Part shown: in pieces, positions 1 through 64,000 of the stretch
Layout: the number at the start of each line of letters is the position of its first letter
Position numbering within the stretch: position 1 is the first letter of the stretch
Assembly: GCF_036924595.1 (NCBI RefSeq)
Contig: NZ_JAZHRV010000001.1
Location: forward strand, 5,208,001-5,272,000
Direction of reading: 5' to 3'
DNA from: Bradyrhizobium algeriense
GTDB lineage: Bacteria; Pseudomonadota; Alphaproteobacteria; Rhizobiales; Xanthobacteraceae
Length of the DNA: 64,000 nucleotides
Translations under genes and position numbers: made by a program
Notes under the pieces: model-generated
What the model saw: the letters and a program-made list of their open reading frames with translations, nothing else
Databases searched by the model: none
What the model was told of the DNA's origin: nothing

Positions 1-634
1 ATGTGACCTGCTTGCGATACCAGTTGGCGACGAAGGTCGAATAGATGCCACCATGATGGCTGACATCGCGATAGAAATCGGCTGCGCCTTCCCATACGCA
101 GATTGCTGCCAGGTGAGGTGATTTGAGGCAAGCCACCTGCCACTGGTTCATACCGTAGTAGGAGATGCCGTTGAGGCCGACCTTACCGTTGGACCAGTTT
201 TGTGCGGCCGCCCATTCGATGGAACCGTAAAGGTCGGCTGTCTCGCGCGGCGACCACGGTTCGAGAAACCCTGGCGAGCGCCCAGCGCCCCGCCCGTCGA
301 CGCGCACGCAGACATAGTCATGTGGTACCCATTTTTCCGGATCAACCACCTCCCATGCCTGATAAAGCCCGCTTGAGCCGCGCTCGACTTCCGGGAATTG
401 CATCACCATGCTCTCCCACGCAGTCGGATAGCCTTCCTGGAAGGAGAGGCCTTTGGCGTAGGGACCATAGCTGAGGACCACCGGAAACTTGCCGGCTTTT
501 GCCGGACGAAATACGTCGGCGCGCAGCACAGCACCATCGTCCATTTCAAGCGGCACATCCCAGTCGATCGTCATGCTTGCCCCTAATCCGGGCGCGCGAT
601 CGAGAATCTGTGCGGTTTGGTCCTGCGGCATCAT
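1..634 (-). CDS. CocE/NonD-family alpha/beta hydrolase (3' end off window)
   Basis: This gene runs leftwards off the window edge, so only the N-terminal 211 residues are visible. It begins MMPQDQTAQ at 634; 631 and a Met at about residue 21 are alternative starts. The visible part is the N-terminal half of the X-Pro dipeptidyl-peptidase S15/CocE fold. It shows a substrate-loop region with VDGRGAGRSPG (about residues 112-122) and the nucleophile elbow GISYYG, with the catalytic Ser at about residue 158. Family members hydrolyse esters or amides such as acylated drugs, antibiotics or amino-acid esters in the cytoplasm; the substrate cannot be told here. It lies downstream of, and on the same strand as, a LysR gene and a quinone-oxidoreductase-like gene, which suggests a catabolic cluster. 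Truncation is due to the window only. Confidence 0.85.
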   Translation of the reverse strand, partial: MMPQDQTAQILDRAPGLGASMTIDWDVPLEMDDGAVLRADVFRPAKAGKFPVVLSYGPYAKGLSFQEGYPTAWESMVMQFPEVERGSSGLYQAWEVVDPEKWVPHDYVCVRVDGRGAGRSPGFLEPWSPRETADLYGSIEWAAAQNWSNGKVGLNGISYYGMNQWQVACLKSPHLAAICVWEGAADFYRDVSHHGGIYSTFVANWYRKQVT

Positions 635-741
635 GGCTTCGCTCCGATGAATTCGACCGGAGCGCGGCGCCCCGCGCAGTGAGGGCTATCGGAATGACAG
701 TGACCGCAGGAAATACTATCTCGGCATGAAAGGCATATCCG

Positions 742-1671
742 TCATGGTGCAACCCGACACAGCTTCCACTCGCCGGCGGCGACGCGCTCGGTGGCGACGT
801 CGCGCAAGAGCGACTTCATGCGTTCTCCTGCCGTCGAAAGCGGTTGTTCACGGGCCTGGATCAAGGTCCACGACACTTCGACACCCTCGATCGGCGCGAG
901 GCAGACACGGCCCTCGCGAAGACGACGATAGGCCGAACAAAACGGCAAGGTGGCGAAGCCCGCCCCCTGCTCGACCAGGCCGAGGAGAAGATGGGGCGTA
1001 GTGCCTTCCAGCTTGACATCGAGCGGCAGCTTGCGCTGGGCGAGCGCAGTTTCGATGATGAGCCGCAAGCTGTTCGGTCGGCTCGGCGTCATCAGCGGAT
1101 GGCGCGCCACCTCCTCGAGCCCGACAGGCTTGTCGGGATCGAGACCCGCACCCTTGGGACCGATCAGGCAAAGGGCTTCGTGCAAGAAGGGGGCGGTATC
1201 AAGGGTTGCGAGCGGCTCGATATTGGTGACGATCGCGAGATCCGCCCTTCCGAGTTCGACCATCGACCATGCGTTTAGGATACCGCTGATTCCTTCGATC
1301 ACCCTGAGCTGAACGTTCGGATAACGTTCACGATAGGACGTGACCGCAGGCAGGGTCACAAGATCGAACATCGAAGGCGGCATAGCGACAGTCAACTCGC
1401 CGCTGGGCTCGTTGAATTCGTCCCGTACCTCCTGCCGCACCCGCTCAAAATGGCGCAGGAGTGCAACCGCGCGATCACGCAGAAGGCGTCCAGCGTCGGT
1501 CAGGACAACGCCCCGATCGGAGCGCTGAAACAAGGTGACGCCGAGCTCATCCTCGAGCTGGCGGATTTGGCGCGAGAGGGCCGGTTGCGCGATATGCAGA
1601 AAGGAGGCCGCGCGCGTGACGCTGCCGATCTCCGCGATCTGAAGGAAGAAGCGCAACTGCCTTACGTTCAT
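742..1671 (-). CDS. LysR-family transcriptional regulator
   Basis: A 309-aa regulator of normal LysR length. The N-terminal winged helix-turn-helix occupies about residues 1-60 (MNVRQLRFFLQIAEIGSVTR, then AASFLHIAQPALSRQIRQLE). The rest is the periplasmic-binding-protein-like effector domain. I chose the Met at 1671, which directly begins the HTH, over an upstream Met at 1698 that adds nine residues. It sits between the quinone-oxidoreductase-like gene and the CocE-type hydrolase, all on the minus strand, and probably controls that cluster and perhaps the divergent MFS transporter. The inducer is unknown; overall appearance is of the CynR/NAC type that responds to small organic acids, which is an inference. 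Confidence 0.9.
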   Translation of the reverse strand: MNVRQLRFFLQIAEIGSVTRAASFLHIAQPALSRQIRQLEDELGVTLFQRSDRGVVLTDAGRLLRDRAVALLRHFERVRQEVRDEFNEPSGELTVAMPPSMFDLVTLPAVTSYRERYPNVQLRVIEGISGILNAWSMVELGRADLAIVTNIEPLATLDTAPFLHEALCLIGPKGAGLDPDKPVGLEEVARHPLMTPSRPNSLRLIIETALAQRKLPLDVKLEGTTPHLLLGLVEQGAGFATLPFCSAYRRLREGRVCLAPIEGVEVSWTLIQAREQPLSTAGERMKSLLRDVATERVAAGEWKLCRVAP

Positions 1672-1757
1672 CGCACGTTCCATGCTCGAGCGCACCATAT
1701 GGGCGCGGAGGCTGAGCCTAACAGGAGCGAACTAGAACGGCGATAGAGAGGATGGGC

Positions 1758-2741
1758 TCACGCAACGTCGAGGACCACATTTCCGATCAGTTCACCGCCT
1801 TCGACGAGGTCATGCGCTTCGCCTATCCGCGCCAGCGGCAGCCGGCGCGCGATGGTATGTTTGAGACGGTTCGCGGCAAGGTGATCGGTCAGTTCGGCGA
1901 GGACGGCCGATCGGTCTTCTGCCGTGATCTCGTAGATGAAGATGAAGCGCAGGAGAATGCTGTTCTGCATCATCCAGAGGCTGGGCAGCGTGGCCTCGCT
2001 CCCCGACATACCGTAAACCACGACCCTTGCGAATGGGCGCAGCGCGCCAGGGTAATATTTGGCGTTGCGGGTCAAGTCCATCTCGACGACGGCATCAACG
2101 CCCCGCCCCTCAGTAAGCGATTTCACGCGCTCCACGACATCCTCATCGCGGTAGTTGATGGTCGCGTCCGCGCCAGCGGTCGAGGCATGCGCTGCCTTTT
2201 CAGCTCCGCTGACGGTCGTCAGAACGCGGGCGCCCCGCAATTTGGCGAACTGGATCGCGTAGTGCCCGACCGCGCCGGCGCCGCCGGCGATGAGAACGCT
2301 CGACCCCGGACCGACAGCAGCGACACAAACAGCGTGCAGCGCGGTCAGGGCCGGAATGCCAAGGCAAGCACCAGCGTCGTCAGCCGTCGTCTCGGGAAGA
2401 ACGACAGCCTGATCGCTCGGCAAGGTAATATATTCGGCGGCGGTGCCGAATGCGCGCTTCCACTGCCCGTTCCAGATCCAGACCCGCTCGCCGATCCGGC
2501 TCGCCGCGACGCCCGGCCCCACGGCATTGACCACTCCTGCACCATCGCTGTGCGGGACAATCAGCGGCGCCACGAGACCTCGACCGAAGCCGCCTTTGCG
2601 CACCTTCCAGTCCGACGGATTGACACCCGAGGTGCGCAGCCTGACCCGAACTTCGCCGGCTCCTGGCTCCGGGGTGGGCAGCTCGCCAATCTGGAACACC
2701 TCCCGAGCGGGGCCCTGTCGATCATAGAATGCGGCGCGCAT
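1758..2741 (-). CDS. NADPH:quinone oxidoreductase-like zinc-independent MDR protein
   Basis: A 327-aa medium-chain dehydrogenase/reductase. The N-terminal GroES-like domain includes the family's conserved GVNPSDWKVRKG. A Rossmann domain follows, with the nucleotide-binding AGGAGAVGHYAIQFAK at about residues 150-165. The zinc-ligand cysteines of alcohol dehydrogenases are absent, so it belongs to the zeta-crystallin/quinone reductase subgroup that reduces quinones or activated alkenes with NADPH. The start is taken at MRAAFYDRQG (2741); an upstream Met at 2765 is less likely. It is divergent from the MFS gene and about 90 bp upstream of the LysR gene. The role in the local pathway is inferred only from neighbourhood. 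Confidence 0.88.
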   Translation of the reverse strand: MRAAFYDRQGPAREVFQIGELPTPEPGAGEVRVRLRTSGVNPSDWKVRKGGFGRGLVAPLIVPHSDGAGVVNAVGPGVAASRIGERVWIWNGQWKRAFGTAAEYITLPSDQAVVLPETTADDAGACLGIPALTALHAVCVAAVGPGSSVLIAGGAGAVGHYAIQFAKLRGARVLTTVSGAEKAAHASTAGADATINYRDEDVVERVKSLTEGRGVDAVVEMDLTRNAKYYPGALRPFARVVVYGMSGSEATLPSLWMMQNSILLRFIFIYEITAEDRSAVLAELTDHLAANRLKHTIARRLPLARIGEAHDLVEGGELIGNVVLDVA

Positions 2742-3021
2742 CGATACCTCCGTTCGACCCGACACTTGAGAACCCGTCAGCGCTGAGGCGAAGGGCCACG
2801 TCGAGCCTGTGGTTCTCTGCGGGAAATTGCCGCTCCCGTGAGCCTTTCGGCAAATGCTCTCTTGGCATGCCCGTCATACGCGTCAGCGTGGGCCGGTCGA
2901 CCGCTCCTGCGCGCCAAGCTCGTATGCCCATCATGCCGAGACAGTATTTCCTGGCCTTGCTTGCGACCCGCTATCCCTTCGGACACGAAAGCCGAAAAGG
3001 CCGGAGCTGAGGGAGGTATCC

Positions 3022-4371
3022 ATGGAGCAGATTTCGCCTGCGGAAGGATCGTTGACGTCCTGGACGTCATGGAGCTGGGTCCGCGAGATCACGCCGTATC
3101 AATGGCGCGTCTTTTTGGTCGTCTGGCTCGGCTGGGTGCTGGATTCGACGGATTTTGGACTGTTCTCCTATGTGCTCCGGCCCGCGCTGACCGAACTGCT
3201 TGGTGCGCAGGCAAGCCTTGCGGAGATCGGCCGGCTCGGCGGGTTGCTCAGCATGGTCGGCCTGCTCGGCTGGGCCTTCGGCGGTTTTGTGTTCGGCGTT
3301 GTGGCCGATTACATCGGTCGGGTTCGGACGCTTGCGTTAAGCATCCTGATCTTCAGCGCCTTTACCGGGCTGCAAGGTATTGCGCAGTCGCCATTCGAAC
3401 TCGGCATATACAGATTCATGGCCGGAGTGGGCGCCGGTGCCGAAATCATCGTCGGCATTCCGCTCCTGATCGAAGCATTCGCGCATCAGCATCGTGCCAA
3501 GGTCGCCGGCATCATGATGACGGGCGGCGCCTTCGGCAGCCTGCTCGGCGCCTCAGTCTACGGCCAGCTCGCACCGTTCGGCTGGCGCTACGTCTTCTTC
3601 GCGGGCGTCGCGCCGGCGGTTCTGCTGTTCCTGTTCCGCCGTGGCATGGTGGAGCCGGAGCCATTCAAAGCCGTCAAGGCGCGCCGGGCCGCCGCCCGCG
3701 CGGCGGGTGACGCGACCGCGCCAGAGGACCGCAAATTCCTGCAATTCGTACCCTTGCAGCTGTTCAGCCGCGAATTGCGCTTCAACACAATGGTCGGCCT
3801 GCTCTTTTGCCTCGGGACACTGCTCTCGATCTGGACCAGCCTGATCTGGTTGCCGACCATCCAGAGCCTGATGCTCGAGCGCGAGGGCGTCACCGGGGCC
3901 GATGCCATTCGCCGCGTGACCTCGGGCATGCAGCTCTGGGGCATCGGCGGCATCCTGGGCTACGCGAGTTTCGGTTTTATCGCCGACGCGATCGGACGCC
4001 GCGCGACGGTTGCCCTCTACAATGTCGGCACGCTGGCGGTCGGGCTCTACCTCTACTTTGTGGTCGACAGCTATTCCGTCTACCCGTACCTGCTCTTCGT
4101 CTTCGGCTACTTCGTATGGGGCGTTTTCTCGGGCCATGCCATTTACCTGCCGGAGCTCTTTCCAACGCACGTGCGCGCCACTGCCGTGTCGTTCTGCAAT
4201 GGCACGGGTCGTATCATCACGAGCTTCGGCCCGCTGGTTGCCGGGCTCCTCGTTGCGCCCTTCGGCGGCAATTTCGGCACGGCCGCGGGCGTCATGACCT
4301 GCTTTGCTCTGCTCAGCATCCTCGCGGTTGCGATCGGGAGGGAGACGAGAGACGAAGCGCTACCGCAGTAG
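3022..4371 (+). CDS. MFS transporter (aromatic/organic acid symporter type)
   Basis: A 449-aa polytopic membrane protein with the 12-helix major facilitator pattern. After TM1 (GWVLDSTDFG, the acidic signature typical of aromatic-acid:H+ symporters) comes loop 2-3 motif A, GVVADYIGRVRTL. A central hydrophilic loop rich in Arg/Lys lies at about residues 200-230, and the matching loop in the second half reads GFIADAIGRRATV. The start at 3022 is preceded by a clear Shine-Dalgarno stretch (GGGAGG, 3011-3016); the longer frame starting at 2854 has no such support. It probably imports a carboxylated substrate for the divergent oxidoreductase and hydrolase cluster. The exact substrate is unknown. 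Confidence 0.9.
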   Translation: MEQISPAEGSLTSWTSWSWVREITPYQWRVFLVVWLGWVLDSTDFGLFSYVLRPALTELLGAQASLAEIGRLGGLLSMVGLLGWAFGGFVFGVVADYIGRVRTLALSILIFSAFTGLQGIAQSPFELGIYRFMAGVGAGAEIIVGIPLLIEAFAHQHRAKVAGIMMTGGAFGSLLGASVYGQLAPFGWRYVFFAGVAPAVLLFLFRRGMVEPEPFKAVKARRAAARAAGDATAPEDRKFLQFVPLQLFSRELRFNTMVGLLFCLGTLLSIWTSLIWLPTIQSLMLEREGVTGADAIRRVTSGMQLWGIGGILGYASFGFIADAIGRRATVALYNVGTLAVGLYLYFVVDSYSVYPYLLFVFGYFVWGVFSGHAIYLPELFPTHVRATAVSFCNGTGRIITSFGPLVAGLLVAPFGGNFGTAAGVMTCFALLSILAVAIGRETRDEALPQ

Positions 4372-4403
4372 AGCCGGATCTGCACGGTCTCGGATTTTGC
4401 TCG

Positions 4404-4431
4404 AAGGGTGGCGTCCACGAACGCCACCCTT
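4404..4431 (+). terminator. Hairpin downstream of the MFS gene
   Basis: An 11-bp perfect stem (4404-4414 pairs with 4421-4431) with a 6-nt loop lies 33 bp after the MFS stop codon. It is GC-rich but is followed by C residues rather than a T run, so it may work as a Rho-assisted or non-canonical terminator. Confidence 0.5.
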
Positions 4432-5128
4432 CCCCCCTCGGCTCAAGTTGACGCGGATCGAGCACGCGATCTGAACTCAACCTTCCCCGGGCGTGATCAC
4501 GTCGCCGACCAGCAGGCTCAACCTTGGGGCCGGATTTGCCTTGAGCTACGCGATGAAAGCTCGAGCGCCCCACCGCACCAGTTTCGCACCAGAAACGAAC
4601 CCAACGAACCGCAACAAACGCGATCGAATCGCGACGAAAACGCAGCAAAATCAACAAAGCTCGTCGATATCCTCCCGCTCATGACGGTCTGGTCGAGGGT
4701 ACCATCCAGCTTTCGAAACGAATTCAGAAGAACCATCCCTACCGAGCCTGCCCGCGTGGCCCGCGAGCAGCACTGATTTATTTCTCGCTCCTTCGATAGA
4801 TCGTCCAAGCCCTGATTAGCGCCATGGCAAATCGGGGCCACGATGCGGGCTGGAGGTTGGCGCCCTTCCTCTGACTCAGCATCCCCCTCCAACCTCGGCA
4901 ATCTTTTCGTTTCTGCGCTAGGGACGCCAAATGCCGCCGGAGATGAAAATAGTCTTCCTTGCGGCAGGTTTTCTCCATCTGATGTTGCTGCAAGATCGCT
5001 GGATAGAGCGCCAATCACTTCTCTTAGATGCAAGCCGATGCCAAACGCACACATTGCGAGAGAGGTGCACACATCGTTGGATGAGCGTCCCACTAGATGG
5101 GGCGGCGTCGACGGAGGTGATTGGGACC
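4432..5128. other. Gene-poor stretch inside the island end
   Basis: About 700 bp in which I see no convincing gene on either strand. Open frames here are short, lack ribosome binding sites and show no recognisable motif. Base composition is more mixed and AT-richer than in the housekeeping regions. I searched by eye for a second copy of the tRNA-Gln 3' sequence that would mark the other island end and did not find one here. Confidence 0.5.
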
Positions 5129-5272
5129 ATGGCAACGCAGAGGCTGACCTTTCGCTGCAATGGAGTGCGAGAGGGCTTGTATTTTGACCCGCCCGAGGCG
5201 TCCATCGATCATTCCGGTGGGCTGCTGGCCTCGGCGTATGCAGGCCGAACTGGCCGCAGGATATTGCGGTGA
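5129..5272 (+). CDS. Small ORF (47 aa) with perfect Shine-Dalgarno, possible leader peptide
   Basis: This frame (MATQRLTFRCNGVREGLYF...) is preceded by GGAGGTGA at 5113-5120, the best ribosome binding site nearby, with 8-nt spacing. It ends at 5272, overlapping the start region of the excisionase-like frame, which has no good ribosome binding site of its own. I do not recognise the product. It may be a real small phage-type protein, or a leader whose translation delivers ribosomes to the downstream excisionase-integrase pair. A past frameshift between this frame and the next is also possible. Confidence 0.4.
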   Translation: MATQRLTFRCNGVREGLYFDPPEASIDHSGGLLASAYAGRTGRRILR

Positions 5273-5423
5273 GACGACCGTAGACGACTTCCTCAAACGG
5301 GTCGGAAAGGATTATCCTCTGCCTCGTGTGGCAGAAGGGCGTAGACGGCTATGGTTGATCGACGATCTGGATGCGGCGATAGCGCCAAGCATAGTGCAAA
5401 ACGATCTCGCCGAGGATTTGTGA
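5160..5423 (+). CDS. Excisionase/AlpA-like HTH protein
   Basis: An 87-aa protein whose core, CWPRRMQAELAAGYCGE followed by TTVDDFLKRVG and RRRLWLIDDLDAAIA, has the layout of the small winged-helix DNA-binding proteins found next to integrases (AlpA/MerR-like excisionases: the helix over AAGYCGE, recognition segment, and basic wing ending in LW-DDLD). A recombination directionality factor or integrase regulator is the likely role. Its stop codon overlaps the integrase start by 4 bp (GTGA at 5420-5423), so the two are translationally coupled. The start is uncertain: 5160 is the only in-frame ATG upstream of the WPRRM segment, and no strong ribosome binding site precedes it. Confidence 0.6.
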   Translation: MECERACILTRPRRPSIIPVGCWPRRMQAELAAGYCGETTVDDFLKRVGKDYPLPRVAEGRRRLWLIDDLDAAIAPSIVQNDLAEDL

Positions 5424-6829
5424 CTGTGACTGTGCCATTGCCCCGCCACGTCATTCCCAAACAGCTCGCGGGCGGCGAAACGGCTTACTACTATAATGTG
5501 CCGACAAAGTACCGAAAGCTAAAGTGCCCAGTCGAGAACGAGCCGCTTGGCACCGACTTCGGCGTGATGACGAAGCGCGCAGGTGTACTGAACGGCCAGT
5601 TCGATGAATGGGACACGCAGCGCAAGGGGCTTCCGATCAGCGCGCCCAATATACCGAAGTACGGCACGGTTGATTGGCTGTTCCGAGAGTACAAGATCAG
5701 CAGGGCCTATCTCGATAAGGTCGCGGTGCGTTCGCGCGATGATTATGAATGGGCGATGGATCAGGTCTGCAACACACTCACCAGGAAAGGGGATCGCGTC
5801 GGTGACCGCCTTGTCAAAGCGATCACGCCACGCGCCGCTGACAAGCTCTACGACAAGTTCATCGAGCGCGAAGACGGTGAGCGCCTGAGGACGGGCGAAA
5901 AGCTGGTCGTGCTCTGCCGCAAAGCCTGGCGTGTGGTCCGTCGCCTCTTCCCAGACGAATTTCCGAAGGACGTTCCGAACCCATGGGTCGGCGTCACAAT
6001 GAAGACGCGCGTGAAAAAGAAAAAGCCGGCCGTGACGCGAGACGAGGTCTACACATTTGCCCATGGCTGCATCGAGCACGGCGAGATCGAGGCGGCGGCG
6101 GTCGCCGTCATTTGTTTCGAGTGGCTGCAGCGCCCAGAAAACGTCATCGCCGGACATATCAAATGGAGCGGCTACCGTACCGGTCCCAAGCCCACGATCC
6201 GCATCGAGCATCACAAGACCGGTGAGATCGTCGACCATCCGCTCGAAGATGGCGACGTCAAGTTTTATGAGGAAGCTGAGGAGGTACTGTCGCAGTTGAA
6301 GCGTCTCGGCACCCCAATGATCCTGTACGAACTCGAGGAAGGTAAGGCCAAGCCGTTCAGTTTCAGCACGATGCAACACAAGGTGCAGCGCATGCGCGCG
6401 AAGCTAGGATTGCCGTCGCACTTTACCTTCGACGCCTGCCGGCACGGCGGCATGACTGAGCTGGAGGAGGCAGAGCTGACCGACGGACAGGGCCGTGCGC
6501 TGTCGGCGCACCGGACGCGGCAGAGCTACATCGGCTACGCGAAGCGCACTGAGAAGCGCGTCCTGGCAGCAACCCGCAAGAGGCACGCGCACAGGCTGGC
6601 GAACGAAATGGCGACAGACGTTCAGAATGAGCAGCAGCCAGCCGTTCAGAATGAACCCCCAGAACAAAGTGCGATTGCTGAGCAATATCAACTGGCTGGG
6701 GCGGGAGGGATCGAACCTCCGAATGGCGGAATCAAAATCCGCTGCCTTACCGCTTGGCTACGCCCCAACAGTCCGGGCCGGAACATGGGATCGACCAGCG
6801 CGACCTGTTCCGGCACCGCCGGTCTATAG
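5420..6829 (+). CDS. Tyrosine site-specific recombinase (integrase), 3' end overlapping tRNA-Gln
   Basis: A 469-aa integrase starting at GTG 5420, coupled to the upstream excisionase-like gene. An N-terminal DNA-binding and core-binding part (to about residue 200) precedes a catalytic domain in which I place the usual residues: first Arg in EWLQRPENV (about 238), Lys in HHKTG (about 266), second Arg in DACRHGG (about 341), His in SAHRT (about 364) and nucleophile Tyr in YAKRT (about 373). The domain is complete. After about residue 425 the frame crosses the antisense of the tRNA-Gln gene and stops 62 bp past it, so the last roughly 45 residues are dictated by the attachment core and the flanking chromosome. 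The enzyme most likely inserted this island at the tRNA 3' end. Confidence 0.85.
   Translation: MTVTVPLPRHVIPKQLAGGETAYYYNVPTKYRKLKCPVENEPLGTDFGVMTKRAGVLNGQFDEWDTQRKGLPISAPNIPKYGTVDWLFREYKISRAYLDKVAVRSRDDYEWAMDQVCNTLTRKGDRVGDRLVKAITPRAADKLYDKFIEREDGERLRTGEKLVVLCRKAWRVVRRLFPDEFPKDVPNPWVGVTMKTRVKKKKPAVTRDEVYTFAHGCIEHGEIEAAAVAVICFEWLQRPENVIAGHIKWSGYRTGPKPTIRIEHHKTGEIVDHPLEDGDVKFYEEAEEVLSQLKRLGTPMILYELEEGKAKPFSFSTMQHKVQRMRAKLGLPSHFTFDACRHGGMTELEEAELTDGQGRALSAHRTRQSYIGYAKRTEKRVLAATRKRHAHRLANEMATDVQNEQQPAVQNEPPEQSAIAEQYQLAGAGGIEPPNGGIKIRCLTAWLRPNSPGRNMGSTSATCSGTAGL
6693..6767 (-). tRNA. tRNA-Gln (anticodon TTG)
   Basis: The reverse strand folds into a complete cloverleaf. The acceptor stem TGGGGCG pairs with CGCCCCA, followed by G and an encoded CCA. 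The D arm is AGCC-AAGC-GGT, the anticodon loop centres on TTTTGAT giving anticodon TTG (reads CAA, Gln), and the T arm is GGAGG-TTCGATC-CCTCC. Its 3' end faces the integrase gene, the normal arrangement for an island inserted at a tRNA 3' end that restores the gene on integration. Confidence 0.97.
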
Positions 6830-7045
6830 AGGGAGCAACGCTATTTCAACAGGCTGCGGGGCCGAATTTCACCCCAAAATCGGGCCCCGTCGATCTACCC
6901 TTATATAAAGGGTCATTGCTTTGGGTGCGCCGGGCCGGTTTTCCCGCCCCCGGGCGGGGCGAATACCGCCTAGCGGAGAGTTGAGAGAACCCCGGTTTCG
7001 TGGGAAGACGGCGGCAGCCATTAGCCAAAAAGCGAGATTATCGTC

Positions 7046-8830
7046 ATGACTTACCGCGCGCCGATCTCCGACATCCTGCTCGCCCTCAACCACGGCGCAG
7101 GCCTGCAGGCGGCCGTGAAGGCCGGTCATTACGGCGATTTCGACGGCGACATCACCGCGGCCGTGCTGGAGGAAGCCGGCAAATTCGCCGGCGACGTGCT
7201 GGCGCCGCTGAACAAAGTGGGCGACGAACACGGCATCAAGCTCGCCGACGACAAGGTGACGACCGCGCCCGGCTGGCCGGACGCCTATCAGCGCTGGATC
7301 GCCGGCGGATGGAACGCGGTGTCGGGCCCGGAAGCCTTTGGCGGCCAGGGCCTGCCGATGGCGATCAATGCCGCCTGCACCGAAATCTGGAGCGCGTCGA
7401 ACATCGCCTTCGGCCTCTGCCCGCTGCTGACGCTCTCCGCCATCGAGGCGCTCGACGCCCATGGCAGCGAGGAGCTGAAGCAGATCTATCTGGAGAAACT
7501 CGTCTCCGGCGAATGGACCGGCACCATGCAGCTCACCGAGCCGCAGGCCGGCTCCGATGTCGGCGCGCTGCGTACCCGCGCCGAGCGCGCTGGTGATGGT
7601 ACCTACCGCATCAAGGGCACCAAGATCTTCATCACTTATGGCGACCACGACATGACCGATAACATCGTGCATTTCGTTCTCGCCCGCCTGCCCGATGCGC
7701 CCGCGGGCACCAAGGGGATTTCGCTGTTCCTGATTCCGAAATTCATGGTCAACGCCGACGGCTCGCTGGGCGCGCGCAACGACATCTATCCGTCCGGCGT
7801 CGAGCACAAGCTCGGCATGCACGCCTCCCCCACCTGCACCATGACGATGGGCGATCACGGCGGCGCCGTCGGTTACCTGATCGGCGAGGAAAATCGCGGC
7901 ATGCTCTGCATGTTCACGATGATGAACCAGGCCCGCCTCGGCGTCGGCCTCGAAGGCGTCGGCATTGCCGACCGCGCCTATCAGCAGGCGCTGGCCTTTG
8001 CGCAGGAGCGCAAGCAGGGCCGCGCCGTCGGCAAGAAGGGCGACGGGCTCGACCCGATCATCGTGCATCCCGACGTCAAGCGCATGCTGTTGCAGATGCG
8101 CAGCCTGACGGCCGCCGCCCGCTCGATCTGCTACGCCACGGCGGTGGCGCTCGACATTTCCACGCGCGCCACGGATGCCAGGGTGCGGGCCGAGGCCGCC
8201 GCGCGCGGCGCGCTGCTGACGCCGATTGCAAAAGCCTTCTCCACCGACATCGGCAACGAGGTGACGTATCTCGGCGTGCAGATCCACGGCGGCATGGGTT
8301 TTATCGAGGAGACCGGCGCCGCGCAGCATTATCGCGACGCGCGCATCACCTCGATCTACGAGGGCACCAACGGCATTCAGTCGATCGACCTCGTCACGCG
8401 CAAACTCGCTGCGAACGACGGCGCATCGGTCTGGGCCCTGCTCGATGAACTCAGCGGCATCGTCAAGCAGGTCGAGGCCACGAACGATCCCGCCTTCGGG
8501 ACCACAGGCGCGAAACTGCGCGATGCACTCGGCTCGCTGGAGCGCGCCAGCAAGTGGCTGTTGGAACGCGTGGCGTCCGCGCCGAACGACGCGCTCGCCG
8601 GCGCCACGCCATATCTGCGCCTGTTCGGCTCGACGCTCGGCGGCTGCATGCTGGCCGGCGAAGCGCTGGCCGCGAAGGGCAACGGCGAAGCCGGCGGCGA
8701 TCCGCAGCGCTACGTGACGGTGGCGCGGTTTTTTGCCGAGAACGTCACCGTGCAAGCGGGATCGCTGGAGAAGACGGTCACCGACAGCGCGGAAGCCGTG
8801 AACGGCGCGGATGCGGTGTTGCTGGGCTAA
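7046..8830 (+). CDS. Acyl-CoA dehydrogenase, DmdC-like long form
   Basis: A 594-aa flavoprotein of the long acyl-CoA dehydrogenase group that carries an extra C-terminal helical domain, as in 3-methylmercaptopropionyl-CoA dehydrogenase (DmdC). The N-terminal, middle and first C-terminal domains are intact. The FAD/substrate segment MQLTEPQAGSDVGALRT lies near residue 165, the catalytic Glu in SIYEGTNGIQ at about 439, and the extra domain covers about 460-594. It should oxidise an acyl-CoA to the 2-enoyl-CoA, passing electrons to ETF. The substrate is not determined: DmdC-like genes are widespread outside DMSP users. It stands alone just beyond the tRNA-Gln gene and marks the return to core chromosome. 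Confidence 0.9.
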   Translation: MTYRAPISDILLALNHGAGLQAAVKAGHYGDFDGDITAAVLEEAGKFAGDVLAPLNKVGDEHGIKLADDKVTTAPGWPDAYQRWIAGGWNAVSGPEAFGGQGLPMAINAACTEIWSASNIAFGLCPLLTLSAIEALDAHGSEELKQIYLEKLVSGEWTGTMQLTEPQAGSDVGALRTRAERAGDGTYRIKGTKIFITYGDHDMTDNIVHFVLARLPDAPAGTKGISLFLIPKFMVNADGSLGARNDIYPSGVEHKLGMHASPTCTMTMGDHGGAVGYLIGEENRGMLCMFTMMNQARLGVGLEGVGIADRAYQQALAFAQERKQGRAVGKKGDGLDPIIVHPDVKRMLLQMRSLTAAARSICYATAVALDISTRATDARVRAEAAARGALLTPIAKAFSTDIGNEVTYLGVQIHGGMGFIEETGAAQHYRDARITSIYEGTNGIQSIDLVTRKLAANDGASVWALLDELSGIVKQVEATNDPAFGTTGAKLRDALGSLERASKWLLERVASAPNDALAGATPYLRLFGSTLGGCMLAGEALAAKGNGEAGGDPQRYVTVARFFAENVTVQAGSLEKTVTDSAEAVNGADAVLLG

Positions 8831-9037
8831 GTGACGCAGTCGCGTGAATGTGCATGCGTCGCAAAATGACACAGCAAGTTCCATGCTGCCCGCGTTGTAT
8901 TGAAGCAACACTTTCAAAAAATTAGATGATCCCGTAGCTTCCCGCAGTTGCGCATTCATTTCGCAGTGCGAACAATGCGCGTCGTCGCGTGCTTGGCTGT
9001 GTAATTGGGCTCATGCGGAGCCTGGGGAGGCCGGATC

Positions 9038-10387
9038 ATGGACCCATGGCGATTGGCAACGAAGGCGCAGCGCCGCATCAATTTAGTCGCGGGCTTGGCT
9101 CTCGCGAGTTGTGTTCTCGCCTGGCTCGCAGGCTTCGGTTCGGCTTCCACCCAGCACATCAGCGCTTCCGTCGAGAACGCCGGCGCAAAGACAGTCGTGG
9201 AACGCCACGAACCATCTCTGGTCGCAAGCGTCGAGCCTACGGTTATGCCGCAGGCGACAGTAGTAGCGAACGCCGCCATCGGTGATGTTGCGACGGCAAC
9301 GGCCGCCGAAGCCACGCCAAAAGCCGCCGACACGACGGCAAGCCTGGATGAGCCGAAACCTTTTGTCGTGGCCTCGCTGCCGGAATCGTCACAGGTAGTT
9401 CCGGCCGAAACACCGTCCGCCGAGGGCAAGCAGGCGAGCATGCCTGATCCCGCGCCAGCGAAAACCGCCGACGCGACGGCAAGCCCGGATGAGCCGAAGC
9501 CTTTTGTGGTGGCCTCAACCGATCCGTCGCAGGTATTTTCGCCCGAGGAAGTCGCAACGGCGCCTGAGCCTGCCCTGCCGGCTGTGAGCACCATCGAAAT
9601 CAACGAGGAGTGCCTGGTAGCCGAGATCTGCATCGATCGGTACCTGTGGGCGCTCTACGAACGGGCGCCCAAGATCGACGCCATCAAGGTGACTGAGCGG
9701 CGGAAAGTCACGATCAAGCGGAAGGGCAAGACGGTGACCGTCACCAGGACCTTCACCAGGCGTGTCGACGAGGAGTTTGGGTGGAAAGACCCGAAGGCGG
9801 CGGACAAAGCCGGCATGGCGATGATGGACTACGTGATCGGCGGCATGGACCGGAGTTTCAAGATAAAGCTGTTTCATACGCTCCACGCGGCGGAGCAGGC
9901 TGGACTGCAGCCCGGCATCACCAGCGCGTTCCGCGATGACTACCGTCAATCGATCGCCACCGGCCTCAAGGCCGCAACCGATCGATCCTACCACGGTGGG
10001 AGTACCCGTGGCGGCTATGGCCGCGGGCTTGCGGCCGACATCGTGAGCGTCAAGGGCGCGACCCGGGCGCAGCGATGGGTCTCGACTGAAAAGCTCTGGA
10101 AATGGGTCGACGAACGCGGCAAGGAATTTGGAATCGGACGGCCCTATCTCGACAGGGATCCGCCGCACGTGGCGCCGATCGACGGCAAGGAATATACCTC
10201 TCGCCGAGGTGGCGCGAAGACTCAGGTGGCCGAAGCGAAGCCGAAAACGCACGTGGCGGAAGCGAAAATCAAGAAAGGCAAGCGGCTGGCTGCTCGAGGC
10301 GACCACAGCGTGGCCAAACGCGCGCGAAACGTAAAATTGTCCAAAGGCGCGAGAACCGCGAAATTGTCCAGAGGCCGGACCATGTGA
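9038..10387 (+). CDS. Membrane-anchored M15-like peptidase domain protein with internal repeats
   Basis: A 449-aa protein. The start at 9038 has a GGGGAGG ribosome site. One N-terminal membrane anchor (INLVAGLALASCVLAWLAGF, about residues 14-33) leads into a low-complexity Ala/Pro/Glu periplasmic linker with two copies of a unit around DEPKPFVVAS, about 45 residues apart. The C-terminal half resembles D-Ala-D-Ala carboxypeptidase/M15 domains: SAFRDDYRQ, then SYHGGSTRGGYGRGLAADIV with the His and Asp of the zinc site, and DPPHVAPID near the end. The last 60 residues are very basic (repeats of VAEAK and KLS). Predicted periplasmic cell-wall enzyme or binding protein; activity is not proven because the usual HxxxxxxD spacing is altered. 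Confidence 0.7.
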   Translation: MDPWRLATKAQRRINLVAGLALASCVLAWLAGFGSASTQHISASVENAGAKTVVERHEPSLVASVEPTVMPQATVVANAAIGDVATATAAEATPKAADTTASLDEPKPFVVASLPESSQVVPAETPSAEGKQASMPDPAPAKTADATASPDEPKPFVVASTDPSQVFSPEEVATAPEPALPAVSTIEINEECLVAEICIDRYLWALYERAPKIDAIKVTERRKVTIKRKGKTVTVTRTFTRRVDEEFGWKDPKAADKAGMAMMDYVIGGMDRSFKIKLFHTLHAAEQAGLQPGITSAFRDDYRQSIATGLKAATDRSYHGGSTRGGYGRGLAADIVSVKGATRAQRWVSTEKLWKWVDERGKEFGIGRPYLDRDPPHVAPIDGKEYTSRRGGAKTQVAEAKPKTHVAEAKIKKGKRLAARGDHSVAKRARNVKLSKGARTAKLSRGRTM

Positions 10388-10403
10388 CCGGTTCAAGCAC
10401 GCA

Positions 10404-10462
10404 CTTCCCGCCCCCGGCGGGAAGACTGCAAGCTTGCCCTGCCTACGCTCCTGTCAGGAGCG
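10404..10462 (+). terminator. Paired hairpins after the M15-like gene
   Basis: A 9-bp perfect stem with a CCC loop (10404-10424) is followed by a second palindrome at 10446-10462. Together they lie between the convergent M15-like and GcrA-like genes and could stop transcription from both sides. No T run follows either hairpin. Confidence 0.45.
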
Positions 10463-10503
10463 CATCAATCATACCCATCCTCTCGACCAGACGGCAGCAA
10501 GCG

Positions 10504-10833
10504 TCAGCCCGTATTCCTGACCGCATTGGCCAGCATGGCGTAAAGCTCGCGCTTGGTGAGCTCCCTGGTCTGCTTTGCGACAGGCTTCTGCGTAGACACC
10601 ACCCTATCCACTGGCCGGGCGCAGGCTGCTGCGAGCGTCTGCCTTCGCGTCGGCACGGCCACGATCCTGGGGTTGGCCGTCGGTGGCTTGTGACCCCGCT
10701 TGTGGCCCAAGCGCTTCAGCTTCGCGCTCACTGCGTTGCGGCTGTAGCCCAGTCGACTTGCGATCTGACCGGCGCTGTAGCCCGCGGCCCAGAGTTCTTT
10801 GAGCAGTGCTACGTCTTTCGCATCCCAACTCAT
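10504..10833 (-). CDS. Short GcrA-family regulator
   Basis: A 109-aa protein whose first 50 residues (MSWDAKDVALLKELWAAGYS, then AGQIASRLGYSRNAVSAKLKRLG) match the homeodomain-like DNA-binding end of GcrA, the sigma70-interacting cell-cycle regulator of alphaproteobacteria. Canonical GcrA is about 170-180 aa and has a cysteine-containing C-terminal sigma-interacting domain. Here the remaining 55 residues are basic and lack that domain. It is therefore a paralogue that may bind DNA without the normal partner, or a decoy. Such short forms also occur on phages and islands. It sits downstream of the 63-aa/368-aa pair on the same strand, with a 130-bp gap. Confidence 0.75.
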   Translation of the reverse strand: MSWDAKDVALLKELWAAGYSAGQIASRLGYSRNAVSAKLKRLGHKRGHKPPTANPRIVAVPTRRQTLAAACARPVDRVVSTQKPVAKQTRELTKRELYAMLANAVRNTG

Positions 10834-10961
10834 GGGAGATACTTATACACCGAATGTCGGCGTCAGGCGAGTCGTTGCTGATGGTTCGTTGGCCGATGGT
10901 TGATCTCGTCGTTAATGCAGCCATCATCATCACTCGCGAAGTTGATGACTGCGGTCAGCTC

Positions 10962-12068
10962 TTACTTCGGATCGCGAACTCGCGAACCAGCCGCCGCGAC
11001 CGTCAAGGCGATCGCTGCCGGATCGCAGCAGAGCACCATCAACAATATCAGCCACCGCACCGCGACTTCGGGCGCGACGCCGACCATCATCGCAAGATAC
11101 TGGATCGGGCCTGCGGATGCCTCGACGCGGGAACGTTCACCAGCCAGCGCCGCGCGTTGCGCCTGCAGACCGACCAGCGTTGCGGTTGCCGCCTGCCGCT
11201 GCGTATCCAGCCCATCCCGCGTCAGGCGCTGTTGGGTCGCGATGTTGATCGCCCGCGTCACCCGGCCGCGGCTTGTCGATTCGTCGACGGCCCGGTCGAT
11301 CTGCGCAATGCGGCTGTCCAGGTCGGCAACGGCAGCCTTTTGCGCCGTGACGCGGGCGTCGAGCGCCTCAATGCGCTCGGTGACGCCGGAACGCGACGTG
11401 GCCGCCACGCTGACATGCGCCTCGACCAGCTTGCCGAACACACCGGCGGCATTGATCAGCGCGAGGCCGGCAACGAGGGCCACCATAACGAAACGCATTT
11501 TCCAGTTGGTCCGGCGCCAATGCGCGGCCAGCCATCCGGCGATCACCAGCTTGCCGGCTTCCATCGTGGCGGCGAGCACCATGACCGCAACCGGCGCGCC
11601 GGGAAATATCTCGGCCATGCCCGCGACGGAAAAGTATGCCGCAACCGTCGCCAGGGCGAGCGCTGCGGCAAGGGCAAAGGCGCGGCTGGCGCGGGCGCGT
11701 TCCGGCGTGGCGGGAACGGCCTCCGGCACGATGGGTGCGGAAAACTCTGGCGGCTCGAGCGGCGCGTTGGGCGCCTCTGGCTCGCCATCGGCCTCGGTCG
11801 TCTTGGTCCTGGCTGTCCTGGCTGCCTTAGCCTTGGTGCCTTTAGCGGCCTTGGATGCCGGAGAGGCGCGGCTGCGTTTCGTCGCCGGCAACGGCGCCTC
11901 GCCGGATGATTCAACGCTTACGTCTTCCATAGGCGTCGCCACCAATCGAGGCGTGCGATGTGAGGCATTGGCCCAGGCGTCAAGCTGATGCCTGATGCGC
12001 ACAGCATCGCTGTCGCCCTCCGTCGGTTCGGTCGCGGAGATCGCTTGCGTGGTTGCGCGGCGTGTCAT
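10962..12068 (-). CDS. Coiled-coil membrane protein of unknown function
   Basis: A 368-aa protein I cannot assign to a named function. The first roughly 125 residues are hydrophilic, with an Ala/Lys-rich low-complexity stretch. Transmembrane segments follow at about 130-150 (AFALAAALALATVAAYFSVA), 155-180 and 190-215. A long Ala/Arg/Gln-rich coiled coil covers about 220-320 (ERIEALDARVTAQKAAVADL is representative), then a final membrane segment near the C-terminus at about 325-360. The topology (TMs, large coiled-coil loop, TM) recalls DUF4407-like and phage-borne membrane proteins. Its start overlaps the stop of the 63-aa gene in ATGA (12065-12068), so the two are translationally coupled and probably work together. 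Confidence 0.7.
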   Translation of the reverse strand: MTRRATTQAISATEPTEGDSDAVRIRHQLDAWANASHRTPRLVATPMEDVSVESSGEAPLPATKRSRASPASKAAKGTKAKAARTARTKTTEADGEPEAPNAPLEPPEFSAPIVPEAVPATPERARASRAFALAAALALATVAAYFSVAGMAEIFPGAPVAVMVLAATMEAGKLVIAGWLAAHWRRTNWKMRFVMVALVAGLALINAAGVFGKLVEAHVSVAATSRSGVTERIEALDARVTAQKAAVADLDSRIAQIDRAVDESTSRGRVTRAINIATQQRLTRDGLDTQRQAATATLVGLQAQRAALAGERSRVEASAGPIQYLAMMVGVAPEVAVRWLILLMVLCCDPAAIALTVAAAGSRVRDPK

Positions 12069-12256
12069 GTGGCCCCCTGCCTCGTAACGGCAAACGCCAG
12101 CTTCTCCTCGGCGAAGAACTGGAGTGTGCCGTAACCTTCCGTGTCGACGGCATACCTGAAGCTTCCGTCAACGGTCGGAAACACCGCGACAACCGTGCCC
12201 GACTCGTGATCGTTAGCAACGTTTTCGACTTGCTCACCAACCGCAAATTTCGCCAT
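12065..12256 (-). CDS. Small soluble protein (63 aa), coupled to the membrane protein
   Basis: The product (MAKFAVGEQVENVANDHESG...) is 63 aa, acidic to neutral and predicted to be a small beta-barrel: it alternates short hydrophobic strands (GTVVAVFPTV, FRYAVDTEG, LQFFAEEKLAF), reminiscent of small SH3-like or DUF1653-like folds. Function is unknown. An AGGAG ribosome site (reverse strand of the stretch near 12262-12268) precedes the start. It shares a 4-bp ATGA overlap with the downstream coiled-coil membrane gene, so they form an operon. Confidence 0.65.
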   Translation of the reverse strand: MAKFAVGEQVENVANDHESGTVVAVFPTVDGSFRYAVDTEGYGTLQFFAEEKLAFAVTRQGAT

Positions 12257-12526
12257 CGAAAACTCCTTTTCGGATTCGTCGATGCGATTATATCTCCACG
12301 GGCAGGCTGACGCTGCCCAACGATTCGCCTTCCGGAATTTAGGACGATGGTTGTTGCACTAATGTCTCATCCTGCTCGCGGGAGGGAACCGCTCTACATG
12401 TGGAGCGTGAAGCGAACATGGCGCGATGTCCGGATTGAGTCTGAAATGCGCGTCGAAGACGAAATCAACCGGACGATCTGAATTTGCGAGTTCGCGAGCG
12501 AACCCAGTAGCGAGCGAGCCCAATTT

Positions 12527-12610
12527 GTAGGATGGGTGGAGCGCAGCGATACCCATCAATATTGCCGCCCGGGACGGTGGGGTTTCGCTGCGCTCTACCC
12601 ATCCTACGAG
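12527..12610. repeat. Palindromic intergenic repeat, family A copy 1
   Basis: The outer arms GTAGGATGGGT (12527-12537) and ACCCATCCTAC (12597-12607) are exact inverse complements. The inner part carries GGAGCGCAGCGATACCCATC on one side and TTTCGCTGCGCTCTACCC on the other. A second copy in the same orientation lies at 17380-17463. It is non-coding. Confidence 0.85.
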
Positions 12611-12934
12611 CTGTGCGATCATCGCGAGCCCAGACACGGCGATCCAGCACTGTTGCAGCGTTAAGACAGTCACAGCCATTCCGGCACGGTCCCGTAGTTC
12701 TACGCTTTGCGAATCGTCCATGCCCGCCCCTACTCTCAGCACAGTTCGCATCCCCTGGCGTTTGCTGGTATCCGTCCCGCGCAAAAAAGCACGGCTACGG
12801 AAGGGTTGCGTATTTGCAGGTCAATTCGCGTAAGGGGCGTCCAAAAAAAACGGCGTGCACCAATGTTGGCACGAACCCTGCATTGGCTGAATGAAGCTGA
12901 ACGAATTGGATATTCCTTATCAACGAAGGTCACC

Positions 12935-13150
12935 ATGCTCGTCACTCTCGTCGCCGTTCTCTGCAACAGCCAGCTCTGTCTCGAAAAAGTCGTCACCACC
13001 AGTGACCAGTCCGGCATCACCATGAGCGCCTGCGCGGTCAACGCGCAGATCGGAATTGCCGACTGGCTCGCCAAAGGGCCGTATCGCGACTGGCGATTGC
13101 AGCGCTACAAATGCGTGCTCGGGAAGTACGTTCCGAAGAACGAAGCCTGA
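12935..13150 (+). CDS. Small Cys-containing protein of unknown function (71 aa)
   Basis: The product begins MLVTLVAVLCNSQLCLEKVV and has four cysteines, with a short hydrophobic N-terminus but no clear signal cleavage site. The start at 12935 is preceded by GAAGG at the right distance; the longer frame upstream lacks support. Codon use is of chromosomal type. It resembles small conserved hypothetical proteins I associate with Bradyrhizobium, but I cannot name a family or function. The gene stands alone between repeat elements. Confidence 0.6.
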   Translation: MLVTLVAVLCNSQLCLEKVVTTSDQSGITMSACAVNAQIGIADWLAKGPYRDWRLQRYKCVLGKYVPKNEA

Positions 13151-13218
13151 GCCAGTAGCGGCGAAGCTGCCGCTGATCCGCCGCGCTACGTCACGCTGTG
13201 GCGCCACACACAACGCTG

Positions 13219-13319
13219 TCATACCCCGCGCATGCGGGGTATCCAGTACGCTGCGGCCTATCGTTTCAATCACTGACATCTCTGGAATACTGGATCACCC
13301 GCATGCGCGGGTGATCACG
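13219..13319. repeat. Imperfect inverted repeat pair
   Basis: The left arm (CCCCGCGCATGCGGGGTATC region, ending CAGTA) and right arm (TACTGGATCACCC, then GCATGCGCGGGTGATC) are near inverse complements of about 26 bp, separated by about 50 bp. Each arm contains its own small palindrome around GCATGC. A related GTGATCACG stretch occurs near 37950. Confidence 0.65.
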
Positions 13320-13394
13320 ACTGAATGTGACTTCGCGTTCTCGCGGCGCGCTGCGCCCGAGGTTTGCATGAACCTTTCCCTCAAAACAGAGGGA

Positions 13395-13502
13395 GCAGGG
13401 AATGCCGGGTGCTTGCTGCACCCGCGGTCTCGTGTGCAATGGGCACAAGGAAGTGCGCACACGAGCATACAGGTACAGCCGGAGCACTCCGGCATTCCCT
13501 GC
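13395..13502. repeat. Long nested-hairpin dispersed repeat
   Basis: GCAGGGAATGCCGG (13395-13408) pairs exactly with CCGGCATTCCCTGC (13489-13502), enclosing a second pair CTCGTGTGC/GCACACGAG. The following 300 bp continue with the same GC-rich non-coding character. From memory, this is a repeat that recurs many times in Bradyrhizobium-type genomes; within this window I see one copy. Confidence 0.65.
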
Positions 13503-14045
13503 GCAATGGTTTGACGGCTTATGCCGTGCTCTCCCCGGAGCCGAATTCCTCTGGCCTCCGTCGCTGCCGGCTTGATGGCTCAACCGATCCGGTTGGATCA
13601 ATTGCGCCGCCGGCAGCTTAGCATCAGCCACGGATGCCAGGACCACACGGTTTTGCCGTACGCTTCAGCGCCGTACGTCTTGCGCGCTGCGTTCGCTCAC
13701 GGATAACCGCCCTGCGAACGCCTTCACGCGCCCGACGCTGCTGCGTCCACCGCATCCCACCCCGCGTCCGTGACGATCGCGATCCGCCCCTCGTGAGGGA
13801 TGAGACGGCGAGATTTTTAGTGCTGATTTGGGGTGATCGAAAAGGAAATTGTTTTTTCAGAAGGGACTGGACGGGGCAAATCACGTTGAATTGGCTCAGC
13901 AAATTTGCGTTTTCGAGCAACGTCCATGGATGGTTGAAACCGCTGGAGCGGAAGGCGGACGGTAGTTGAGTGCACTGTCACCGTAATGCGAAGATCAATG
14001 CCGAACGAAAACGCAAACGGCTGGATCGACAGTTTGCACGGCACG

Positions 14046-15095
14046 TCACGAACGTGCTCTCTCCGGCCAATAATACATGTCTGCCTTTCTCGGAGGATCG
14101 ATATCGAATTTAAAGCCAATTTCTTTCGGGTCTAAGACAGTGATCGACGCCATCGACACGCCCTGATCTTGGATGCTGCAAATCTTTGCGGGATAACAAA
14201 AGGCCTCGCCGACCAAATAAAAACTCGCTCCAAGATCAAACGTGTTTTCTTGTACAACGGCAACGACGGCTCCATTCGAAAACCGCTCTTTGATCACACC
14301 CGCGCGATCAATTCTGCCCAGTTCCCTGACTTTTCTCAGGCACGCCCACTGAACGCACTCGGTCAAAGCAGCGCAGAGAGATTCAACAAAATTGGCGAAC
14401 TCCAAAAGCGCTTCGGTGCCGAGAAGGTCGTCAACTTCAATACCGCCATGGGCAGCATCGTTTCGATACTGAACTAGCTGGCCCAATTTTGATTCGGCTT
14501 TGTCTTCTTGACCGTTCTCGGCCAAAAAGCGCCTAATCGCTCGATGACCATCTATCCATTCCTTTACTTTGGGGATGCCGCATTTTTCGAATAGGGTCGT
14601 TAACTCACTCATTCGCAGATTTTGATCGTGCGACAATAATGCTTCCGGCAACAAACGATATGTACCACCGTTGAATATATTTTTGATGTCATCCAAAACG
14701 CTTTCAAACCTGATGGTGCTTTTGTATCTTTCCCGATCTAAATCAATTAATATTTGACCGACAGCTCGCCGATGTTGCGTTTGAAATTTATCATCTAGGT
14801 CAGTGTAGGCAACGTTACGCTCGATGAATTGAAGATGAGCAGTTAGGAGATCCTCAACAAATTTTTCGTATACCCCGTATAAGCGAGTAATTGCAGAGCA
14901 ATGATCTATGATGCGCCATTCGATGGAAGTGGGCGCGCTTTGATAAAGCAGTCCAACATCGAAGCACAGTCCGGCTGCGTTATTGCATCGCAGCGCTTTA
15001 TTGTTGACCATCATCCGCACGTTTGCAGAAAAGCTTATATGCTTCTTCACAGACTCAATATTTTGACGAACGCGTTCCGCAAGTATTTCATACAT
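14046..15095 (-). CDS. HEPN-domain nuclease-like protein (MAE_28990/RiboL-PSP-HEPN type)
   Basis: A 349-aa protein read from ATG 15095, which overlaps the DUF262 stop codon by 8 bp. An all-helical region at about residues 55-245 has the HEPN features: SAITRLYGVYEKFVEDLL in an early helix, and the catalytic signature QYRNDAAHGG near its end, that is R-x4-H with Arg at about 211 and His at about 216 and a polar residue after the Arg, as in active HEPN RNases. The last 100 residues form a separate beta-rich segment. HEPN toxins cleave RNA in abortive infection, toxin-antitoxin and CRISPR effectors. Coupling to a DUF262 partner suggests a two-gene defence module. AT-richer codon use than its neighbours points to transfer. 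Confidence 0.78.
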   Translation of the reverse strand: MYEILAERVRQNIESVKKHISFSANVRMMVNNKALRCNNAAGLCFDVGLLYQSAPTSIEWRIIDHCSAITRLYGVYEKFVEDLLTAHLQFIERNVAYTDLDDKFQTQHRRAVGQILIDLDRERYKSTIRFESVLDDIKNIFNGGTYRLLPEALLSHDQNLRMSELTTLFEKCGIPKVKEWIDGHRAIRRFLAENGQEDKAESKLGQLVQYRNDAAHGGIEVDDLLGTEALLEFANFVESLCAALTECVQWACLRKVRELGRIDRAGVIKERFSNGAVVAVVQENTFDLGASFYLVGEAFCYPAKICSIQDQGVSMASITVLDPKEIGFKFDIDPPRKADMYYWPERARS

Positions 15096-16281
15096 GAGAG
15101 GATAACGCCCGCTCAAGCATCTCAGAGAAGAGGCGAATGCGGTCTTGCACGTCCCTTTTGGTATTGCCTCGGCCGGTGAAGACGCCGTCCTCGTTCGAGC
15201 GAAAAAGCTCTTTAGTTTGTTCAACTATTAGAGCCGATCGAGCTGACAATTCCGCAATTTTGCCGATATGATTGGAAAGCCCGACCATCACAGCATCATA
15301 AAACGCCTTATGAGGATTCGCCTCCCAACGATTGTTAGTCGGGTCGAACGGACGGAACGCATGGTCTTCATATATGAACGTTGCGAGATTTAGTGTGGTC
15401 GCAAACAGCTGACCTAATTCCTGAATATCTTCGCTATCGAATTTCGATGCTTTCGCCATGTAGAGGTCTAGAAAACCTTGCATTCCCCTCGTGTAATGAT
15501 CGGCGTGACGCAGAGCAAAAAATCTAAGGACCAATTCAAGATCACCCATCTTTGAGTAAAACGAACTGCTCAAAAGAGTTGAGTTCTTCTCGATTTCATC
15601 TGGAACATATCGAGGTAAGCCCCACGCTTTCCGGAAGGCATCTAACCTAGACAATTGCAAGAGAAGATCGTTGAAATCAGTTCTATACAAAGCGTTCCTG
15701 ATTTCTTGGCGCTCCAATGCAACGCCGCCTGTATTCAATCGTTCGAAGACAGTCTCTCGCAGGAAAAGGGCTTCATCCTCATCGGCAGTAGATTCTTTTA
15801 AAAGCACGATAGAGGTAATGGACCTGCGATCTATACCGGCCTGAAGTTTATCCGGCAGATTCCGATACAGCCGCCCGTTCAGCTCCGGCCACATTTCAAG
15901 CCCAGTAAGCTTCAAGTTATTGTCGTAGAATTCCTTCAGCGCGGTGACGCGCTGCTGTCCATCCATCACTTCGTAAGAGTTAAATTCCTTTTCATAAAGG
16001 AAGATAGGAGGAACCGGTATGTTCATGATGAACGATTCAATCAGCAAGCTTTGCTTTTTGGCGTCCCACCGCGGACGACGCTGATAGAATGGACGAAGAT
16101 CCATGTAGTTTGGCTTTTTCATCGCTTCCACGAAGCCAGGAAGCTTTTCACGGTTCGTCTCGATGACAATCCGCCCCTCGCCGCGAGAATATCTTTCATC
16201 GATGGCTCGATCGTCGCTCGGCAAGGCAACTTCGTCTTTGGTGGTTTCCCACATCTTTAGTTCGCTGGCAGCAAAAGGCAT
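15088..16281 (-). CDS. DUF262 (ParB/Srx-fold, GmrS-like) protein, partner of HEPN
   Basis: A 397-aa DUF262 protein. The diagnostic residues are present: RPFYQRRPRWD at about 63-73, then YEVMDGQQRVTALKEFY with DGQQR at about 107-111 (the nucleotide-binding ParB-like motif), and FERLNTGGVALERQEIRNAL further on. DUF262 is the N-terminal half of the GmrSD and BrxU type restriction enzymes, where it binds and hydrolyses nucleotides and senses modified DNA. Here the usual DUF1524 HNH nuclease half is missing and the downstream overlapping gene supplies a HEPN domain instead. A purine-rich site (GGGGGA) precedes the start at 16281. It is the first gene of the operon and probably the sensor or control subunit. 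Confidence 0.9.
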   Translation of the reverse strand: MPFAASELKMWETTKDEVALPSDDRAIDERYSRGEGRIVIETNREKLPGFVEAMKKPNYMDLRPFYQRRPRWDAKKQSLLIESFIMNIPVPPIFLYEKEFNSYEVMDGQQRVTALKEFYDNNLKLTGLEMWPELNGRLYRNLPDKLQAGIDRRSITSIVLLKESTADEDEALFLRETVFERLNTGGVALERQEIRNALYRTDFNDLLLQLSRLDAFRKAWGLPRYVPDEIEKNSTLLSSSFYSKMGDLELVLRFFALRHADHYTRGMQGFLDLYMAKASKFDSEDIQELGQLFATTLNLATFIYEDHAFRPFDPTNNRWEANPHKAFYDAVMVGLSNHIGKIAELSARSALIVEQTKELFRSNEDGVFTGRGNTKRDVQDRIRLFSEMLERALSSHV

Positions 16282-16441
16282 AACGTTCCCCCAATTCCTT
16301 CTTCATACTATCAGTAGAGCGACGCCGTAAAGGCAACTGTTGTTATAATTCGCGATCTTACTGGATACGGCCGACGTGACATTCGGTGCAACCCACGTTG
16401 CAAACAATGTTACAGGGAAGACCCAATGCGAAGCGGCCGCT

Positions 16442-16606
16442 TATTGCTATTACCAGGTAAGCACACAACGCCAGGGTAGGTCGGGGCTCGGGCTAGAGGC
16501 CCAGCGGAAGGCCGTAAATGATCGCCTATGCGGCGATGCCGCATTAATTTCCGAATACACCGAGATCGAAAGCGGCCGCAAAAATGACCGCTCAAGGTTA
16601 GCGCGG
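16442..16606 (+). pseudogene. Serine recombinase N-terminal remnant
   Basis: Translation gives YCYYQVSTQRQGRSGLGLEA, then QRKAVN, EYTEIESGRKNDRSRL. This is the start of a serine resolvase/invertase-family domain, including the S-T of the nucleophile segment (usually YxRVSTxxQ, here Arg replaced by Gln) and the downstream ExESG motif. About 55 residues remain of a normal 180-550. It is cut off just before the 3' end of vapC. It marks past mobile-element activity beside the HEPN-DUF262 operon. Confidence 0.75.
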
Positions 16607-16656
16607 GATCACGGTGCCAGTGCACTTTACTCGTTCTGCACCCTCGCTCGCCGCCT

Positions 16657-17058
16657 TCATCTTTGGACCGGCACCTCGATCAGTCCCAAATACCGCGCCA
16701 TAGGCCGGAAATCGCTGTCGTTGTGGAGCAGCGGCCCGCGATTTTCGATGCACCAGGTGCCGATCAAGAGATCGATGGTCTTGCGAACCGTGATGCCGCG
16801 CCGGCGCAAGGAACGGAAATTGCGGGCGGCTGCGGTGGCGATCGCGTCGCCGGCCATCGATACGATCTCGAAGCGTCGCAACAGGGCCTCGACCTCCCGG
16901 GCCGCCCGCTCGCTGTCGAGACCCTGCAGCACTTCGCAAAGCATCAGGTCGCCCACGACGATCTCTTCTGTGCCGAACAGCGCACGGAGGTGCCGGACGT
17001 GCGGCTTATTGCGGCCGTTGAGGAAGTCGATCCAGACGCTGCTGTCGACGACGATCAC
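16657..17058 (-). CDS. vapC: VapC-type PIN-domain ribonuclease toxin
   Basis: A 133-aa single PIN domain. The acidic residues that bind the metal are present: D5 in VVDSSVWID (with D11), E42 in LCEVLQG, D96 in TIDLLIG, and D114/D116 in LLHNDSDF. Length and order match VapC. Toxins of this family are Mg-dependent endoribonucleases that cut tRNA or rRNA when the antitoxin is lost. Its start overlaps the vapB stop in ATGA (17055-17058), giving strict antitoxin-toxin coupling. The catalytic set looks complete, so it is probably active. Confidence 0.92.
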   Translation of the reverse strand: MIVVDSSVWIDFLNGRNKPHVRHLRALFGTEEIVVGDLMLCEVLQGLDSERAAREVEALLRRFEIVSMAGDAIATAAARNFRSLRRRGITVRKTIDLLIGTWCIENRGPLLHNDSDFRPMARYLGLIEVPVQR

Positions 17059-17258
17059 CCGGCCGCTCGTCCCTTGCGACTGCGGGCGAGGTTGCCGCGC
17101 CAGCGGTATTTGCCGAACGCCCCGCCAACTTCCTGCTGCCTTCGCAGCCGGATCATCAAGCGGAGCGCCTGTTCCACCGTCTGCTTCTTGGTTTGCTGTC
17201 CGGAGGCTTTTTGCGCTTCCGCCATCAGCGCGTCGTCGATCTCGATATTGGTGCGCAT
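17055..17258 (-). CDS. vapB: VapB-family antitoxin
   Basis: A 67-aa protein from MRTNIEIDDALMAEAQKASG. The first 40 residues form a ribbon-helix-helix type DNA-binding domain (TNIEID strand, then helices), and the C-terminal part with FGKYRWRGNLARSRKG is the toxin-wrapping tail, matching VapB proteins of the Psk/DUF2191 type. I place the start at 17258 rather than 17312, because the upstream 18 codons cover the operator. It is followed immediately by vapC with a 4-bp overlap. VapB should neutralise VapC and repress the operon together with it. Confidence 0.88.
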   Translation of the reverse strand: MRTNIEIDDALMAEAQKASGQQTKKQTVEQALRLMIRLRRQQEVGGAFGKYRWRGNLARSRKGRAAG

Positions 17259-17276
17259 GGCCAGCGCTCCGTCGCT

Positions 17277-17306
17277 ATGTGTATAGACCGATACTACTAT
17301 ACACAT
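17277..17306. promoter_or_regulatory. vapBC operator palindrome
   Basis: ATGTGTATAG (17277-17286) and CTATACACAT (17297-17306) are exact inverse complements separated by 10 bp. The element lies 19 bp upstream of the vapB start, where a ribbon-helix-helix antitoxin would bind. The AT-rich arms may also contain the promoter. Confidence 0.75.
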
Positions 17307-17379
17307 CAGCACGCCACAATAGGCGCGGCATTAAGGCGTTTGGGTTTCGTTGCGCTCTCGTACGAAATGGCTTCAGCCC

Positions 17380-17463
17380 GTAGGATGGGTGGAGCGCAGC
17401 GATACCCATCGAATGCGATGTAGAACAGTGATGGGTTTCGCTTCGCTCTACCCATCCTACGAG
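17380..17463. repeat. Palindromic intergenic repeat, family A copy 2
   Basis: The same element as 12527-12610, in the same orientation: GTAGGATGGGT at 17380-17390 and ACCCATCCTAC at 17450-17460. A half-copy (TTTCGTTGCGCTCTCGTACG) sits just before it at about 17345. It abuts the 3' end of the dioxygenase gene. Confidence 0.85.
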
Positions 17464-17465
17464 AG

Positions 17466-18419
17466 CTACCCAATCGGCTTCAGCCCCGCCTCGATCGCCG
17501 CCCTTCGCGGCTCCAAAAACGGCGGCAGCGCCAGCTTTTCGCCCAGCGTCTCCATCGGCTCATCCGTCGCAAACCCGGGTCCATCCGTCGCGATCTCGAA
17601 CAAGATGCCGTTGGGCTCGCGGAAATAGAGGCTGCGGAAATAGAAGCGGTCGATCTCGCCGCTGTTGGGAATGCGAAGCTCGTTCAGGCGCTGCGTCCAG
17701 GCGTGATACTGCGCCTCGTCGGGGGTGCGGAACGCGACGTGGTGGACGCCGCCGGCGCCTTGCCGCGCGACAGGCGATTCCTTGTCTTCGAGCACGTGCA
17801 GTTCGGCGGCGGGGCTACTCTGTCCCTTTGCCTCGCCCATCTCGAACACATGAATCTCCGCACCGTGGGCGGCATAGTCGCGCACGCGGCGCATGTTCAT
17901 CACGTCCGTCAGCACGAACGCAGTCCGCGACAATTCGTGCACGGTCAGCACGATCGGACCGAGGCCGCGGATCTGGTGCTCTATCGGCACCGGACTGCGC
18001 TCCCACGGCGAGGCCGTGCCCTTGCCGCCATCGTCGACCAGCACCAGGCGCTGGCCCTCGCCGTCCTCGAACGGCAGCGTCAGCCGGCCGTCGACCTCGA
18101 CGATATCGCGTGCCACAGCGCCGGCTGTCTTGAGGCGATCCCGCCAGTAGCCGAGGGTGTTTTCGCCCGCGACGCGCAGGCCGGTGCGCGAGATCGAATT
18201 GGTTCCGCGCCGCTCGGGGGCAGCCGGGAAATCGAAGAAGGTGAGATCGGTGCCGGGATTGGCTTTGCCGTCGGCGTAGAACAGGTGGTACGCGCTGACG
18301 TCATCCTGGTTGACGGTCTTTTTCACCAGCCGCATGCCCAGCAGGCCGGTGTAAAAGGCCAGATTATCCCGCGGCTTCGCCGAGATCGCGGTCAGATGAT
18401 GAATTCCGCCTAGCTGCAT
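17466..18419 (-). CDS. Ring-cleaving dioxygenase, VOC/glyoxalase superfamily
   Basis: A 317-aa protein made of two vicinal-oxygen-chelate modules. Metal ligands are visible: His in GGIHHLT at the N-terminus (about 6-7), His in GGVHHVAFR at about 223, and Glu in [13 protein letters not shown] at about 273. This is the pattern of the LinE/PcpA/MhqO group, Fe(II) enzymes that open hydroquinone-type rings and protect against quinones. The cytoplasmic role is probably hydroquinone detoxification or aromatic catabolism. It is divergent from an enoyl-CoA hydratase with a 130-bp gap. I see no linked hydroquinone-sensing MarR gene. Confidence 0.88.
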
Positions 18420-18550
18420 TGCGTCATCCTACTGGTCACATCCATGGGAAAAATCCGCCGGGACAGTTTGGTCCCTTGCCGGATCATGTAGGATATGGCC
18501 GGATGATTGACCAGCGGCACCGTTGCCGCCCGCGATCCAGGGACAAGTTC

Positions 18551-19315
18551 ATGACCGAACACCTCATTGTGTCGGATGAAGATGCGACGCGCGTCATCAA
18601 GCTGCGGCGGCCGGAGAAAAAGAACGCATTCACCCAGGACATGTATCGCGGGATGAGCGATGCGATCGACAAGGCGCAGAACAATCCCGACATCCGCTGC
18701 ATCATCATAACAGGCGGTTCGGGTGTGTTCACCGCCGGCAACGATCTCGAGGACTTTCTCAAAGAGAGCACCTCGAATACCGATGCGCCGCGCGAAGCCT
18801 CCAACGCCGTAAAACTGCTTTATTCGCTGGCGCACAACGTCAAGCCGATCATCGCCGCCGTCGACGGCGTCGCGATCGGCATCGGCACCACGATGCTGTT
18901 CCATTGCGACTATGTGCTCGCCAGCACGACGGCTACCTTCTCGACGCCGTTCATCAATCTCGGACTGGTGCCGGAAGGCGCATCCAGCCTGCTGATGCCG
19001 CGCACCATGGGCCACCAGCGCGCCTTCGCCATGCTGGTGATGGGGCGCAAGTTTTCCGCCGAGGAGGCGCGCGAGGCCGGCTTCGTCAATGTGGTGGTGG
19101 CGCCCGGACACACCGAAGCCGAGGCGCGCAAGGTGGCCCGCGAGATTTGCGCGTTGCCGGCGGAAGCGGTCGCGATCTCGCGGAAGCTGCTGAAGCTGCC
19201 GCCGGAGGACATGACGCGGCGGATCGACCAGGAGAGCCATCTGTTCGGCGAACGGATGCACTCAAAGGAAGCGGTGGCGGCGTTCCAGGCGTTCTTTACG
19301 CGGAAGAATGGGTAG
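18551..19315 (+). CDS. Enoyl-CoA hydratase/isomerase family protein
   Basis: A 254-aa crotonase-fold protein. The start at 18551 gives MTEHLIVSDEDATRVIKLRR; the longer frame from 18419 would overlap the divergent dioxygenase leader. Crotonase signatures are RPEKKNAFTQDM near residue 20, the oxyanion-hole segment FTAGNDLEDF at about 61, and AAVDGVAIGIGTTM at about 103. The catalytic position after the second oxyanion loop reads FINLGLVPEGASS, retaining the Glu typical of one of the two hydratase acids. The reaction is hydration or isomerisation of a 2-enoyl-CoA in fatty-acid or aromatic breakdown. The exact substrate is unknown. Confidence 0.9.
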   Translation: MTEHLIVSDEDATRVIKLRRPEKKNAFTQDMYRGMSDAIDKAQNNPDIRCIIITGGSGVFTAGNDLEDFLKESTSNTDAPREASNAVKLLYSLAHNVKPIIAAVDGVAIGIGTTMLFHCDYVLASTTATFSTPFINLGLVPEGASSLLMPRTMGHQRAFAMLVMGRKFSAEEAREAGFVNVVVAPGHTEAEARKVAREICALPAEAVAISRKLLKLPPEDMTRRIDQESHLFGERMHSKEAVAAFQAFFTRKNG

Positions 19316-19371
19316 GCTTCAAACACAACGAAACAGGCGTGTAACGAGCGAGTACCATGCATCACCCGGTG

Positions 19372-19671
19372 ATGAACAATACGAAGTGGAACGAGCTGCG
19401 GCTCGCGATGTACAATACCGACCCCACGCCGCGCTGGAGTACCCTTTGCCAAAATGGATATCGCTCGGCCCCCGACCGCGAGTGGTATTATCATTTTCGA
19501 GACGGCGGATATGAGGACATAGTTTACGTAGATATCCTTGCCGACGATCGCGAACATCGAGAGCGCATCAGAACGGCAATAAAACGAATCCATGTGCCCG
19601 GCGAAGAAACCGACGACGGATTCCGCATCTACGGATACGCCGAACGGGGACAAATGCTGGATTACCTGTGA
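19372..19671 (+). CDS. Small conserved protein, DUF6678-like
   Basis: A 99-aa soluble protein starting MNNTKWNELRLAMYN; 19357 is an alternative start five codons upstream. Features are an N-terminal NTKW segment, a central EWYYHFRDGGYEDIVYVDI strand pair, and HVPGEETDDGFRIYGY near the C-terminus. From memory this fits the DUF6678 family, whose function is unknown and which often looks like an immunity protein. I cannot confirm this without a profile search. It lies just downstream of the enoyl-CoA hydratase, without a toxin gene nearby. Confidence 0.6.
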   Translation: MNNTKWNELRLAMYNTDPTPRWSTLCQNGYRSAPDREWYYHFRDGGYEDIVYVDILADDREHRERIRTAIKRIHVPGEETDDGFRIYGYAERGQMLDYL

Positions 19672-19707
19672 CAGCATCAAGATCAACGACTTACCAGCAA
19701 GCAAGCA

Positions 19708-19785
19708 TAGCCCGGATGAGCGCAGCGACATCCGGGGTTTTCAACTCCCGCCCGTCCCGCATGTCGCTGCGCTCATGCGGGCTAC
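19708..19785. repeat. Palindromic intergenic repeat, family B
   Basis: AGCCCGGATGAGCGCAGCGA near 19709 is the inverse complement, with few mismatches, of TCGCTGCGCTCATGCGGGCT near 19764. It has the same general design as the 31258-31347 element (CCCGGATGGAGCGCAGCG...). Confidence 0.75.
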
Positions 19786-19798
19786 CTGCTCTCTCCAC

Positions 19799-19877
19799 CG
19801 TCATTGCGAGCGCAGCGAAGCAATCCATTCTTTCTTGACGCGGCGCGATGGATTGCTTCGCTGCGCTCGCAATGACG
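19799..19877. repeat. Perfect 30-bp inverted repeat
   Basis: The arm at 19799-19828 (begins CGTCATTGCGAGCGCAGCGA) is the exact inverse complement of 19848-19877, with a 19-bp loop. Non-coding, between the small DUF6678-like gene and the 5'-nucleotidase gene. The same sequence, interrupted, recurs at 59694-59785. Confidence 0.85.
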
Positions 19878-19906
19878 GAGACACACTGAGCTGCTATGTC
19901 AAAGCC

Positions 19907-21577
19907 ATGAAAGCTTTTCCTCGTCCTATCTCTGCACTCGCACTGCTCGCCACGGTCTGCGCGACGGCACCGGGCAAGGCCCAGACCCCCACCCCCGTCG
20001 ATCTGCGCATTCTCGCGATCAACGATTTTCACGGCTACCTGCGCCCGCCGCCGGGCGGGATCACGATTGCCGATCCCGAGGACAGAACAAAGAAAATCAC
20101 CGTCCCGGCCGGCGGCGCCGAACATATGGCGACGCTGGTCGGCCAGCTTCGCGAGGGGCACAGGAACACGATCTTCGTCGCGGCCGGCGACCTGATCGGC
20201 GCCAGCCCATTTTTGTCGGCGATGTTCCATGACGAGCCGACGATCGAGGCGCTGTCGATGATGGGGCTGGAGATTTCCTCGGTCGGCAACCACGAATTCG
20301 ACGAGGGCAAGGAGGAGCTCTTGCGCATGCAGCATGGCGGCTGCCACCCGGTCGACAAATGCCAGGGGCCGCATCCGTTCACGGGCGCAAAATTTCGTTA
20401 TCTCGCCGCCAGCACGTTCGAGAAGAGCAGCGGCAAGACCGTGTTTCCCCCTTACGAAATCCGCAGCTTCGACGGCATTCCGGTCGCCTTCATCGGCCTG
20501 ACCCTGAAGGGCACCCCGGGCCTCGTCTCGCCGGTCGGCATTGCGGACCTCGAATTCCGCGACGAAGCCAGTACGGTCAATGCGCTGATCCCGGAACTGA
20601 AGGCGCGCGGCGTCGAGGCCATCGTCGTGCTGATCCATGAGGGTGGATTGCCGACGGGCGACTACAATGAGTGCCCCGGCGTTTCGGGACCGATCGTCGA
20701 TATCGTCAAAAAATTCGATCACGCTGTGGACGTCGTGGTCTCCGGCCACACCCACCGCGCCTATGTCTGCGAGATCGACGGGCGGCTCGTCACCTCTGGC
20801 GACAAATACGGCACGCTCGTCACCGCGATCGATCTCAAGCTTGATCCGACGACGCGCGATGTCGTCAGCGCCAAAGCCGACAACACCATCGTGCGGTCAA
20901 CAACGCTTTCGAAGAATCTCGACCAGACCGCGCTGATCGAAGCCTATGACAGGGTCGCCGCCCCCATCGCCAACCGTCCGGCGGGTAGGCTAACGGAAAC
21001 GCTGTCGCGCACGCCAAAAAATACCGGCGAGAGCCCGCTCGGCGATATCATCGCTGACGCGCAGCTCGCCGCCACCCGTGCGGCCGCGAACGGCGGCGCG
21101 GTCATCGCCTTCACCAATCCCGGCGGCATCCGCACCGACATTACGCACAAGGAAACCGGCGCGGTGACCTATGGCGACCTGTTCGCCAGCCAGCCGTTCC
21201 GTAATCAACTGGTGACGATCACGCTGACCGGAAAACAGATCAAGGACATGCTGGAGCAGCAATGGCTCGATCCGAAACGGCCAAGAATCCTGCAGGTATC
21301 GAAGGGATTCGCCTATGCGTGGGACGGATCGAAGAGCGACGGCGAACGCGTGCTGCCTGAGCGGATATCGCTGAACGGGCAACCGGTCGATCCCGCCGCG
21401 AGCTATCGCGTCACCGTCAACAATTTCCTGTTCGTCGGCGGCGACGGTTTCACCGTGCTTACCCAGGGAACCGCGCCGCAGGTCGGCATCTACGACGTCG
21501 ACGCGCTGCATGCCTATTTTGGGGCGAACAGCCCGGTCGGCCCGACCGCCGCCGATCGCATTATCAGGATCAATTGA
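19907..21577 (+). CDS. Bifunctional metallophosphatase/5'-nucleotidase, exported
   Basis: A 556-aa protein with an N-terminal signal peptide (MKAFPRPISALALLATVCAT, Ala-rich cleavage near GKAQ at about 26). The N-terminal metallophosphatase domain has the usual metal motifs: NDFHGYL at about 42, GNHEFDEGK at about 127, VVLIHEGG at about 237 and VSGHTHRAY at about 280. The C-terminal 5'-nucleotidase substrate domain contains FTNPGGIRTDI at about 405 and the base-stacking region later. UshA-type enzymes hydrolyse periplasmic nucleotides and UDP-sugars for salvage. I place the start at 19907; the upstream frame runs back through repeats and is not real coding. Confidence 0.92.
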   Translation: MKAFPRPISALALLATVCATAPGKAQTPTPVDLRILAINDFHGYLRPPPGGITIADPEDRTKKITVPAGGAEHMATLVGQLREGHRNTIFVAAGDLIGASPFLSAMFHDEPTIEALSMMGLEISSVGNHEFDEGKEELLRMQHGGCHPVDKCQGPHPFTGAKFRYLAASTFEKSSGKTVFPPYEIRSFDGIPVAFIGLTLKGTPGLVSPVGIADLEFRDEASTVNALIPELKARGVEAIVVLIHEGGLPTGDYNECPGVSGPIVDIVKKFDHAVDVVVSGHTHRAYVCEIDGRLVTSGDKYGTLVTAIDLKLDPTTRDVVSAKADNTIVRSTTLSKNLDQTALIEAYDRVAAPIANRPAGRLTETLSRTPKNTGESPLGDIIADAQLAATRAAANGGAVIAFTNPGGIRTDITHKETGAVTYGDLFASQPFRNQLVTITLTGKQIKDMLEQQWLDPKRPRILQVSKGFAYAWDGSKSDGERVLPERISLNGQPVDPAASYRVTVNNFLFVGGDGFTVLTQGTAPQVGIYDVDALHAYFGANSPVGPTAADRIIRIN

Positions 21578-21666
21578 GCCTGACGCCGTGGGCCTTTCCG
21601 AGCGGCCGCTAACCGCCTAGATTAGCCGATCCCTCGCCGGCGCGCGCCTCAACGCCAGGATTTTGC

Positions 21667-22593
21667 ATGACGCTGCTTCTGACGCATACCGCCTGTCTCG
21701 ACCATGTCACGCCCCCCGGGCATCCGGAACGTCCCGACCGGTTGCGCGCGGTGGCGGAGGTGCTGGGTGAAGAGCGCTTCAAGCCGCTCACGCGCAGCGA
21801 GGCGCCGGAAGGCAATCTCGATTCCGTCACGCTGTGTCACGGCGAGCATTATGTCGGCGAGCTCCGGCATATCGCCCCGCAGAGCGGCATGATCTATATC
21901 GACGGCGACACCTCGATGTCGCCGGGCACCTGGGAAGCTGTCATGCGCGGCGTCGGCGGCGCGGTGGCGGCGACGGATGCGGTGATGTCCGGCGCCCACC
22001 CGAATGCCTTCGTCGCGGTGCGGCCGCCCGGCCATCATGCCGAGGTCTCGAAGCCGATGGGCTTCTGCTTCTTCGACAATGTCGCCATCGCCGCCCGCCA
22101 CGCCCAGCGCAAATACGGCATAGGCCGCGCGGCGATCGTCGATTTCGACGTCCATCACGGCAACGGCACGCAGGATATCTTCTGGCACGATCCGACTGTG
22201 ATGTATTGCTCGACGCATCAGATGCCGCTGTTTCCGGGCACCGGCGCCAGCGGCGAGCGCGGCGAGCATGACACCATCGTCAATGCGCCGCTGGCTTCCG
22301 AAGACGGCAGCGCCAAGTTCCGCGCCGCGTTCGAAAACCTGATCCTGCCGCAATTGCAGAAGTTCGCGCCGGAATTGATCATCATCTCCGCCGGCTTCGA
22401 CGCGCATCACCGCGATCCGCTGGCCTCGATCAACCTGAAGGCCGATGATTTCGGCTGGGTCACGCGCAAGCTGATGGACCAGGCCGAAGCAAGCGCAGGT
22501 GGCCGCCTTGTCTCGGTGCTGGAGGGCGGCTACGACCTGCAGGGGCTGAAAGAGTCGGTTGCGGCCCATGTCACCGCATTGATGGGGGCGTAA
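21667..22593 (+). CDS. Histone deacetylase-family amidohydrolase
   Basis: A 308-aa zinc hydrolase of the HDAC/acetoin-utilisation/acetylpolyamine amidohydrolase family. The motifs are in order: HPERPDRLR at about 19, RPPGHHAE at about 121 (the catalytic His pair), GFCFFDNVAIAA at about 134, DFDVHHGNGTQD at about 160 (zinc Asp and His), and SAGFDAHHRDPL at about 244 (second zinc Asp). The active site is therefore complete. It removes acyl groups from polyamines or protein lysines in the cytoplasm. It is upstream of xseB, an arrangement I recall as common in Bradyrhizobium-type genomes. Confidence 0.92.
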   Translation: MTLLLTHTACLDHVTPPGHPERPDRLRAVAEVLGEERFKPLTRSEAPEGNLDSVTLCHGEHYVGELRHIAPQSGMIYIDGDTSMSPGTWEAVMRGVGGAVAATDAVMSGAHPNAFVAVRPPGHHAEVSKPMGFCFFDNVAIAARHAQRKYGIGRAAIVDFDVHHGNGTQDIFWHDPTVMYCSTHQMPLFPGTGASGERGEHDTIVNAPLASEDGSAKFRAAFENLILPQLQKFAPELIIISAGFDAHHRDPLASINLKADDFGWVTRKLMDQAEASAGGRLVSVLEGGYDLQGLKESVAAHVTALMGA

Positions 22594-22645
22594 ATCCCCG
22601 CCACAATAGGCGCGCAAAAACCTTTGTTTTGACGCGTTTTCTTCA

Positions 22646-22677
22646 CGCGAACCGGTACCCACTTCGCTTGAAAACGC
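22646..22677. repeat. 32-bp interspersed repeat, copy 1
   Basis: CGCGAACCGGTACCCACTTC followed by GCTTGAAAACGC. It differs by one base from 42813-42844, where it lies upstream of corA on the opposite side. Here it is between the deacetylase and xseB genes. Confidence 0.8.
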
Positions 22678-22724
22678 TATAGTTTTGATTCTGCGCTCTT
22701 AGGGGGCGCATTCGGGAACTTGAT

Positions 22725-22976
22725 ATGGCCGAAAATACCCAAATGGACGTCAAAAAACTCTCCTTCGAGCGCGCGATCGAGGAGCTCGAATCGATCGTGA
22801 AGCGGCTGGAGGACGGCAAGGTGCCGCTCGAGGAATCGGTCGCGATCTATGAGCGTGGCGAGGCGCTGAAGCGCCGCTGCGAAGAATTGCTGCGGCAGGC
22901 CGAGGCCCGCGTGGACAAGATCACCACCGATGCCAACGGCCAGGTCACCGGGACCGAGCCGCTCGACGTGCAGTGA
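22725..22976 (+). CDS. xseB: Exodeoxyribonuclease VII small subunit
   Basis: An 83-aa helical protein with the XseB signature: LSFERAIEELESIVKRLEDG at about 12-31, VPLEESVAIYERGEALKRRC at about 33, then the CEELLRQAEARVDKI helix. It pairs with XseA to degrade single-stranded DNA from either end into oligonucleotides. xseA is not in this window, which is normal in many alphaproteobacteria. Its start is preceded by a modest purine stretch. Confidence 0.95.
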   Translation: MAENTQMDVKKLSFERAIEELESIVKRLEDGKVPLEESVAIYERGEALKRRCEELLRQAEARVDKITTDANGQVTGTEPLDVQ

Positions 22977-23095
22977 TCCCGGACGGCCGCAATATCGACC
23001 TCATCAGTCTCCGCCTGGCAGCCGATTTAGTAGCCGATTTAGTTCCTGGCGCCCTGCCCAGCCTGTTATAGTCGGCCACCACCCGGGGACAGTAC

Positions 23096-24391
23096 GTGCG
23101 CGTCCAGCACCGCCATATCATCTATATTCAGGGCTACGATCCGCGCGGGCTGGCGCAATATTACCGCATGTTCCGGACCGAACTGCGCAAGTTCGGCCGG
23201 CTTTACCAGCTCCAGGCCACCATCAGCCGGCCCAAGGTCGCAGCCGACGACGAGATCGCGTCCTGGACCATCGATACCAAGGCGGAGGACTGGCAGACCC
23301 GCACGGCCTACGATTTCCTCCGGTTCGAGGATTTCATCCAGCAGGATCTGGCGTCGCCGATCTGGCGCACGGTGTTGAGCGCGGTGTGGATCTACTGGCG
23401 GCTGGTCTTCGCCGGCACCATCGCCCGCTTCGGCAAGGCGAACTGGCGTTTTGCGACCTTCATCACCTACCCGCATCTGCTGCTGCTGCTCGAAGCTGCG
23501 TGTGCCGCCGCCATCGCCTTCGTTTTCGAGAAGGGCCTGAACGCCATCGGCATTCCTGACGCGTTCAGTATCGCCATCGCAACCGCCATCTTCGTGGCGC
23601 TGCTCGGGACCGTGCTGAAATACACCGAGAACGCCACTTACGTGCTCTATCTGCTGTGCGACACGATCTGGACCTGGGAGTTCTCGCACCGCGAGCGCCC
23701 GGAATGGGACCAGCGCATCGACCGCTTCGCGCAGCATCTGGTCAAGACAGCCAAAAGCACTGACGCCGAAGAAATCGTCATCGTCGGCCATAGCTCCGGA
23801 TCGTTCCTGTCGACGGAAATGCTGGCGCGCGCGCTGAAGCTCGACCCCGCGCTCGGCCGTCACGGTCCGCGGATCGTGCTGCTGACGCTCGGCGGCAACT
23901 TCCCGATCGTCGGCTATCACGCCGTGTCGAAAGAATTCCGCGACCATCTGCGGCAGCTCGCGATCGAGCCGTCGATCGACTGGATCGACTGTCAGGCCCG
24001 CAAGGACGTGATGAATTTCTACCAGTTCGATCCGATCACGAGCCACGGCATCGACGTCGGCGCCGCCAGGCGCAACCCGAAGATCGTGCCGGTCCGCTTC
24101 CGCGACATCATCCGGCCCGAGCACTACGAAAAATTTCGCTGGCAGTTCTTCCGCGTGCATTTCCAGTTCGTGATGGCCAACGAACTGCCCAACGCCTACG
24201 ACTTCTTCATGATCGTCTGCGGACCGGTCCCGCTCAGCGCGCGCGTGGCCGTCCCCGACGCCGCGCTTGATGTGGCCACCGGCGATTCTGGCGTGCGCAA
24301 CCGGGCCTGGAAAAGCATCGAAGCGGCCACGACGGCCGCAAGTGCCGCCGATTTGAGCAAATTGGAACCATCTGCCCGCCGCAGCGGTTGA
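23096..24391 (+). CDS. Membrane-embedded alpha/beta-hydrolase-like protein
   Basis: A 431-aa protein read from GTG 23096. After an N-terminal segment with IIYIQGYDPRGLAQYYRMFR (the GYDP strand-loop often seen in lipase-like folds) there are two membrane segments, about residues 125-150 (PHLLLLLEAACAAAIAFVFE) and 160-185. The C-terminal half contains a nucleophile elbow EIVIVGHSSGSFLS, with Ser at about 235. No clear oxyanion or lid domain can be named. I do not know a family function; an inner-membrane lipase/esterase of cytoplasmic orientation is the best guess. It stands between xseB and dxs without shared promoters. Confidence 0.65.
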   Translation: MRVQHRHIIYIQGYDPRGLAQYYRMFRTELRKFGRLYQLQATISRPKVAADDEIASWTIDTKAEDWQTRTAYDFLRFEDFIQQDLASPIWRTVLSAVWIYWRLVFAGTIARFGKANWRFATFITYPHLLLLLEAACAAAIAFVFEKGLNAIGIPDAFSIAIATAIFVALLGTVLKYTENATYVLYLLCDTIWTWEFSHRERPEWDQRIDRFAQHLVKTAKSTDAEEIVIVGHSSGSFLSTEMLARALKLDPALGRHGPRIVLLTLGGNFPIVGYHAVSKEFRDHLRQLAIEPSIDWIDCQARKDVMNFYQFDPITSHGIDVGAARRNPKIVPVRFRDIIRPEHYEKFRWQFFRVHFQFVMANELPNAYDFFMIVCGPVPLSARVAVPDAALDVATGDSGVRNRAWKSIEAATTAASAADLSKLEPSARRSG

Positions 24392-24721
24392 AAAACCGAG
24401 TTTTTCCGGCCCGCGCCAGGGAACCGAATCGGCGCTGCGGGTTGGCTTTGGCGGCAGCTTTGGTGTAAAGGTTGCGGTTCTATGGGCTGGGGAGAGCGCC
24501 TGCCGGGCGACTTTCGACGGCAGCAAGCGCTTGAAATAGCTAAAGAAACTGAACCGGGAAGGGTTTCGAAGCTACTAACGTGATGCATATCACATGGTTT
24601 AGGCCGGAGTGCATCTAGGCTTTCAAATCAGGTACCGGCCTGCCGAGATGGCACCGGGGTCTGGAATTTCACGGCGCGGTTAACGCGCTTCCCGTCTCGC
24701 GTCGGGCCGTTTCGCCCTGAC
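24392..24721. other. Long dxs leader region, no gene seen
   Basis: About 330 bp between the hydrolase-like gene and dxs. I see no coding frame. It contains a GTGA-N6-TCAC palindrome (listed separately) and small inverted repeats such as GGTACCGG/CCGAGATGGCACCGG near 24630-24655. No known riboswitch consensus is visible. Confidence 0.5.
24580..24593. promoter_or_regulatory. CRP/FNR-type palindrome upstream of dxs
   Basis: GTGATGCATATCAC: the halves GTGAT and ATCAC are inverse complements with a 4-bp centre, equal to the GTGA-N6-TCAC core bound by CRP/FNR-family regulators. It lies about 130 bp upstream of the dxs start. One short motif can occur by chance. Confidence 0.35.
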
Positions 24722-26668
24722 ATGCAAAATTGGAATATCGCTGTGACCACATTTAGTAAAACGCCGCTTCTTGATACCATCCGCACGCCCGACGATCTTC
24801 GCAAGCTCAAGATCGAGCAGGTGCGTCAGGTCGCGGACGAACTCCGCCAGGAAACCATCGACGCCGTTTCGGTGACCGGTGGCCACTTCGGCGCCGGCCT
24901 CGGCGTCGTGGAACTCACCACCGCGATCCATTACATTTTCGACACGCCGCGCGACCGCCTGATCTGGGACGTCGGCCACCAGGCCTACCCGCACAAGATC
25001 CTGACCGGCCGCCGCGACCGCATCCGCACGCTGCGCACCGGCGGCGGCCTGTCCGGCTTCACCAAGCGCACCGAGAGCGATTACGATCCGTTCGGCGCCG
25101 CGCATTCCTCGACCTCGATCTCCGCCGGCCTCGGCATGGCGGTCGCCCGCGACCTATCCGGCGGCAAGAACAACGTTATCGCCGTGATTGGCGACGGCTC
25201 GATGTCGGCGGGCATGGCCTATGAAGCCATGAACAATGCGGGCGCGATGAACTCGCGCCTGATCGTCATCCTCAACGACAACGACATGTCGATTGCGCCT
25301 CCGGTCGGCGCGATGAGCGCCTATCTGTCCCGCCTCTACTCCGGCAAGACCTATCGCTCGCTGCGCGAGGCGGCCAAACAGATCAACAAGCGTCTGCCCA
25401 AGATCCTCGCCAACCGCGCCAACCGCGTCGAGGAATATTCCCGCGGCTTCATGATGGACGGCGGCACGCTATTCGAGGAACTCGGCTTCTATTACGTCGG
25501 CCCGATCGACGGCCACAATCTCGACCATCTGCTGCCCGTTCTGAAGAACGTCCGCGACATGGAAACCGGCCCGATCCTGGTTCATGTCGTCACGCAAAAG
25601 GGCAAGGGCTATGGTCCGGCGGAAGCTTCCGCCGACAAGTATCACGCCGTGGTCAAGTTCGACGTCGCCACCGGCGCCCAGGCCAAAGCAAAACCGAATG
25701 CGCCGGCCTACCAGAACGTGTTCGGCCAGAGCCTCGTCAAGGAAGCCGAGAAGGACGACAAGATCGTCGCCATCACCGCTGCGATGCCGTCCGGCACCGG
25801 CGTCGACATCTTCAACAAGGCCTTCCCCGACCGGACCTTCGACGTCGGCATTGCCGAGCAGCATGCGGTGACGTTTGCCGCCGGCCTCGCCACCGAAGGC
25901 TACAAGCCATTCTGCGCGATCTACTCGACCTTCCTGCAGCGCGGCTACGATCAGGTGGTCCACGACGTCGCGATCCAGAGCCTGCCGGTTCGTTTTGCGA
26001 TCGACCGCGCCGGTCTCGTCGGCGCCGACGGCGCGACGCATGCAGGCTCCTTCGACTGCGCCTATCTCGGCTGCCTGCCGAATTTCGTCATCATGGCCGC
26101 ATCCGATGAGGCGGAACTGGTGCACATGGTCGCGACGCAGGTTGCGATCAACGACCGCCCGAGCGCGGTGCGCTATCCGCGCGGCGAAGGCCGCGGCGTC
26201 GAAATGCCCGAGGTCGGCATCCCCCTCGAAATCGGCAAGGGCCGCATCGTCCGCCAGGGTAACAAGATCGCCCTGCTCTCGTTCGGCACCCGCATGGCCG
26301 AATGCGAAAAGGCCGCCGACGAACTCGCCGCCCACGGCCTCTCCACCACCATCGCCGACGCGCGCTTCATGAAGCCGCTCGACGTCGATCTGGTGCTGAA
26401 GCTGGCGCGCGACCACGAGGTGCTGCTCACCATCGAGGAAGGCTCGATCGGCGGCTTCGGTTCGCACGTGATGCAGACGCTGTCCGACAACGGCATGCTC
26501 GATGGGGGTTTGCGGATGCGCGCGATGATCCTGCCCGACGAATTCATCGACCACGACTCGCCGAACGCGATGTATGCCCATGCCGGACTCGACGCCAAGG
26601 GCATCGTCGCCAAGGTGTTCGATGCGCTCGGCAAGGACTACAAGACCGAGACGGTCAAGCTCGCCTGA
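24722..26668 (+). CDS. dxs: 1-deoxy-D-xylulose-5-phosphate synthase
   Basis: A 648-aa thiamine-diphosphate enzyme that joins pyruvate and glyceraldehyde 3-phosphate to make DXP, the first step of the MEP isoprenoid pathway. It also feeds thiamine and pyridoxal synthesis. DXS motifs are present: [16 protein letters not shown] at about 77 (DXS His), the ThDP/Mg motif [16 protein letters not shown] at about 159-174 and the transketolase-like Glu region [16 protein letters not shown] at about 375. Length is normal. The start is uncertain: ATG 24722 or GTG 24743 ([10 protein letters not shown], the form usual in relatives). It lies at the head of a run with the nucleoside transferase and two methyltransferases. 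Confidence 0.97.
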
Positions 26669-26678
26669 GGCGGTAGCC

Positions 26679-26709
26679 CCTTCGGTTCTGACCTGGTCAG
26701 AACCGAAGG
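26679..26709 (+). terminator. Hairpin after dxs
   Basis: A perfect 13-bp stem (26679-26691 with 26697-26709) and 5-nt loop lie 11 bp past the dxs stop. It is not followed by a T run. A short direct repeat (AAGGCC...GAAGGCC) comes after. It may end or attenuate transcription into the deoxyribosyltransferase gene. Confidence 0.5.
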
Positions 26710-26767
26710 CCTTGCAGTATCGAAGGCCTCGCAGAACCGAATATCTGGCTCTTTCGCCGGTAATCCC

Positions 26768-27331
26768 ATGAAGATCTATCTGGCAGGCCCCGATGTGTTC
26801 CTGCCGGACGCGATCGAGATCGGGCGCCGCAAGGCCGCGATCTGCGCCCGCCATGGCGTGCGCGGGCTCTATCCGCTCGACAATGCGGTCGATCTTTCGG
26901 CCGCTGATGCTTCGCTGGCGATATTTGAGGGTAACGAGGCCATGATGGACGCGGCGGACGCGATCATTGCCAACCTTACGCCGTTTCGCGGCCCCAGTGC
27001 CGACGCCGGCACCGTCTATGAACTCGGCTACATGGCCGGGCGCGGCAAGCTCTGTTTCGCCTACAGCAACGATCCCGCTGACTATGCCGAGCGGGTCGCG
27101 CGATCCTTTGCGGTCACGAAAGCCAGTGGCGGCCATCTGATCGACGATGACGGACTGACGGTGGAAGATTTTGGGCTGCCCGACAATCTCATGATGATCC
27201 ACACGCTCGATCTGCATGGTGCTAGACTGGTGACACCGCGGCAGCGGCCTCTGGATATCTGGCACGATCTCACCTCGTTCGAGGCCTGCGTCGCACTCGC
27301 GGCGGATCGCGCCACCCGCAAATCGGACTGA
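26768..27331 (+). CDS. Nucleoside 2-deoxyribosyltransferase
   Basis: A 187-aa protein of the NDT superfamily. MKIYLAGPDVFLPDAIEIGR at the N-terminus includes the GPDVF loop, and DAADAIIANLTPFRGPSADAGTVYELGYM at about 58-86 carries the catalytic Glu (in VYELGY) and the sugar-binding Asp/Asn. The enzyme cleaves N-glycosidic bonds of deoxynucleosides or moves the sugar between bases, or acts as a nucleotide-pool cleaner. ATG 26768 is the natural start. It is 17 bp upstream of tlyA. The link with DXS and RNA methylation is only positional. Confidence 0.9.
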   Translation: MKIYLAGPDVFLPDAIEIGRRKAAICARHGVRGLYPLDNAVDLSAADASLAIFEGNEAMMDAADAIIANLTPFRGPSADAGTVYELGYMAGRGKLCFAYSNDPADYAERVARSFAVTKASGGHLIDDDGLTVEDFGLPDNLMMIHTLDLHGARLVTPRQRPLDIWHDLTSFEACVALAADRATRKSD

Positions 27332-27348
27332 GGCAAATCGGACTGACC

Positions 27349-28104
27349 TTGGCGAAGACGAGCAATAGTGAAACCTCCCCCCGCAAGCGCGTGGACGTGC
27401 TCCTGGTCGAGCGCGGCCTGTTCGAAAGCCGCGCGCGCGCCCGCGCCGCGATCGACGCCGGCGGCGTGACGGCCGACGGGCGGCCGGTGCTGAAAGCGTC
27501 GGAGATGATCGCCGCCAATGCCGAATTGTCCGCGCAGCCCGCGCACCCCTGGGTCTCGCGCGGCGGCGTCAAGCTCGCAGGCGCCCTGGAGCTGTATCCG
27601 ATCGAGATCGAGGGCCATGTCTGCCTCGACGTCGGCGCCTCCACCGGCGGCTTCACCGAGGTGCTGCTGGCGAACGGCGCGAGCCTCGTCTTCGCCATCG
27701 ATGTCGGGCGCGGCCAGTTGCATCCCTCGCTGCGCGATCACTCCAGGATCGTATCGATGGAAGAAACCGATATCCGCCAATTCGAGGGCAAGCGGCTGCC
27801 CGCGCGGCCCGATGTCGTCGTCATCGACGTCAGCTTCATTTCCCTGAAGGCGGTGCTGCCGGTGGCGCTGTCGCTCGCCGCCGCGCCGATGCATCTCCTG
27901 GCGCTGATCAAGCCGCAATTCGAGGCGGAGCGGAAACACTCCAAGCACGGCATCATCCGCAACGCGATGGTGCATCAGGAAATCTGCGACGACATCACGG
28001 AATTTGCCACTTTGCTCGGCTGCACCGATATCCAGGTGTTTCCGTCGCCGATCACCGGCGGCGACGGCAATATCGAATTCTTCATGGGCGCGCGCCGTGG
28101 CTGA
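27349..28104 (+). CDS. tlyA: TlyA-family rRNA 2'-O-methyltransferase/hemolysin-like protein
   Basis: A 251-aa protein. An N-terminal S4 RNA-binding domain ([20 protein letters not shown] at about 14-33) is followed by an FtsJ-like methyltransferase. [17 protein letters not shown] at about 91 is the S-adenosylmethionine loop, and [15 protein letters not shown] at about 160 the catalytic K-D-K-E region. TlyA methylates 16S C1409 and 23S C1920 ribose in mycobacteria; the shorter type methylates only 23S. The visible start is TTG 27349, which is rare and should be checked; no upstream ATG is in frame. Its 3' end overlaps the next methyltransferase gene by 8 bp. Confidence 0.88.
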
Positions 28105-29344
28105 CAGCGAGCGCCTCGTGATCGACCATGTCGGCCATCACGGCGACGGCGTCGCGATCGCGGGCGGCGGCAACATCTATGTGCCGTACACGCTGGGCGG
28201 CGAAACGATCGAGGTCGGTGCGGTTCCCGGCCACCATCCCGACCGCCGGCGATTGCTCAATGTCGAGGCCGCAAGCGTGGAGCGGATCGCGCCGTTCTGT
28301 CCGCATTTCGGCGTCTGCGGCGGCTGCGCGATCCAGCATTGGGACGCCGAGCCCTATCGCGCCTGGAAGCGCGAACTCGTGGTGACGACGCTGGCGCAGG
28401 CGGGAATCGATTGCGACGTGGCACCTTTGGTCGATGCCCATGGCGCGGGCCGCCGGCGCATCACTTTGCACGGGCGGATGGGAACCCACGACGTGCTCAA
28501 GGTCGGCTATGCGGCGGCGGGTTCGCACGACATCATCCCGATCGACCGCTGCCCGATCCTCGACCCGCATCTGAACGGCGCGATCGAGGCGGCCTGGGCC
28601 ATCGCCGAGCCGCTGATCTCGATGGGCAAGCCGCTCGACATCCAGATCACCGCGACCAATAGCGGGTTGGATGTCGATGTGCGCGGCTCCGGCCCGGTAT
28701 CGTCAGCCATGATCGCGCGGCTGTCGCGCATCGCGGAACAGCATCGGCTGGCGCGGCTGACGCGCCACGGCGAACTGGTGCTGATGCGAACGCCGCCCGT
28801 GATGTCGATCGGCGCCGCGCAGGTGGCGCTGCCGCCCGGTTCGTTCCTGCAGGCTACGGTGGCGGGCGAGGAAACGCTGGCGGCGCTCGCCTCCGAGCAT
28901 TGCAAGCGCGCCAAACATGTTGCCGACCTGTTCTGCGGCGTCGGCCCCTTCGCGCTGCGGCTCGCGGCGAAGTCGCGCATCGCCGCCTTCGACAGCGACG
29001 CCGGCGCGGTCGCGGCCTTGCAGAAGGCCGCGACGTCCACCTCGGGGCTGAAGCCGGTCAAGGCCGAGGCGCGTGATCTATTCCGCCGCCCGCTGATGCC
29101 GCAGGAATTGCGCGACTATGATGCGGTCGTGTTCGACCCGCCGCGGCAGGGCGCGCAGGCGCAGGCGACACAGCTCGCGGCCAGCAAGATTCCGACGGTG
29201 GTCGCGGTGTCCTGCAACGCAACGACGTTCGCACGCGACGCGAAGATTTTGATCGACGGCGGCTACAAGATCGACGGCGTCACCCCGGTCGACCAGTTCC
29301 GCCATACGCCGCATGTGGAATTGGTGGCAAGGTTCAGCAGATAA
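28097..29344 (+). CDS. TrmA/RlmD-family RNA m5U methyltransferase
   Basis: A 415-aa protein starting at GTG 28097, inside the end of tlyA. It has the RumA-type Fe-S cysteines, [15 protein letters not shown] (C-x5-C-x2-C near residue 61), the AdoMet loop [16 protein letters not shown] at about 277, [10 protein letters not shown] at about 343, and the catalytic Cys in [12 protein letters not shown] at about 368, which attacks uracil C6. The general base Glu lies at the C-terminus ([10 protein letters not shown]). It methylates a uridine in 23S rRNA or tRNA; which one cannot be told. The N-terminal TRAM domain is present but short. It forms an operon with tlyA. Confidence 0.9.
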
Positions 29345-29356
29345 GCCCATGTCTTC

Positions 29357-29511
29357 ACCCTCCCCTGGAGGGGGAGGGTCGGCTCGCATGGAGCGTAGCG
29401 AAATGCGGGGCGGGGTGGGGTGACAGTCCCTCCACGCGGCACTGTTGGATGTGGAGAGACCGTCACCCCGCCCCGCCGCTACGCGGCGACCCTCCCCCTC
29501 CAGGGGAGGGT
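29357..29511. repeat. Large inverted repeat between convergent genes
   Basis: The outer arms ACCCTCCCCTGGAGGGGGAG-GGT (29357-29379) and the inverse at 29489-29511 pair almost fully. Each arm is itself a small palindrome, and a second internal pair carries CACCCCGCCCCGC. It sits exactly between the m5U methyltransferase and DUF1194 genes, which end toward each other, so it may serve as a two-way terminator. Confidence 0.8.
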
Positions 29512-29519
29512 AAGAACGA

Positions 29520-30392
29520 TTACCTTCCCCACCTGTCCTGCCAGATCTTCTCGCCGATCATGCAGTTGACGCGCGGCTCCTTGCCGGCGGCCGGCACGAC
29601 CGGGTGTTCAGGGGTGCGGCCCGCGATCTCGAGCAGCAGCTTGGTGCGGATCGCTTCCTTGAACTTGTCGCGGTCCTTGATCGTGACCACGAACGCGCCG
29701 GGGCCGCCGATGACGCAGTCCTCATAATAGAGATCGAGATTGTCGATATCCATCGTGGAATAAGACGGCTCCTTCACCATGATCGGCAGGCCGTTGATGA
29801 CGATGCCCTTTTCCAACGCGGCATCGCGGGCGATGGTGACGGGCGCGCCGTTGTTGTTCGGGCCGTCGCCGGAAATATCGATCACCCGCCGCAGGCCCCG
29901 GTGCGGATTTTCGTCGAACAGCGGCATGGCGAAGTGGATCGCACCCGAGATCGAGGTACGCGACGCCCGGCGGATCGGGGTCTTGATGATTTCATTGGCG
30001 ACGGCGTCCGCCGTCTCGGGCCCGTCGATCAGGCGCCACGGGATGATGATCTTCTGGTCGGTGGATGCCGCCCATTCGAAATAGGTGACCGAGATCCTGC
30101 CGTTCGGGCCGCTCTTCAGCGCCTGCAGGAACTCCTTGGAGACGATCGCCTGCGCGTAGCCCTCCCGCTGCAGCGCCAGTTCGTCCATGTCCATCGAATA
30201 GGAGACGTCGACGGCAAGCACGAGTTCGACGTCGACGGTCGGATTGGCTTCCTTGTCGGCCAGTTGACGGCTGGCGGCGTTCGGCTGCTGGCCCGGCCGG
30301 TTCGTCTGATACGGCGCGGCAAAACCAGCCACATCGCCGCCGGCGAGCACGCCCGCGACAAGCACGACCCCGATCGAGACATACCAGCGCAT
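29520..30392 (-). CDS. DUF1194 protein with von Willebrand factor A-type domain, exported
   Basis: A 290-aa protein. The start MRWYVSIGVVLVAGVLAGGD gives a good signal peptide (cleavage near VAGFAA, about 26). The mature part is a VWA-like domain: VLAVDVSYSMDMDEL at about 59 is the MIDAS D-x-S-x-S metal site and the conserved INGLPI and DISGDGPNNNG segments follow at about 173. It is exported to the periplasm or membrane. The family function is unknown. The longer frame from 30461 lacks a suitable start. It converges on the m5U methyltransferase gene. Confidence 0.88.
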   Translation of the reverse strand: MRWYVSIGVVLVAGVLAGGDVAGFAAPYQTNRPGQQPNAASRQLADKEANPTVDVELVLAVDVSYSMDMDELALQREGYAQAIVSKEFLQALKSGPNGRISVTYFEWAASTDQKIIIPWRLIDGPETADAVANEIIKTPIRRASRTSISGAIHFAMPLFDENPHRGLRRVIDISGDGPNNNGAPVTIARDAALEKGIVINGLPIMVKEPSYSTMDIDNLDLYYEDCVIGGPGAFVVTIKDRDKFKEAIRTKLLLEIAGRTPEHPVVPAAGKEPRVNCMIGEKIWQDRWGR

Positions 30393-30946
30393 TTGCGGCC
30401 CTCCCGTCGAACGACAGTGATGGTGACATGCAAAACGGCCGACGCAAAGCGCTGAAATCATTTGTCCTTCACATTCGCTTTAGGAGCAGGCTTCGTGCAA
30501 GCCCGCTTGCTCGGCTGGTTCCGCGCAGCGATGCGCCTGTCCGGTATCCGGCTCCGAATGAACGATTAGCGCGCCCGGCGCGATGCGGCCGGCCAAGAAG
30601 GGCCGCATTGGCACGATCATGGTTACGCCCGCAAAACATCCTGCAAATGACAGCCCGTCGCCGTTGATGCGCACAGCCATTGTGTCGACCGGCCTGCTCG
30701 CCTTCGGCATGGTGATTGCGTTGTCGCTTCCAGCGCCTCGGTCCGGCACCACGCAGCCTAAAGCGGCCAGCCCTGATCGAGCTGAAACTCTCGGCCCCGT
30801 TTCAGGATCGGCCCGGAGCCTGTAAACTAATCGAGACGGCCGTCAGCCGCGGCGATCCGACCATGGCGCAGCGCCTGGCGAACTGCCGCGCCAACTGAGC
30901 GCGGCGGCCCGTTGGAATTTCGCTCGCTTGCCGGACTTGACTGGAA
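30393..30946. other. Intergenic region between DUF1194 and clpS
   Basis: About 550 bp. Apart from the possible 52-aa exported ORF at 30667-30825, I see no gene. Two overlapping frames at 30667-30898 encode fragments that could be remnants of one small secreted protein broken by a shift. No repeats of the dispersed families are visible here. Confidence 0.4.
30667..30825 (+). CDS. Possible small exported protein (52 aa)
   Basis: The frame begins MRTAIVSTGLLAFGMVIALS, a plausible signal peptide, followed by about 25 hydrophilic residues. There is no clear ribosome binding site and no recognised family. An overlapping frame ends with LIETAVSRGDPTMAQRLANC, which looks more protein-like, so a frameshift may have separated a signal peptide from its mature part. 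Weakly supported. Confidence 0.25.
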   Translation: MRTAIVSTGLLAFGMVIALSLPAPRSGTTQPKAASPDRAETLGPVSGSARSL

Positions 30947-31252
30947 ATGCCCGATACCACCGCCACGCCAAAAACCAAGGTCAAAACCAAGACCGAGCGG
31001 CCGCGCCTGCACAAGGTCATCCTTGTCAATGACGATTACACGCCGCGCGAATTCGTCGTCACGGTGCTGAAGGCCGAATTCCGCATGACCGAGGACCAGG
31101 CCCACAAGGTGATGATCACCGCGCACCGCCGCGGCGTCTGCGTGGTAGCCGTGTTCACCAAGGACGTCGCCGAAACCAAGGCGACCCGCGCCACCGATGC
31201 CGGCCGCGCCAAAGGCTACCCGCTGCTGTTCACGACCGAGCCGGAGGAATGA
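30947..31252 (+). CDS. clpS: ATP-dependent Clp protease adaptor ClpS
   Basis: A 101-aa protein with the ClpS core: LHKVILVNDDYTPREFVVTV at about 23-42 (the NDDYTP loop that sits against ClpA), AHKVMITAHRRGVCVVAVFT at about 57, and the hydrophobic pocket for N-end-rule residues. ClpS delivers substrates with destabilising N-termini to ClpAP and blocks SsrA substrates. A flexible Lys/Thr-rich N-tail is as usual. clpA is not beside it in the window. Rhizobiales often have two ClpS proteins; the Val-rich VVAVFTKD form here suggests the second type, an inference. Confidence 0.93.
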   Translation: MPDTTATPKTKVKTKTERPRLHKVILVNDDYTPREFVVTVLKAEFRMTEDQAHKVMITAHRRGVCVVAVFTKDVAETKATRATDAGRAKGYPLLFTTEPEE

Positions 31253-31257
31253 TTCTT

Positions 31258-31347
31258 CCGTAACCCGGATGGAGCGCAGCGCAATCCGGGACACCTCAGG
31301 CCGCGGCGCGAATCCCGGATTGTGCTGCGCTCCATCCGGGCTACGGG
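31258..31347. repeat. Palindromic intergenic repeat, family C
   Basis: The left part CCCGGATGGAGCGCAGCGCA is the inverse complement, with two mismatches, of TGTGCTGCGCTCCATCCGGG on the right. It lies between the convergent clpS and cyclase genes. Split, nested or related copies occur at the group II intron site and at 55935-56000. Confidence 0.8.
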
Positions 31348-31352
31348 ATTCC

Positions 31353-32537
31353 TCAGGCCGCTGACGTCTCGTCGGCCAATCCGTAAACCCGCGCGGCCTT
31401 GGCGAAGCCGGCGACCGGAAACTCGCCGAGATCGCTCCAGCCTCCCCGGCAGATGCCGGCAAACCCTTCCGACGCCACGATGGTGCGCCTGGTCTGGCTC
31501 GCGATCTTTTCCAGCCGCGCCGCCAGATTCACCGCAGGTCCGATGCAGGTGAAGTCGAGCCGGTTGCCGCCGCCGATATTGCCGTAGAGAATCCGCCCGA
31601 CATGCAGGGCGACGCCGAAGCGAAACCGTTCAACGGCGTCGCCGATCGGATACTGCATGTCAGCGACGCTGGTGCGCGACTCATGGGCGGCTTCCAGCAC
31701 ATTCGAGCAAACCTGCTTTTCGTCGCCGACATATTCGTCGATCGGAAACACCGCGAGCAGCCCGTCGCCCATATATTTCAGCACGTCGCCGCCATGCTTC
31801 TTGATCGCGGCGACCTGGCAATCGAAATACTGGTTCAGAATGTCGACGACGGTCTCGGCCGGCAGCCGGTCCGACAGCGCCGTGAATCCGCGCAGATCCG
31901 AGAGCCAGATCGCGGCATTCATCGTCTCGGTGTGGCCGCGCCTGATCTGTCCTCCCATGATCCGCTCGCCGGCGCCGTTGCCGACATAGGTGTCGAGCAG
32001 GCTCGCCGCCATGCGGTTCAAACTGAGGATCTCGACCACCCGTGCCAGCGGTTTCGCGAGGCTCCGCAGCGCCGCCAACTGTTCCTCAGTGAAACCGCCC
32101 GGCTGTTTGGTGGTCCAGCTCGACGCGTTCACCGTGCCGCCAATGAAGGGCAGCGGCAGCGCGACATAATCGGTGACGCCTTCGGCGCGCAGGTCCTCGA
32201 TGATCGGAAAGCGCTTGCTGGCGGGATCGTCGACCCGGGCGCGAACCTCAAGCCCCTGCCGGAACACGATGATCAGCGGGCTGTTGTGAAAAACCGGAGA
32301 CTCCAGGATGTTGTAGTCAACCGTGCCGATCTCGACCTCGGCACCCGGCTTCCAGATGAAATTTCGTCCATAGATTTCGGGATGCAGCGTTCGAACGAAG
32401 ACGCCGACACGCCACAATGGCAGCCCCGCCGCGACCATCCGCTCGCAGCACTCGGCCATAAACCGGGTCGGGCTGGTCGCCGACCTTCCGCCGTCGATCA
32501 GCCAGTCGGTCAGTTCTCGCAGTCGTGATGCGTCCAT
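31353..32537 (-). CDS. Adenylate/guanylate cyclase, class III, GAF-like N-terminus
   Basis: A 394-aa protein from MDASRLRELTDWLIDGG. The N-terminal part, to about residue 200, is GAF-like, and includes WRVGVFVRTLHPEIYGRNF. The class III cyclase catalytic domain (about 210-370) shows IWLSDLRGFTALSDRL with the first metal Asp, HGGDVLKYMGDGLLAVFP with the second, and CIGPAVNLAARLEKIA with the transition-state Asn/Arg. All three are present, so activity as an adenylate cyclase making cAMP from ATP is likely. It is soluble. Upstream residues to 32645 were rejected as a start because they lack coding character. Confidence 0.9.
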   Translation of the reverse strand: MDASRLRELTDWLIDGGRSATSPTRFMAECCERMVAAGLPLWRVGVFVRTLHPEIYGRNFIWKPGAEVEIGTVDYNILESPVFHNSPLIIVFRQGLEVRARVDDPASKRFPIIEDLRAEGVTDYVALPLPFIGGTVNASSWTTKQPGGFTEEQLAALRSLAKPLARVVEILSLNRMAASLLDTYVGNGAGERIMGGQIRRGHTETMNAAIWLSDLRGFTALSDRLPAETVVDILNQYFDCQVAAIKKHGGDVLKYMGDGLLAVFPIDEYVGDEKQVCSNVLEAAHESRTSVADMQYPIGDAVERFRFGVALHVGRILYGNIGGGNRLDFTCIGPAVNLAARLEKIASQTRRTIVASEGFAGICRGGWSDLGEFPVAGFAKAARVYGLADETSAA

Positions 32538-32659
32538 GACGCCGGTATTTGCCGCGCAACTGCAGCGCGCGTCAAGCGCGCTCGCAACGACAGCCGGCGT
32601 GACCCGACGACGGAGCTGCGCTAGCTTTACGGTGCAAAAAAACAAGAGGAAACGTCAAA

Positions 32660-34346
32660 GTGTACGACATCATCATCGTCGGCGGCGGATCGGCGGGCTC
32701 GGTCATGGCCCACCGCCTCTCCGCAAGAAGCGCCAACAAGGTTCTGCTCTGCGAAGCAGGCCACGACACGCCGCCCGGCAACGAGCCGCCCGAGATCCGC
32801 GACAGCTATTCGGGGCTGGCGTATTTCGATCCGCGCTTCCACTGGACTGAACTGAAGGTCACGACCCAAATCGTCAGCCACAACAATCCCGATGAGAGCC
32901 GCCCGCCATTGCGCAAGTATGAGCAGGCGCGCGTGCTGGGTGGCGGATCCTCCATCAACGGCCAGATGGCCAACCGCGGCGCGCCGACCGATTACGCGGA
33001 ATGGGAGGCCCGCGGCGCCACGGGCTGGAACTGGAACGACGTGCTGCCCTATTTCAAAAAGGTCGAGCGCGACCTCGATTTCGACGGGCGGCAAGGACGG
33101 CCGCATCCCCGTCCGCCGCATTCCGCAGCAGCATTGGACAGGGCATTCGCAGGCGATGGGCGAAGCCTGCAAGCTCGCCGGCTATGCGTTCCTGCCCGAC
33201 CAGAACGGCGAGTTCACAGACGGTTATTTCCCGGTGACACACTCCAACCAGGACGAGCAACGCGTCTCGGCCGCGATGGGCTATCTCGATCGCGAGACAC
33301 GCAAGCGCGCCAACCTGACGATCTCGACCAACACAGAGGTCAAGGAGCTGCTGTTCGAGGGCACGCAATGCGTCGGCGTGAAGGCGCTGGTCGATGGCCG
33401 CCAGCAGGAGTTCCGCGGCCGCGAGGTCATCCTCTCCTGCGGTGCGATCCATTCGCCGGCGCATCTGTTACGCGCCGGCATCGGGCCGGTCGGGCACCTG
33501 AAGGAGATGGGCATTCCGGTCGTGATGGGCCTCGCGGGCGTCGGCCAGGGCCTGATGGATCATCCCTCGATCGCGTTGTCATCCTTTGTCCGTCGTGGCG
33601 CGCGCATGAACGAGCACACCAGACGCCACATCCAGATGGGGCTGCGCTATTCCTCGGGACTTCCCGGCGTACCTGCCGGCGACATGTTCGTCGCCGTCCT
33701 CACGAAGTCGGCCTGGCATTCGGTCGGCGAGCAGATCGCCTCGCTGCTCACCTTCGTCAACAAGACCTATTCCGAGACTGGACAGGTGAAACTCGCCTCG
33801 CGCAACCCGCAGGCCGAGCCGATTGTCGAGTTCAACCTGCTGTCCGACAGGCGCGACCTCGACCGCCTGATGAGCGGCTTTCGCAAGATGGCGGCGCTGC
33901 AGATGAGCGCGCCGCTCAAGGCTGTCACCGACAAGCCATTCCCGGCCTCGTATTCCGACCGCGTGCGCAAGATTGGCGTGGTCAACACGAAGAACAAGAT
34001 CCTCACCGCCATTGCCGCAACGCTGATGGACGGGCCGGCGGCGCTGCGCCACTACATGATCGACAATTTCATCGTCGAAGGTTTTACGTTCGAGCAGGTC
34101 ATGCGCGACGACGAGGCGCTCGAAGCCTTCGTGCGCAAGGCGGCGATCGGCGTGTGGCACGCCTCCTGCTCATGCCGGATGGGTCGGGCGGACGATCCGA
34201 TGGCGGTCGTCGATACGCAAGGCCGGGTCAAGGGCGTGCAGGGATTGCGCGTGGTCGACGCTTCGATCTTCCCGGTGGTGCCGTGCGCCAACACCAATTT
34301 CCCGGTCCTGATGGCGGCAGAAAAGATCGCAGACGCCATGCAGTGA
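32660..34346 (+). pseudogene. GMC-family oxidoreductase with one frameshift
   Basis: Read from GTG 32660 (ribosome site AAGAGGA at 32644-32650) the frame encodes YDIIIVGGGSAGSVMAHRLS, the FAD-binding start of glucose-methanol-choline oxidoreductases, and VLGGGSSINGQ at about 92. It then breaks in the GACGGGCGG stretch at 33085-33090, where removing one G restores frame. The second frame continues without interruption to 34346 with SCGAIHSPAHLLRAGIGPVG and the C-terminal HASCSCRMG and GLRVVDASIFPVVPCANTNF, the flavin and active-site His region. A repaired product would be 561 aa, the normal length. It is either a recent pseudogene or an error in a G run. Substrate would be an alcohol. Confidence 0.85.
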
Positions 34347-34362
34347 GAGAGGCCGGCGCGGC

Positions 34363-35451
34363 CTACCTGCCGACCTGGCCGCGGTGGCGAAGGAAGTGAT
34401 CGGCGAGCACGCAGGCCATCATCGCCTCGCCCACTGGCACAGCGCGGATGCCGACGCAGGGATCGTGGCGGCCCTTGGTCATGATGTCGATGTCGGCGCC
34501 CTTGCGGTCGACCGTCTGGCGCGGCGAGAGGATCGACGAGGTCGGCTTCACCGCAAAGCGCACCACCACCGGCTGGCCGGTCGAGATGCCGCCGAGCACG
34601 CCGCCGGCATTGTTCGACAAAAACCGCGTACCGTTATTGCCGGTGCGCATCTCGTCGGCGTTTTCCTCGCCCGACAATTCGGCAGCGCCAAAGCCTGCGC
34701 CGATCTCGACGCCCTTCACCGCGTTGATGCTCATCATCGCCGCCGCCAGTTCGCCGTCGAGCTTGGCATAGATCGGCGCGCCCCATCCGGCCGGCACGCC
34801 TTCGGCGACCACCTCGATGACGGCGCCGATCGAGGAACCGCTCTTGCGGATGCCGTCGAGATATGTCTCGAAGAACGCCGCACTGTTCTTGTCCGGGCAG
34901 AAGAACGGATTGCGCGCGATCTCGTCCCAGTCCCATTTGTCGCGGTCGATCTTGTGCGGGCCCATCTGCACCAGCGCGCCGCGCACCTTCACGTCGGGGA
35001 GAATTTTGCGCGCAATGGCGCCGGCGGCGACGCGCGTGGCGGTCTCGCGCGCCGACGACCGTCCGCCGCCGCGATAGTCGCGCAGGCCGTATTTGGCCTC
35101 ATAGGTGAAGTCGGCGTGGCCGGGACGAAACTTGTCCTTGATCTCGGAGTAGTCCTTGGAGCGCTGATCGGTGTTCTCGATCAGCAGCGCGATCGGCGTT
35201 CCCGTCGTCACCTGCACGCCGGTCTCCGGATGGGCCATCACGCCGGACAGGATTTTGACCGCGTCCGGCTCCTGGCGCTGGGTGGTGAAGCGCGATTGGC
35301 CGGGACGGCGGCGGTCGAGATCGCGCTGGATGTCCTCGTTGGTCAGCGGGATCAGCGGCGGGCAGCCATCGACCACGCAGCCGATCGCGATCCCGTGGCT
35401 TTCGCCGAAGGTCGTGACCCGGAACAGATGGCCGAAGGTGTTGTGGGACAT
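34363..35451 (-). CDS. aroC: Chorismate synthase
   Basis: A 362-aa enzyme. Signatures are [20 protein letters not shown] at the N-terminus, [20 protein letters not shown] at about 107, and [17 protein letters not shown] at about 129. It eliminates phosphate from 5-enolpyruvylshikimate 3-phosphate using reduced FMN, giving chorismate for aromatic amino acids and folate. Length and motifs are complete and the ATG at 35451 is the natural start. It converges with the broken GMC gene and is downstream of the histidine-phosphatase gene on the same strand, with a repeat between. Confidence 0.97.
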
Positions 35452-35497
35452 GGTGTGTCGTAACGCGCGCCGTTGGAGGGGTCAAATGCCCTCTCAT

Positions 35498-35590
35498 CGT
35501 CATGGCCGGGCTTGTCCCGGCCATCCACGTCTTGCTTGGCGGCGCATTCGAAGGAAGACGTGGATGCCCGGGACAAGCCCGGGCATGACG
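35498..35590. repeat. Palindromic intergenic repeat, family E
   Basis: The left arm CGTCATGGCCGGGCTTGTCC... (35498-35533) is the near-perfect inverse complement of 35555-35590 (AAGACGTGGATGCCCGGGAC...). It lies between aroC and the phosphatase gene. Confidence 0.8.
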
Positions 35591-35598
35591 GAGACTGG

Positions 35599-36198
35599 TT
35601 AACTATACTTCTTCAACCCGCCGTCCCTGAACACATAAACCGCCCCCTGCTCGATCAGGAGGTCGGCGGCGCTGGCCGGCGTTTCGATGCCCAGCGCCAC
35701 CATCAGCGCCCGCGCCGTGCCGCCATGGGCCACGGCGACGGTATCGGTCGTCACGGAATCGTACCAGTCGCGCATCCGGTGCTGCACCTCGGCGTAGGTC
35801 TCGCCGCCTTCCGGCGCCATCGTCCACTTCGCGGTCAGCCGCTTGGCATAGAGCACAGGGTCGGCGGCCTGCATCTCGGCCAGCGTCGAGCCCTCCCAGA
35901 CGCCGTAGCCGATCTCGCGCAGGCGATCGTCGAGCGCGTAGTCTTCCAGTGGAAGTTTCAGGGCACCGCGCACCAGCTCCATCGTCGCCCGCGCCCGGCC
36001 GAGCGGGCTTGCAACGAACGGCAGCGCGCACCTGTCGCGGCCATCGCGCAAGAGCAGCTCGGCGAGGACATTGCCGGCATGCGCCGCCTGCCTGCGGCCG
36101 AGATCGTTGAGCGGAATGTCCTGCGCGCCCTGCAGCCTGCCTTCCGCATTCCACGACGTCTCGCCATGGCGGATGTAATAGATCACGGGCGCGGGCAT
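35599..36198 (-). CDS. Histidine phosphatase family protein (phosphoglycerate mutase-like)
   Basis: A 199-aa protein with the RHG motif YYIRHGETSWNAEG at residues 7-20 (nucleophile His 11), SPLGRARATM at about 66, and the second catalytic His in VAVAHGGTARALM at about 154. It is cytoplasmic. This fold includes cofactor-dependent phosphoglycerate mutases, alpha-ribazole phosphatases and fructose bisphosphatases; the length fits a broad phosphatase rather than GpmA (about 230-250 aa). Function not narrowed further. Confidence 0.9.
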   Translation of the reverse strand: MPAPVIYYIRHGETSWNAEGRLQGAQDIPLNDLGRRQAAHAGNVLAELLLRDGRDRCALPFVASPLGRARATMELVRGALKLPLEDYALDDRLREIGYGVWEGSTLAEMQAADPVLYAKRLTAKWTMAPEGGETYAEVQHRMRDWYDSVTTDTVAVAHGGTARALMVALGIETPASAADLLIEQGAVYVFRDGGLKKYS

Positions 36199-36411
36199 CG
36201 GACGATCAGGCTATTCCTTGCTCGGAAAAGGCGATGGCGAGCTTTGTTCTGGAGCCTGGAGGTACACCAGCACTCCCGCGCGGTCGAGCCCAAATCCGCG
36301 CTTCGGATTAACGCTGTTTCCGATGCGCCTCGATGGCTGGAATAGACACGTCAATTGGGTGTTATGTTGGGTAAGGCGTTCGCGCCTCGTAACTCTTGCA
36401 ATCCGGTACCG

Positions 36412-36900
36412 ATGAGCGCGTTTCGTCAAAGTGTCGAAGCCATGATTCCGGCGCTCCGTCGCTATGCACGTGCACTCGCGCGCGATGCCGACATCGCCGA
36501 TGATCTGGTGCAGGACACGCTGGTGCGTGCGTTGCGTTCGGAACGGCTGTTTCTCGGCGGCGACGTCAGGAGCTGGCTCTATACGATCCTGACCAATTTG
36601 AACAAGAACCGGCGGCGGTCGCTGGCGCGGCGGCCGCAATTCATGCCGCTGCTCGACAACAACCCCGACGCCAGCGGCACCGAGGCGGAGGGCCGCGATA
36701 TCGCCCGCGCGCTGGCAACGCTGGTGGAAGAACAGCGCTCGGTGCTGCTCCTGGTGATGCTGGAAGGACTGAGCTACCGCGAGGTCGCCGAGATCCAGGG
36801 CGTGCCGATCGGCACCGTAATGTCCCGGCTTGCACGCGCACGCGCGCATGTCAAAGCTTCGCTCGAGGGCGAGCGTGCGGCGCTGCGGCGGGTGAAGTGA
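36412..36900 (+). CDS. ECF-family RNA polymerase sigma factor
   Basis: A 162-aa sigma factor. The region 2 helix is MIPALRRYARALARDADIAD at about 10-29 with DLVQDTLVRALR (2.2-2.3), then the region 4 DNA-binding helices EEQRSVLLLVMLEGLSYREV and AEIQGVPIGTVMSRLARARA at about 110-150. Start MSAFRQSVEAM at 36412 is chosen over 36355 because it begins the domain. The following gene, 67 bp on, encodes a membrane protein with the layout of an anti-sigma factor, and the pair is a familiar stress-response unit. A GGAAT element at 36340 upstream of the start may be part of an autoregulated promoter, not certain. Confidence 0.92.
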   Translation: MSAFRQSVEAMIPALRRYARALARDADIADDLVQDTLVRALRSERLFLGGDVRSWLYTILTNLNKNRRRSLARRPQFMPLLDNNPDASGTEAEGRDIARALATLVEEQRSVLLLVMLEGLSYREVAEIQGVPIGTVMSRLARARAHVKASLEGERAALRRVK

Positions 36901-36967
36901 TGAAAACGTGACGTACAGGCGGATCAGAGAATAGACGCAGGATCAGGAAGAGACAGAGACGACGACA

Positions 36968-37738
36968 ATGACCGATCGCAACATTCCCGTCACCGAAGAC
37001 GAGCTGCATGCTTACGTCGACAACGAGCTGCCGGCGGAACGGAGCGGTGACGTCGAGACGTGGCTCGCCTCGCATCCCGACGATGCCGCGCGGGTGCAGT
37101 CGTGGCGCGCGATGGCGGACGCGCTGCACACCAGGTACGATTCGGTTGTCGATGAAGCCGTGCCGAAGCGGCTCGAAATCGAGCGGCTGGTGCAACAGCC
37201 GCGCAAATTGGTCTACGGCGCGATCGCGGCCACGCTGGCGGCGTTCATCGTCGGCGGCAGCGTCGGCTGGCTCGCGCGCGGCGCGACGGCGGCACCCTCC
37301 GCTTTCCAAAATCTGACGGTGCACGCGATCGAAGCGCACCGGCTTTACGTGGTGGAGGTGCGGCATCCCGTCGAGGTGCCGGGCAACGAACGCAACCATC
37401 TGCAGCAATGGCTGACCAAGCGCTGCGGCTGGGTCGTCCGCGCGCCAGAACTGACGAATGCCGGATTGAAGCTGGTCGGCGGTCGGCTGCTGCCGGGCTC
37501 CGGGGGTCCGGCGTCCTTCATGATGTACGAAAGCGCCTCGGGCGAACGTTTTACGATCTACACCGCGAAATCGAACGCCGAGGCGACGCAGATGCGATAC
37601 GCGGCGGAAGGCAAGGAAAGCACGCTGTTTTGGGCCGATGACGGCGTCATCTATGCCGTGGTGTCCACCGGCGTCGACCGGGGGCGACTGACCCAGGTCG
37701 CCCAGGCCATCTACGACCAGATGGAGAAGAAGGGCTAA
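36968..37738 (+). CDS. Anti-sigma factor, single-pass membrane
   Basis: A 256-aa protein partnered with the upstream ECF sigma. The cytoplasmic N-terminal part, about residues 1-80 (VTEDELHAYVDNELPAERSG), resembles the sigma-binding helices of FecR/RsiW-type anti-sigma factors, but the zinc ligands H-x3-C-x2-C of the ZAS domain are missing. One membrane helix lies at about 83-103 (LVYGAIAATLAAFIVGGSVG). The remaining 150 residues are periplasmic and include LRLYVVEVRHPVEV-like strands and a DUF-like sensor domain. It presumably holds the sigma inactive until a periplasmic signal. Its regulation by redox through a zinc site is excluded by sequence. Confidence 0.85.
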   Translation: MTDRNIPVTEDELHAYVDNELPAERSGDVETWLASHPDDAARVQSWRAMADALHTRYDSVVDEAVPKRLEIERLVQQPRKLVYGAIAATLAAFIVGGSVGWLARGATAAPSAFQNLTVHAIEAHRLYVVEVRHPVEVPGNERNHLQQWLTKRCGWVVRAPELTNAGLKLVGGRLLPGSGGPASFMMYESASGERFTIYTAKSNAEATQMRYAAEGKESTLFWADDGVIYAVVSTGVDRGRLTQVAQAIYDQMEKKG

Positions 37739-38170
37739 CCCGGGTGAAGCTCAGCGAAACCTGGGATCAGTGCGAGCGGATGGCGTGTTCCCGGATTGCG
37801 CGGAGCCTGTCATCGCGCGCGCATTCGCGCGACCCGTTGGCTCCGCTACCGCCAAGAAAAGCGGCGGATAAGCAACACCGCACCGCTTGTCCAAATTCTG
37901 ACATCGAAAATCTGGAATCAAACCACCAGCGCGTCTCATTAATGCACCGGGTGATCACGCGAAAATGAGCAGCGTTCGATCCGCCGATCGGCGCAAGCGG
38001 CCTCGATCGGGGTTTGGTACCGCGCTGGTCCCCCTTTCGAGGCCGCCCCTTTTTCCAAGAAACCATTTGTTTTCAAGGAAATAGACTGATTCGTCGGGAA
38101 AAATTCCTGCCAGGCCCCGTACTGTTCGACACGCGTTTTCGTGGCGCGAATCGCGGCCGAATCACTCGAC
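37739..38170. other. Non-coding repeat-bearing stretch
   Basis: About 430 bp between the anti-sigma and DnaJ-type genes. It contains one copy of the GGAGCCTGTCATC-type nested repeat (37791-37843), a GTGATCACG motif near 37950, and otherwise no gene I can support. Confidence 0.5.
37791..37843. repeat. GGAGCCTGTCATC-GCGACCCGTTGGCTC element, copy 1
   Basis: Starts CCGGATTGCG, then CGGAGCCTGTCATCGCGCGC and GCATTCGCGCGACCCGTTGG, ending CTC. The same core is found at 55935-56000 and, split by an insertion, at 59694-59785. It seems to sit inside an older palindromic repeat whose half CCGGATTGCG remains on the left. Confidence 0.75.
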
Positions 38171-39145
38171 TCAGCCGAAATCACTGCGCGGATTATAAGG
38201 GTGGCCGTCGCGCCACTTTTCCATCAATGCCTCAAGCTCGGCATCGTTCCCGTCGGGCAGAATAATTCGGGTGGTGACGAACAGGTCCCCGGTTCCCCCC
38301 GCCTTGGGCAAACCCTTGCCCTTGAGGCGGAAAATGCGGCCGCTGGAGGTGTTTTTCGGAATCGACAGTTCCACCGCGCTGCCGAGCGTCGGCACCCGGA
38401 CCTTGCCGCCCAGCACCGCCTCATAGAGCGTAATGGGCAGATCCAGCCGCAAATCGCTGCCCTCGACCTTGAAAAAGGGATGCGGTGCGATGCTGACCGT
38501 AATCAGCAGATCGCCCGGCGGGTGGCCCGGCGCGGTTTCGCCCTGCCCCTTCAGCCGGATCTGCTGGCCGGCGATGACGCCTGCCGGAATCCTGACGTTG
38601 AGCTCCTTGCCGGTCGGCAGGCGAACGCGCTTTTCCCCGCCCCTGACCGACTCTTCCAGCGACACCGTCATGGCGACGTTCAGATCGAGATCGAGACCGA
38701 TCCCGCCGGTGTCGAATTCAAAGGTCCGGCCGCCGCCCGGACGTCCACCCCTGGCCGCGCCGCCGAACATGCTGTTGAGGATATCCTCAAAGCCCGCCCC
38801 GCCCGCGCCGCCGGGACCGCCACCGGTGCGGAAGCTGTAGGACTCGAAGCCACCAGCTCCACCGGCGCGGCCGCGCGGGTCGCCGCCGGGAAAACCGCTG
38901 CCAGAAAAGCCTTGGAAACGTGGCTTGCCCTCGGCGTCGATCTCACCGCGGTCGAACTGCTTGCGCTTATCCTCGTCGCCGATGATCTCGTTGGCGGAAT
39001 TGATCTCGGAAAAGCGCGCAGCCGCCTTCGGATCGTTCTTGTTGTTATCCGGGTGATGCTTCTTGGCGAGCTTGCGATAGGCACTCTTGATCGCCGCAGC
39101 GCTGGCGCCCCGCGGCACCCCCAAGACCTCATAGGGGTCGCGCAT
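38171..39145 (-). CDS. DnaJ C-terminal domain chaperone (CbpA-like)
   Basis: A 324-aa J-protein. The N-terminal J domain, about residues 1-70, has MRDPYEVLGVPRGASAAAIK, and the HPD motif at 31-33 that activates DnaK. A long Gly/Phe-rich linker (90-150) follows, then the C-terminal substrate domains, with VRLPTGKELNVRIPAGVIAG at about 200. The cysteine zinc fingers of DnaJ are absent, which makes it a class B/CbpA co-chaperone. It is cytoplasmic and assists folding or nucleoid proteins. ATG 39145 is the natural start. Confidence 0.92.
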   Translation of the reverse strand: MRDPYEVLGVPRGASAAAIKSAYRKLAKKHHPDNNKNDPKAAARFSEINSANEIIGDEDKRKQFDRGEIDAEGKPRFQGFSGSGFPGGDPRGRAGGAGGFESYSFRTGGGPGGAGGAGFEDILNSMFGGAARGGRPGGGRTFEFDTGGIGLDLDLNVAMTVSLEESVRGGEKRVRLPTGKELNVRIPAGVIAGQQIRLKGQGETAPGHPPGDLLITVSIAPHPFFKVEGSDLRLDLPITLYEAVLGGKVRVPTLGSAVELSIPKNTSSGRIFRLKGKGLPKAGGTGDLFVTTRIILPDGNDAELEALMEKWRDGHPYNPRSDFG

Positions 39146-39307
39146 CCGTCAGGTCTCCTTCACGGGAATTCGGTTTGTTGAAGCTTAGGACAATTCGCCC
39201 GCTTTGGCTTCATCTGGGGATCCAGTTGCATTTTTGCAACTAGCCTGACGGCTTTGCTTGAAAAAGTCTTGGCTGGAAAAAGGCTTGGCTCGAAAACCTT
39301 TCAGGCC

Positions 39308-39715
39308 TTATCCCCTCGTCCAGGGCTTGATGGTGTGGATCTCCCATCGGCCACGGCCGGCTTTGCAGGCAGCGCCCTGCAGCCAGCTTTCCGCACGGCC
39401 GTTGACGTAGCTCGCCAGGAAATCCCGGCAGGTGCGCCCGTCTTCGGCGGAATAGGCCTGCGACAGCGGCGTCACCGAGCCGCGCGCGCCGGTTTCCGGA
39501 TTTTCCCAAGGCTGGCTGGAATCCTTGTCGCCCTTGGTCAGCACGTCGGAGGCGGCGGTGCGTGCAAAGGCAAGGTCGCTCTCGGTCGGCGCCGGCGCCG
39601 TGCCCGGTTGCTTGCTCAGCGAACCCGTGACGTCGGCGGCGTTCATCCTGGCATAGGCGTCCGGGCGCGACAGGCTGCAGCCGCCCGAGCCGAGACCGAT
39701 CAAAATCAAGGTCAT
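39308..39715 (-). CDS. RT0821/Lpp0805-family lipoprotein
   Basis: A 135-aa protein when read from [20 protein letters not shown] (39715); the frame is open to 39823. The lipobox GLGSGGC with Cys at about 13 marks it as an outer-membrane or periplasmic lipoprotein. The mature domain [20 protein letters not shown] ends with [20 protein letters not shown], the signature of the RT0821/Lpp0805 surface-protein family that resembles the 17-kDa rickettsial antigen. Start 39715 leaves 122 bp to the divergent pdxH, whereas 39823 leaves only 14 bp, so the shorter is preferred. Function: envelope component of unknown role. Confidence 0.8.
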
Positions 39716-39837
39716 CACTGCGCCGCTCGGCCCGATCGCCGATAGGCCAACGCGTCCCCATGCCCTATATAGAGCGAGCCCGTATCGGGGCTGCAACGCG
39801 CTCTGGGACGCGAATGGACGCAACTGGGACTCCTGCC

Positions 39838-40479
39838 ATGACGGACACGACCTCCATCAAACACCCGGCACCGTTAACATCGGGTGATTTTACCGCGGCC
39901 GAGGAACCGTTTGCGCTGTTCGCCGAATGGTTTGCGGAAGCCGTGAAGTCCGAACCGAACGATCCCAACGCGATGGCGCTGGCGACCGTCGACAGCGACG
40001 GGCTGCCCGACGTCCGGATGGTGCTGATGAAGGGCTATGATGCGGATGGTTTCGTGTTCTACAGCCACATCGCCAGCCAGAAGGGCCGCGAACTCGCCGC
40101 AAATCCTAAGGCGGCTTTACTATTTCACTGGAAGTCGCTGCGCCGTCAGGTCCGCATCCGCGGCAACGTGTCGCCGGTGACATCAGAGGAAGCCGACGCC
40201 TATTTCGCCACGCGCCCGAAGCAGGCGCAGATCGGCGCCTGGGCCAGCAAGCAGTCGCAGCCGCTGGAGAGCCGCTTTGCCTTCGAGCAGGCGATCGCCA
40301 AGGTCGCCGCCAAATACGTCATCAGCGAAGTCCCGCGCCCGCAGGGGTGGAGCGGCTGGCGCATTCACCCCACACGTATCGAATTCTGGCATGACCGCCC
40401 GTTCCGCCTGCACGACCGCATCGAATTCCGCCGCGATGCGCCGGCACAAGCCTGGAGCAAGGTGCGGCTCTATCCCTGA
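39838..40479 (+). CDS. pdxH: Pyridoxamine/pyridoxine 5'-phosphate oxidase
   Basis: A 213-aa FMN enzyme that oxidises pyridoxine or pyridoxamine phosphate to pyridoxal phosphate, the last step of vitamin B6 synthesis. Motifs: [20 protein letters not shown] at about 41-60, [19 protein letters not shown] at about 70, the FMN-binding [12 protein letters not shown] at about 102, and the C-terminal [20 protein letters not shown] (PdxH signature). Start 39838 gives the normal length; the frame upstream is an artefact. It is followed 40 bp later by a short-chain dehydrogenase. Confidence 0.96.
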
Positions 40480-40519
40480 TGCCACGAGCCTAGACGCTGT
40501 TCAAAGCTGAAAGACCTAC

Positions 40520-41272
40520 ATGCCCTCTTCATCCAACGCGCCGCGGCGCACGCTACTCTTGACCGGCGCCAGCCGCGGCATCGGCCATGCCACCGCGATC
40601 CGGTTCTCCTCGGCCGGCTGGCGCGTCATCACCTGCTCGCGGCACGCCTTTCCGGAAATCTGCCCGTGGGGCGCAGGCCCGGAGGACCACATCGAGGTCG
40701 ACCTCGCCGACCACGCCGACACCACGCGCGCGATCTCCGAGATCCGCAGGCGGCTGGAGAACGACGAGCTGCATGCGCTGGTCAACAACGCCGCGATCTC
40801 GCCGAAGGGCCCGGGCGGCGGCCGGCTCGGCACCATGGACACCGACATCGACACCTGGAGTCATGTTTTTCGCGTCAACTTCTTCGCGCCGATCATGATG
40901 GCGCGCGGGCTGATCGAGGAGTTGAAGCACGCCAAGGGCGCGGTGGTGAACGTCACCTCGATCGCGGGCTCGCGCGTGCACCCGTTCGCCGGCGTCGCCT
41001 ATGCGACCTCGAAGGCGGCGCTGGCTTCACTGACACGGGAAATGGCGTCCGATTTCGGCCGCGTCGGCGTCCGCGTCAACTCGATCGCGCCGGGCGAGAT
41101 CGACACCTCGATCCTGTCGCCGGGCACCGAGAAGATCGTCGAGCAGCAGATTCCGATGCACCGGCTCGGCACGCCGGACGAAGTCGCGAAGATCATCTAT
41201 GTGCTGTGCACGGAAACCAGTTCGTATGTGAACGGCGCCGAGATCCACATCAACGGCGGCCAGCACGTCTAG
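40520..41272 (+). CDS. Short-chain dehydrogenase/reductase
   Basis: A 250-aa classical SDR. TGASRGIGHATAIRFSSAGW at about 15 is the NAD(P) glycine loop, LVNNAAISPKG at about 89 the NAG motif, and the catalytic Ser-Tyr-Lys lies in NVTSIAGSRVHPFAGVAYAT plus SKAALASL (about 148-166). The C-terminal VNGAEIHINGGQHV is typical. It oxidises or reduces a hydroxyl/keto group; the substrate is unknown. It is probably co-transcribed with pdxH, which does not imply a B6 role. Confidence 0.92.
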   Translation: MPSSSNAPRRTLLLTGASRGIGHATAIRFSSAGWRVITCSRHAFPEICPWGAGPEDHIEVDLADHADTTRAISEIRRRLENDELHALVNNAAISPKGPGGGRLGTMDTDIDTWSHVFRVNFFAPIMMARGLIEELKHAKGAVVNVTSIAGSRVHPFAGVAYATSKAALASLTREMASDFGRVGVRVNSIAPGEIDTSILSPGTEKIVEQQIPMHRLGTPDEVAKIIYVLCTETSSYVNGAEIHINGGQHV

Positions 41273-41291
41273 CGCAGGATGTGATCACAGG

Positions 41292-41388
41292 TCGCGTAGG
41301 GTGGGCAAAGCGAAGCGTGCCCACCATTTCTTTCAGCGCAGGATGCTGGTGGGCACGGCGCAAGTGCGCCTTTGCCCACCCTACGCGA
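41292..41388. repeat. Palindromic intergenic repeat, family G
   Basis: TCGCGTAGGGTGGGCAAAG (41292-41310) is the exact inverse complement of 41370-41388, with a 59-bp centre that contains GTGGGCACGGCGCAAGTGCG and partial inverse partners. Located just past the SDR gene. Confidence 0.85.
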
Positions 41389-41446
41389 CTTCGAGACGCG
41401 CAACGGCGCGTGCCTCGGGATGAGGTCGGTGATTGCGGAAGCAACA

Positions 41447-41665
41447 TCACTCCGCGTAAAACTTTCGTTGCGCCGTGCGCAGTGTGGTCGCAGCAACGTT
41501 AAGCGTGCTCGAACACTCGTCCTCGTTCTCGCCGTCCGCCAGCACAGCACCGCAGTGCCGGCAAAGCCGCGTCGAGAACGCCTGCGCCTTGCCAACGACG
41601 CGGGCCTGCTGATAGCGCGCAAGATCGATGACGTTGCGTGGCGACATTATGAGTTTCTCAACCAT
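41447..41665 (-). CDS. Small zinc-ribbon-like protein (72 aa)
   Basis: Read from MVEKLIMSPRNVIDLARYQQ (41665). The second half carries CRHCGAVLADGENEDECSS: a CxxC pair plus a later Cys, resembling a small zinc ribbon with only three ligands visible. The same domain appears, from memory, in small proteins conserved across Bradyrhizobium. Function is unknown, perhaps nucleic-acid binding. The gene stands alone between the SDR repeat and corA. Confidence 0.6.
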   Translation of the reverse strand: MVEKLIMSPRNVIDLARYQQARVVGKAQAFSTRLCRHCGAVLADGENEDECSSTLNVAATTLRTAQRKFYAE

Positions 41666-41794
41666 GGGATCCTCGCGGCCTGAGAAATACGTTATCGCAG
41701 ACAAGTTTCGATCATTCGTTCAGCGCACTGCTCAAATTTTAGCGGTGGAATTGAGTCGATCTTCGCAGATGTGGAACGGCAGGGAACCGCTGAT

Positions 41795-42772
41795 CTACAG
41801 CCACTTCTTCCACTTGAAGAGAAAATACGGCAGCACCGCTGCCATGAGCATCATGACGAGCGCCATTGGATAGCCGTGCGCCCATTCGAGTTCCGGCATC
41901 GCCTTGAAGTTCATGCCGTAGATCGAGGCGATCAGCGTCGGCGGCATCAGGACGACGGCCATCACCGAGAACAGCTTGATGATGTTGTTCTGCTCGAGAT
42001 TGACGACGCCGAGCATGGCATCGAGCGTGAAGGTGATCTTGTTGGAGAGATAGGACGAATGGTCGGTCAGCGAGGCGACGTCGCGCTGCATGGTCTTGAG
42101 CTGCTCGCGCATGTCCTTGGACCATTTGACGCCTTCCACCACCGCCGACAGGAAGGTGACGACGCGGCCGATCGAGACCAGGCTCTCCCGGATCTTCGAG
42201 ACCAGATCCCCCTTGCGGCCGATCGCGATCAGGATCTGGGAATATCGCTTGGCCTGGCCGTGGCGCGCGCTTTCAGGCTCGAAGATGTCGTGGGAAACCT
42301 GATCGACCTCGGCGCCGGCGCGCTCCAGAATGTCGGCGCAGCGGTCGATCACCGCGTCCAGCAGTTCCATCAGCACCATTTCGCCCGAGATCCCCGGCAT
42401 GCATGAGCGCGCCAGCTTGTGCTCGACGAGGGCAAACGGCTTCGGCTCGTCGTAGCGCACCGTGACCAGGCGGTGACCGGCCAGGATGAAGGTGACGGCC
42501 GTCGTTTTCGGCATATCGGTGTCGGATTGGCACATCAGCGTTGCGGTCATGTAACGGGCGCCGTTCTCGATATAGAGCCGGCTGGAAATCTCGATCTCCT
42601 GCATGTCTTCCCGGGTCGGGACCGCGATTCCGGCCAGCCGCTCGACCGCGCGGTCCTCCTCCATCGTGGGGTTCAACAGGTCGATCCAGACCGCATTGTC
42701 CGGCAACAGTGCCGGCTCGACGGCCGGCAGCTTTTTCAGGGCGGATTCGGAGGGAACAAACACCGAAAACAT
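41795..42772 (-). CDS. corA: CorA-family magnesium/cobalt transporter
   Basis: A 325-aa protein from MFSVFVPSESALKKLPAVEP. The large N-terminal cytoplasmic domain of CorA (to about residue 260) ends in a long stalk helix, followed by two membrane helices at about 265-285 and 300-318. The pore signature YGMNFKAMPEL at about 283-293 (the GMN motif) is present, and the C-terminal basic tail FKWKKWL follows. CorA forms a pentamer that imports Mg2+ or Co2+. Start 42772 is taken over the open frame to 43063, which is non-coding leader containing a dispersed repeat. Confidence 0.95.
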   Translation of the reverse strand: MFSVFVPSESALKKLPAVEPALLPDNAVWIDLLNPTMEEDRAVERLAGIAVPTREDMQEIEISSRLYIENGARYMTATLMCQSDTDMPKTTAVTFILAGHRLVTVRYDEPKPFALVEHKLARSCMPGISGEMVLMELLDAVIDRCADILERAGAEVDQVSHDIFEPESARHGQAKRYSQILIAIGRKGDLVSKIRESLVSIGRVVTFLSAVVEGVKWSKDMREQLKTMQRDVASLTDHSSYLSNKITFTLDAMLGVVNLEQNNIIKLFSVMAVVLMPPTLIASIYGMNFKAMPELEWAHGYPMALVMMLMAAVLPYFLFKWKKWL

Positions 42773-42812
42773 GGGCAACTCCGGAAACAGGGCGGCAAAT
42801 CTCTCGTCTCGA

Positions 42813-42844
42813 CGCGAACCGGTACCCATTTCGCTTGAAAACGC
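42813..42844. repeat. 32-bp interspersed repeat, copy 2
   Basis: CGCGAACCGGTACCCATTTC followed by GCTTGAAAACGC, 31 of 32 bases identical to 22646-22677. It lies 40 bp upstream of the corA start, inside its leader. Confidence 0.8.
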
Positions 42845-43162
42845 CAGAGCACCCAGCGGCACTAAACCCGATTCTGGCAAGCGCTTGATGACCGGCGCAT
42901 TAACCGCCGATCCACATTTGTGGCGGTGAGGCGGCGCCCACGCGGCCGAGATTCGGCCCCGGCGTACCCCCTGTCCGGAACTCAACCGCAGGTCGCAAAA
43001 TTTGCGGCATAAAAGCCACAGCCGCGCTTCCGCAGCGCGAAACGGGCGTGCAAACGCTGGCATAAATGCCAGCTTTTGCGGATAATGGGATTAATGGAAT
43101 CGTCGCGTTTTTGGCGCAACATCTGTTGCCGCGAACGCCAGACTTTCGATTGGAAGTGTACC

Positions 43163-43852
43163 ATGTCGTCGCTGAAAGTAATCCTGGGGCTGCTCGCCGC
43201 CGGCCTTGCGTTGTCTGGTTGCATGCCGGCAACCACCTATCAGGCCGCCCCTGAAGCCACCCTCAAGCCGAACGACAAGGCCCAGCTCGCCAAGGCGCGC
43301 TACGCCGCGGTTCCGCCGGCAGAGCCGTTCCGCCGCGCCATCGTCGACTATCACCGCAAGGAACTGCCCGGCACCATCGTCGTCGATTCCGATAACCACT
43401 ATCTCTATCTGGTTCAGGACGGCGGCAAGGCGATCCGTTACGGCGTTACCGTCGGCGAGGAAGCCCTCGCCTTCTCCGGCATCGCCCGCGTCGGCAACAT
43501 GGCCGAATGGCCAAAGTGGACACCCACCGCCGACATTCACAAGCGCATCGAAGGCCTCCCGGCCTCGGTACCCGGCGGCGTCGACAATCCGCTCGGCGCC
43601 CGCGCGCTCTATCTCTATCAGGGCAACAAGGACACGCTGTTCCGCATCCACGGCACCAACCAGCCGGAATATATCGGCGCCTCGATTTCGTCGGGCTGCA
43701 TCCGCATGACCAACGAGGACGTCATCGACCTCTACAGCCGGGTGAAGCAGGGTACGGTCGTCGTCGTGCTCGAACCCAAGCAGGGCGACTCGCCGTTCAA
43801 TTCCAAGATGGCACTGCAGGGCGGCGGCCACAACGGCCCGACGCCGCAGTAG
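43163..43852 (+). CDS. L,D-transpeptidase (YkuD), lipoprotein
   Basis: A 229-aa envelope protein. MSSLKVILGLLAAGLALSGC is a lipoprotein signal with Cys at 20. The YkuD domain follows: VDSDNHYLYLVQDGGKAIRY at about 75, and the catalytic HGTNQPEYIGASISSGCIRM at about 160-182 with the nucleophile Cys and conserved His. It makes 3-3 crosslinks in peptidoglycan or attaches proteins to it. Start 43163 is set by the signal peptide; the frame upstream to 43076 has none. It is opposite the extensin-like gene, toward which it terminates. Confidence 0.93.
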   Translation: MSSLKVILGLLAAGLALSGCMPATTYQAAPEATLKPNDKAQLAKARYAAVPPAEPFRRAIVDYHRKELPGTIVVDSDNHYLYLVQDGGKAIRYGVTVGEEALAFSGIARVGNMAEWPKWTPTADIHKRIEGLPASVPGGVDNPLGARALYLYQGNKDTLFRIHGTNQPEYIGASISSGCIRMTNEDVIDLYSRVKQGTVVVVLEPKQGDSPFNSKMALQGGGHNGPTPQ

Positions 43853-43867
43853 CCGGCGCCGGCTACT
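43848..43867. repeat. Perfect 20-bp palindrome at the stop codon
   Basis: AGTAGCCGGC and GCCGGCTACT are exact inverse halves with no spacer. The left half contains the last coding bases and TAG stop of the L,D-transpeptidase gene. Confidence 0.7.
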
Positions 43868-43880
43868 CCGCAGCCGAAGA

Positions 43881-45047
43881 TCAAGAGCGCCGGTTTTGCC
43901 GGCGCTTTTTCTTTGCAGGCTTCTCCTCGCGCGGCGGTTCGGCCTCTTCAGTTTTTTCGGCATTCGATTTTTCAGCGTCCAGCTCGGCATCGGACTTCGC
44001 ATCAGACTTCGCACCAGACTTCGCATCAGACTTGGCGTCGCCCGGTTTGGCGACGACCTCGCGCGGCGGCGCTTCGTCGGGCCGCTCGGCCGGCAATAGC
44101 GGCGCTTTCTGCGGCAGCGGGTCCCACACGTCCCACTGGCAGATCCGGTAATTGCCACGCCGCTCCATCAGGTCGAGATGGATATGGTCTTCATGGTACC
44201 AGTCCGAGCCTGGACCCAGCACCGTCGAGAACCGCTTGCAGGCGGAATGCAGCACGCTCTCGCGCAATCCCCGCGGCACGGTGCGGTCGGTCAGCGAGAT
44301 CAAGCTGCCGTCGGCGAACTTGAAGGCGCGAACGTCAAGCGCGTTGGCGCGGCCGTGCTCGGAGAGCCTGGCGCCGACGATGCGGTTGCGGCCGCGGCAC
44401 TCGAACGAGTCGAAATTGTCGAGATCGGAGATGGAGCTGCCGAGGCGCTCCGCCAGCGGCGCGATATCGCTGCGGATCCATTCGGCCAGCGCGGACGCCA
44501 TGGTACAGCGCAGGATCGCCGCCGGCTTCACCGAAACCCGCCGCTTGTCTGGCAGCACGATCGCCTCCAGCCGCACCAGATCCTCGCCGCCGCAGCCGTC
44601 GGCGCCCTTGATGTCGGGGATGCTGGGCGCAATGGCGACTTGGTCCGTCAGCGCCAGCCGGCAGGCCGACGGCTGTGGCGTAGGCGGCGGCGCCGGCACG
44701 GCCTGCTGGTCGGGCTTGCCGTTCGGGGGAGAGGCCAGCTGCTCCTTGTCCGGCTTGTCGCGCTCGGCCGAAGGGGCCTCGGACGGGCGAGGCTTCGGCA
44801 GCGGCACCGGCAGCACCGGCGCCGCCGCACGCCGCGCCGTCGGTCGCGGCCCTCCCCGTTCCCTTGGCGATAAATGCCTGAACAGGTCGTCCCACGGCGC
44901 AGCGCGCGACCGTTTCGCCGCCCAGGCCGGCTCGACTGGCATGCCAATCAGGATTGCCGCGACGGCAACGGTAACCATTGCCGCTCCAATGCGGCGAAAG
45001 GTGCCATTAGCCCATTTTCGGCTTGCCTTCTGCGCGGTAGAGTTCAT
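43881..45047 (-). CDS. Extensin-like family protein, exported
   Basis: A 388-aa protein from MNSTAQKASRKWANGTFRRI. An N-terminal membrane anchor/signal (AAMVTVAVAAILIGMPVEPA, about 22-41) leads to a Pro-rich linker at about 65-125 (VLPVPLPKPRPSEAPSAERD). The extensin-like C-terminal domain follows at about 135-315. It has the conserved SVKPAAILRCTMASALAEWI, SEHGRANALDVRAFKFADG (metal-type H and D) and PGSDWYHEDHIHLDL near the end; the domain is related to M15 peptidases. A low-complexity tail of short SDAK repeats and a very basic end follow. It probably acts on peptidoglycan in the periplasm. Confidence 0.88.
   Translation of the reverse strand: MNSTAQKASRKWANGTFRRIGAAMVTVAVAAILIGMPVEPAWAAKRSRAAPWDDLFRHLSPRERGGPRPTARRAAAPVLPVPLPKPRPSEAPSAERDKPDKEQLASPPNGKPDQQAVPAPPPTPQPSACRLALTDQVAIAPSIPDIKGADGCGGEDLVRLEAIVLPDKRRVSVKPAAILRCTMASALAEWIRSDIAPLAERLGSSISDLDNFDSFECRGRNRIVGARLSEHGRANALDVRAFKFADGSLISLTDRTVPRGLRESVLHSACKRFSTVLGPGSDWYHEDHIHLDLMERRGNYRICQWDVWDPLPQKAPLLPAERPDEAPPREVVAKPGDAKSDAKSGAKSDAKSDAELDAEKSNAEKTEEAEPPREEKPAKKKRRQNRRS
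43886..43910 (+). terminator. Rho-independent terminator of the L,D-transpeptidase gene
   Basis: The stem AGCGCCGG (43886-43893) and CCGGCGCT (43899-43906), with a 5-nt loop and TTTT next, is a textbook intrinsic terminator on the plus strand. It overlaps the last codons of the opposing extensin-like gene (stop at 43881), whose basic tail KKRRQNRRS is encoded by it. Confidence 0.8.
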
Positions 45048-45133
45048 GTCAATTCCATGAACCAAACCCGCGATCCGCCCGTAGAGTCGGCGGATCGTGC
45101 GGCAACGAACAAAACCATCGGAGGAAAGTGCGT

Positions 45134-46762
45134 ATGCTCGGATTGATGCAAGACTGGCCTTTGCTGTGCCATCGGATTATTGAACACGCGGCGAAGTACC
45201 ACGGCACGCAAGAGGTCGTCACGCGGTCGGTCGAAGGCCCCATTCATCGCACCAATTACGCCGAAATTCATGCACGCGCACTGAAAGTATCGCAACGGCT
45301 GGACCGCGACGGCATCAAGCTCGGTGACCGCGTCGCCACCATCGCCTGGAATACCTGGCGCCATCTCGAAGCCTGGTACGGCATCATGGGGATCGGCGCG
45401 ATCTGCCACACCGTCAATCCGCGGTTGTTCCCCGACCAGATTGCCTGGATCATCAACCACGCGCAGGACCGCGTGGTGATGGTCGACATCACCTTCGTGC
45501 CGATCCTGGAAAAGATCGCAGCCCAGCTGCCGAGCGTCGAACGCTACATCGTGCTGACCGACAAGGCCCACATGCCGCAGACCACGCTGAAGAACGCGGT
45601 CGCCTATGAGGACTGGATCGCGGAAGCCGACGGCAAGTTCAACTGGAAGGACTTTGACGAAAACACCGCGGCCGCGATGTGCTACACCTCGGGCACCACG
45701 GGCGATCCGAAAGGCGTGTTGTATTCGCACCGCTCCAACGTGCTGCACGGATTGATGGCCAACAATGTCGACGCGCTCGGCACCAGCGCCACCGAGACAA
45801 TGCTGCCGGTGGTGCCATTGTTCCATGCCAACAGCTGGGGCATCGCATTCTCCGCGCCTTCGATGGGCACCAAGCTCGTGATGCCGGGCGCCAAGCTCGA
45901 CGGTGCTTCGGTCTATGAACTGCTCGACACCGAGAAGGTCACGCACACTGCCGGCGTGCCGACGGTGTGGCTGATGCTGCTCAACCACATGTCGGCCGGC
46001 AATCTGAAGCTGCCCCACCTGAAGAGCGTGGTGTGCGGCGGCTCGGCGATGCCGCGCACGATGATCAAGTCGTTCGTCGACATGGGCGTTCGCGTGCGCC
46101 ACGCCTGGGGCATGACCGAAATGAGCCCGATCGGCACTGTCGCCGCGCTGAAGCCGCCGTTTGCCGAACTCACCGGCGAGGAACGGCTCGACATCCTGCA
46201 GACCCAGGGCTATCCGCCGTTCGGCGTCGAGATGAAGATCACCGACGATGCCGGCAAGGAACTGCCGTGGGACGGCAAGACTTTTGGCCGCCTCAAGGTG
46301 AGCGGCCCTGCGGTCGCCAAAGCCTATTTCAAGATCGATACAGATATTCTCGACGACGAGGGCTTCTTCGACACCGGCGACGTCGCGACCATCGACCAGC
46401 ATGGCTATATGCGGATCACCGACCGCTCCAAGGACGTCATCAAGTCCGGCGGCGAATGGATTTCGTCGATCGATCTGGAAAATCTCGCGGTCGCCCACCC
46501 CGCGGTCGCAGAAGCGGCCGTGATCGGCGTCTATCATCCCAAATGGGACGAGCGTCCGCTTCTGATCGTCCAGCTCAAGCAAGGCCAGCAAGCGACGCGC
46601 GAGGACATCCTGAAATTCATGGACGGCAAGATCGCCAAATGGTGGATGCCCGACGACGTCGCCTTCGTCGACGGCATTCCCCACACCGCGACCGGCAAGA
46701 TCCTGAAAACGGCGTTGCGCGAACAGTTCAAGAGCTACCGCTTCCCGAACGCGGCGGCGTGA
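45134..46762 (+). CDS. Fatty-acid or aryl acyl-CoA synthetase (AMP-binding)
   Basis: A 542-aa adenylate-forming enzyme. [20 protein letters not shown] at about 181 is the P-loop (A3), [12 protein letters not shown] at about 321 the A5 aromatic, [20 protein letters not shown] at about 414 the A7-A8 with the catalytic Asp, and [17 protein letters not shown] at about 516 holds the catalytic Lys (A10). It activates a carboxylate to acyl-AMP and then acyl-CoA. The short length and FadD-like core suggest medium/long-chain fatty acids, but substrate is not determined. Start 45134 follows GGAGGAAA (45120-45127); the GTG at 45128 is weaker. Confidence 0.93.
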
Positions 46763-46807
46763 GGCGAAGGCTGCCTGGAAACAGGAAGGCTGCCTTCCCG
46801 CAAAAAG

Positions 46808-46836
46808 CTAATCTCCGCATACTATGCGGAGATTAG
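46808..46836 (-). terminator. Terminator palindrome for the minus-strand TAXI remnant
   Basis: A 14-bp perfect stem (46808-46821 with 46823-46836). On the minus strand it is followed by GCTTTTTG, so it reads as an intrinsic terminator for leftward transcripts from the solute-binding pseudogene. It may also slow rightward transcripts after the acyl-CoA synthetase. Confidence 0.65.
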
Positions 46837-46937
46837 GATCTGTTCCCCGCAAACGAGGAAATCGGAACGGCGCGGTGCGTCGGGCACGAGGCGGCACGCC
46901 CTTTTGACGTGCATCGCCCGATCGGCAGCAACCAGCG

Positions 46938-47595
46938 CTACCGCCTGGCTCCCGGCTGGCTTTCCTTCCACTTCAGGAATTGCTGGTAGAGCGCCGTGTC
47001 GTCCTCCGCCGTTCGCGTGGCCTGCCCGCCGGTGTCACGGGCCTGCGCGGCCATGAACGCATCGAACTTCTGGCGCGTGTTGTCCTCGGCCTTCAGCACG
47101 GATGGCAGATAATCGCTCTGCAGCGGCCCGCTATAGGGGATCGGGACGAAATGCAGGTGTCACCCTTGACCTGGCTGACGGCCCTGGACGGGCTTCCCTG
47201 CACGGCTACGACGGCATCGAGTTCGCCGTTCTTCAACTTTTCATAGGCGACGCGCTGCTCGATGAAGGCGTAGACCGGCTTGATGCCCAGCCGTTCGAAG
47301 ATGGTGATCGCGGTGACGAACGTGCCTCCGTTCGGCAGGTCGACGGCGACGCGCCGGCCGTTCAGATCGGCGAGGCTGCGGATCGACGTCCCGGCGACGA
47401 CGTGCATCTCTTCATTGTAAAGCTTGGTGATATGCCTGAGGAATAGCTGAATATTGCCTTCAGTCCGTCGCTCACTGCGGCCGGATCGATCTCGCCCTTA
47501 TTGCCTTGAGGGTTACCTTGGGCGAAGGCCGATGTCGCGCATAACAGCGCGACCGCGCAGCGAGACGCCACGCTGGTAGCGTATCGCATCGTCAT
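46938..47595 (-). pseudogene. TAXI-type TRAP transporter solute-binding protein, degraded
   Basis: Three consecutive pieces in different frames match one exported binding protein. The N-terminal signal MTMRYATSVASRCAVALLCA with AFAQG cleavage lies at 47595-47470. The central binding fold GTSIRSLADLNGRRVAVDLP and GGTFVTAITIFERLG lies at about 47390-47300. The C-terminal piece QARDTGGQATRTAEDDTALY with stop at 46938 completes it. About 220 codons remain of a normal 320 or more, so it has lost internal sequence and carries at least two frameshifts. TAXI proteins feed TRAP carboxylate importers. No permease genes are adjacent. Non-functional. Confidence 0.75.
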
Positions 47596-47655
47596 GGAAA
47601 AACTCCGGTACTCAAAAAAACTTTGACGGGCGCGTGCGAACGCGCCGCGTCGAAA

Positions 47656-48912
47656 TCAGCGCGAGAGCGCCAGCGCTTCCAGCTTTCGCTGCGCGTCGGG
47701 TTCGCCCCATTCCTTGGCCCGCTGATACCACGTGCGGGCCTGCGCGGCGTCCGCCAGCGGACCGTCGGCGCCGATCTGCCTGAGCAGCGCCGGATCATAG
47801 GTGGTGCCGACGAGCAAGGCCGCCCGCGCATTCCGCGCCTCGGCGCCGCGCATCAGCAACAGCCGCGCCGACTGGACGTCGCCGCTGGCGAGCAGATCCT
47901 GTCCGCGTTTAATCAGAGCAGCGACTTCCCTCGGATCGAGGCTGCGCACGACCTCCGCCTGCGGCGGGGCCGGCATCGCCGATGGCGCGGCCGCGGCCAC
48001 GGCGACCGGCGGCGGCAGAACGACCGGCGGCGGCACGGCAACCGGCGGCGCCGCGGCGGCCCTTGTTGGTGCTACCGCTGCAAGGCTTGGTACTGGAAGG
48101 CTTGGTGCTGCAACGCTTGGCGCTGCCGCCCAGCTCAGCCGTGTGGAGGTGGCGGTGAGCGCCACGCCATCACCGTCCCGCAGTTCGGCCGTGACCAGCA
48201 TCTGGCCGGTGAATCCGTCAGGCGGAATGACTGAAACGCCGGAAATCTCCGTCGCCGACACGCGCCACTCGGAACCAACACGCTTTCCGGACGTCAGCCG
48301 CGCGCCGGCCGTCAGTCCGTTGATGGATACGAACGCGCCGGGCGGCGGAGCGCCTACATGAATGCCGAGCGGCACAGGATCGTTGGCGAAGCCGCTGCCG
48401 TCCTGCACCGCCAGGGTCGCCGTACGCTTCTGTGGCGCCGACGGCTGCGGCGCCGGGGTCACCGACGATTTTACCGACTGCCAGGCGGCCGAAAGCGACG
48501 CGTTGTCCTGGCCGGCGGGGCGTTGCGAAGACGGAATGGCCATCACGAGAAGCGTCGCGATGCTCGCCGCAATCGCCACCGCGATCGAGAAGCGGATGAC
48601 CTGCTGGAACAGCGCGCGCCGCCCCGACAGATCGCGGAGCACGGACGGCGCTTCGACCGGCGCCACATCCCTCGCCTCCTGCATCGCCTGGGCGACGGCT
48701 TTGGTGAACATTTCGGAATCCTGGCGGCGTGGAGGCTTGCCAAATGGTTGCAAGGACGGTCCTTCCGTCGGCATTCGCGGACGCCACCCATCGTTGTTCT
48801 GCATGAGCGTCGGGCTCGGCTGCTCGCTGGTCGCCCGCTCCCTCAGCTCGCGCGGCGCATAATATTCCGGATCGTTCGGGCCGACATATCCTTCGTGCTT
48901 TGCATCACTCAT
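47656..48912 (-). CDS. Sel1-like repeat membrane protein
   Basis: A 418-aa protein from MSDAKHEGYVGPNDPEYYAP. A roughly 100-residue cytoplasmic tail precedes one membrane helix (IRFSIAVAIAASIATLLVMA, about 107-126). It is followed by a periplasmic beta-like region at about 150-255 and a Pro/Ala linker (PPVAVPPPVVLPPPVAVAAA). The C-terminus, about 335-418, has Sel1-type helices: LIKRGQDLLASGDVQSARLL, AALLVGTTYD and AAQARTWYQRAKEWGEPDAQ. Sel1 repeats bind proteins. Function unknown; an envelope scaffold is likely. It is divergent from the DUF1499 gene, with a 440-bp gap. Confidence 0.75.
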   Translation of the reverse strand: MSDAKHEGYVGPNDPEYYAPRELRERATSEQPSPTLMQNNDGWRPRMPTEGPSLQPFGKPPRRQDSEMFTKAVAQAMQEARDVAPVEAPSVLRDLSGRRALFQQVIRFSIAVAIAASIATLLVMAIPSSQRPAGQDNASLSAAWQSVKSSVTPAPQPSAPQKRTATLAVQDGSGFANDPVPLGIHVGAPPPGAFVSINGLTAGARLTSGKRVGSEWRVSATEISGVSVIPPDGFTGQMLVTAELRDGDGVALTATSTRLSWAAAPSVAAPSLPVPSLAAVAPTRAAAAPPVAVPPPVVLPPPVAVAAAAPSAMPAPPQAEVVRSLDPREVAALIKRGQDLLASGDVQSARLLLMRGAEARNARAALLVGTTYDPALLRQIGADGPLADAAQARTWYQRAKEWGEPDAQRKLEALALSR

Positions 48913-49359
48913 ACTGAACACCCGCCCTGATAGGGCCTTCCACCGGCCCTGCGGACGTACACCGATTGCGCCCTAAGCGATCCCTAGAAACTCCGGAAGG
49001 GCGCAACCGCATCCCTGCGGCTCCGCCCGGCAACAAGGACCGGGAGTTGAGATCATCCTGCAGCGCCTCCGGCGAACATCCGCCGTTTCCCCATTCTGGT
49101 TGGCAGTTCCGCCGGTGTCCAGTGCAGGACAGTCCCATGTGGCGGCAAATACGACAACCCGGCGGCGATAGGTAGACGAAAGTTGGACCGACTTCAATCT
49201 ACAACTAATAATCAATTTACAGGGATAGTTAACCGGCAAGGTTGCTACAACCCGATTAGTATCGCGCAAACCTTGAAATTCGCGGCCCGCCGTGGTCTCA
49301 AGCTGCGAGTTTGCCCGGCCCGCCCGCCGGCCAAGACTCCAACACGGCAGATTCAACCG
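48913..49359. other. Intergenic region between Sel1-like and DUF1499 genes
   Basis: About 440 bp between divergent genes. It should hold promoters for both. I see no coding frame with a ribosome site. AT-richer tracts around 49195-49235 and 49255-49280 are the best promoter candidates, without a clear -35/-10 pair. Confidence 0.4.
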
Positions 49360-50208
49360 ATGGCCCGAAGGTTTTCCGCTCCCTACCAGTCGGAGCCCGT
49401 GTCCAGCCTCGCCACCTGGTCGCGCAACCTCGCCATTTTCGCCGTGGTCGCGGTGGTGGTCTCGATCCTCATCGTCCGCTTCGGCTTCCTGGAGATGAAG
49501 CCGGCGCTGGCGACCTTCTTCGGCGCGCTCGGTTGCGCCGTGCTGTCGATCCTGGTCGGCCTCGCCGCCTTTGCCGCGATCTGGCAGAACGGGTCGCGCG
49601 GCATGGGCCGGATCCTGCTGGCATTCCTGATCAGTACCGTGCTGCTCGCCTACCCGGCCTACCTCGCTTTGCAATACCGCAAGCTGCCGCCGATCCACGA
49701 CATCACCACCGATCCGATCGATCCGCCGCGCTTCGAGGCGCTGGCGCGCTTACGCAGCGGCGAAGGCGCCAACTCCGCTGTTTATGCCGGGCTCTATTCG
49801 GCCGAACAGCAGCGGACCGCCTATCCCGATATCGAGACCGTGGAGCTCGAAGTGCCGCCGCAGCGGGCCTATGAGGTGACGCTGGCGCTGGTCACCAAGC
49901 GCAAATGGCTCGTGATCGACGAACGGCCGCCGCAGCCGCCGCGCCGTATCGGCCGCATCGAGGCGGTGGCACGGACGCCGATCATGGGTTTCCGCGAGGA
50001 CATCTCGATCCGCATCACGCCCGACGGCGAGGAATCGCGCGTCGATATCCGTTCCTCCTCGCGCTATTTCGAAAGCGACCTCGGCAGCAACGCCGCACGC
50101 GTGACAAAGCTGATCGAGGACATCAATTCCGCCGTCGACAACGCCAAACCGGCGCAGAAGAAGCCGCAGGCGCCGGCCAAAGCGCAGGCGAAGACGGTGA
50201 AGAAGTGA
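49360..50208 (+). CDS. DUF1499 domain membrane protein
   Basis: A 282-aa protein from MARRFSAPYQSEPVSSLATW. Three membrane helices lie at about 21-43 (NLAIFAVVAVVVSILIVRFG), 50-72 and 82-103 (RILLAFLISTVLLAYPAYLA). The C-terminal DUF1499 domain, about 110-265, has LPPIHDITTDPIDPPRFEAL, VVTKRKWLVIDE-like strands and the conserved IGRIEAVARTPIMGFREDIS plus DIRSSSRYFESDLGSNAARV. A Lys/Ala-rich tail ends it. Function unknown; DUF1499 is common in alphaproteobacterial membranes. The frame extends upstream to 49183 without support. Confidence 0.85.
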   Translation: MARRFSAPYQSEPVSSLATWSRNLAIFAVVAVVVSILIVRFGFLEMKPALATFFGALGCAVLSILVGLAAFAAIWQNGSRGMGRILLAFLISTVLLAYPAYLALQYRKLPPIHDITTDPIDPPRFEALARLRSGEGANSAVYAGLYSAEQQRTAYPDIETVELEVPPQRAYEVTLALVTKRKWLVIDERPPQPPRRIGRIEAVARTPIMGFREDISIRITPDGEESRVDIRSSSRYFESDLGSNAARVTKLIEDINSAVDNAKPAQKKPQAPAKAQAKTVKK

Positions 50209-50220
50209 CGCGCGAAAGCG

Positions 50221-50323
50221 CGTCATTCCGGGGCGCGTCTTAGCGCGAACCTCAGGTGCGCAATTGCGCACCGGGGAATCTCGAGATTCCGGGTCTGGTC
50301 CTACGGACCATCCCGGAATGACG
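50221..50323. repeat. Palindromic intergenic repeat, family F copy 1
   Basis: CGTCATTCCGGG at 50221-50232 pairs exactly with CCCGGAATGACG at 50312-50323. Between them GGTGCGCAATTGCGCACC-type and ATCTCGAGATTCCGGG-type small palindromes occur. Copies 2 and 3 are at 51264-51372 and 52681-52761. Confidence 0.85.
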
Positions 50324-50325
50324 AA

Positions 50326-51249
50326 CTAAGCATTCGCCATCCGGTACGTGCCACCGATCACCGGATCGCCATCCGTCGCGACGATCCCGCGCGCCACCAG
50401 GTCTTCCAGATGGGCCAGCACGGAATAGCCGGCGGCGTTGGTCAGCCGCGGGTCGATGCCGATGTAGATCGCGCGCACCATGGTCGGAATATCCGCCTCG
50501 CCCTTGGCGAGCCGATGCAGGATCGAGGCTTCGCGGGCCTGACGATGCCGGGTCAGGAAGCGGACGTAACGCGGCCCTTCCGGAATTTCCGGGCCGTGGC
50601 CTGAGAAATACAGATCCTCCTCGCGGGCTTCCAGCCGCGCCAGCGAGGCCATGTAGTCGATCATCGATCCGTCGGGTGGAGCGACGATCGAGGTCGACCA
50701 GCCCATCACGTGATCTCCGACAAAATTGATCTTCCGCTCAGGCCACGCGAACGCCAGATGGTTGGCGGTGTGCCCGGGCGTTGCGACCGCCTCCAGCGCC
50801 CAGCCCTGCCCCTCGATGACGTCGCCGTCCTTGACCGCGATGTCAGGCCTGAAATCGCGGTCGGCGCCGGACTCCGGATTGTGTTTCTCGCTCTCGAAGC
50901 GCGGCCGCGAAGCGCGGTGCGGCCCCTCGGCATAGACAGGCGCGCCGGTGGCGGCCTTGATCCGCGCCGTATTCGGCGAGTGGTCGCGATGGGTATGGGT
51001 GACGAGAATATGCGTCACGGTTTCGCCGCGCACGGCATCCAGCAGCGCCTTGGCATGCGCTTCGTCATCAGGGCCGGGATCGATGATCGCGACCTTGCCC
51101 TGGCCGACGATGTAGCTGACCGTGCCGGTGAAGGTGAACGGGCTCGGATTGTTGCAGAGAACGCGCCGCACGCCGGGGCGGACTTCATCGACGACACCCG
51201 GCTTGAGCGGGAAGTCGCGGTTGAACGGGATGTCGTCGTTGTCGGCCAT
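50326..51249 (-). CDS. MBL-fold metallo-hydrolase
   Basis: A 307-aa protein from MADNDDIPFNRDFPLKPGVV. The metallo-beta-lactamase motif HILVTHTHRDHSPNTARI at about 78 gives the HxHxDH dinuclear zinc site, with later ligands His in AVATPGHTANHLAFAW at about 160 and Asp in INFVGDHVMGWSTS at about 182. A C-terminal winged-helix-like part, as in LACTB2-type RNA/lactone hydrolases, follows at about 230-307. Its substrate is unknown. The start at 51249 avoids extending into the family F repeat. Confidence 0.9.
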   Translation of the reverse strand: MADNDDIPFNRDFPLKPGVVDEVRPGVRRVLCNNPSPFTFTGTVSYIVGQGKVAIIDPGPDDEAHAKALLDAVRGETVTHILVTHTHRDHSPNTARIKAATGAPVYAEGPHRASRPRFESEKHNPESGADRDFRPDIAVKDGDVIEGQGWALEAVATPGHTANHLAFAWPERKINFVGDHVMGWSTSIVAPPDGSMIDYMASLARLEAREEDLYFSGHGPEIPEGPRYVRFLTRHRQAREASILHRLAKGEADIPTMVRAIYIGIDPRLTNAAGYSVLAHLEDLVARGIVATDGDPVIGGTYRMANA

Positions 51250-51263
51250 GGGTTTTTTCTTGG

Positions 51264-51372
51264 CGTCATTCCGGGGCATCGCGCAGCGATGAACCCGGAA
51301 TCCCGAGGTGGGAAAAAAGAATACGGCGCGAGAGATTCCGGGTTCGCGCCTTCGGCGCGCCCCGGAATGACG
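51264..51372. repeat. Palindromic intergenic repeat, family F copy 2
   Basis: CGTCATTCCGGGGC at the left pairs with GCCCCGGAATGACG at the right (51359-51372), with an inner ACCCGGAATCCCGAGG and GAGATTCCGGGTTCGCG pair. It separates the metallo-hydrolase and gcdH genes. Confidence 0.85.
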
Positions 51373-51382
51373 AGCTAGCGGC

Positions 51383-52597
51383 TTACGAAAACGCCTGAAT
51401 ACCCGTGATCGCCCGGCCCAGGATCAGGGCGTGGACGTCGTGCGTGCCTTCATAGGTGTTCACGGTTTCCAAATTCGCGGTATGGCGCATCACGTGGTAC
51501 TCGATCTGGATGCCGTTGCCGCCGTGCATGTCGCGGGACACGCGGGCGATGTCGAGCGCCTTGCCGCAATTGTTGCGCTTGACGATCGAGATCATTTCCG
51601 GGGCCATTTTGCCCTCGTCCATCAAGCGGCCGACGCGCAATGAGGCCTGCAGGCCCAGCGCGATTTCGGTCTCCATGTCGGCGAGTTTCTTCTGCACCAG
51701 CTGGGTTGCCGCCAGCGGCCGGCCGAACTGCTTGCGGTCGAGCGTGTATTGGCGGGCGCGGTGCATGCAGTCCTCGGCGGCGCCCAGCGCGCCCCAGGAA
51801 ATGCCGTAGCGGGCGCGGTTGAGGCAACCGAACGGCCCCTTCAGGCCCGATACGTTGGGCAGCAGCGCGCTCTCCGGCACCACCACGCCGTCCATCACGA
51901 TCTCGCCGGTGATCGAGGCGCGCAAGGAAAGCTTGCCGCCGATCTTCGGCGCCGACAGGCCCTTCATGCCCTTTTCGAGAATGAAGCCGCGGATCTGGTT
52001 GTCATGCGCAGCAGACTTGGCCCACACCACAAACACGTCGGCGATCGGCGCGTTGGAAATCCACATCTTGCTGCCGGTCAGCCGGTAGCCGTCGGACACC
52101 TTTTCGGCGCGGGTCTTCATGCCATTGGGATCGGAACCGGCATCCGGCTCCGTTAGGCCGAAGCAGCCGACCCACTCGCCGGTGGCGAGCTTGGGCAGGT
52201 ATTTCTTGCGCTGGTTCTCGTCGCCATAGGCATAGATCGGGTACATCACCAGCGACGACTGCACCGAGTTCATCGAGCGATAGCCGCTATCGACGCGCTC
52301 GATCTCGCGCGCCACCAGGCCATAGGCGACGTAGCTCGCGTTCGCGCAGCCATATTCCTCCGGCAGCGTGATACCGATCAGACCGAGTTCGCCCATCTCG
52401 TTGAAGATCTCGCGGTCGGTCTTCTCTTCGAGATAGGCCTTGACGATGCGCGGCAACAGCTTGTCCTGCGCATAGGCGCGCGCGGTGTCGCGGATCATGC
52501 GCTCGTCTTCGGTGAGCTGGTCATCGAGCAGGAGCGGGTCGTCCCACTGGAAAGAAGCCGCCGCCGGCTTGTCCTTGGCTTGAGGGCGCACGCTCAT
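51383..52597 (-). CDS. gcdH: Glutaryl-CoA dehydrogenase
   Basis: A 404-aa flavoenzyme. [20 protein letters not shown] at about 144 is the FAD loop, [20 protein letters not shown] at about 256 includes the Arg that binds the substrate's second carboxylate, and [19 protein letters not shown] at about 379 carries the catalytic Glu. This combination is typical of GcdH, which oxidatively decarboxylates glutaryl-CoA to crotonyl-CoA in lysine and aromatic degradation. It is alone between two family F repeats. An ordinary acyl-CoA dehydrogenase is the alternative but less likely. Confidence 0.93.
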
Positions 52598-52680
52598 GAA
52601 AATCCCTTTCGCATCACTGTCCTCATGGAAATTGTCGACAAAATAATGCGCTATCGGCCGAAGCGCAAATCTTTCCCGGT

Positions 52681-52761
52681 GTCATTCCGGGGCGTGCGAA
52701 GCACGAACCCGGAATCTCGAGATTCCGGATATTGGTCCTTGCGGACCATTCCGGAATGACG
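52681..52761. repeat. Palindromic intergenic repeat, family F copy 3
   Basis: GTCATTCCGG (52681-52690) pairs with CCGGAATGAC (52751-52760), and the inner CCGGAATCTCGAGATTCCGG is a perfect 20-bp palindrome. Located just after the ribB stop. Confidence 0.85.
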
Positions 52762-52765
52762 ATGT

Positions 52766-53842
52766 CTATTCCTCCAACTTTTCGCTGGAGACGATCTCGA
52801 TGCCGAAACCGGACAGTCCCTTGTAGTCGTGCACGGACGACGTGAGGTTGACGATCGAGGTGATACCGAGATCACGCAGGATCTGCGCGCCGACGCCGAC
52901 TTCACGCCATTGCCGATGGCGATCGGCTTCCGCCGTTTTCTGTTCGCCGACGGGCTCGACGGGAACTCCCGCCGCGCCGTCGCGCAGATAGACCAGCACG
53001 CCGCGCCCCGCCCGCTTGAAATGGTCCAGCACGATCTGCATGCGCGCGGGGCCGGCGAAGATGTCCTTGACGATGTTAGGCTTGTGCAATCGCGTCAGCA
53101 CGTTCTTGCCGTCGCCGATGCCGTTATAGACGAACGCGGCATGTGCAATCTCGTCGAACGGAGAGCGGTAGGCGAAGCCTTGCAGCGGACCGATCGGACT
53201 GTCGACGGTGAATGTTGCGACCCGCTCGATCAGCTTCTCGCGCGCCTGGCGGTAGGCGATCATGTCAGCGATCGTGACGTGCTTGAGCTTGTGGGTGGCG
53301 GCGAAGCGCGCGACCTGCTCGCCCTTCATTACGGTGCCGTCGTCGTTCATCAATTCAGAGATGACGCCGACCGGCGGCAGGCCGGAAAGCTTGCAGAGAT
53401 CGACGGCCGCCTCGGTATGGCCCGAGCGCAACAGCACGCCGCCGTCGCGGGCGATCAGCGGGAAGATGTGGCCGGGCCGGGCAAAGTCGTTGGCGCCGGC
53501 GTTGGGATTGGCGAGCGCGCGGCAGCAGGAGGCGCGCTCATCCGCCGAAATGCCGGTACCGCCATCGGGCTTGTAGTCGATCGAGACCGTGAAGGCGGTG
53601 GTGTGGTTGGACTCGTTGTGCGCCACCATCGGATCGAGCCGCAGCCTGCGGGCGTCGTCGGTGGTGATCGGCGCGCAGACGATGCCGGAGGTGTGGCGGA
53701 TGATGAACGCCATCTTCTCCGCGGTGCAGAGCGAGGCGGCGACGATCAGATCGCCCTCGCCCTCCCGATCGTCATCGTCGGTGACGACGACGAGTTCACC
53801 CTTGGCAAAGGCTTGCAGAACTTCCTGGATGGTATCGGCCAT
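52766..53842 (-). CDS. ribB: 3,4-dihydroxy-2-butanone 4-phosphate synthase with degenerate GTP cyclohydrolase II half
   Basis: A 358-aa RibBA-type fusion. The N-terminal RibB domain (1-200) is complete: TDDDDREGEGDLIVAA at about 22-37 (acidic Mg loop) and NPNAGANDFARPGHIFPLIA plus LLRSGHTEAAVDL at about 116-150. It converts ribulose 5-phosphate to the four-carbon precursor of riboflavin. The C-terminal part has the GCHII layout (ARMQIVLDHFKRAGRGVLVY) but lacks the three zinc cysteines and the usual DCG loop, so GTP cleavage is not expected; another RibA must exist. This degenerate fusion is common in alphaproteobacteria. A group II intron lies 129 bp upstream. Confidence 0.9.
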   Translation of the reverse strand: MADTIQEVLQAFAKGELVVVTDDDDREGEGDLIVAASLCTAEKMAFIIRHTSGIVCAPITTDDARRLRLDPMVAHNESNHTTAFTVSIDYKPDGGTGISADERASCCRALANPNAGANDFARPGHIFPLIARDGGVLLRSGHTEAAVDLCKLSGLPPVGVISELMNDDGTVMKGEQVARFAATHKLKHVTIADMIAYRQAREKLIERVATFTVDSPIGPLQGFAYRSPFDEIAHAAFVYNGIGDGKNVLTRLHKPNIVKDIFAGPARMQIVLDHFKRAGRGVLVYLRDGAAGVPVEPVGEQKTAEADRHRQWREVGVGAQILRDLGITSIVNLTSSVHDYKGLSGFGIEIVSSEKLEE

Positions 53843-53970
53843 TTTCTCAAAATCTCGCTATCTTCAGCCAGTGCATTAGCCGGACTTAATGGTCTGCGCC
53901 AGCATCAATACGCAGGGCAACGTCGCCCGCAGGCATACCAGGATGCCGGCCCGCAGCCCGGATGGAGCGA

Positions 53971-55898
53971 GTAGAGTCGAGGAGAGGCGCGGTGACTTGG
54001 GCCATTCGGCAACGTCCCGTTTCCTCTCCCCGCTCATCAAACCGGACGTGCCGATTTCCGGCATCCGGCTTTCCGACTGGTTTCATCACATGGCACGCGG
54101 CAGAGACCAAGATGCACGCGGCGGAGCCGCAGCACGCCGACGGTCCCGAAGACATGGTCAGCGGGGAACCTTCGTGTGCCGCGTCCTTGCACCTTGCACC
54201 TTCTTCGCAGGAAGTGTCGCACGCGATCATAGACGTGATTGTCGACCGCCCGGTAGGCCATCAGCCGCGTGCCGTAGCTGAAGTAACTCGACCAGCCGCG
54301 CAGAAGTCGGTTCAGTTGGTCGCGCACCTCAGGCCACGGGTCTTTGTTGCCGGAGACCAGAAGCCCATCGATTTTGCCTTTGAGCCTCTGGACGCTCTTC
54401 CTGGATGGGCTCGCGCTCAGGTATCGGCGACCCGTCTTGCGGTGGTACTCGGGCCCAAACGTGTAGCCAAGGAAGTCGAAGCATTCCTTGCGGGCATCCT
54501 TCAACGTGGTCTTGGCCCCGTTGAGCGTCAGCCCGAGCCTTGTCATCACCTGCGTCGTCCACGCCAAGGCCTCAGCCGCATGTCCGCGACTGAGAATGAC
54601 GAAGTCGTCGGCATAAGAGACGACATCTGCGCAGAATGCCTCGCCGCGTCCGGTCATCCGCCAATGCTTCAGGAAGCGGTTCATGTACAGGTTGGCAAGC
54701 ATCGGACTTGCGACCCCGCCTTGCGGCGTGCCTCGCGTGTTGCGCTTGCCTCCCGTCATGCGCCGCTTGCCTTCACCACCCCCACCCGTCTCCTCGATCG
54801 GCGCCTTCAACCACATCTTGATCAGCCAAAGCACATGCCGATCGACGATGCGACGCGCCACCGACTTGAGAAGCTCCGAATGCGGGATCGTGTCGAAGTA
54901 CTTCGATAGATCGGCGTCAACCACGTCGGTGTAGCCCCGGCCCAGCAGCCGGTGCACTTCCTTGACAGGGTCCGTTCCACCACGACCGGGCCGATAGCCA
55001 TAAGCGCTCTCTTCCAGGTCCGCTTCAAAGATCGGCTCCAGCACCAACTTCGCGGCGGTCTGAGCCATCCGATCCCGGATCGTCGGGATGCCGAGCGGGC
55101 GTTCGCCGCCCCCCGGCTTCGGGATCGTCACACGCCGCACCGGTGCCGGCCGGTACGTCCTCGTGGTCAGTTCCTGTCTCAGGCCCGCCAGCCATTCTTC
55201 CTCGCCCGCCGCCGCAATCGCCGCGAAGCTCTCTCCGTCCACTCCCGGCGCTCCCGCATTGGCGCGGGCCAGCGCATAGGCGTGGCGCAGAATGTCTTCC
55301 CGACAGATCTTGTCGTAGAGCAGGTAGAAACGAAAGGCGGGCTCTGCCTTCGCCTTGCAATACAGCTTCCTCTGAAGGCTCCTGATCTTTACCGGTGTTT
55401 CAAGGCTCATCGCCAATCACCCGATCCTCGCCCTCTTCGTCAGCGCACCAGAAGTCAGGGTCCTTCCCTCCACCGGAGTTACCCGGCTTCACCGGTACTA
55501 CGTCCCTGTCCGACTCCCGTCAGGGCCGCCGCCTTGAAGCGACGTTGAGGCCGCTACCCTCGCCACGACGGGTCTCCCCCGTTGCCCGCATCACCTTTCC
55601 AGCGTGCCGTGCCCATTACCCCGGCGGATCGGACGGGTGCGCGCGTCGATTGCTTCCCCATCCGTGCGGCCTTCCCCGTTACGCTGGCGGGTCGGCATCC
55701 GCATCTTCACTTTCGAGGCCTGCTCAGGCTTCACTCACATTACGGCCCATTGGATCGCTCAGCCGCCCAAGGCGACCTTTGTCACGAGGCTTCAAATCGG
55801 CCAGTTACCCAACCGACCTGCTCGTCAGCTACCAGACTATCGACAATTATCTGGGTGGATTCCTCCTCCACTGGTGACACGCGCCCTTCGGGGCACAC
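53971..55898 (-). mobile_element. Group II intron, complete
   Basis: Boundaries come from sequence. The 5' end (right) begins GTGTGCCCCG (first base at 55898), matching the GUGYG start of group II introns. The 3' end (left) is CGACTCTAC at 53971, ending in the AY dinucleotide. A domain V hairpin AGCCGGATGC ... GCACGTCCGGTT lies at 54039-54072, and a domain VI-like stem spans 53980-54030. Domains I-III would occupy about 55420-55898, and the maturase frame fills domain IV. Total 1,928 bp. The flanks ...CCGGATTGCGCT and TCGCTCCATCCGGGC... rejoin to a palindromic repeat of the family C type, so the insertion was precise and into an intergenic repeat. Confidence 0.85.
54037..55410 (-). CDS. ltrA: Group II intron reverse transcriptase/maturase
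   Basis: A 457-aa protein from MSLETPVKIRSLQRKLYCKA (start at 55410; 55416 adds two residues). The RT fingers and palm contain GVDGESFAAIAAAGEEEWLA, IPKPGGGERPLGIPTIRDRM at about 100, DVVDADLSKYFDTIPHSELL at about 165 (motif A), GTPQGGVASPMLANLYMNRF at about 234, and the catalytic YADD in VVSYADDFVILS at about 268. A maturase X-type domain follows with RRYLSASPSRKSVQRLKGKI. No C-terminal HNH endonuclease is visible. It assists splicing and retrohoming. The frame reads through domain V and stops at its last base. Confidence 0.92.
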   Translation of the reverse strand: MSLETPVKIRSLQRKLYCKAKAEPAFRFYLLYDKICREDILRHAYALARANAGAPGVDGESFAAIAAAGEEEWLAGLRQELTTRTYRPAPVRRVTIPKPGGGERPLGIPTIRDRMAQTAAKLVLEPIFEADLEESAYGYRPGRGGTDPVKEVHRLLGRGYTDVVDADLSKYFDTIPHSELLKSVARRIVDRHVLWLIKMWLKAPIEETGGGGEGKRRMTGGKRNTRGTPQGGVASPMLANLYMNRFLKHWRMTGRGEAFCADVVSYADDFVILSRGHAAEALAWTTQVMTRLGLTLNGAKTTLKDARKECFDFLGYTFGPEYHRKTGRRYLSASPSRKSVQRLKGKIDGLLVSGNKDPWPEVRDQLNRLLRGWSSYFSYGTRLMAYRAVDNHVYDRVRHFLRRRCKVQGRGTRRFPADHVFGTVGVLRLRRVHLGLCRVPCDETSRKAGCRKSARPV

Positions 55899-55934
55899 AG
55901 CGCAATCCGGGGAAGTCGAGCCGTTTGCCAGAGT

Positions 55935-56000
55935 CCCGGATTGCGCGGAGCCTGTCATCGGGCGCGCATTCGCGCGACCCGTTGGCTCCATCCGGGCTAC
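55935..56000. repeat. GGAGCCTGTCATC-type nested element, copy 2
   Basis: CCCGGATTGCG, then the core CGGAGCCTGTCATCGGGCGC and GCATTCGCGCGACCCGTTGG, then CTCCATCCGGGCTAC. The outer halves CCCGGATTGC and CTCCATCCGGGCTAC form the family C palindrome, so the core looks inserted into it. Confidence 0.8.
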
Positions 56001-56020
56001 GCGCGCTACAGCTCCCATTG

Positions 56021-57748
56021 CTACGGCAGCACTTCTCGGCGCTCGCTGAGCAGCACGTCGGTCTCGGCGCGCTTGTCTTCCAGCAGCCCGGCCTGGGCCG
56101 CCTCGATGACTTTATAGAGCTCGTCAGCGTCGCTGAGCCTGGTCACGGTCACGTAATCGGCGCCCGCTTCGTAAAGATCGTTGACGTTGGCCAGGATCTC
56201 CGCGGTCGCGACGATCTTGGCGGTCGGGTTCAGCGAGCGGACATGCCGGACCAGCTTTTCATTGTCGGCGCCCTTCAACAGCGAGTCCGGGATGCTGAGG
56301 ATGATCAGCTCCGACTTGCCGACGCCCGCATGCACCAGTGTATCCACATTGCTGATGTCGCCATAAACCACGTGCATGCCGCGGTCCGTCAGGGTCCGGA
56401 ACACCAGCGGATTGAAATCGATCACCGTGATCTGCTCGAGCACCGCCGGACTGCGGCGCTCGATCTCGCTCAACAGCGCGCTGGCGGCGCGAAAGAAGCC
56501 AAGGATGACGATCCGGCGCGCCTCCTCGTGCCCGCCCTCATGGCCGGCGTCGGCCTCATGCTTGTGATCGAGATCGCGCAAACCGATCCGCTTCAGGGGG
56601 CCAATGAGGCCGCGCGTGACCTGGTCGCTGCGGCCCATGACGAAGGTGCTCAACACCGCCAGCACCACGAAGGCGAACGACGCTGCGCTCGCGGTCTCGG
56701 TGCTGATATGGTGCGCCGCAACGCCGGTCTGGATCACGACAAGCGAGAACTCCGAGATCTGCGCCAGGTTGATCGCCGGCAACAGGCTCGCCCGCAGGCC
56801 CTGTTTCATCAGATAGAGCGGCGCGAACGTTGTCACCACGCGGCTGACGACCGTGAAAGCGGCAATCATCAGCGCCAGCCCGATCACCGATGCCCCGGGG
56901 ATCGGGATCGTCATGCCGAGCGAGACGAAGAACAGTGTGATGAAGAAGTCGCGCAGCGTGGTCACCTTGGCGGTAACGTCGAGCGCATAGGGGAACGTCG
57001 ACAGCGAGACGCCCGCCACCAGCGAGCCCATCTCGCGCGACAGATGCAGTTTTTCGGCGATCTCGCCGATCAGAAAGCACCAGGCCAGCGCCCCGAGCAG
57101 GACCAGTTCCGGCCGGCGCGCGATCTGGTGAAACAGCCGCGGCAGCACGTAGCGGCTGAGCACCAAAGCGGTCGCTACCAGCACGCCGACGCGGGCGATC
57201 GACAACAGGATCACGCTGACCTGCAGATTGCCGAGACTCGGCTGCACGGCGAGAAACAGGATCGCAAAAATGTCCTGCAGCACCAGCACGCCGAGCGTGA
57301 TCCGCCCCGGCAGCGTGTCGAGTTCGCGCTTCTCGTACAGCACCTTGACGATGATGACCGTGCTCGACAGCGCGCAGGCGATGCAGAGATAGAGCGCGTC
57401 GAAATGGCCATTGGCCATCGACAGCCCGATCCCGACAAAGAACAATATCCCGAGCAGGACGCCGCCGATCAGTTGCCCGCCGGCGGCGAACAGAATGACC
57501 TTGCCGGCGCGCACGATCTTCTTCAGGTCGATTTCCAGCCCGATCATGAACAGCATGAAGATCAGGCCGAGCTCGGAGATGACGGTGATCGATTCCTGGG
57601 ACTTGACCCAGCCCATGCCGAATGGACCAATGAGGAACCCGGCGATAAGGTATGCCAGGATCAGCGGCTGCCGGGAAAAATGCGCCGACAGGCCGAGCAC
57701 CCAGGCGAACAGGATACATAAGGTGATATCGCGAATAAGTTCGTGCAT
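56021..57748 (-). CDS. KefB/CPA2-family cation:proton antiporter with RCK domain
   Basis: A 575-aa membrane protein from MHELIRDITLCILFAWVLGL. About 12-13 helices to residue 395 form the CPA2 exchanger, with FMLFMIGLEIDLKKIVRAGK at about 65, ALSSTVIIVKVL at about 127 and LVLQDIFAILFLAV at about 155 (the QD ion-binding pair). A cytoplasmic linker and an RCK/TrkA-N domain at about 420-540 follow (ARRIVILGFFRAASALLSEI). In that domain the GxGxxG loop reads GFFRAAS, so NAD binding may be weakened. It exports K+ or Na+ in exchange for H+. It is upstream of the intron on the same strand. Confidence 0.9.
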   Translation of the reverse strand: MHELIRDITLCILFAWVLGLSAHFSRQPLILAYLIAGFLIGPFGMGWVKSQESITVISELGLIFMLFMIGLEIDLKKIVRAGKVILFAAGGQLIGGVLLGILFFVGIGLSMANGHFDALYLCIACALSSTVIIVKVLYEKRELDTLPGRITLGVLVLQDIFAILFLAVQPSLGNLQVSVILLSIARVGVLVATALVLSRYVLPRLFHQIARRPELVLLGALAWCFLIGEIAEKLHLSREMGSLVAGVSLSTFPYALDVTAKVTTLRDFFITLFFVSLGMTIPIPGASVIGLALMIAAFTVVSRVVTTFAPLYLMKQGLRASLLPAINLAQISEFSLVVIQTGVAAHHISTETASAASFAFVVLAVLSTFVMGRSDQVTRGLIGPLKRIGLRDLDHKHEADAGHEGGHEEARRIVILGFFRAASALLSEIERRSPAVLEQITVIDFNPLVFRTLTDRGMHVVYGDISNVDTLVHAGVGKSELIILSIPDSLLKGADNEKLVRHVRSLNPTAKIVATAEILANVNDLYEAGADYVTVTRLSDADELYKVIEAAQAGLLEDKRAETDVLLSERREVLP

Positions 57749-57806
57749 AGGTCCGATCTTGCCCCTACCCCAACCTAGAGGTCCCGGCGCGGGGGTCAAA
57801 CAAGCA

Positions 57807-58343
57807 ATGTGTCACAGCCATGGAATGGAGGCTTTTCTCGCGATTCTGGCCGTACTGTCGATACTCTATTCCACGGTCGCGGGCGCGCAGACCGGCGCGA
57901 TCGAACAGAACTTCGCCGCCTCGCTCACCGCGGTGCCTGCGGAAGGCCTCGCCGTCACAGGCGCATTCTACGTGCCGGTCTATTCCAGCGTCTCGATGAG
58001 CCAGGGCAAGCTGCGGGCGGATTTTTCGGTCACGCTCAGCGTCCACAACGCTTCCGAAACCCGCCCGCTGGTGCTGAAGCGGATCGCCTATTTCGACACA
58101 TCAGGCAAGATCGTGGAGAGCTACCTCAAGTCGCCGGTTGCGCTAAAACCGTTCGCAACTGTCGAAGTCTTCATCGCCGCGAATGACGTGCGCGGCGGAA
58201 CGGGAGCCAATTTCGTGGTCGACTGGGCGGCCACAGGAGAAATCGCCGAGCCCACGGTCGAGGCGCTGATGGTCGGCGGCGTCGGCGCCGGGCATTATGC
58301 CTTCATCAGCCAGGGGCGGCCGATCAAGGTGGTCAAGAATTAG
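57807..58343 (+). CDS. DUF3124 family exported protein
   Basis: A 178-aa protein. MCHSHGMEAFLAILAVLSIL leads a signal peptide with cleavage near AGAQT (about 28); 57825 is an alternative start six codons down. The mature domain AVTGAFYVPVYSSVSMSQGK and FSVTLSVHNASETRPLVLKR, then EVFIAANDVRGGTGANFVVD, fits the DUF3124 family, a beta-sandwich of about 130 residues with unknown role in the periplasm. Divergent from the antiporter gene, with a 58-bp gap, so promoters overlap. Confidence 0.82.
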   Translation: MCHSHGMEAFLAILAVLSILYSTVAGAQTGAIEQNFAASLTAVPAEGLAVTGAFYVPVYSSVSMSQGKLRADFSVTLSVHNASETRPLVLKRIAYFDTSGKIVESYLKSPVALKPFATVEVFIAANDVRGGTGANFVVDWAATGEIAEPTVEALMVGGVGAGHYAFISQGRPIKVVKN

Positions 58344-58430
58344 CCCTGTCAAGAAACAAGCCTGCAAGAACTAGCCTGCAAGAAGGCTCCACAGCCTTCT
58401 CAACGAAAAACAAAACGGGAGTGAACATCC

Positions 58431-59672
58431 ATGTCTGCCGCAACCCCCTTCGATTTCGCGCCATTGCTGCCCGCCGGATTGCCGGCCCCGGCCGCGCGGT
58501 GGACGGGCCTTGCCAAATACAGTTTCGTCGGCGGCAACAACGATCCCGACCAGGTTCCGGTCGACGGCCTGATCGAGGCTGTCAGTGCCGTGCTGAGGCG
58601 CGAGGGCAAGACGCTCGCGACCTACGGCCTCGCCAGCGGCCCGCAGGGATATCGTCCCCTGCGCGAATTCCTCACGACGAAACTCAAGCGCGACGCCGGC
58701 ATCGCCTGCGCCGCCGACGACATCATGATCGTCTCGGGTTCGCTGCAGGCGCTCGATCTCGTCAACCAGACCCTGCTGGCGCGCGGCGACACCGTGCTGG
58801 TCGAGCAGGAGACCTATCAGGGCGCACTGACCCGGCTGACGCGACTCGGCGTCAAGGCGGTCGGCATTCCCCTTGACGATCAGGGCATGCGGATGGACGC
58901 GCTGGCGACAGCCCTCGCCGACCACAAGAGCCGCGGCATCACGCCGAAATACATCTACACCATCCCGACCGTGCAGAATCCGACCGGATCGATCATGCCG
59001 GAATCCCGGCGCGTGGGGATGCTAAAGCTGTCGCAAGAATACGGCGTGCCGATCTTCGAGGACGATTGCTATGCCGACCTGATCTGGAACGGCGAGCGGC
59101 CGCCCGCGATCTACGCGATGAGCGGGCACGGCGGCGTCATCCACATCGGCTCGTTCTCGAAATCGATTGCGCCGGCCCTGCGCGTTGGCTTCATCGTCGC
59201 GCCCTGGGAAATGATGTCGCGAATGCTGGCATTGAAGACCGATGCCGGAAGCGGCGCACTGGAACAGATGGTGCTGGCGGAATATTGCGCGCCGCATTTT
59301 TCCACCCATGTGCCAAAACTGACGCGCGGCCTGCGCGCCAAGCTCGACACGCTGATGGAAGCGCTCAACGAGCAGTTCGGCACCGCGGCCGAATTCGAAG
59401 CGCCCGAGGGCGGCATCTTCCTGTGGGTGAAGCTGCCCGACAATGTCGACACGCTAAAACTCTATCAGGCCGCACTCGCCGCCGGCGTCGCGATCAATCC
59501 CGGACCGGAATGGTCGACCGACAAGGCCTATGCCGGCAGCCGGCTGCGGCTGTGCTTCGCCAGCCCATCGCGCGAACAGATCCGCGAGGGCGTCGCCCTG
59601 CTCGCCGAAGTCTGCCGCAAGGAATTTGGCGTGCCGGCGCGGATTGCCAACGTGGAGCGCAAACGCGGCTAG
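58431..59672 (+). CDS. PLP-dependent aminotransferase, MocR/2-aminoadipate type
   Basis: A 413-aa fold-type I enzyme. ATYGLASGPQGYRPLREFLT at about 64-83 (PLP phosphate), TIPTVQNPTGSIMPESRR at about 183, EDDCYADLIWNG at about 204 with the Asp that holds the pyridine nitrogen, and IGSFSKSIAPALRVGF with the Schiff-base Lys at about 244. The protein lacks the GntR DNA-binding domain of MocR regulators and is closest in layout to 2-aminoadipate/LysN or kynurenine-type aminotransferases. The substrate is probably an aromatic or long-chain amino acid. A GGGAG ribosome site lies before 58431. Confidence 0.9.
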   Translation: MSAATPFDFAPLLPAGLPAPAARWTGLAKYSFVGGNNDPDQVPVDGLIEAVSAVLRREGKTLATYGLASGPQGYRPLREFLTTKLKRDAGIACAADDIMIVSGSLQALDLVNQTLLARGDTVLVEQETYQGALTRLTRLGVKAVGIPLDDQGMRMDALATALADHKSRGITPKYIYTIPTVQNPTGSIMPESRRVGMLKLSQEYGVPIFEDDCYADLIWNGERPPAIYAMSGHGGVIHIGSFSKSIAPALRVGFIVAPWEMMSRMLALKTDAGSGALEQMVLAEYCAPHFSTHVPKLTRGLRAKLDTLMEALNEQFGTAAEFEAPEGGIFLWVKLPDNVDTLKLYQAALAAGVAINPGPEWSTDKAYAGSRLRLCFASPSREQIREGVALLAEVCRKEFGVPARIANVERKRG

Positions 59673-59693
59673 CTCCTTACTATGCCGCGCTAT

Positions 59694-59785
59694 GGATTGC
59701 TTCGCGGAGCCTGTCATCACTGTGCGAGCGCAATTGCGCTCGTCGCCGGGCGCGCATTCGCGCGACCCGTTGGCTCGCAATGACG
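59694..59785. repeat. GGAGCCTGTCATC-type nested element, copy 3, interrupted
   Basis: ATGGATTGCTT then CGCGGAGCCTGTCATC (59703-59718), a 29-bp insertion containing the perfect palindrome CGAGCGCAATTGCGCTCG (59725-59742), then GGGCGCGCATTCGCGCGACC and CGTTGGCTC (59748-59776), then GCAATGACGG. The outer halves are the 19799-19877 palindrome. A further related stretch (GACAAACGCGAAGCGTTTGC) continues to about 59870. Confidence 0.8.
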
Positions 59786-59903
59786 GGAGTGTGACTGCTT
59801 CAACGTCATTGCCTGCGACAAACGCGAAGCGTTTGCGCAAGGGAGCGTTAGCGACGAAGCAATCCAGCTTTTAGCTGCTACCGCCTCCGGCGCAGTACTT
59901 AAT

Positions 59904-60884
59904 TCATTCGCTCTTGATCCCGGCCTCGGCGATCAGCTTCCCCCATTTCGCGCTTTCGCTCTGGATGAATTTTGCAAAAGCCTCGGGCGAGGTGGGCGCG
60001 GGTTCGGCGCCGAGAACGCGGATTTTCTCGATCGCGGCGGGATCGCTCAATGCCTTCACGAAAGCCGCGTTCAACTTGCCGATGATTTCGGGCGGCGTGC
60101 CGGCGGGCGCGACGATCCCAAACCAGCCGACGGACTCGAATCCGCTCAGGCCCTGCTCGGCCAAGGTTGGCACATCGGGCAGGAAGGCGACGCGCTTGGC
60201 GGCGGAGACCCCGAGCGCCTTCAGCTTGCCGTCGCCAATCAATTGCTTGGATGCGGGAATGTCCAGCACCGCGAGCGGGACGTGGCCGGCGAGAACGTCC
60301 GTTGTCGCCGGCGCGGTGCCGCGATAGGCGATCAATTGGATTCCGACGCCGGCCTTCTGGTTGAATAAGGCCGAAGTCAGGTGCATCGCCGTGCCGTTGC
60401 CGCCATGACCGATCGACAGGCCCTGCGGTTGCGCCTTGGCCTTGGCGATGAGGTCTGCGACCGAGGCAATGGCCGACTGCTGCGAGGACACCAGCACGAA
60501 CGGGATTTCCGCTAGCATCGTCACCGGCGCCAGATCCTTGACCGGATCGAACGGCATCGCCGCACGATTGAGATGGGGATTGACGGTGAGCACGCCGGCC
60601 GCCGCGACGCCGAGCGTGTATCCGTCAGGCGCGGCCTGCGCCACGACCCCGATCCCGATATTGCCGCCCGCGCCCGCCCGGTTCTCGACGACGATCGGCT
60701 GGTTCAGGGATTCCGCGAGCGCCGGCTGCAGGGCGCGGATCACGATGTCGGCACTGCCGCCGGGTGGAAACGTCACGATGATCTTGATCGGTTGATCAGG
60801 ATATGCGTTTGCTGCTTCAATCGCTGACAGCGACAAAACAACAACAAGGGCATGGATCATGCCTCGCCGGATCGACGGAAACAT
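59904..60884 (-). CDS. Bug/TctC-type tripartite tricarboxylate transporter binding protein
   Basis: A 326-aa exported protein. MFPSIRRGMIHALVVVLSLS with cleavage near ANAYP (about 28) is the signal. The Bug family core is visible: PIKIIVTFPPGGSADIVIRA at about 32-51, VENRAGAGGNIGIGVVAQAA at about 71 and GYTLGVAAAGVLTVNPHL. It captures a carboxylate such as a tricarboxylate or aromatic acid in the periplasm for a TctAB permease. No tctA/tctB is in this window; orphan Bug proteins are numerous in this group. Divergent from the FAD monooxygenase gene. Confidence 0.92.
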   Translation of the reverse strand: MFPSIRRGMIHALVVVLSLSAIEAANAYPDQPIKIIVTFPPGGSADIVIRALQPALAESLNQPIVVENRAGAGGNIGIGVVAQAAPDGYTLGVAAAGVLTVNPHLNRAAMPFDPVKDLAPVTMLAEIPFVLVSSQQSAIASVADLIAKAKAQPQGLSIGHGGNGTAMHLTSALFNQKAGVGIQLIAYRGTAPATTDVLAGHVPLAVLDIPASKQLIGDGKLKALGVSAAKRVAFLPDVPTLAEQGLSGFESVGWFGIVAPAGTPPEIIGKLNAAFVKALSDPAAIEKIRVLGAEPAPTSPEAFAKFIQSESAKWGKLIAEAGIKSE

Positions 60885-60950
60885 TCAGGGTCCCCCGATG
60901 ATCTCTGTGGCATTTAGTTTATGCATGATCGTCCAGGGGCAGCAAGCGAC

Positions 60951-62591
60951 ATGGTGAAAACTCGCGTTCTGGTGGTGGGGGCCGGTCCGGTCGGACTCAC
61001 TCTGGCAATGGACCTCGCAACGCGGGGAATATCCGTAACTATCGTGGAAACCCGCGCCGCCGGGGAACCGCCAAGCGTGAAATGCAACCATGTCTCGTCC
61101 CGTTCGATGGAGATTTTCCGCAGGCTCGGGTTGGCGCAGAAGCTGCGCGACGCCGGATTGCCGGCCGACTACCCCAACGATTGCTCCTACCGCACCACGG
61201 CAACGGGCATCGAGCTCTCGCGCATCCTGATTCCCTGCCGGCGCGATCGTTATACCGCCACCAATGGGCCGGATACCGATTGGCCGACGGCCGAGCCGCC
61301 GCACCGCATCAACCAGATCTACATGGAACCCGTGCTGTTCGCGCACGCGGCTTCCATCGACGGGCTTCAGATTCTGAACCGCACCGCGTTCGAGGATTTT
61401 AGCGAAGGCAATGACGGCGTCGTTGCGACCGTCCGCAATCTCGACACCGGAACCGCCCTCCAAATTCATGCCGATTTCATCGTGGGCTGCGATGGGGCGC
61501 GTTCGCTCGTTCGCAAGGCCATCGACGCCAATCTGCAGGGAACGCCGATCATCCAGCGCGTGCAATCGACCTACATACACGCGCCCGGACTGCTCGCCCT
61601 GATGGACCACCCCGCCTGGATGACGCTGTCGCTCAATCCGCGGCGCTGCGGCACGGTGGTTGCGATCGACGGCCGCGAAAAATGGCTGATCCATAACCAT
61701 CTCAATCGCGAAGACGAGACCTTCGAATCCGTTGATCGCGACGCCTCGATCCGCGCTATCCTCGGCGTCGGCCCCGATTTCGAATACGAGGTGCTGAGCA
61801 AGGAGGACTGGGTCGGCCGCCGCCTGGTCGCCGACCGGTTTCGCAAGGGCCGCGCGTTCATCTGCGGCGACGCCGCGCATTTGTGGATGCCCTATGCCGG
61901 CTACGGCATGAATGCCGGGATCGCTGATGCGACCAACCTCGCATGGCTGCTGGCCGCCTATCTGCAAGGGTGGGCCGACATCGCCATCCTCGATGCCTAT
62001 GAGGCCGAACGCCTTCCCATCACCGAACAGGTGTCCCGCTTTGCAATGGAGATGGCCGGCAAGGTGCTAAGCCAGCGTCGCACCGTTCCCGATGAAATCG
62101 AACAGCCGGGGCCTGAAGGTGATGCTGTCCGCAAGCAGGTGGGTCAAGCCGCCTATGATCTGAACGTGCAGCAATATTGCTGCGCCGGCCTCAACTTCGG
62201 TTATTTCTACGATCGCTCCCCGATCATCGCCTATGACGGCGCCGAGCAACCGGGTTTTACGATGGCGGATTTCACGCCGTCCTCAACGCCGGGCTGCCGG
62301 CTTCCGTTCGCGAAACTATCCGATGGCCGGCCGATCTATGACGCGCTCGGGCCGGGCTACACACTGTTGCGCTACGATCCGGATGTAGCAGTAGCGCCGC
62401 TGGCCGAGGCGATGCGTGTCAACGGCGTGCCGTTTACAATCGTCGACGCCTCCGCTCCTGATCCTGATCACAAACTCATTCTTGCGCGTACCGATCAGCA
62501 CGTCGCCTGGCGCGGCGACGCGATCCCTGACAATCCAGCGCACCTCGTCGACAAGCTGCTCGGCCGAAGCTCCAACCCCAGTCCGGGTTGA
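60951..62591 (+). CDS. FAD-dependent aromatic monooxygenase (PheA/MhpA type)
   Basis: A 546-aa flavoprotein monooxygenase. VLVVGAGPVGLTLAMDLATR (GxGxxG) begins at residue 6, the DG motif DFIVGCDGARSLVRKAIDA lies at about 171-189 and GRAFICGDAAHLWMPYAGYG then MNAGIADATNLAWLLAA (GD motif) at about 301-337. The C-terminal thioredoxin-like domain, about 400-546, is typical of phenol and 3-(3-hydroxyphenyl)propionate hydroxylases. It adds one oxygen atom from O2 to an aromatic ring using NAD(P)H. The start is 60951 or 60921 (ten residues more). It is followed 7 bp later by an EamA transporter, likely co-transcribed. Confidence 0.9.
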   Translation: MVKTRVLVVGAGPVGLTLAMDLATRGISVTIVETRAAGEPPSVKCNHVSSRSMEIFRRLGLAQKLRDAGLPADYPNDCSYRTTATGIELSRILIPCRRDRYTATNGPDTDWPTAEPPHRINQIYMEPVLFAHAASIDGLQILNRTAFEDFSEGNDGVVATVRNLDTGTALQIHADFIVGCDGARSLVRKAIDANLQGTPIIQRVQSTYIHAPGLLALMDHPAWMTLSLNPRRCGTVVAIDGREKWLIHNHLNREDETFESVDRDASIRAILGVGPDFEYEVLSKEDWVGRRLVADRFRKGRAFICGDAAHLWMPYAGYGMNAGIADATNLAWLLAAYLQGWADIAILDAYEAERLPITEQVSRFAMEMAGKVLSQRRTVPDEIEQPGPEGDAVRKQVGQAAYDLNVQQYCCAGLNFGYFYDRSPIIAYDGAEQPGFTMADFTPSSTPGCRLPFAKLSDGRPIYDALGPGYTLLRYDPDVAVAPLAEAMRVNGVPFTIVDASAPDPDHKLILARTDQHVAWRGDAIPDNPAHLVDKLLGRSSNPSPG

Positions 62592-62598
62592 TCGCCTC

Positions 62599-63468
62599 AT
62601 GGCGGAGGTACGCTCCCAGCATCGCTTGGGCATTGCCCTTGTTGTCGCCGCCGCCATCGCCTGGAGCACGGCGCCGTTGTTCACGCGGCTGCTTCCCTAT
62701 GACTCCTGGACCATCCTGTTCTGGCGCGGATTGTTCGGCGGCGGCATGATCATGGTCTTGATGGTGCTGTTGCAGGGGCGTGCCGGCCTGCGGGATCTGA
62801 CCAGGATCGACAAAAACGGCTGGCTTGTTGCGTTGTTTTCGACATTGGCGATGATCGCCTTCATCCCTTCGCTGCAGCTCACGGATGTATCCAATGTCGC
62901 CATCATCATCGCGACGGGTCCCTTCCTCGCGGCGGCGCTCGCCTGGGTATGGCTGCGGGAAATCCCCCATCTGCGAACCATGCTGGCGAGCATCGTGGCG
63001 CTCTGCGGCGTCATGGTCATCGTCGGCAGCGCACGCTCCGGTTCCGACGTTCTCGGGATAGCCCTCGCCTGCTTCATGGCGCTGGCGATCGCCGCGATGA
63101 CGGTGATGGTACGGCGGCACAAGAATACATCGATGGTCGCCGCTGCCGCGATGTCGAACATCCTGGGCAGCGTCATCAGCATTCCCTTCGCCCACGGAAT
63201 AGCAGGGATAACCGGGTTCGACCTGCTCATTCTCGCGATGTTCGGATGCTTTCAGGTCGCCATCGGCCTCACGCTGTTCTTCCTCGGCTCGCGACTGCTG
63301 CCGTCCGGCCAGGCAGCCCTGATCTCCACGCTGGAGACGCCGCTGATGCCGTTCTGGATATGGGTGGGATTTGCCGAGATTCCCGCGCTGCGGGTTCTCA
63401 TCGGCGGCGCCCTGGTGATGGGCGCCGTCATTGCCGACATCGTCGGCGACAGCCGCACGCAGCGCTGA
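62599..63468 (+). CDS. EamA/DMT-family transporter
   Basis: A 289-aa membrane protein with two EamA repeats of five helices each: the first includes GIALVVAAAIAWSTAPLFTR and LSTLAMIAFIPSLQ-like segments, the second ALACFMALAIAAMTVMVRR and LPSGQAALISTLETPLMPFW near the end, the usual drug/metabolite exporter signature. Start 62599 (MAEVRSQHRLG) lies just after the monooxygenase stop. It may move the aromatic substrate or a product of the monooxygenase, an inference. Converges on the amidohydrolase gene. Confidence 0.9.
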   Translation: MAEVRSQHRLGIALVVAAAIAWSTAPLFTRLLPYDSWTILFWRGLFGGGMIMVLMVLLQGRAGLRDLTRIDKNGWLVALFSTLAMIAFIPSLQLTDVSNVAIIIATGPFLAAALAWVWLREIPHLRTMLASIVALCGVMVIVGSARSGSDVLGIALACFMALAIAAMTVMVRRHKNTSMVAAAAMSNILGSVISIPFAHGIAGITGFDLLILAMFGCFQVAIGLTLFFLGSRLLPSGQAALISTLETPLMPFWIWVGFAEIPALRVLIGGALVMGAVIADIVGDSRTQR

Positions 63469-63473
63469 CTGAT

Positions 63474-64000
63474 TCACCGCACCGCGAACGGCGCCTGGTA
63501 GGGCCGGCCGAACGGCACGCCGTTGATCACGGTCTGCACGGGTTTAAGCAGCAGCTTGCCCTCGCGCTTGTTGTTGCGGGTGTCGACGAACGAGGTCTGC
63601 GCCTCCACCAGCTCCATGATCGCGACGTCGCCGGGCGCACCGATCTGCAGCGTGCCGATCTTCGGCGCACGGTTGATGATTTTTGCGGGCGTCACCGTCG
63701 CCGCCGCCACCACCTGCTCCAGTGTAAGGCCGAGCGGGATGAACTTGCTCATGACGTTCGGCAGATAGGGCATGCCCGGCGAATTGCCGGAGAAGACGTG
63801 GATGTCGGAGGAGATCGTGTCCGGCGTACAGCCGCCCGGGATCGCCACGTCCGCCACGGTAAAGTCAAAACTGCCGCCGCCATGGCCGACATCGAACATC
63901 ACGCCGCGCTGCTTGGCGGCGAGCGCCGCCGGGAGCAGTTTGCCATCCTGCACGATGTTGGTGAAGGCGCCGGCGATGTTCGGCGCGCCGGAATAGCAAT
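63474..64000 (-). CDS. Amidohydrolase/deacetylase metallohydrolase (5' end off window)
   Basis: The gene continues past the right edge, so only the C-terminal 175 residues are seen. The frame is open to 64000 and reads YSGAPNIAGAFTNIVQDGKL before the first internal Met. Motifs of the urease-type amidohydrolase family are FDVGHGGGSFDF (metal His) and DTISSDIHVFSG, the metal Asp with DxH, followed by LTLEQVVAAATVTPAKIINR and the composite-domain end GAPGDVAIMELVE. It hydrolyses a cyclic amide or N-acyl group; relatives include D-aminoacylases and dihydroorotase-like enzymes. Start not in window. Confidence 0.88.
   Translation of the reverse strand, partial: CYSGAPNIAGAFTNIVQDGKLLPAALAAKQRGVMFDVGHGGGSFDFTVADVAIPGGCTPDTISSDIHVFSGNSPGMPYLPNVMSKFIPLGLTLEQVVAAATVTPAKIINRAPKIGTLQIGAPGDVAIMELVEAQTSFVDTRNNKREGKLLLKPVQTVINGVPFGRPYQAPFAVR

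Follow-up and report, generated by a model that had tools for sequence, protein, structure and literature searches.

A two-gene module on the reverse strand of the 64,000-nucleotide stretch of Bradyrhizobium algeriense DNA analysed here (the window) joins a DUF262 protein to a HEPN protein whose C-terminal tail is, in its predicted fold, a beta-barrel resembling domain 2 of EF-Tu. The pairing of DUF262 with HEPN was already known, and what we add is the fold of the tail. DUF262 proteins serve several defence systems, of which the combinations with DNA nucleases are the best studied; in the present branch of 338 genome relatives, the same switch is joined to a probable RNase across several phyla, and the identity of the barrel points from RNA in general to tRNA and rRNA, a class of targets that can be tested. 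The anatomy, conservation, pairing, predicted fold and mobility of the module are established below. We consider a defence role highly probable, and the explanation that we favour, with some reserve, is that of a horizontally acquired two-gene defence module with the mechanism outlined below.

The features of the locus are listed in Table 1. The coordinates, strand, 8-bp overlap, DGQQR motif and RNDAAH numbering (211-216) given in the first-pass annotation all proved correct on re-reading the sequence, and its remark that the module is AT-richer than the neighbours is supported by a GC content at third codon positions (GC3) of 47% in the HEPN gene and 53% in the DUF262 gene, against 76-87% in the seven neighbouring genes that we measured. 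Overall GC is 46.1% and 48.0%, respectively, and the module is the lowest-GC stretch of 2,236 bp in the window (0.470, compared to a mean of 0.627 with a standard deviation of 0.032). The start/stop overlap suggests that the two genes are translationally coupled. They constitute the entire gene content of the insert, in which no methylase was seen in the ORF list or the Pfam scan; the Resolvase match of the recombinase remnant (E 0.0032, 18.0 bits) lies under the curated cut-off of 23.3.

Table 1. Features of the DUF262-HEPN locus, in positions of the window
Feature	Position	Strand	Remarks
Low-GC insert	13926-16669 (approximate)	.	~2.7 kb, GC 0.485; holds both genes and a serine-recombinase remnant
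HEPN gene and protein	14046-15095	-	349 aa, ATG at 15095; helical HEPN part (~1-258) and C-terminal beta-barrel
C-terminal beta-barrel of HEPN protein	14058-14306	-	Residues 264-346; predicted EF-Tu domain-2 / U32-peptidase C-terminal fold
HEPN/DUF262 gene overlap	15088-15095	-	8 bp, ATGTATGA; start/stop, read from sequence
DUF262 gene	15088-16281	-	397 aa
Serine recombinase N-terminal domain, probable remnant	16376-16620 (approximate)	+	Inside insert; Pfam Resolvase

Both domain calls of the annotation are borne out by Pfam above the curated cut-offs. The DUF262 protein matches GmrSD_N/DUF262 (PF03235, E 1.1e-24), a family with the ParB/sulfiredoxin-type (ParB/Srx) fold, and has a helical C-terminal half. 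Its DGQQR motif (residues 107-111) is kept in all 82 aligned DUF262 proteins (80 relatives, the window's own and that of L083), and the protein is probably NTP-binding. A profile search with the HEPN protein gave matches to HEPN_RiboL-PSP (PF18735, E 3.1e-18, 66.8 bits, cut-off 28.4) and HEPN_MAE_28990 (PF18737, E 1.2e-13, 52.2 bits, cut-off 26.8), two families that at a permissive E<=10 are matched by 69 and 70 of 70 relatives, respectively. The RNDAAH sequence conforms to the R-x4-6-H motif (R211-N-x3-H216), with R211, N212 and H216 invariant across 70 aligned sequences and RNxxxH present in 64 of 64 full-length partners, and the helical part is confidently modelled (pLDDT of the protein model 94.4). 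The HEPN protein is very likely an RNase effector. Neither protein has a DUF1524/HNH match in Pfam at E<=1, in keeping with the annotation, which had described DUF1524 as absent, and no DNase domain was matched by Pfam in either. No NCBIfam family scored above its cut-off, and sequence searches of the PDB returned nothing for the DUF262 protein and, for the HEPN protein, a single match (E 1).

Among known systems, the top PADLOC match of the DUF262 protein is NsnA (8.5e-67, residues 37-393), which we take to be the DUF262 gene of Menshen. Menshen does include a DUF262 gene, in line with this assignment (PMC10952713). In contrast to Menshen, however, no NsnB-like gene was found beside the DUF262 gene of the window, where the HEPN gene is the partner instead. 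The 345-position NsnB model matches 14 of 14 control genomes, which would fit a common ATPase family, and among the literature matches listed for NsnA and NsnB there were only unrelated papers. NsnA scores higher than PD-T4-2_A, which the DUF262 protein matches at 4.3e-33 (residues 54-360). Deletion of PD-T4-2 from its native strain greatly increases plaquing by T4 (Vassallo et al. 2022, PMC9519451), and the system is tabulated under DUF262 and the HEPN family PF18735 (PMC10952713), the family to which the window's HEPN partner also belongs. The 168-position PD-T4-2_B model is nevertheless not matched by the window HEPN protein at E<=1; the latter is longer and carries the beta-barrel in addition. 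By Pfam, the window protein falls into the same HEPN families, and the locus into the same operon type, as described in 2013 by Anantharaman et al. (PMC3710099), where Ribo L-PSP-HEPN is listed as "operon with ParB" and MAE_28990 as "in operon with a ParB nuclease and DNA methylase genes". Since the pairing was tabulated at that time, and since PD-T4-2 has the same two domain types and protects against T4, the novelty of the pair had been overstated in the annotation. Our own literature searches, which covered a minority of subscription papers, found no papers for RiboL-PSP, and none that pair HEPN with ParB, "two-gene", "anti-phage" or "tRNA cleavage".

The annotation had recognized a beta-rich C-terminal domain, which is indeed present, and had declared itself unable to name it; the structure model now provides the name. 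All 50 rows among the structural matches listed for the HEPN protein model cover residues 254-349, so that no solved structure is listed for the HEPN part, and all are U32 C-terminal domains or translation factors. The predicted fold is thus shared with translation factors and peptidase U32, while the HEPN protein has neither the GTPase nor the U32 domain, the barrel being fused to a HEPN part instead. In the sequence, the window protein has no Pfam GTP_EFTU_D2 match at E<=10 and no Pfam model in the barrel region, and GTP_EFTU_D2 matches 3 of 70 relatives with a best E of 0.02. A profile-profile comparison of the barrel with U32_C gave a pairwise E of 0.0016 over 80 colinear columns, at a probability of 16%, compared to E 0.041-0.79 for seven controls (other domains, reversed profiles); a PDB sequence search with the barrel profile found nothing. 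The excerpts of Anantharaman et al. (PMC3710099) describe no EF-Tu-like barrel for RiboL-PSP or MAE_28990; for MAE_18760 they speak of a fused "novel beta rich domain". We found no account of a fusion between HEPN and an elongation factor Tu domain in a literature search that covered a minority of subscription papers.

In more remote DUF262 relatives the partner can consist of the HEPN part alone (234-271 aa); it contains RNxxxH and does not match the barrel profile. This short form is found on all eight viral contigs L111-L118 (the pairs of L112 and L113 are identical), in the P2_4B2 phage, on a Bradyrhizobium plasmid and in one genome of the same family. Two further plasmids and a P2-like Vibrio phage carry partners of long size (355-377 aa), and on a Nostoc plasmid the HEPN partner is split in two frames; all four match the barrel profile weakly, two of them in the wrong place. 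Since barrel-less partners still pair with DUF262, the barrel is optional and the pairing independent of it. On the DUF262 tree (79 rows), which has an arbitrary root and in which the program flags long branches that meet, one change divides long from short partners with support 98/82. The barrel may therefore have been gained once, and with it an aim at translation by a partner that had been HEPN alone; loss is the other possible direction, and the natural barrel-less relatives constitute a ready-made comparison. Three remote viral DUF262 loci (L119-L121, 27-30% identity) gave no match to the HEPN profile made in this analysis.

For the action of the module, we infer the following course of events. 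The two proteins would form a complex in which DUF262 binds NTP and holds the HEPN RNase in check. The signal of infection would most likely be phage DNA, which may have to carry modifications (as for GmrSD, BrxU and SspE); it would alter the nucleotide state of DUF262, and this change would free the RNase, which the barrel would dock on tRNA or ribosomal RNA, so that RNA cutting would halt translation and lead to abortive infection. Sensing of infection and activation of the RNase by DUF262 is plausible by analogy: in BrxU and SspE the DUF262 domain hydrolyses NTPs, and in SspE it is through this NTPase activity, upon recognition of modified DNA, that the nuclease domain is activated (PMC10952713). 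On the same analogy, an NTP-dependent gate is rather likely. That RNA of translation is the target seems possible, with a chance somewhat below even, and we put forward only tentatively the combined proposal that a translation-factor-like barrel guides the HEPN site to the tRNA acceptor end or the ribosome, with a ParB-fold NTP switch releasing it on infection. One could also speculate that the barrel serves dimerisation, autoinhibition or the binding of another protein rather than aiming at translation RNA, and we give this alternative close to an even chance. A common fold is no proof of function, the sequences are only weakly similar, and the barrel is less conserved than the HEPN part (mean identity 33% vs 39%), although the HEPN-only partners demonstrate that no barrel is needed for pairing, and U32 C-terminal domains and translation factors account for every structural match listed.

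When the DUF262 protein was scanned against 84,980 species genomes, 338 relatives were found, the best 80 of which we examined. The annotation's treatment of the two genes as a unit is supported by this survey: in 76 of the 80 loci the DUF262 gene is followed directly, on its own strand, by a gene that matches a HEPN profile, which is more than chance would give. Of the outcomes that the annotation had set against its own reading, neither a failed HEPN profile search nor rare adjacency was thus observed. Three of the remaining four end at a contig edge, and the fourth, L047, has a methyltransferase-like ORF in place of a HEPN match. The 76 partners comprise 64 of full length (at least 320 aa) and 12 shortened ones, part of them interrupted and part close to the end of a contig. 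In several relatives (L033, L051, L076 and L084, for example) an intact DUF262 gene is accompanied by a HEPN frame in at least two pieces. With start codons picked by script, 4 full-length partners overlap the DUF262 gene, 59 start within 30 bp and one at 51 bp. The identity between any two members in DUF262 correlates with that in HEPN (r 0.94 across 65 members) and is always the higher of the two (mean 57% vs 37%), both results comparing DUF262 and HEPN only. The loci are distributed over Pseudomonadota, Cyanobacteriota, Bacteroidota, Acidobacteriota and others, and the same DUF262 tree contains relatives from Microcystis, the genus from which the MAE_ family names presumably come. No conserved third gene was seen in the 80 loci; a same-strand ORF of at least 120 aa lies within 150 nt upstream in 20 and downstream in 12, and the upstream ORFs differ by eye (Mg-chelatase-, response-regulator-, carbamoyl-phosphate-synthase- and glutaminyl-tRNA-synthetase-like, among others).

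Genes that are adjacent, at times overlapping, and carried by plasmids and phages could also constitute a toxin-antitoxin system, with the HEPN RNase as toxin, DUF262 as antitoxin, and phage defence as a by-product of an addictive mobile element, or absent. The interrupted HEPN frames beside intact DUF262 genes look as if HEPN were harmful, but DUF262 was the bait and the reverse case could not appear. The higher conservation of DUF262, together with an NTP-site motif kept throughout, is more than a plain neutraliser seems to need, and PD-T4-2 works as a defence system; we thus regard this possibility as unlikely.

Somewhat less likely again is an activity akin to type IV restriction, in which DUF262 would recognise phage DNA and the HEPN partner would attack the phage nucleic acid without suicide. 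DUF262 forms part of GmrSD, BrxU and SspE (PMC10952713), and a DNA methylase lies upstream in two of four plasmid relatives, as in the operons noted for MAE_28990 (PMC3710099). The window protein shares DUF262 with DGQQR with GmrSD and BrxU, but lacks their DUF1524 HNH nuclease, and its match to the 580-residue BrxU chain covers BrxU residues 1-421 only. The absence of Pfam DNase domains, the lack of a methylase ORF in the insert and the low counts of neighbouring ORFs all argue against such an activity, as does the fact that the HEPN enzymes studied are mostly RNases (PMC3710099).

The defence module that we favour, which the annotation had proposed as a candidate, is further backed, indirectly, by its carriage on plasmids and in P2-like phages and by a variable insertion site, in addition to the kinship with PD-T4-2. 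Of the genomes sampled, 296 from the family and 385 from the class, the window's own is the only one in which the HEPN gene was found, and DUF262 reaches E<=1e-60 in 2 of the 296. This very patchy distribution, the low GC, the variable site and the phage and plasmid carriage make a housekeeping or regulatory RNA-processing operon with no defence link very improbable, even if the presence in several phyla, cyanobacteria above all, would suit it. Matches to the flanks stop at 13896-13932 in four of six same-genus stretches and earlier in the other two (L103 at 13151, L102 at 13346), and resume at 16670 (L103), 16773 (L107), 16889 (L106) or, in the rest, beyond 17370, and the module-specific stretch was therefore delimited as in Table 1. 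L107 has 51 bp between the equivalents of 13925 and 16773, L103 has 117 bp between the flank matches and L102 ~0.6 kb, while 4.4-4.9 kb of different cargo occupies the site in L104, L105 and L106. The site thus accepts alternative cargo, which in part has the look of defence genes. A comparison of the insert edges gave a direct repeat of 10 bp at most.

In the P2-like Vibrio phage the DUF262-HEPN relative is located in the repressor-integrase interval, and in P2_4B2 near the replication-gene end, presumably the place of tin/old in P2. A tblastn search of plasmids and phages with the HEPN protein gave nothing at 1e-5, because the HEPN partners of the relatives found through DUF262 are too diverged, and of the 71 stretches that the HEPN alignment matched in viral_contigs, none was confirmed. 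We also scanned, without a control set, 102 of 127 eligible flank ORFs (at least 170 aa, contig-edge ORFs excluded) from 24 non-cyanobacterial loci, namely 101 of 120 drawn and L003:3075-4691, added by hand as interesting-looking. Among the matches listed (first 25 families per list), defence genes were scattered, and we therefore make no claim of enrichment in defence islands.

As for the alternative cargo, L104:8437-12735 (+) encodes a 1432-aa protein that PADLOC leaves unmatched at E<=0.01 and whose nSTAND3/NACHT matches (E 0.003-0.004) are below cut-offs, and L105:9062-10477 (+) a radical SAM/SPASM protein that matched prokaryotic viperin models at 5.6e-12. L106:7247-11066 (-) holds a two-gene module of HATPase_c_3 and metallophosphoesterase, possibly an undescribed defence pair. 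In the window itself, a VapBC toxin-antitoxin pair (16657-17312, -; Pfam PIN 5.4e-15, VapB 2.4e-13) adjoins the insert and seems to be part of the flank, since homologous DNA is in place in three of the six same-genus stretches (L103, L106, L107). The neighbouring GcrA gene, 368-aa ORF and glyoxalase-family gene had no PADLOC match at E<=0.01. An ~85-bp element at ~17375-17462 is matched many times, in either orientation, in genomes of the genus and constitutes an interspersed repeat, perhaps a palindromic one. Further away, a 492-aa ORF (5351-6829, +), which by eye resembles a phage-type integrase, overlaps tRNA-Gln (6693-6767, -), a possible integration site. Among the plasmid relatives, an 8.2-kb mobilizable Tabrizicola plasmid, of which methyltransferase, DUF262 and HEPN genes make up more than half (L085:2367-6936, +), offers a compact natural test case.
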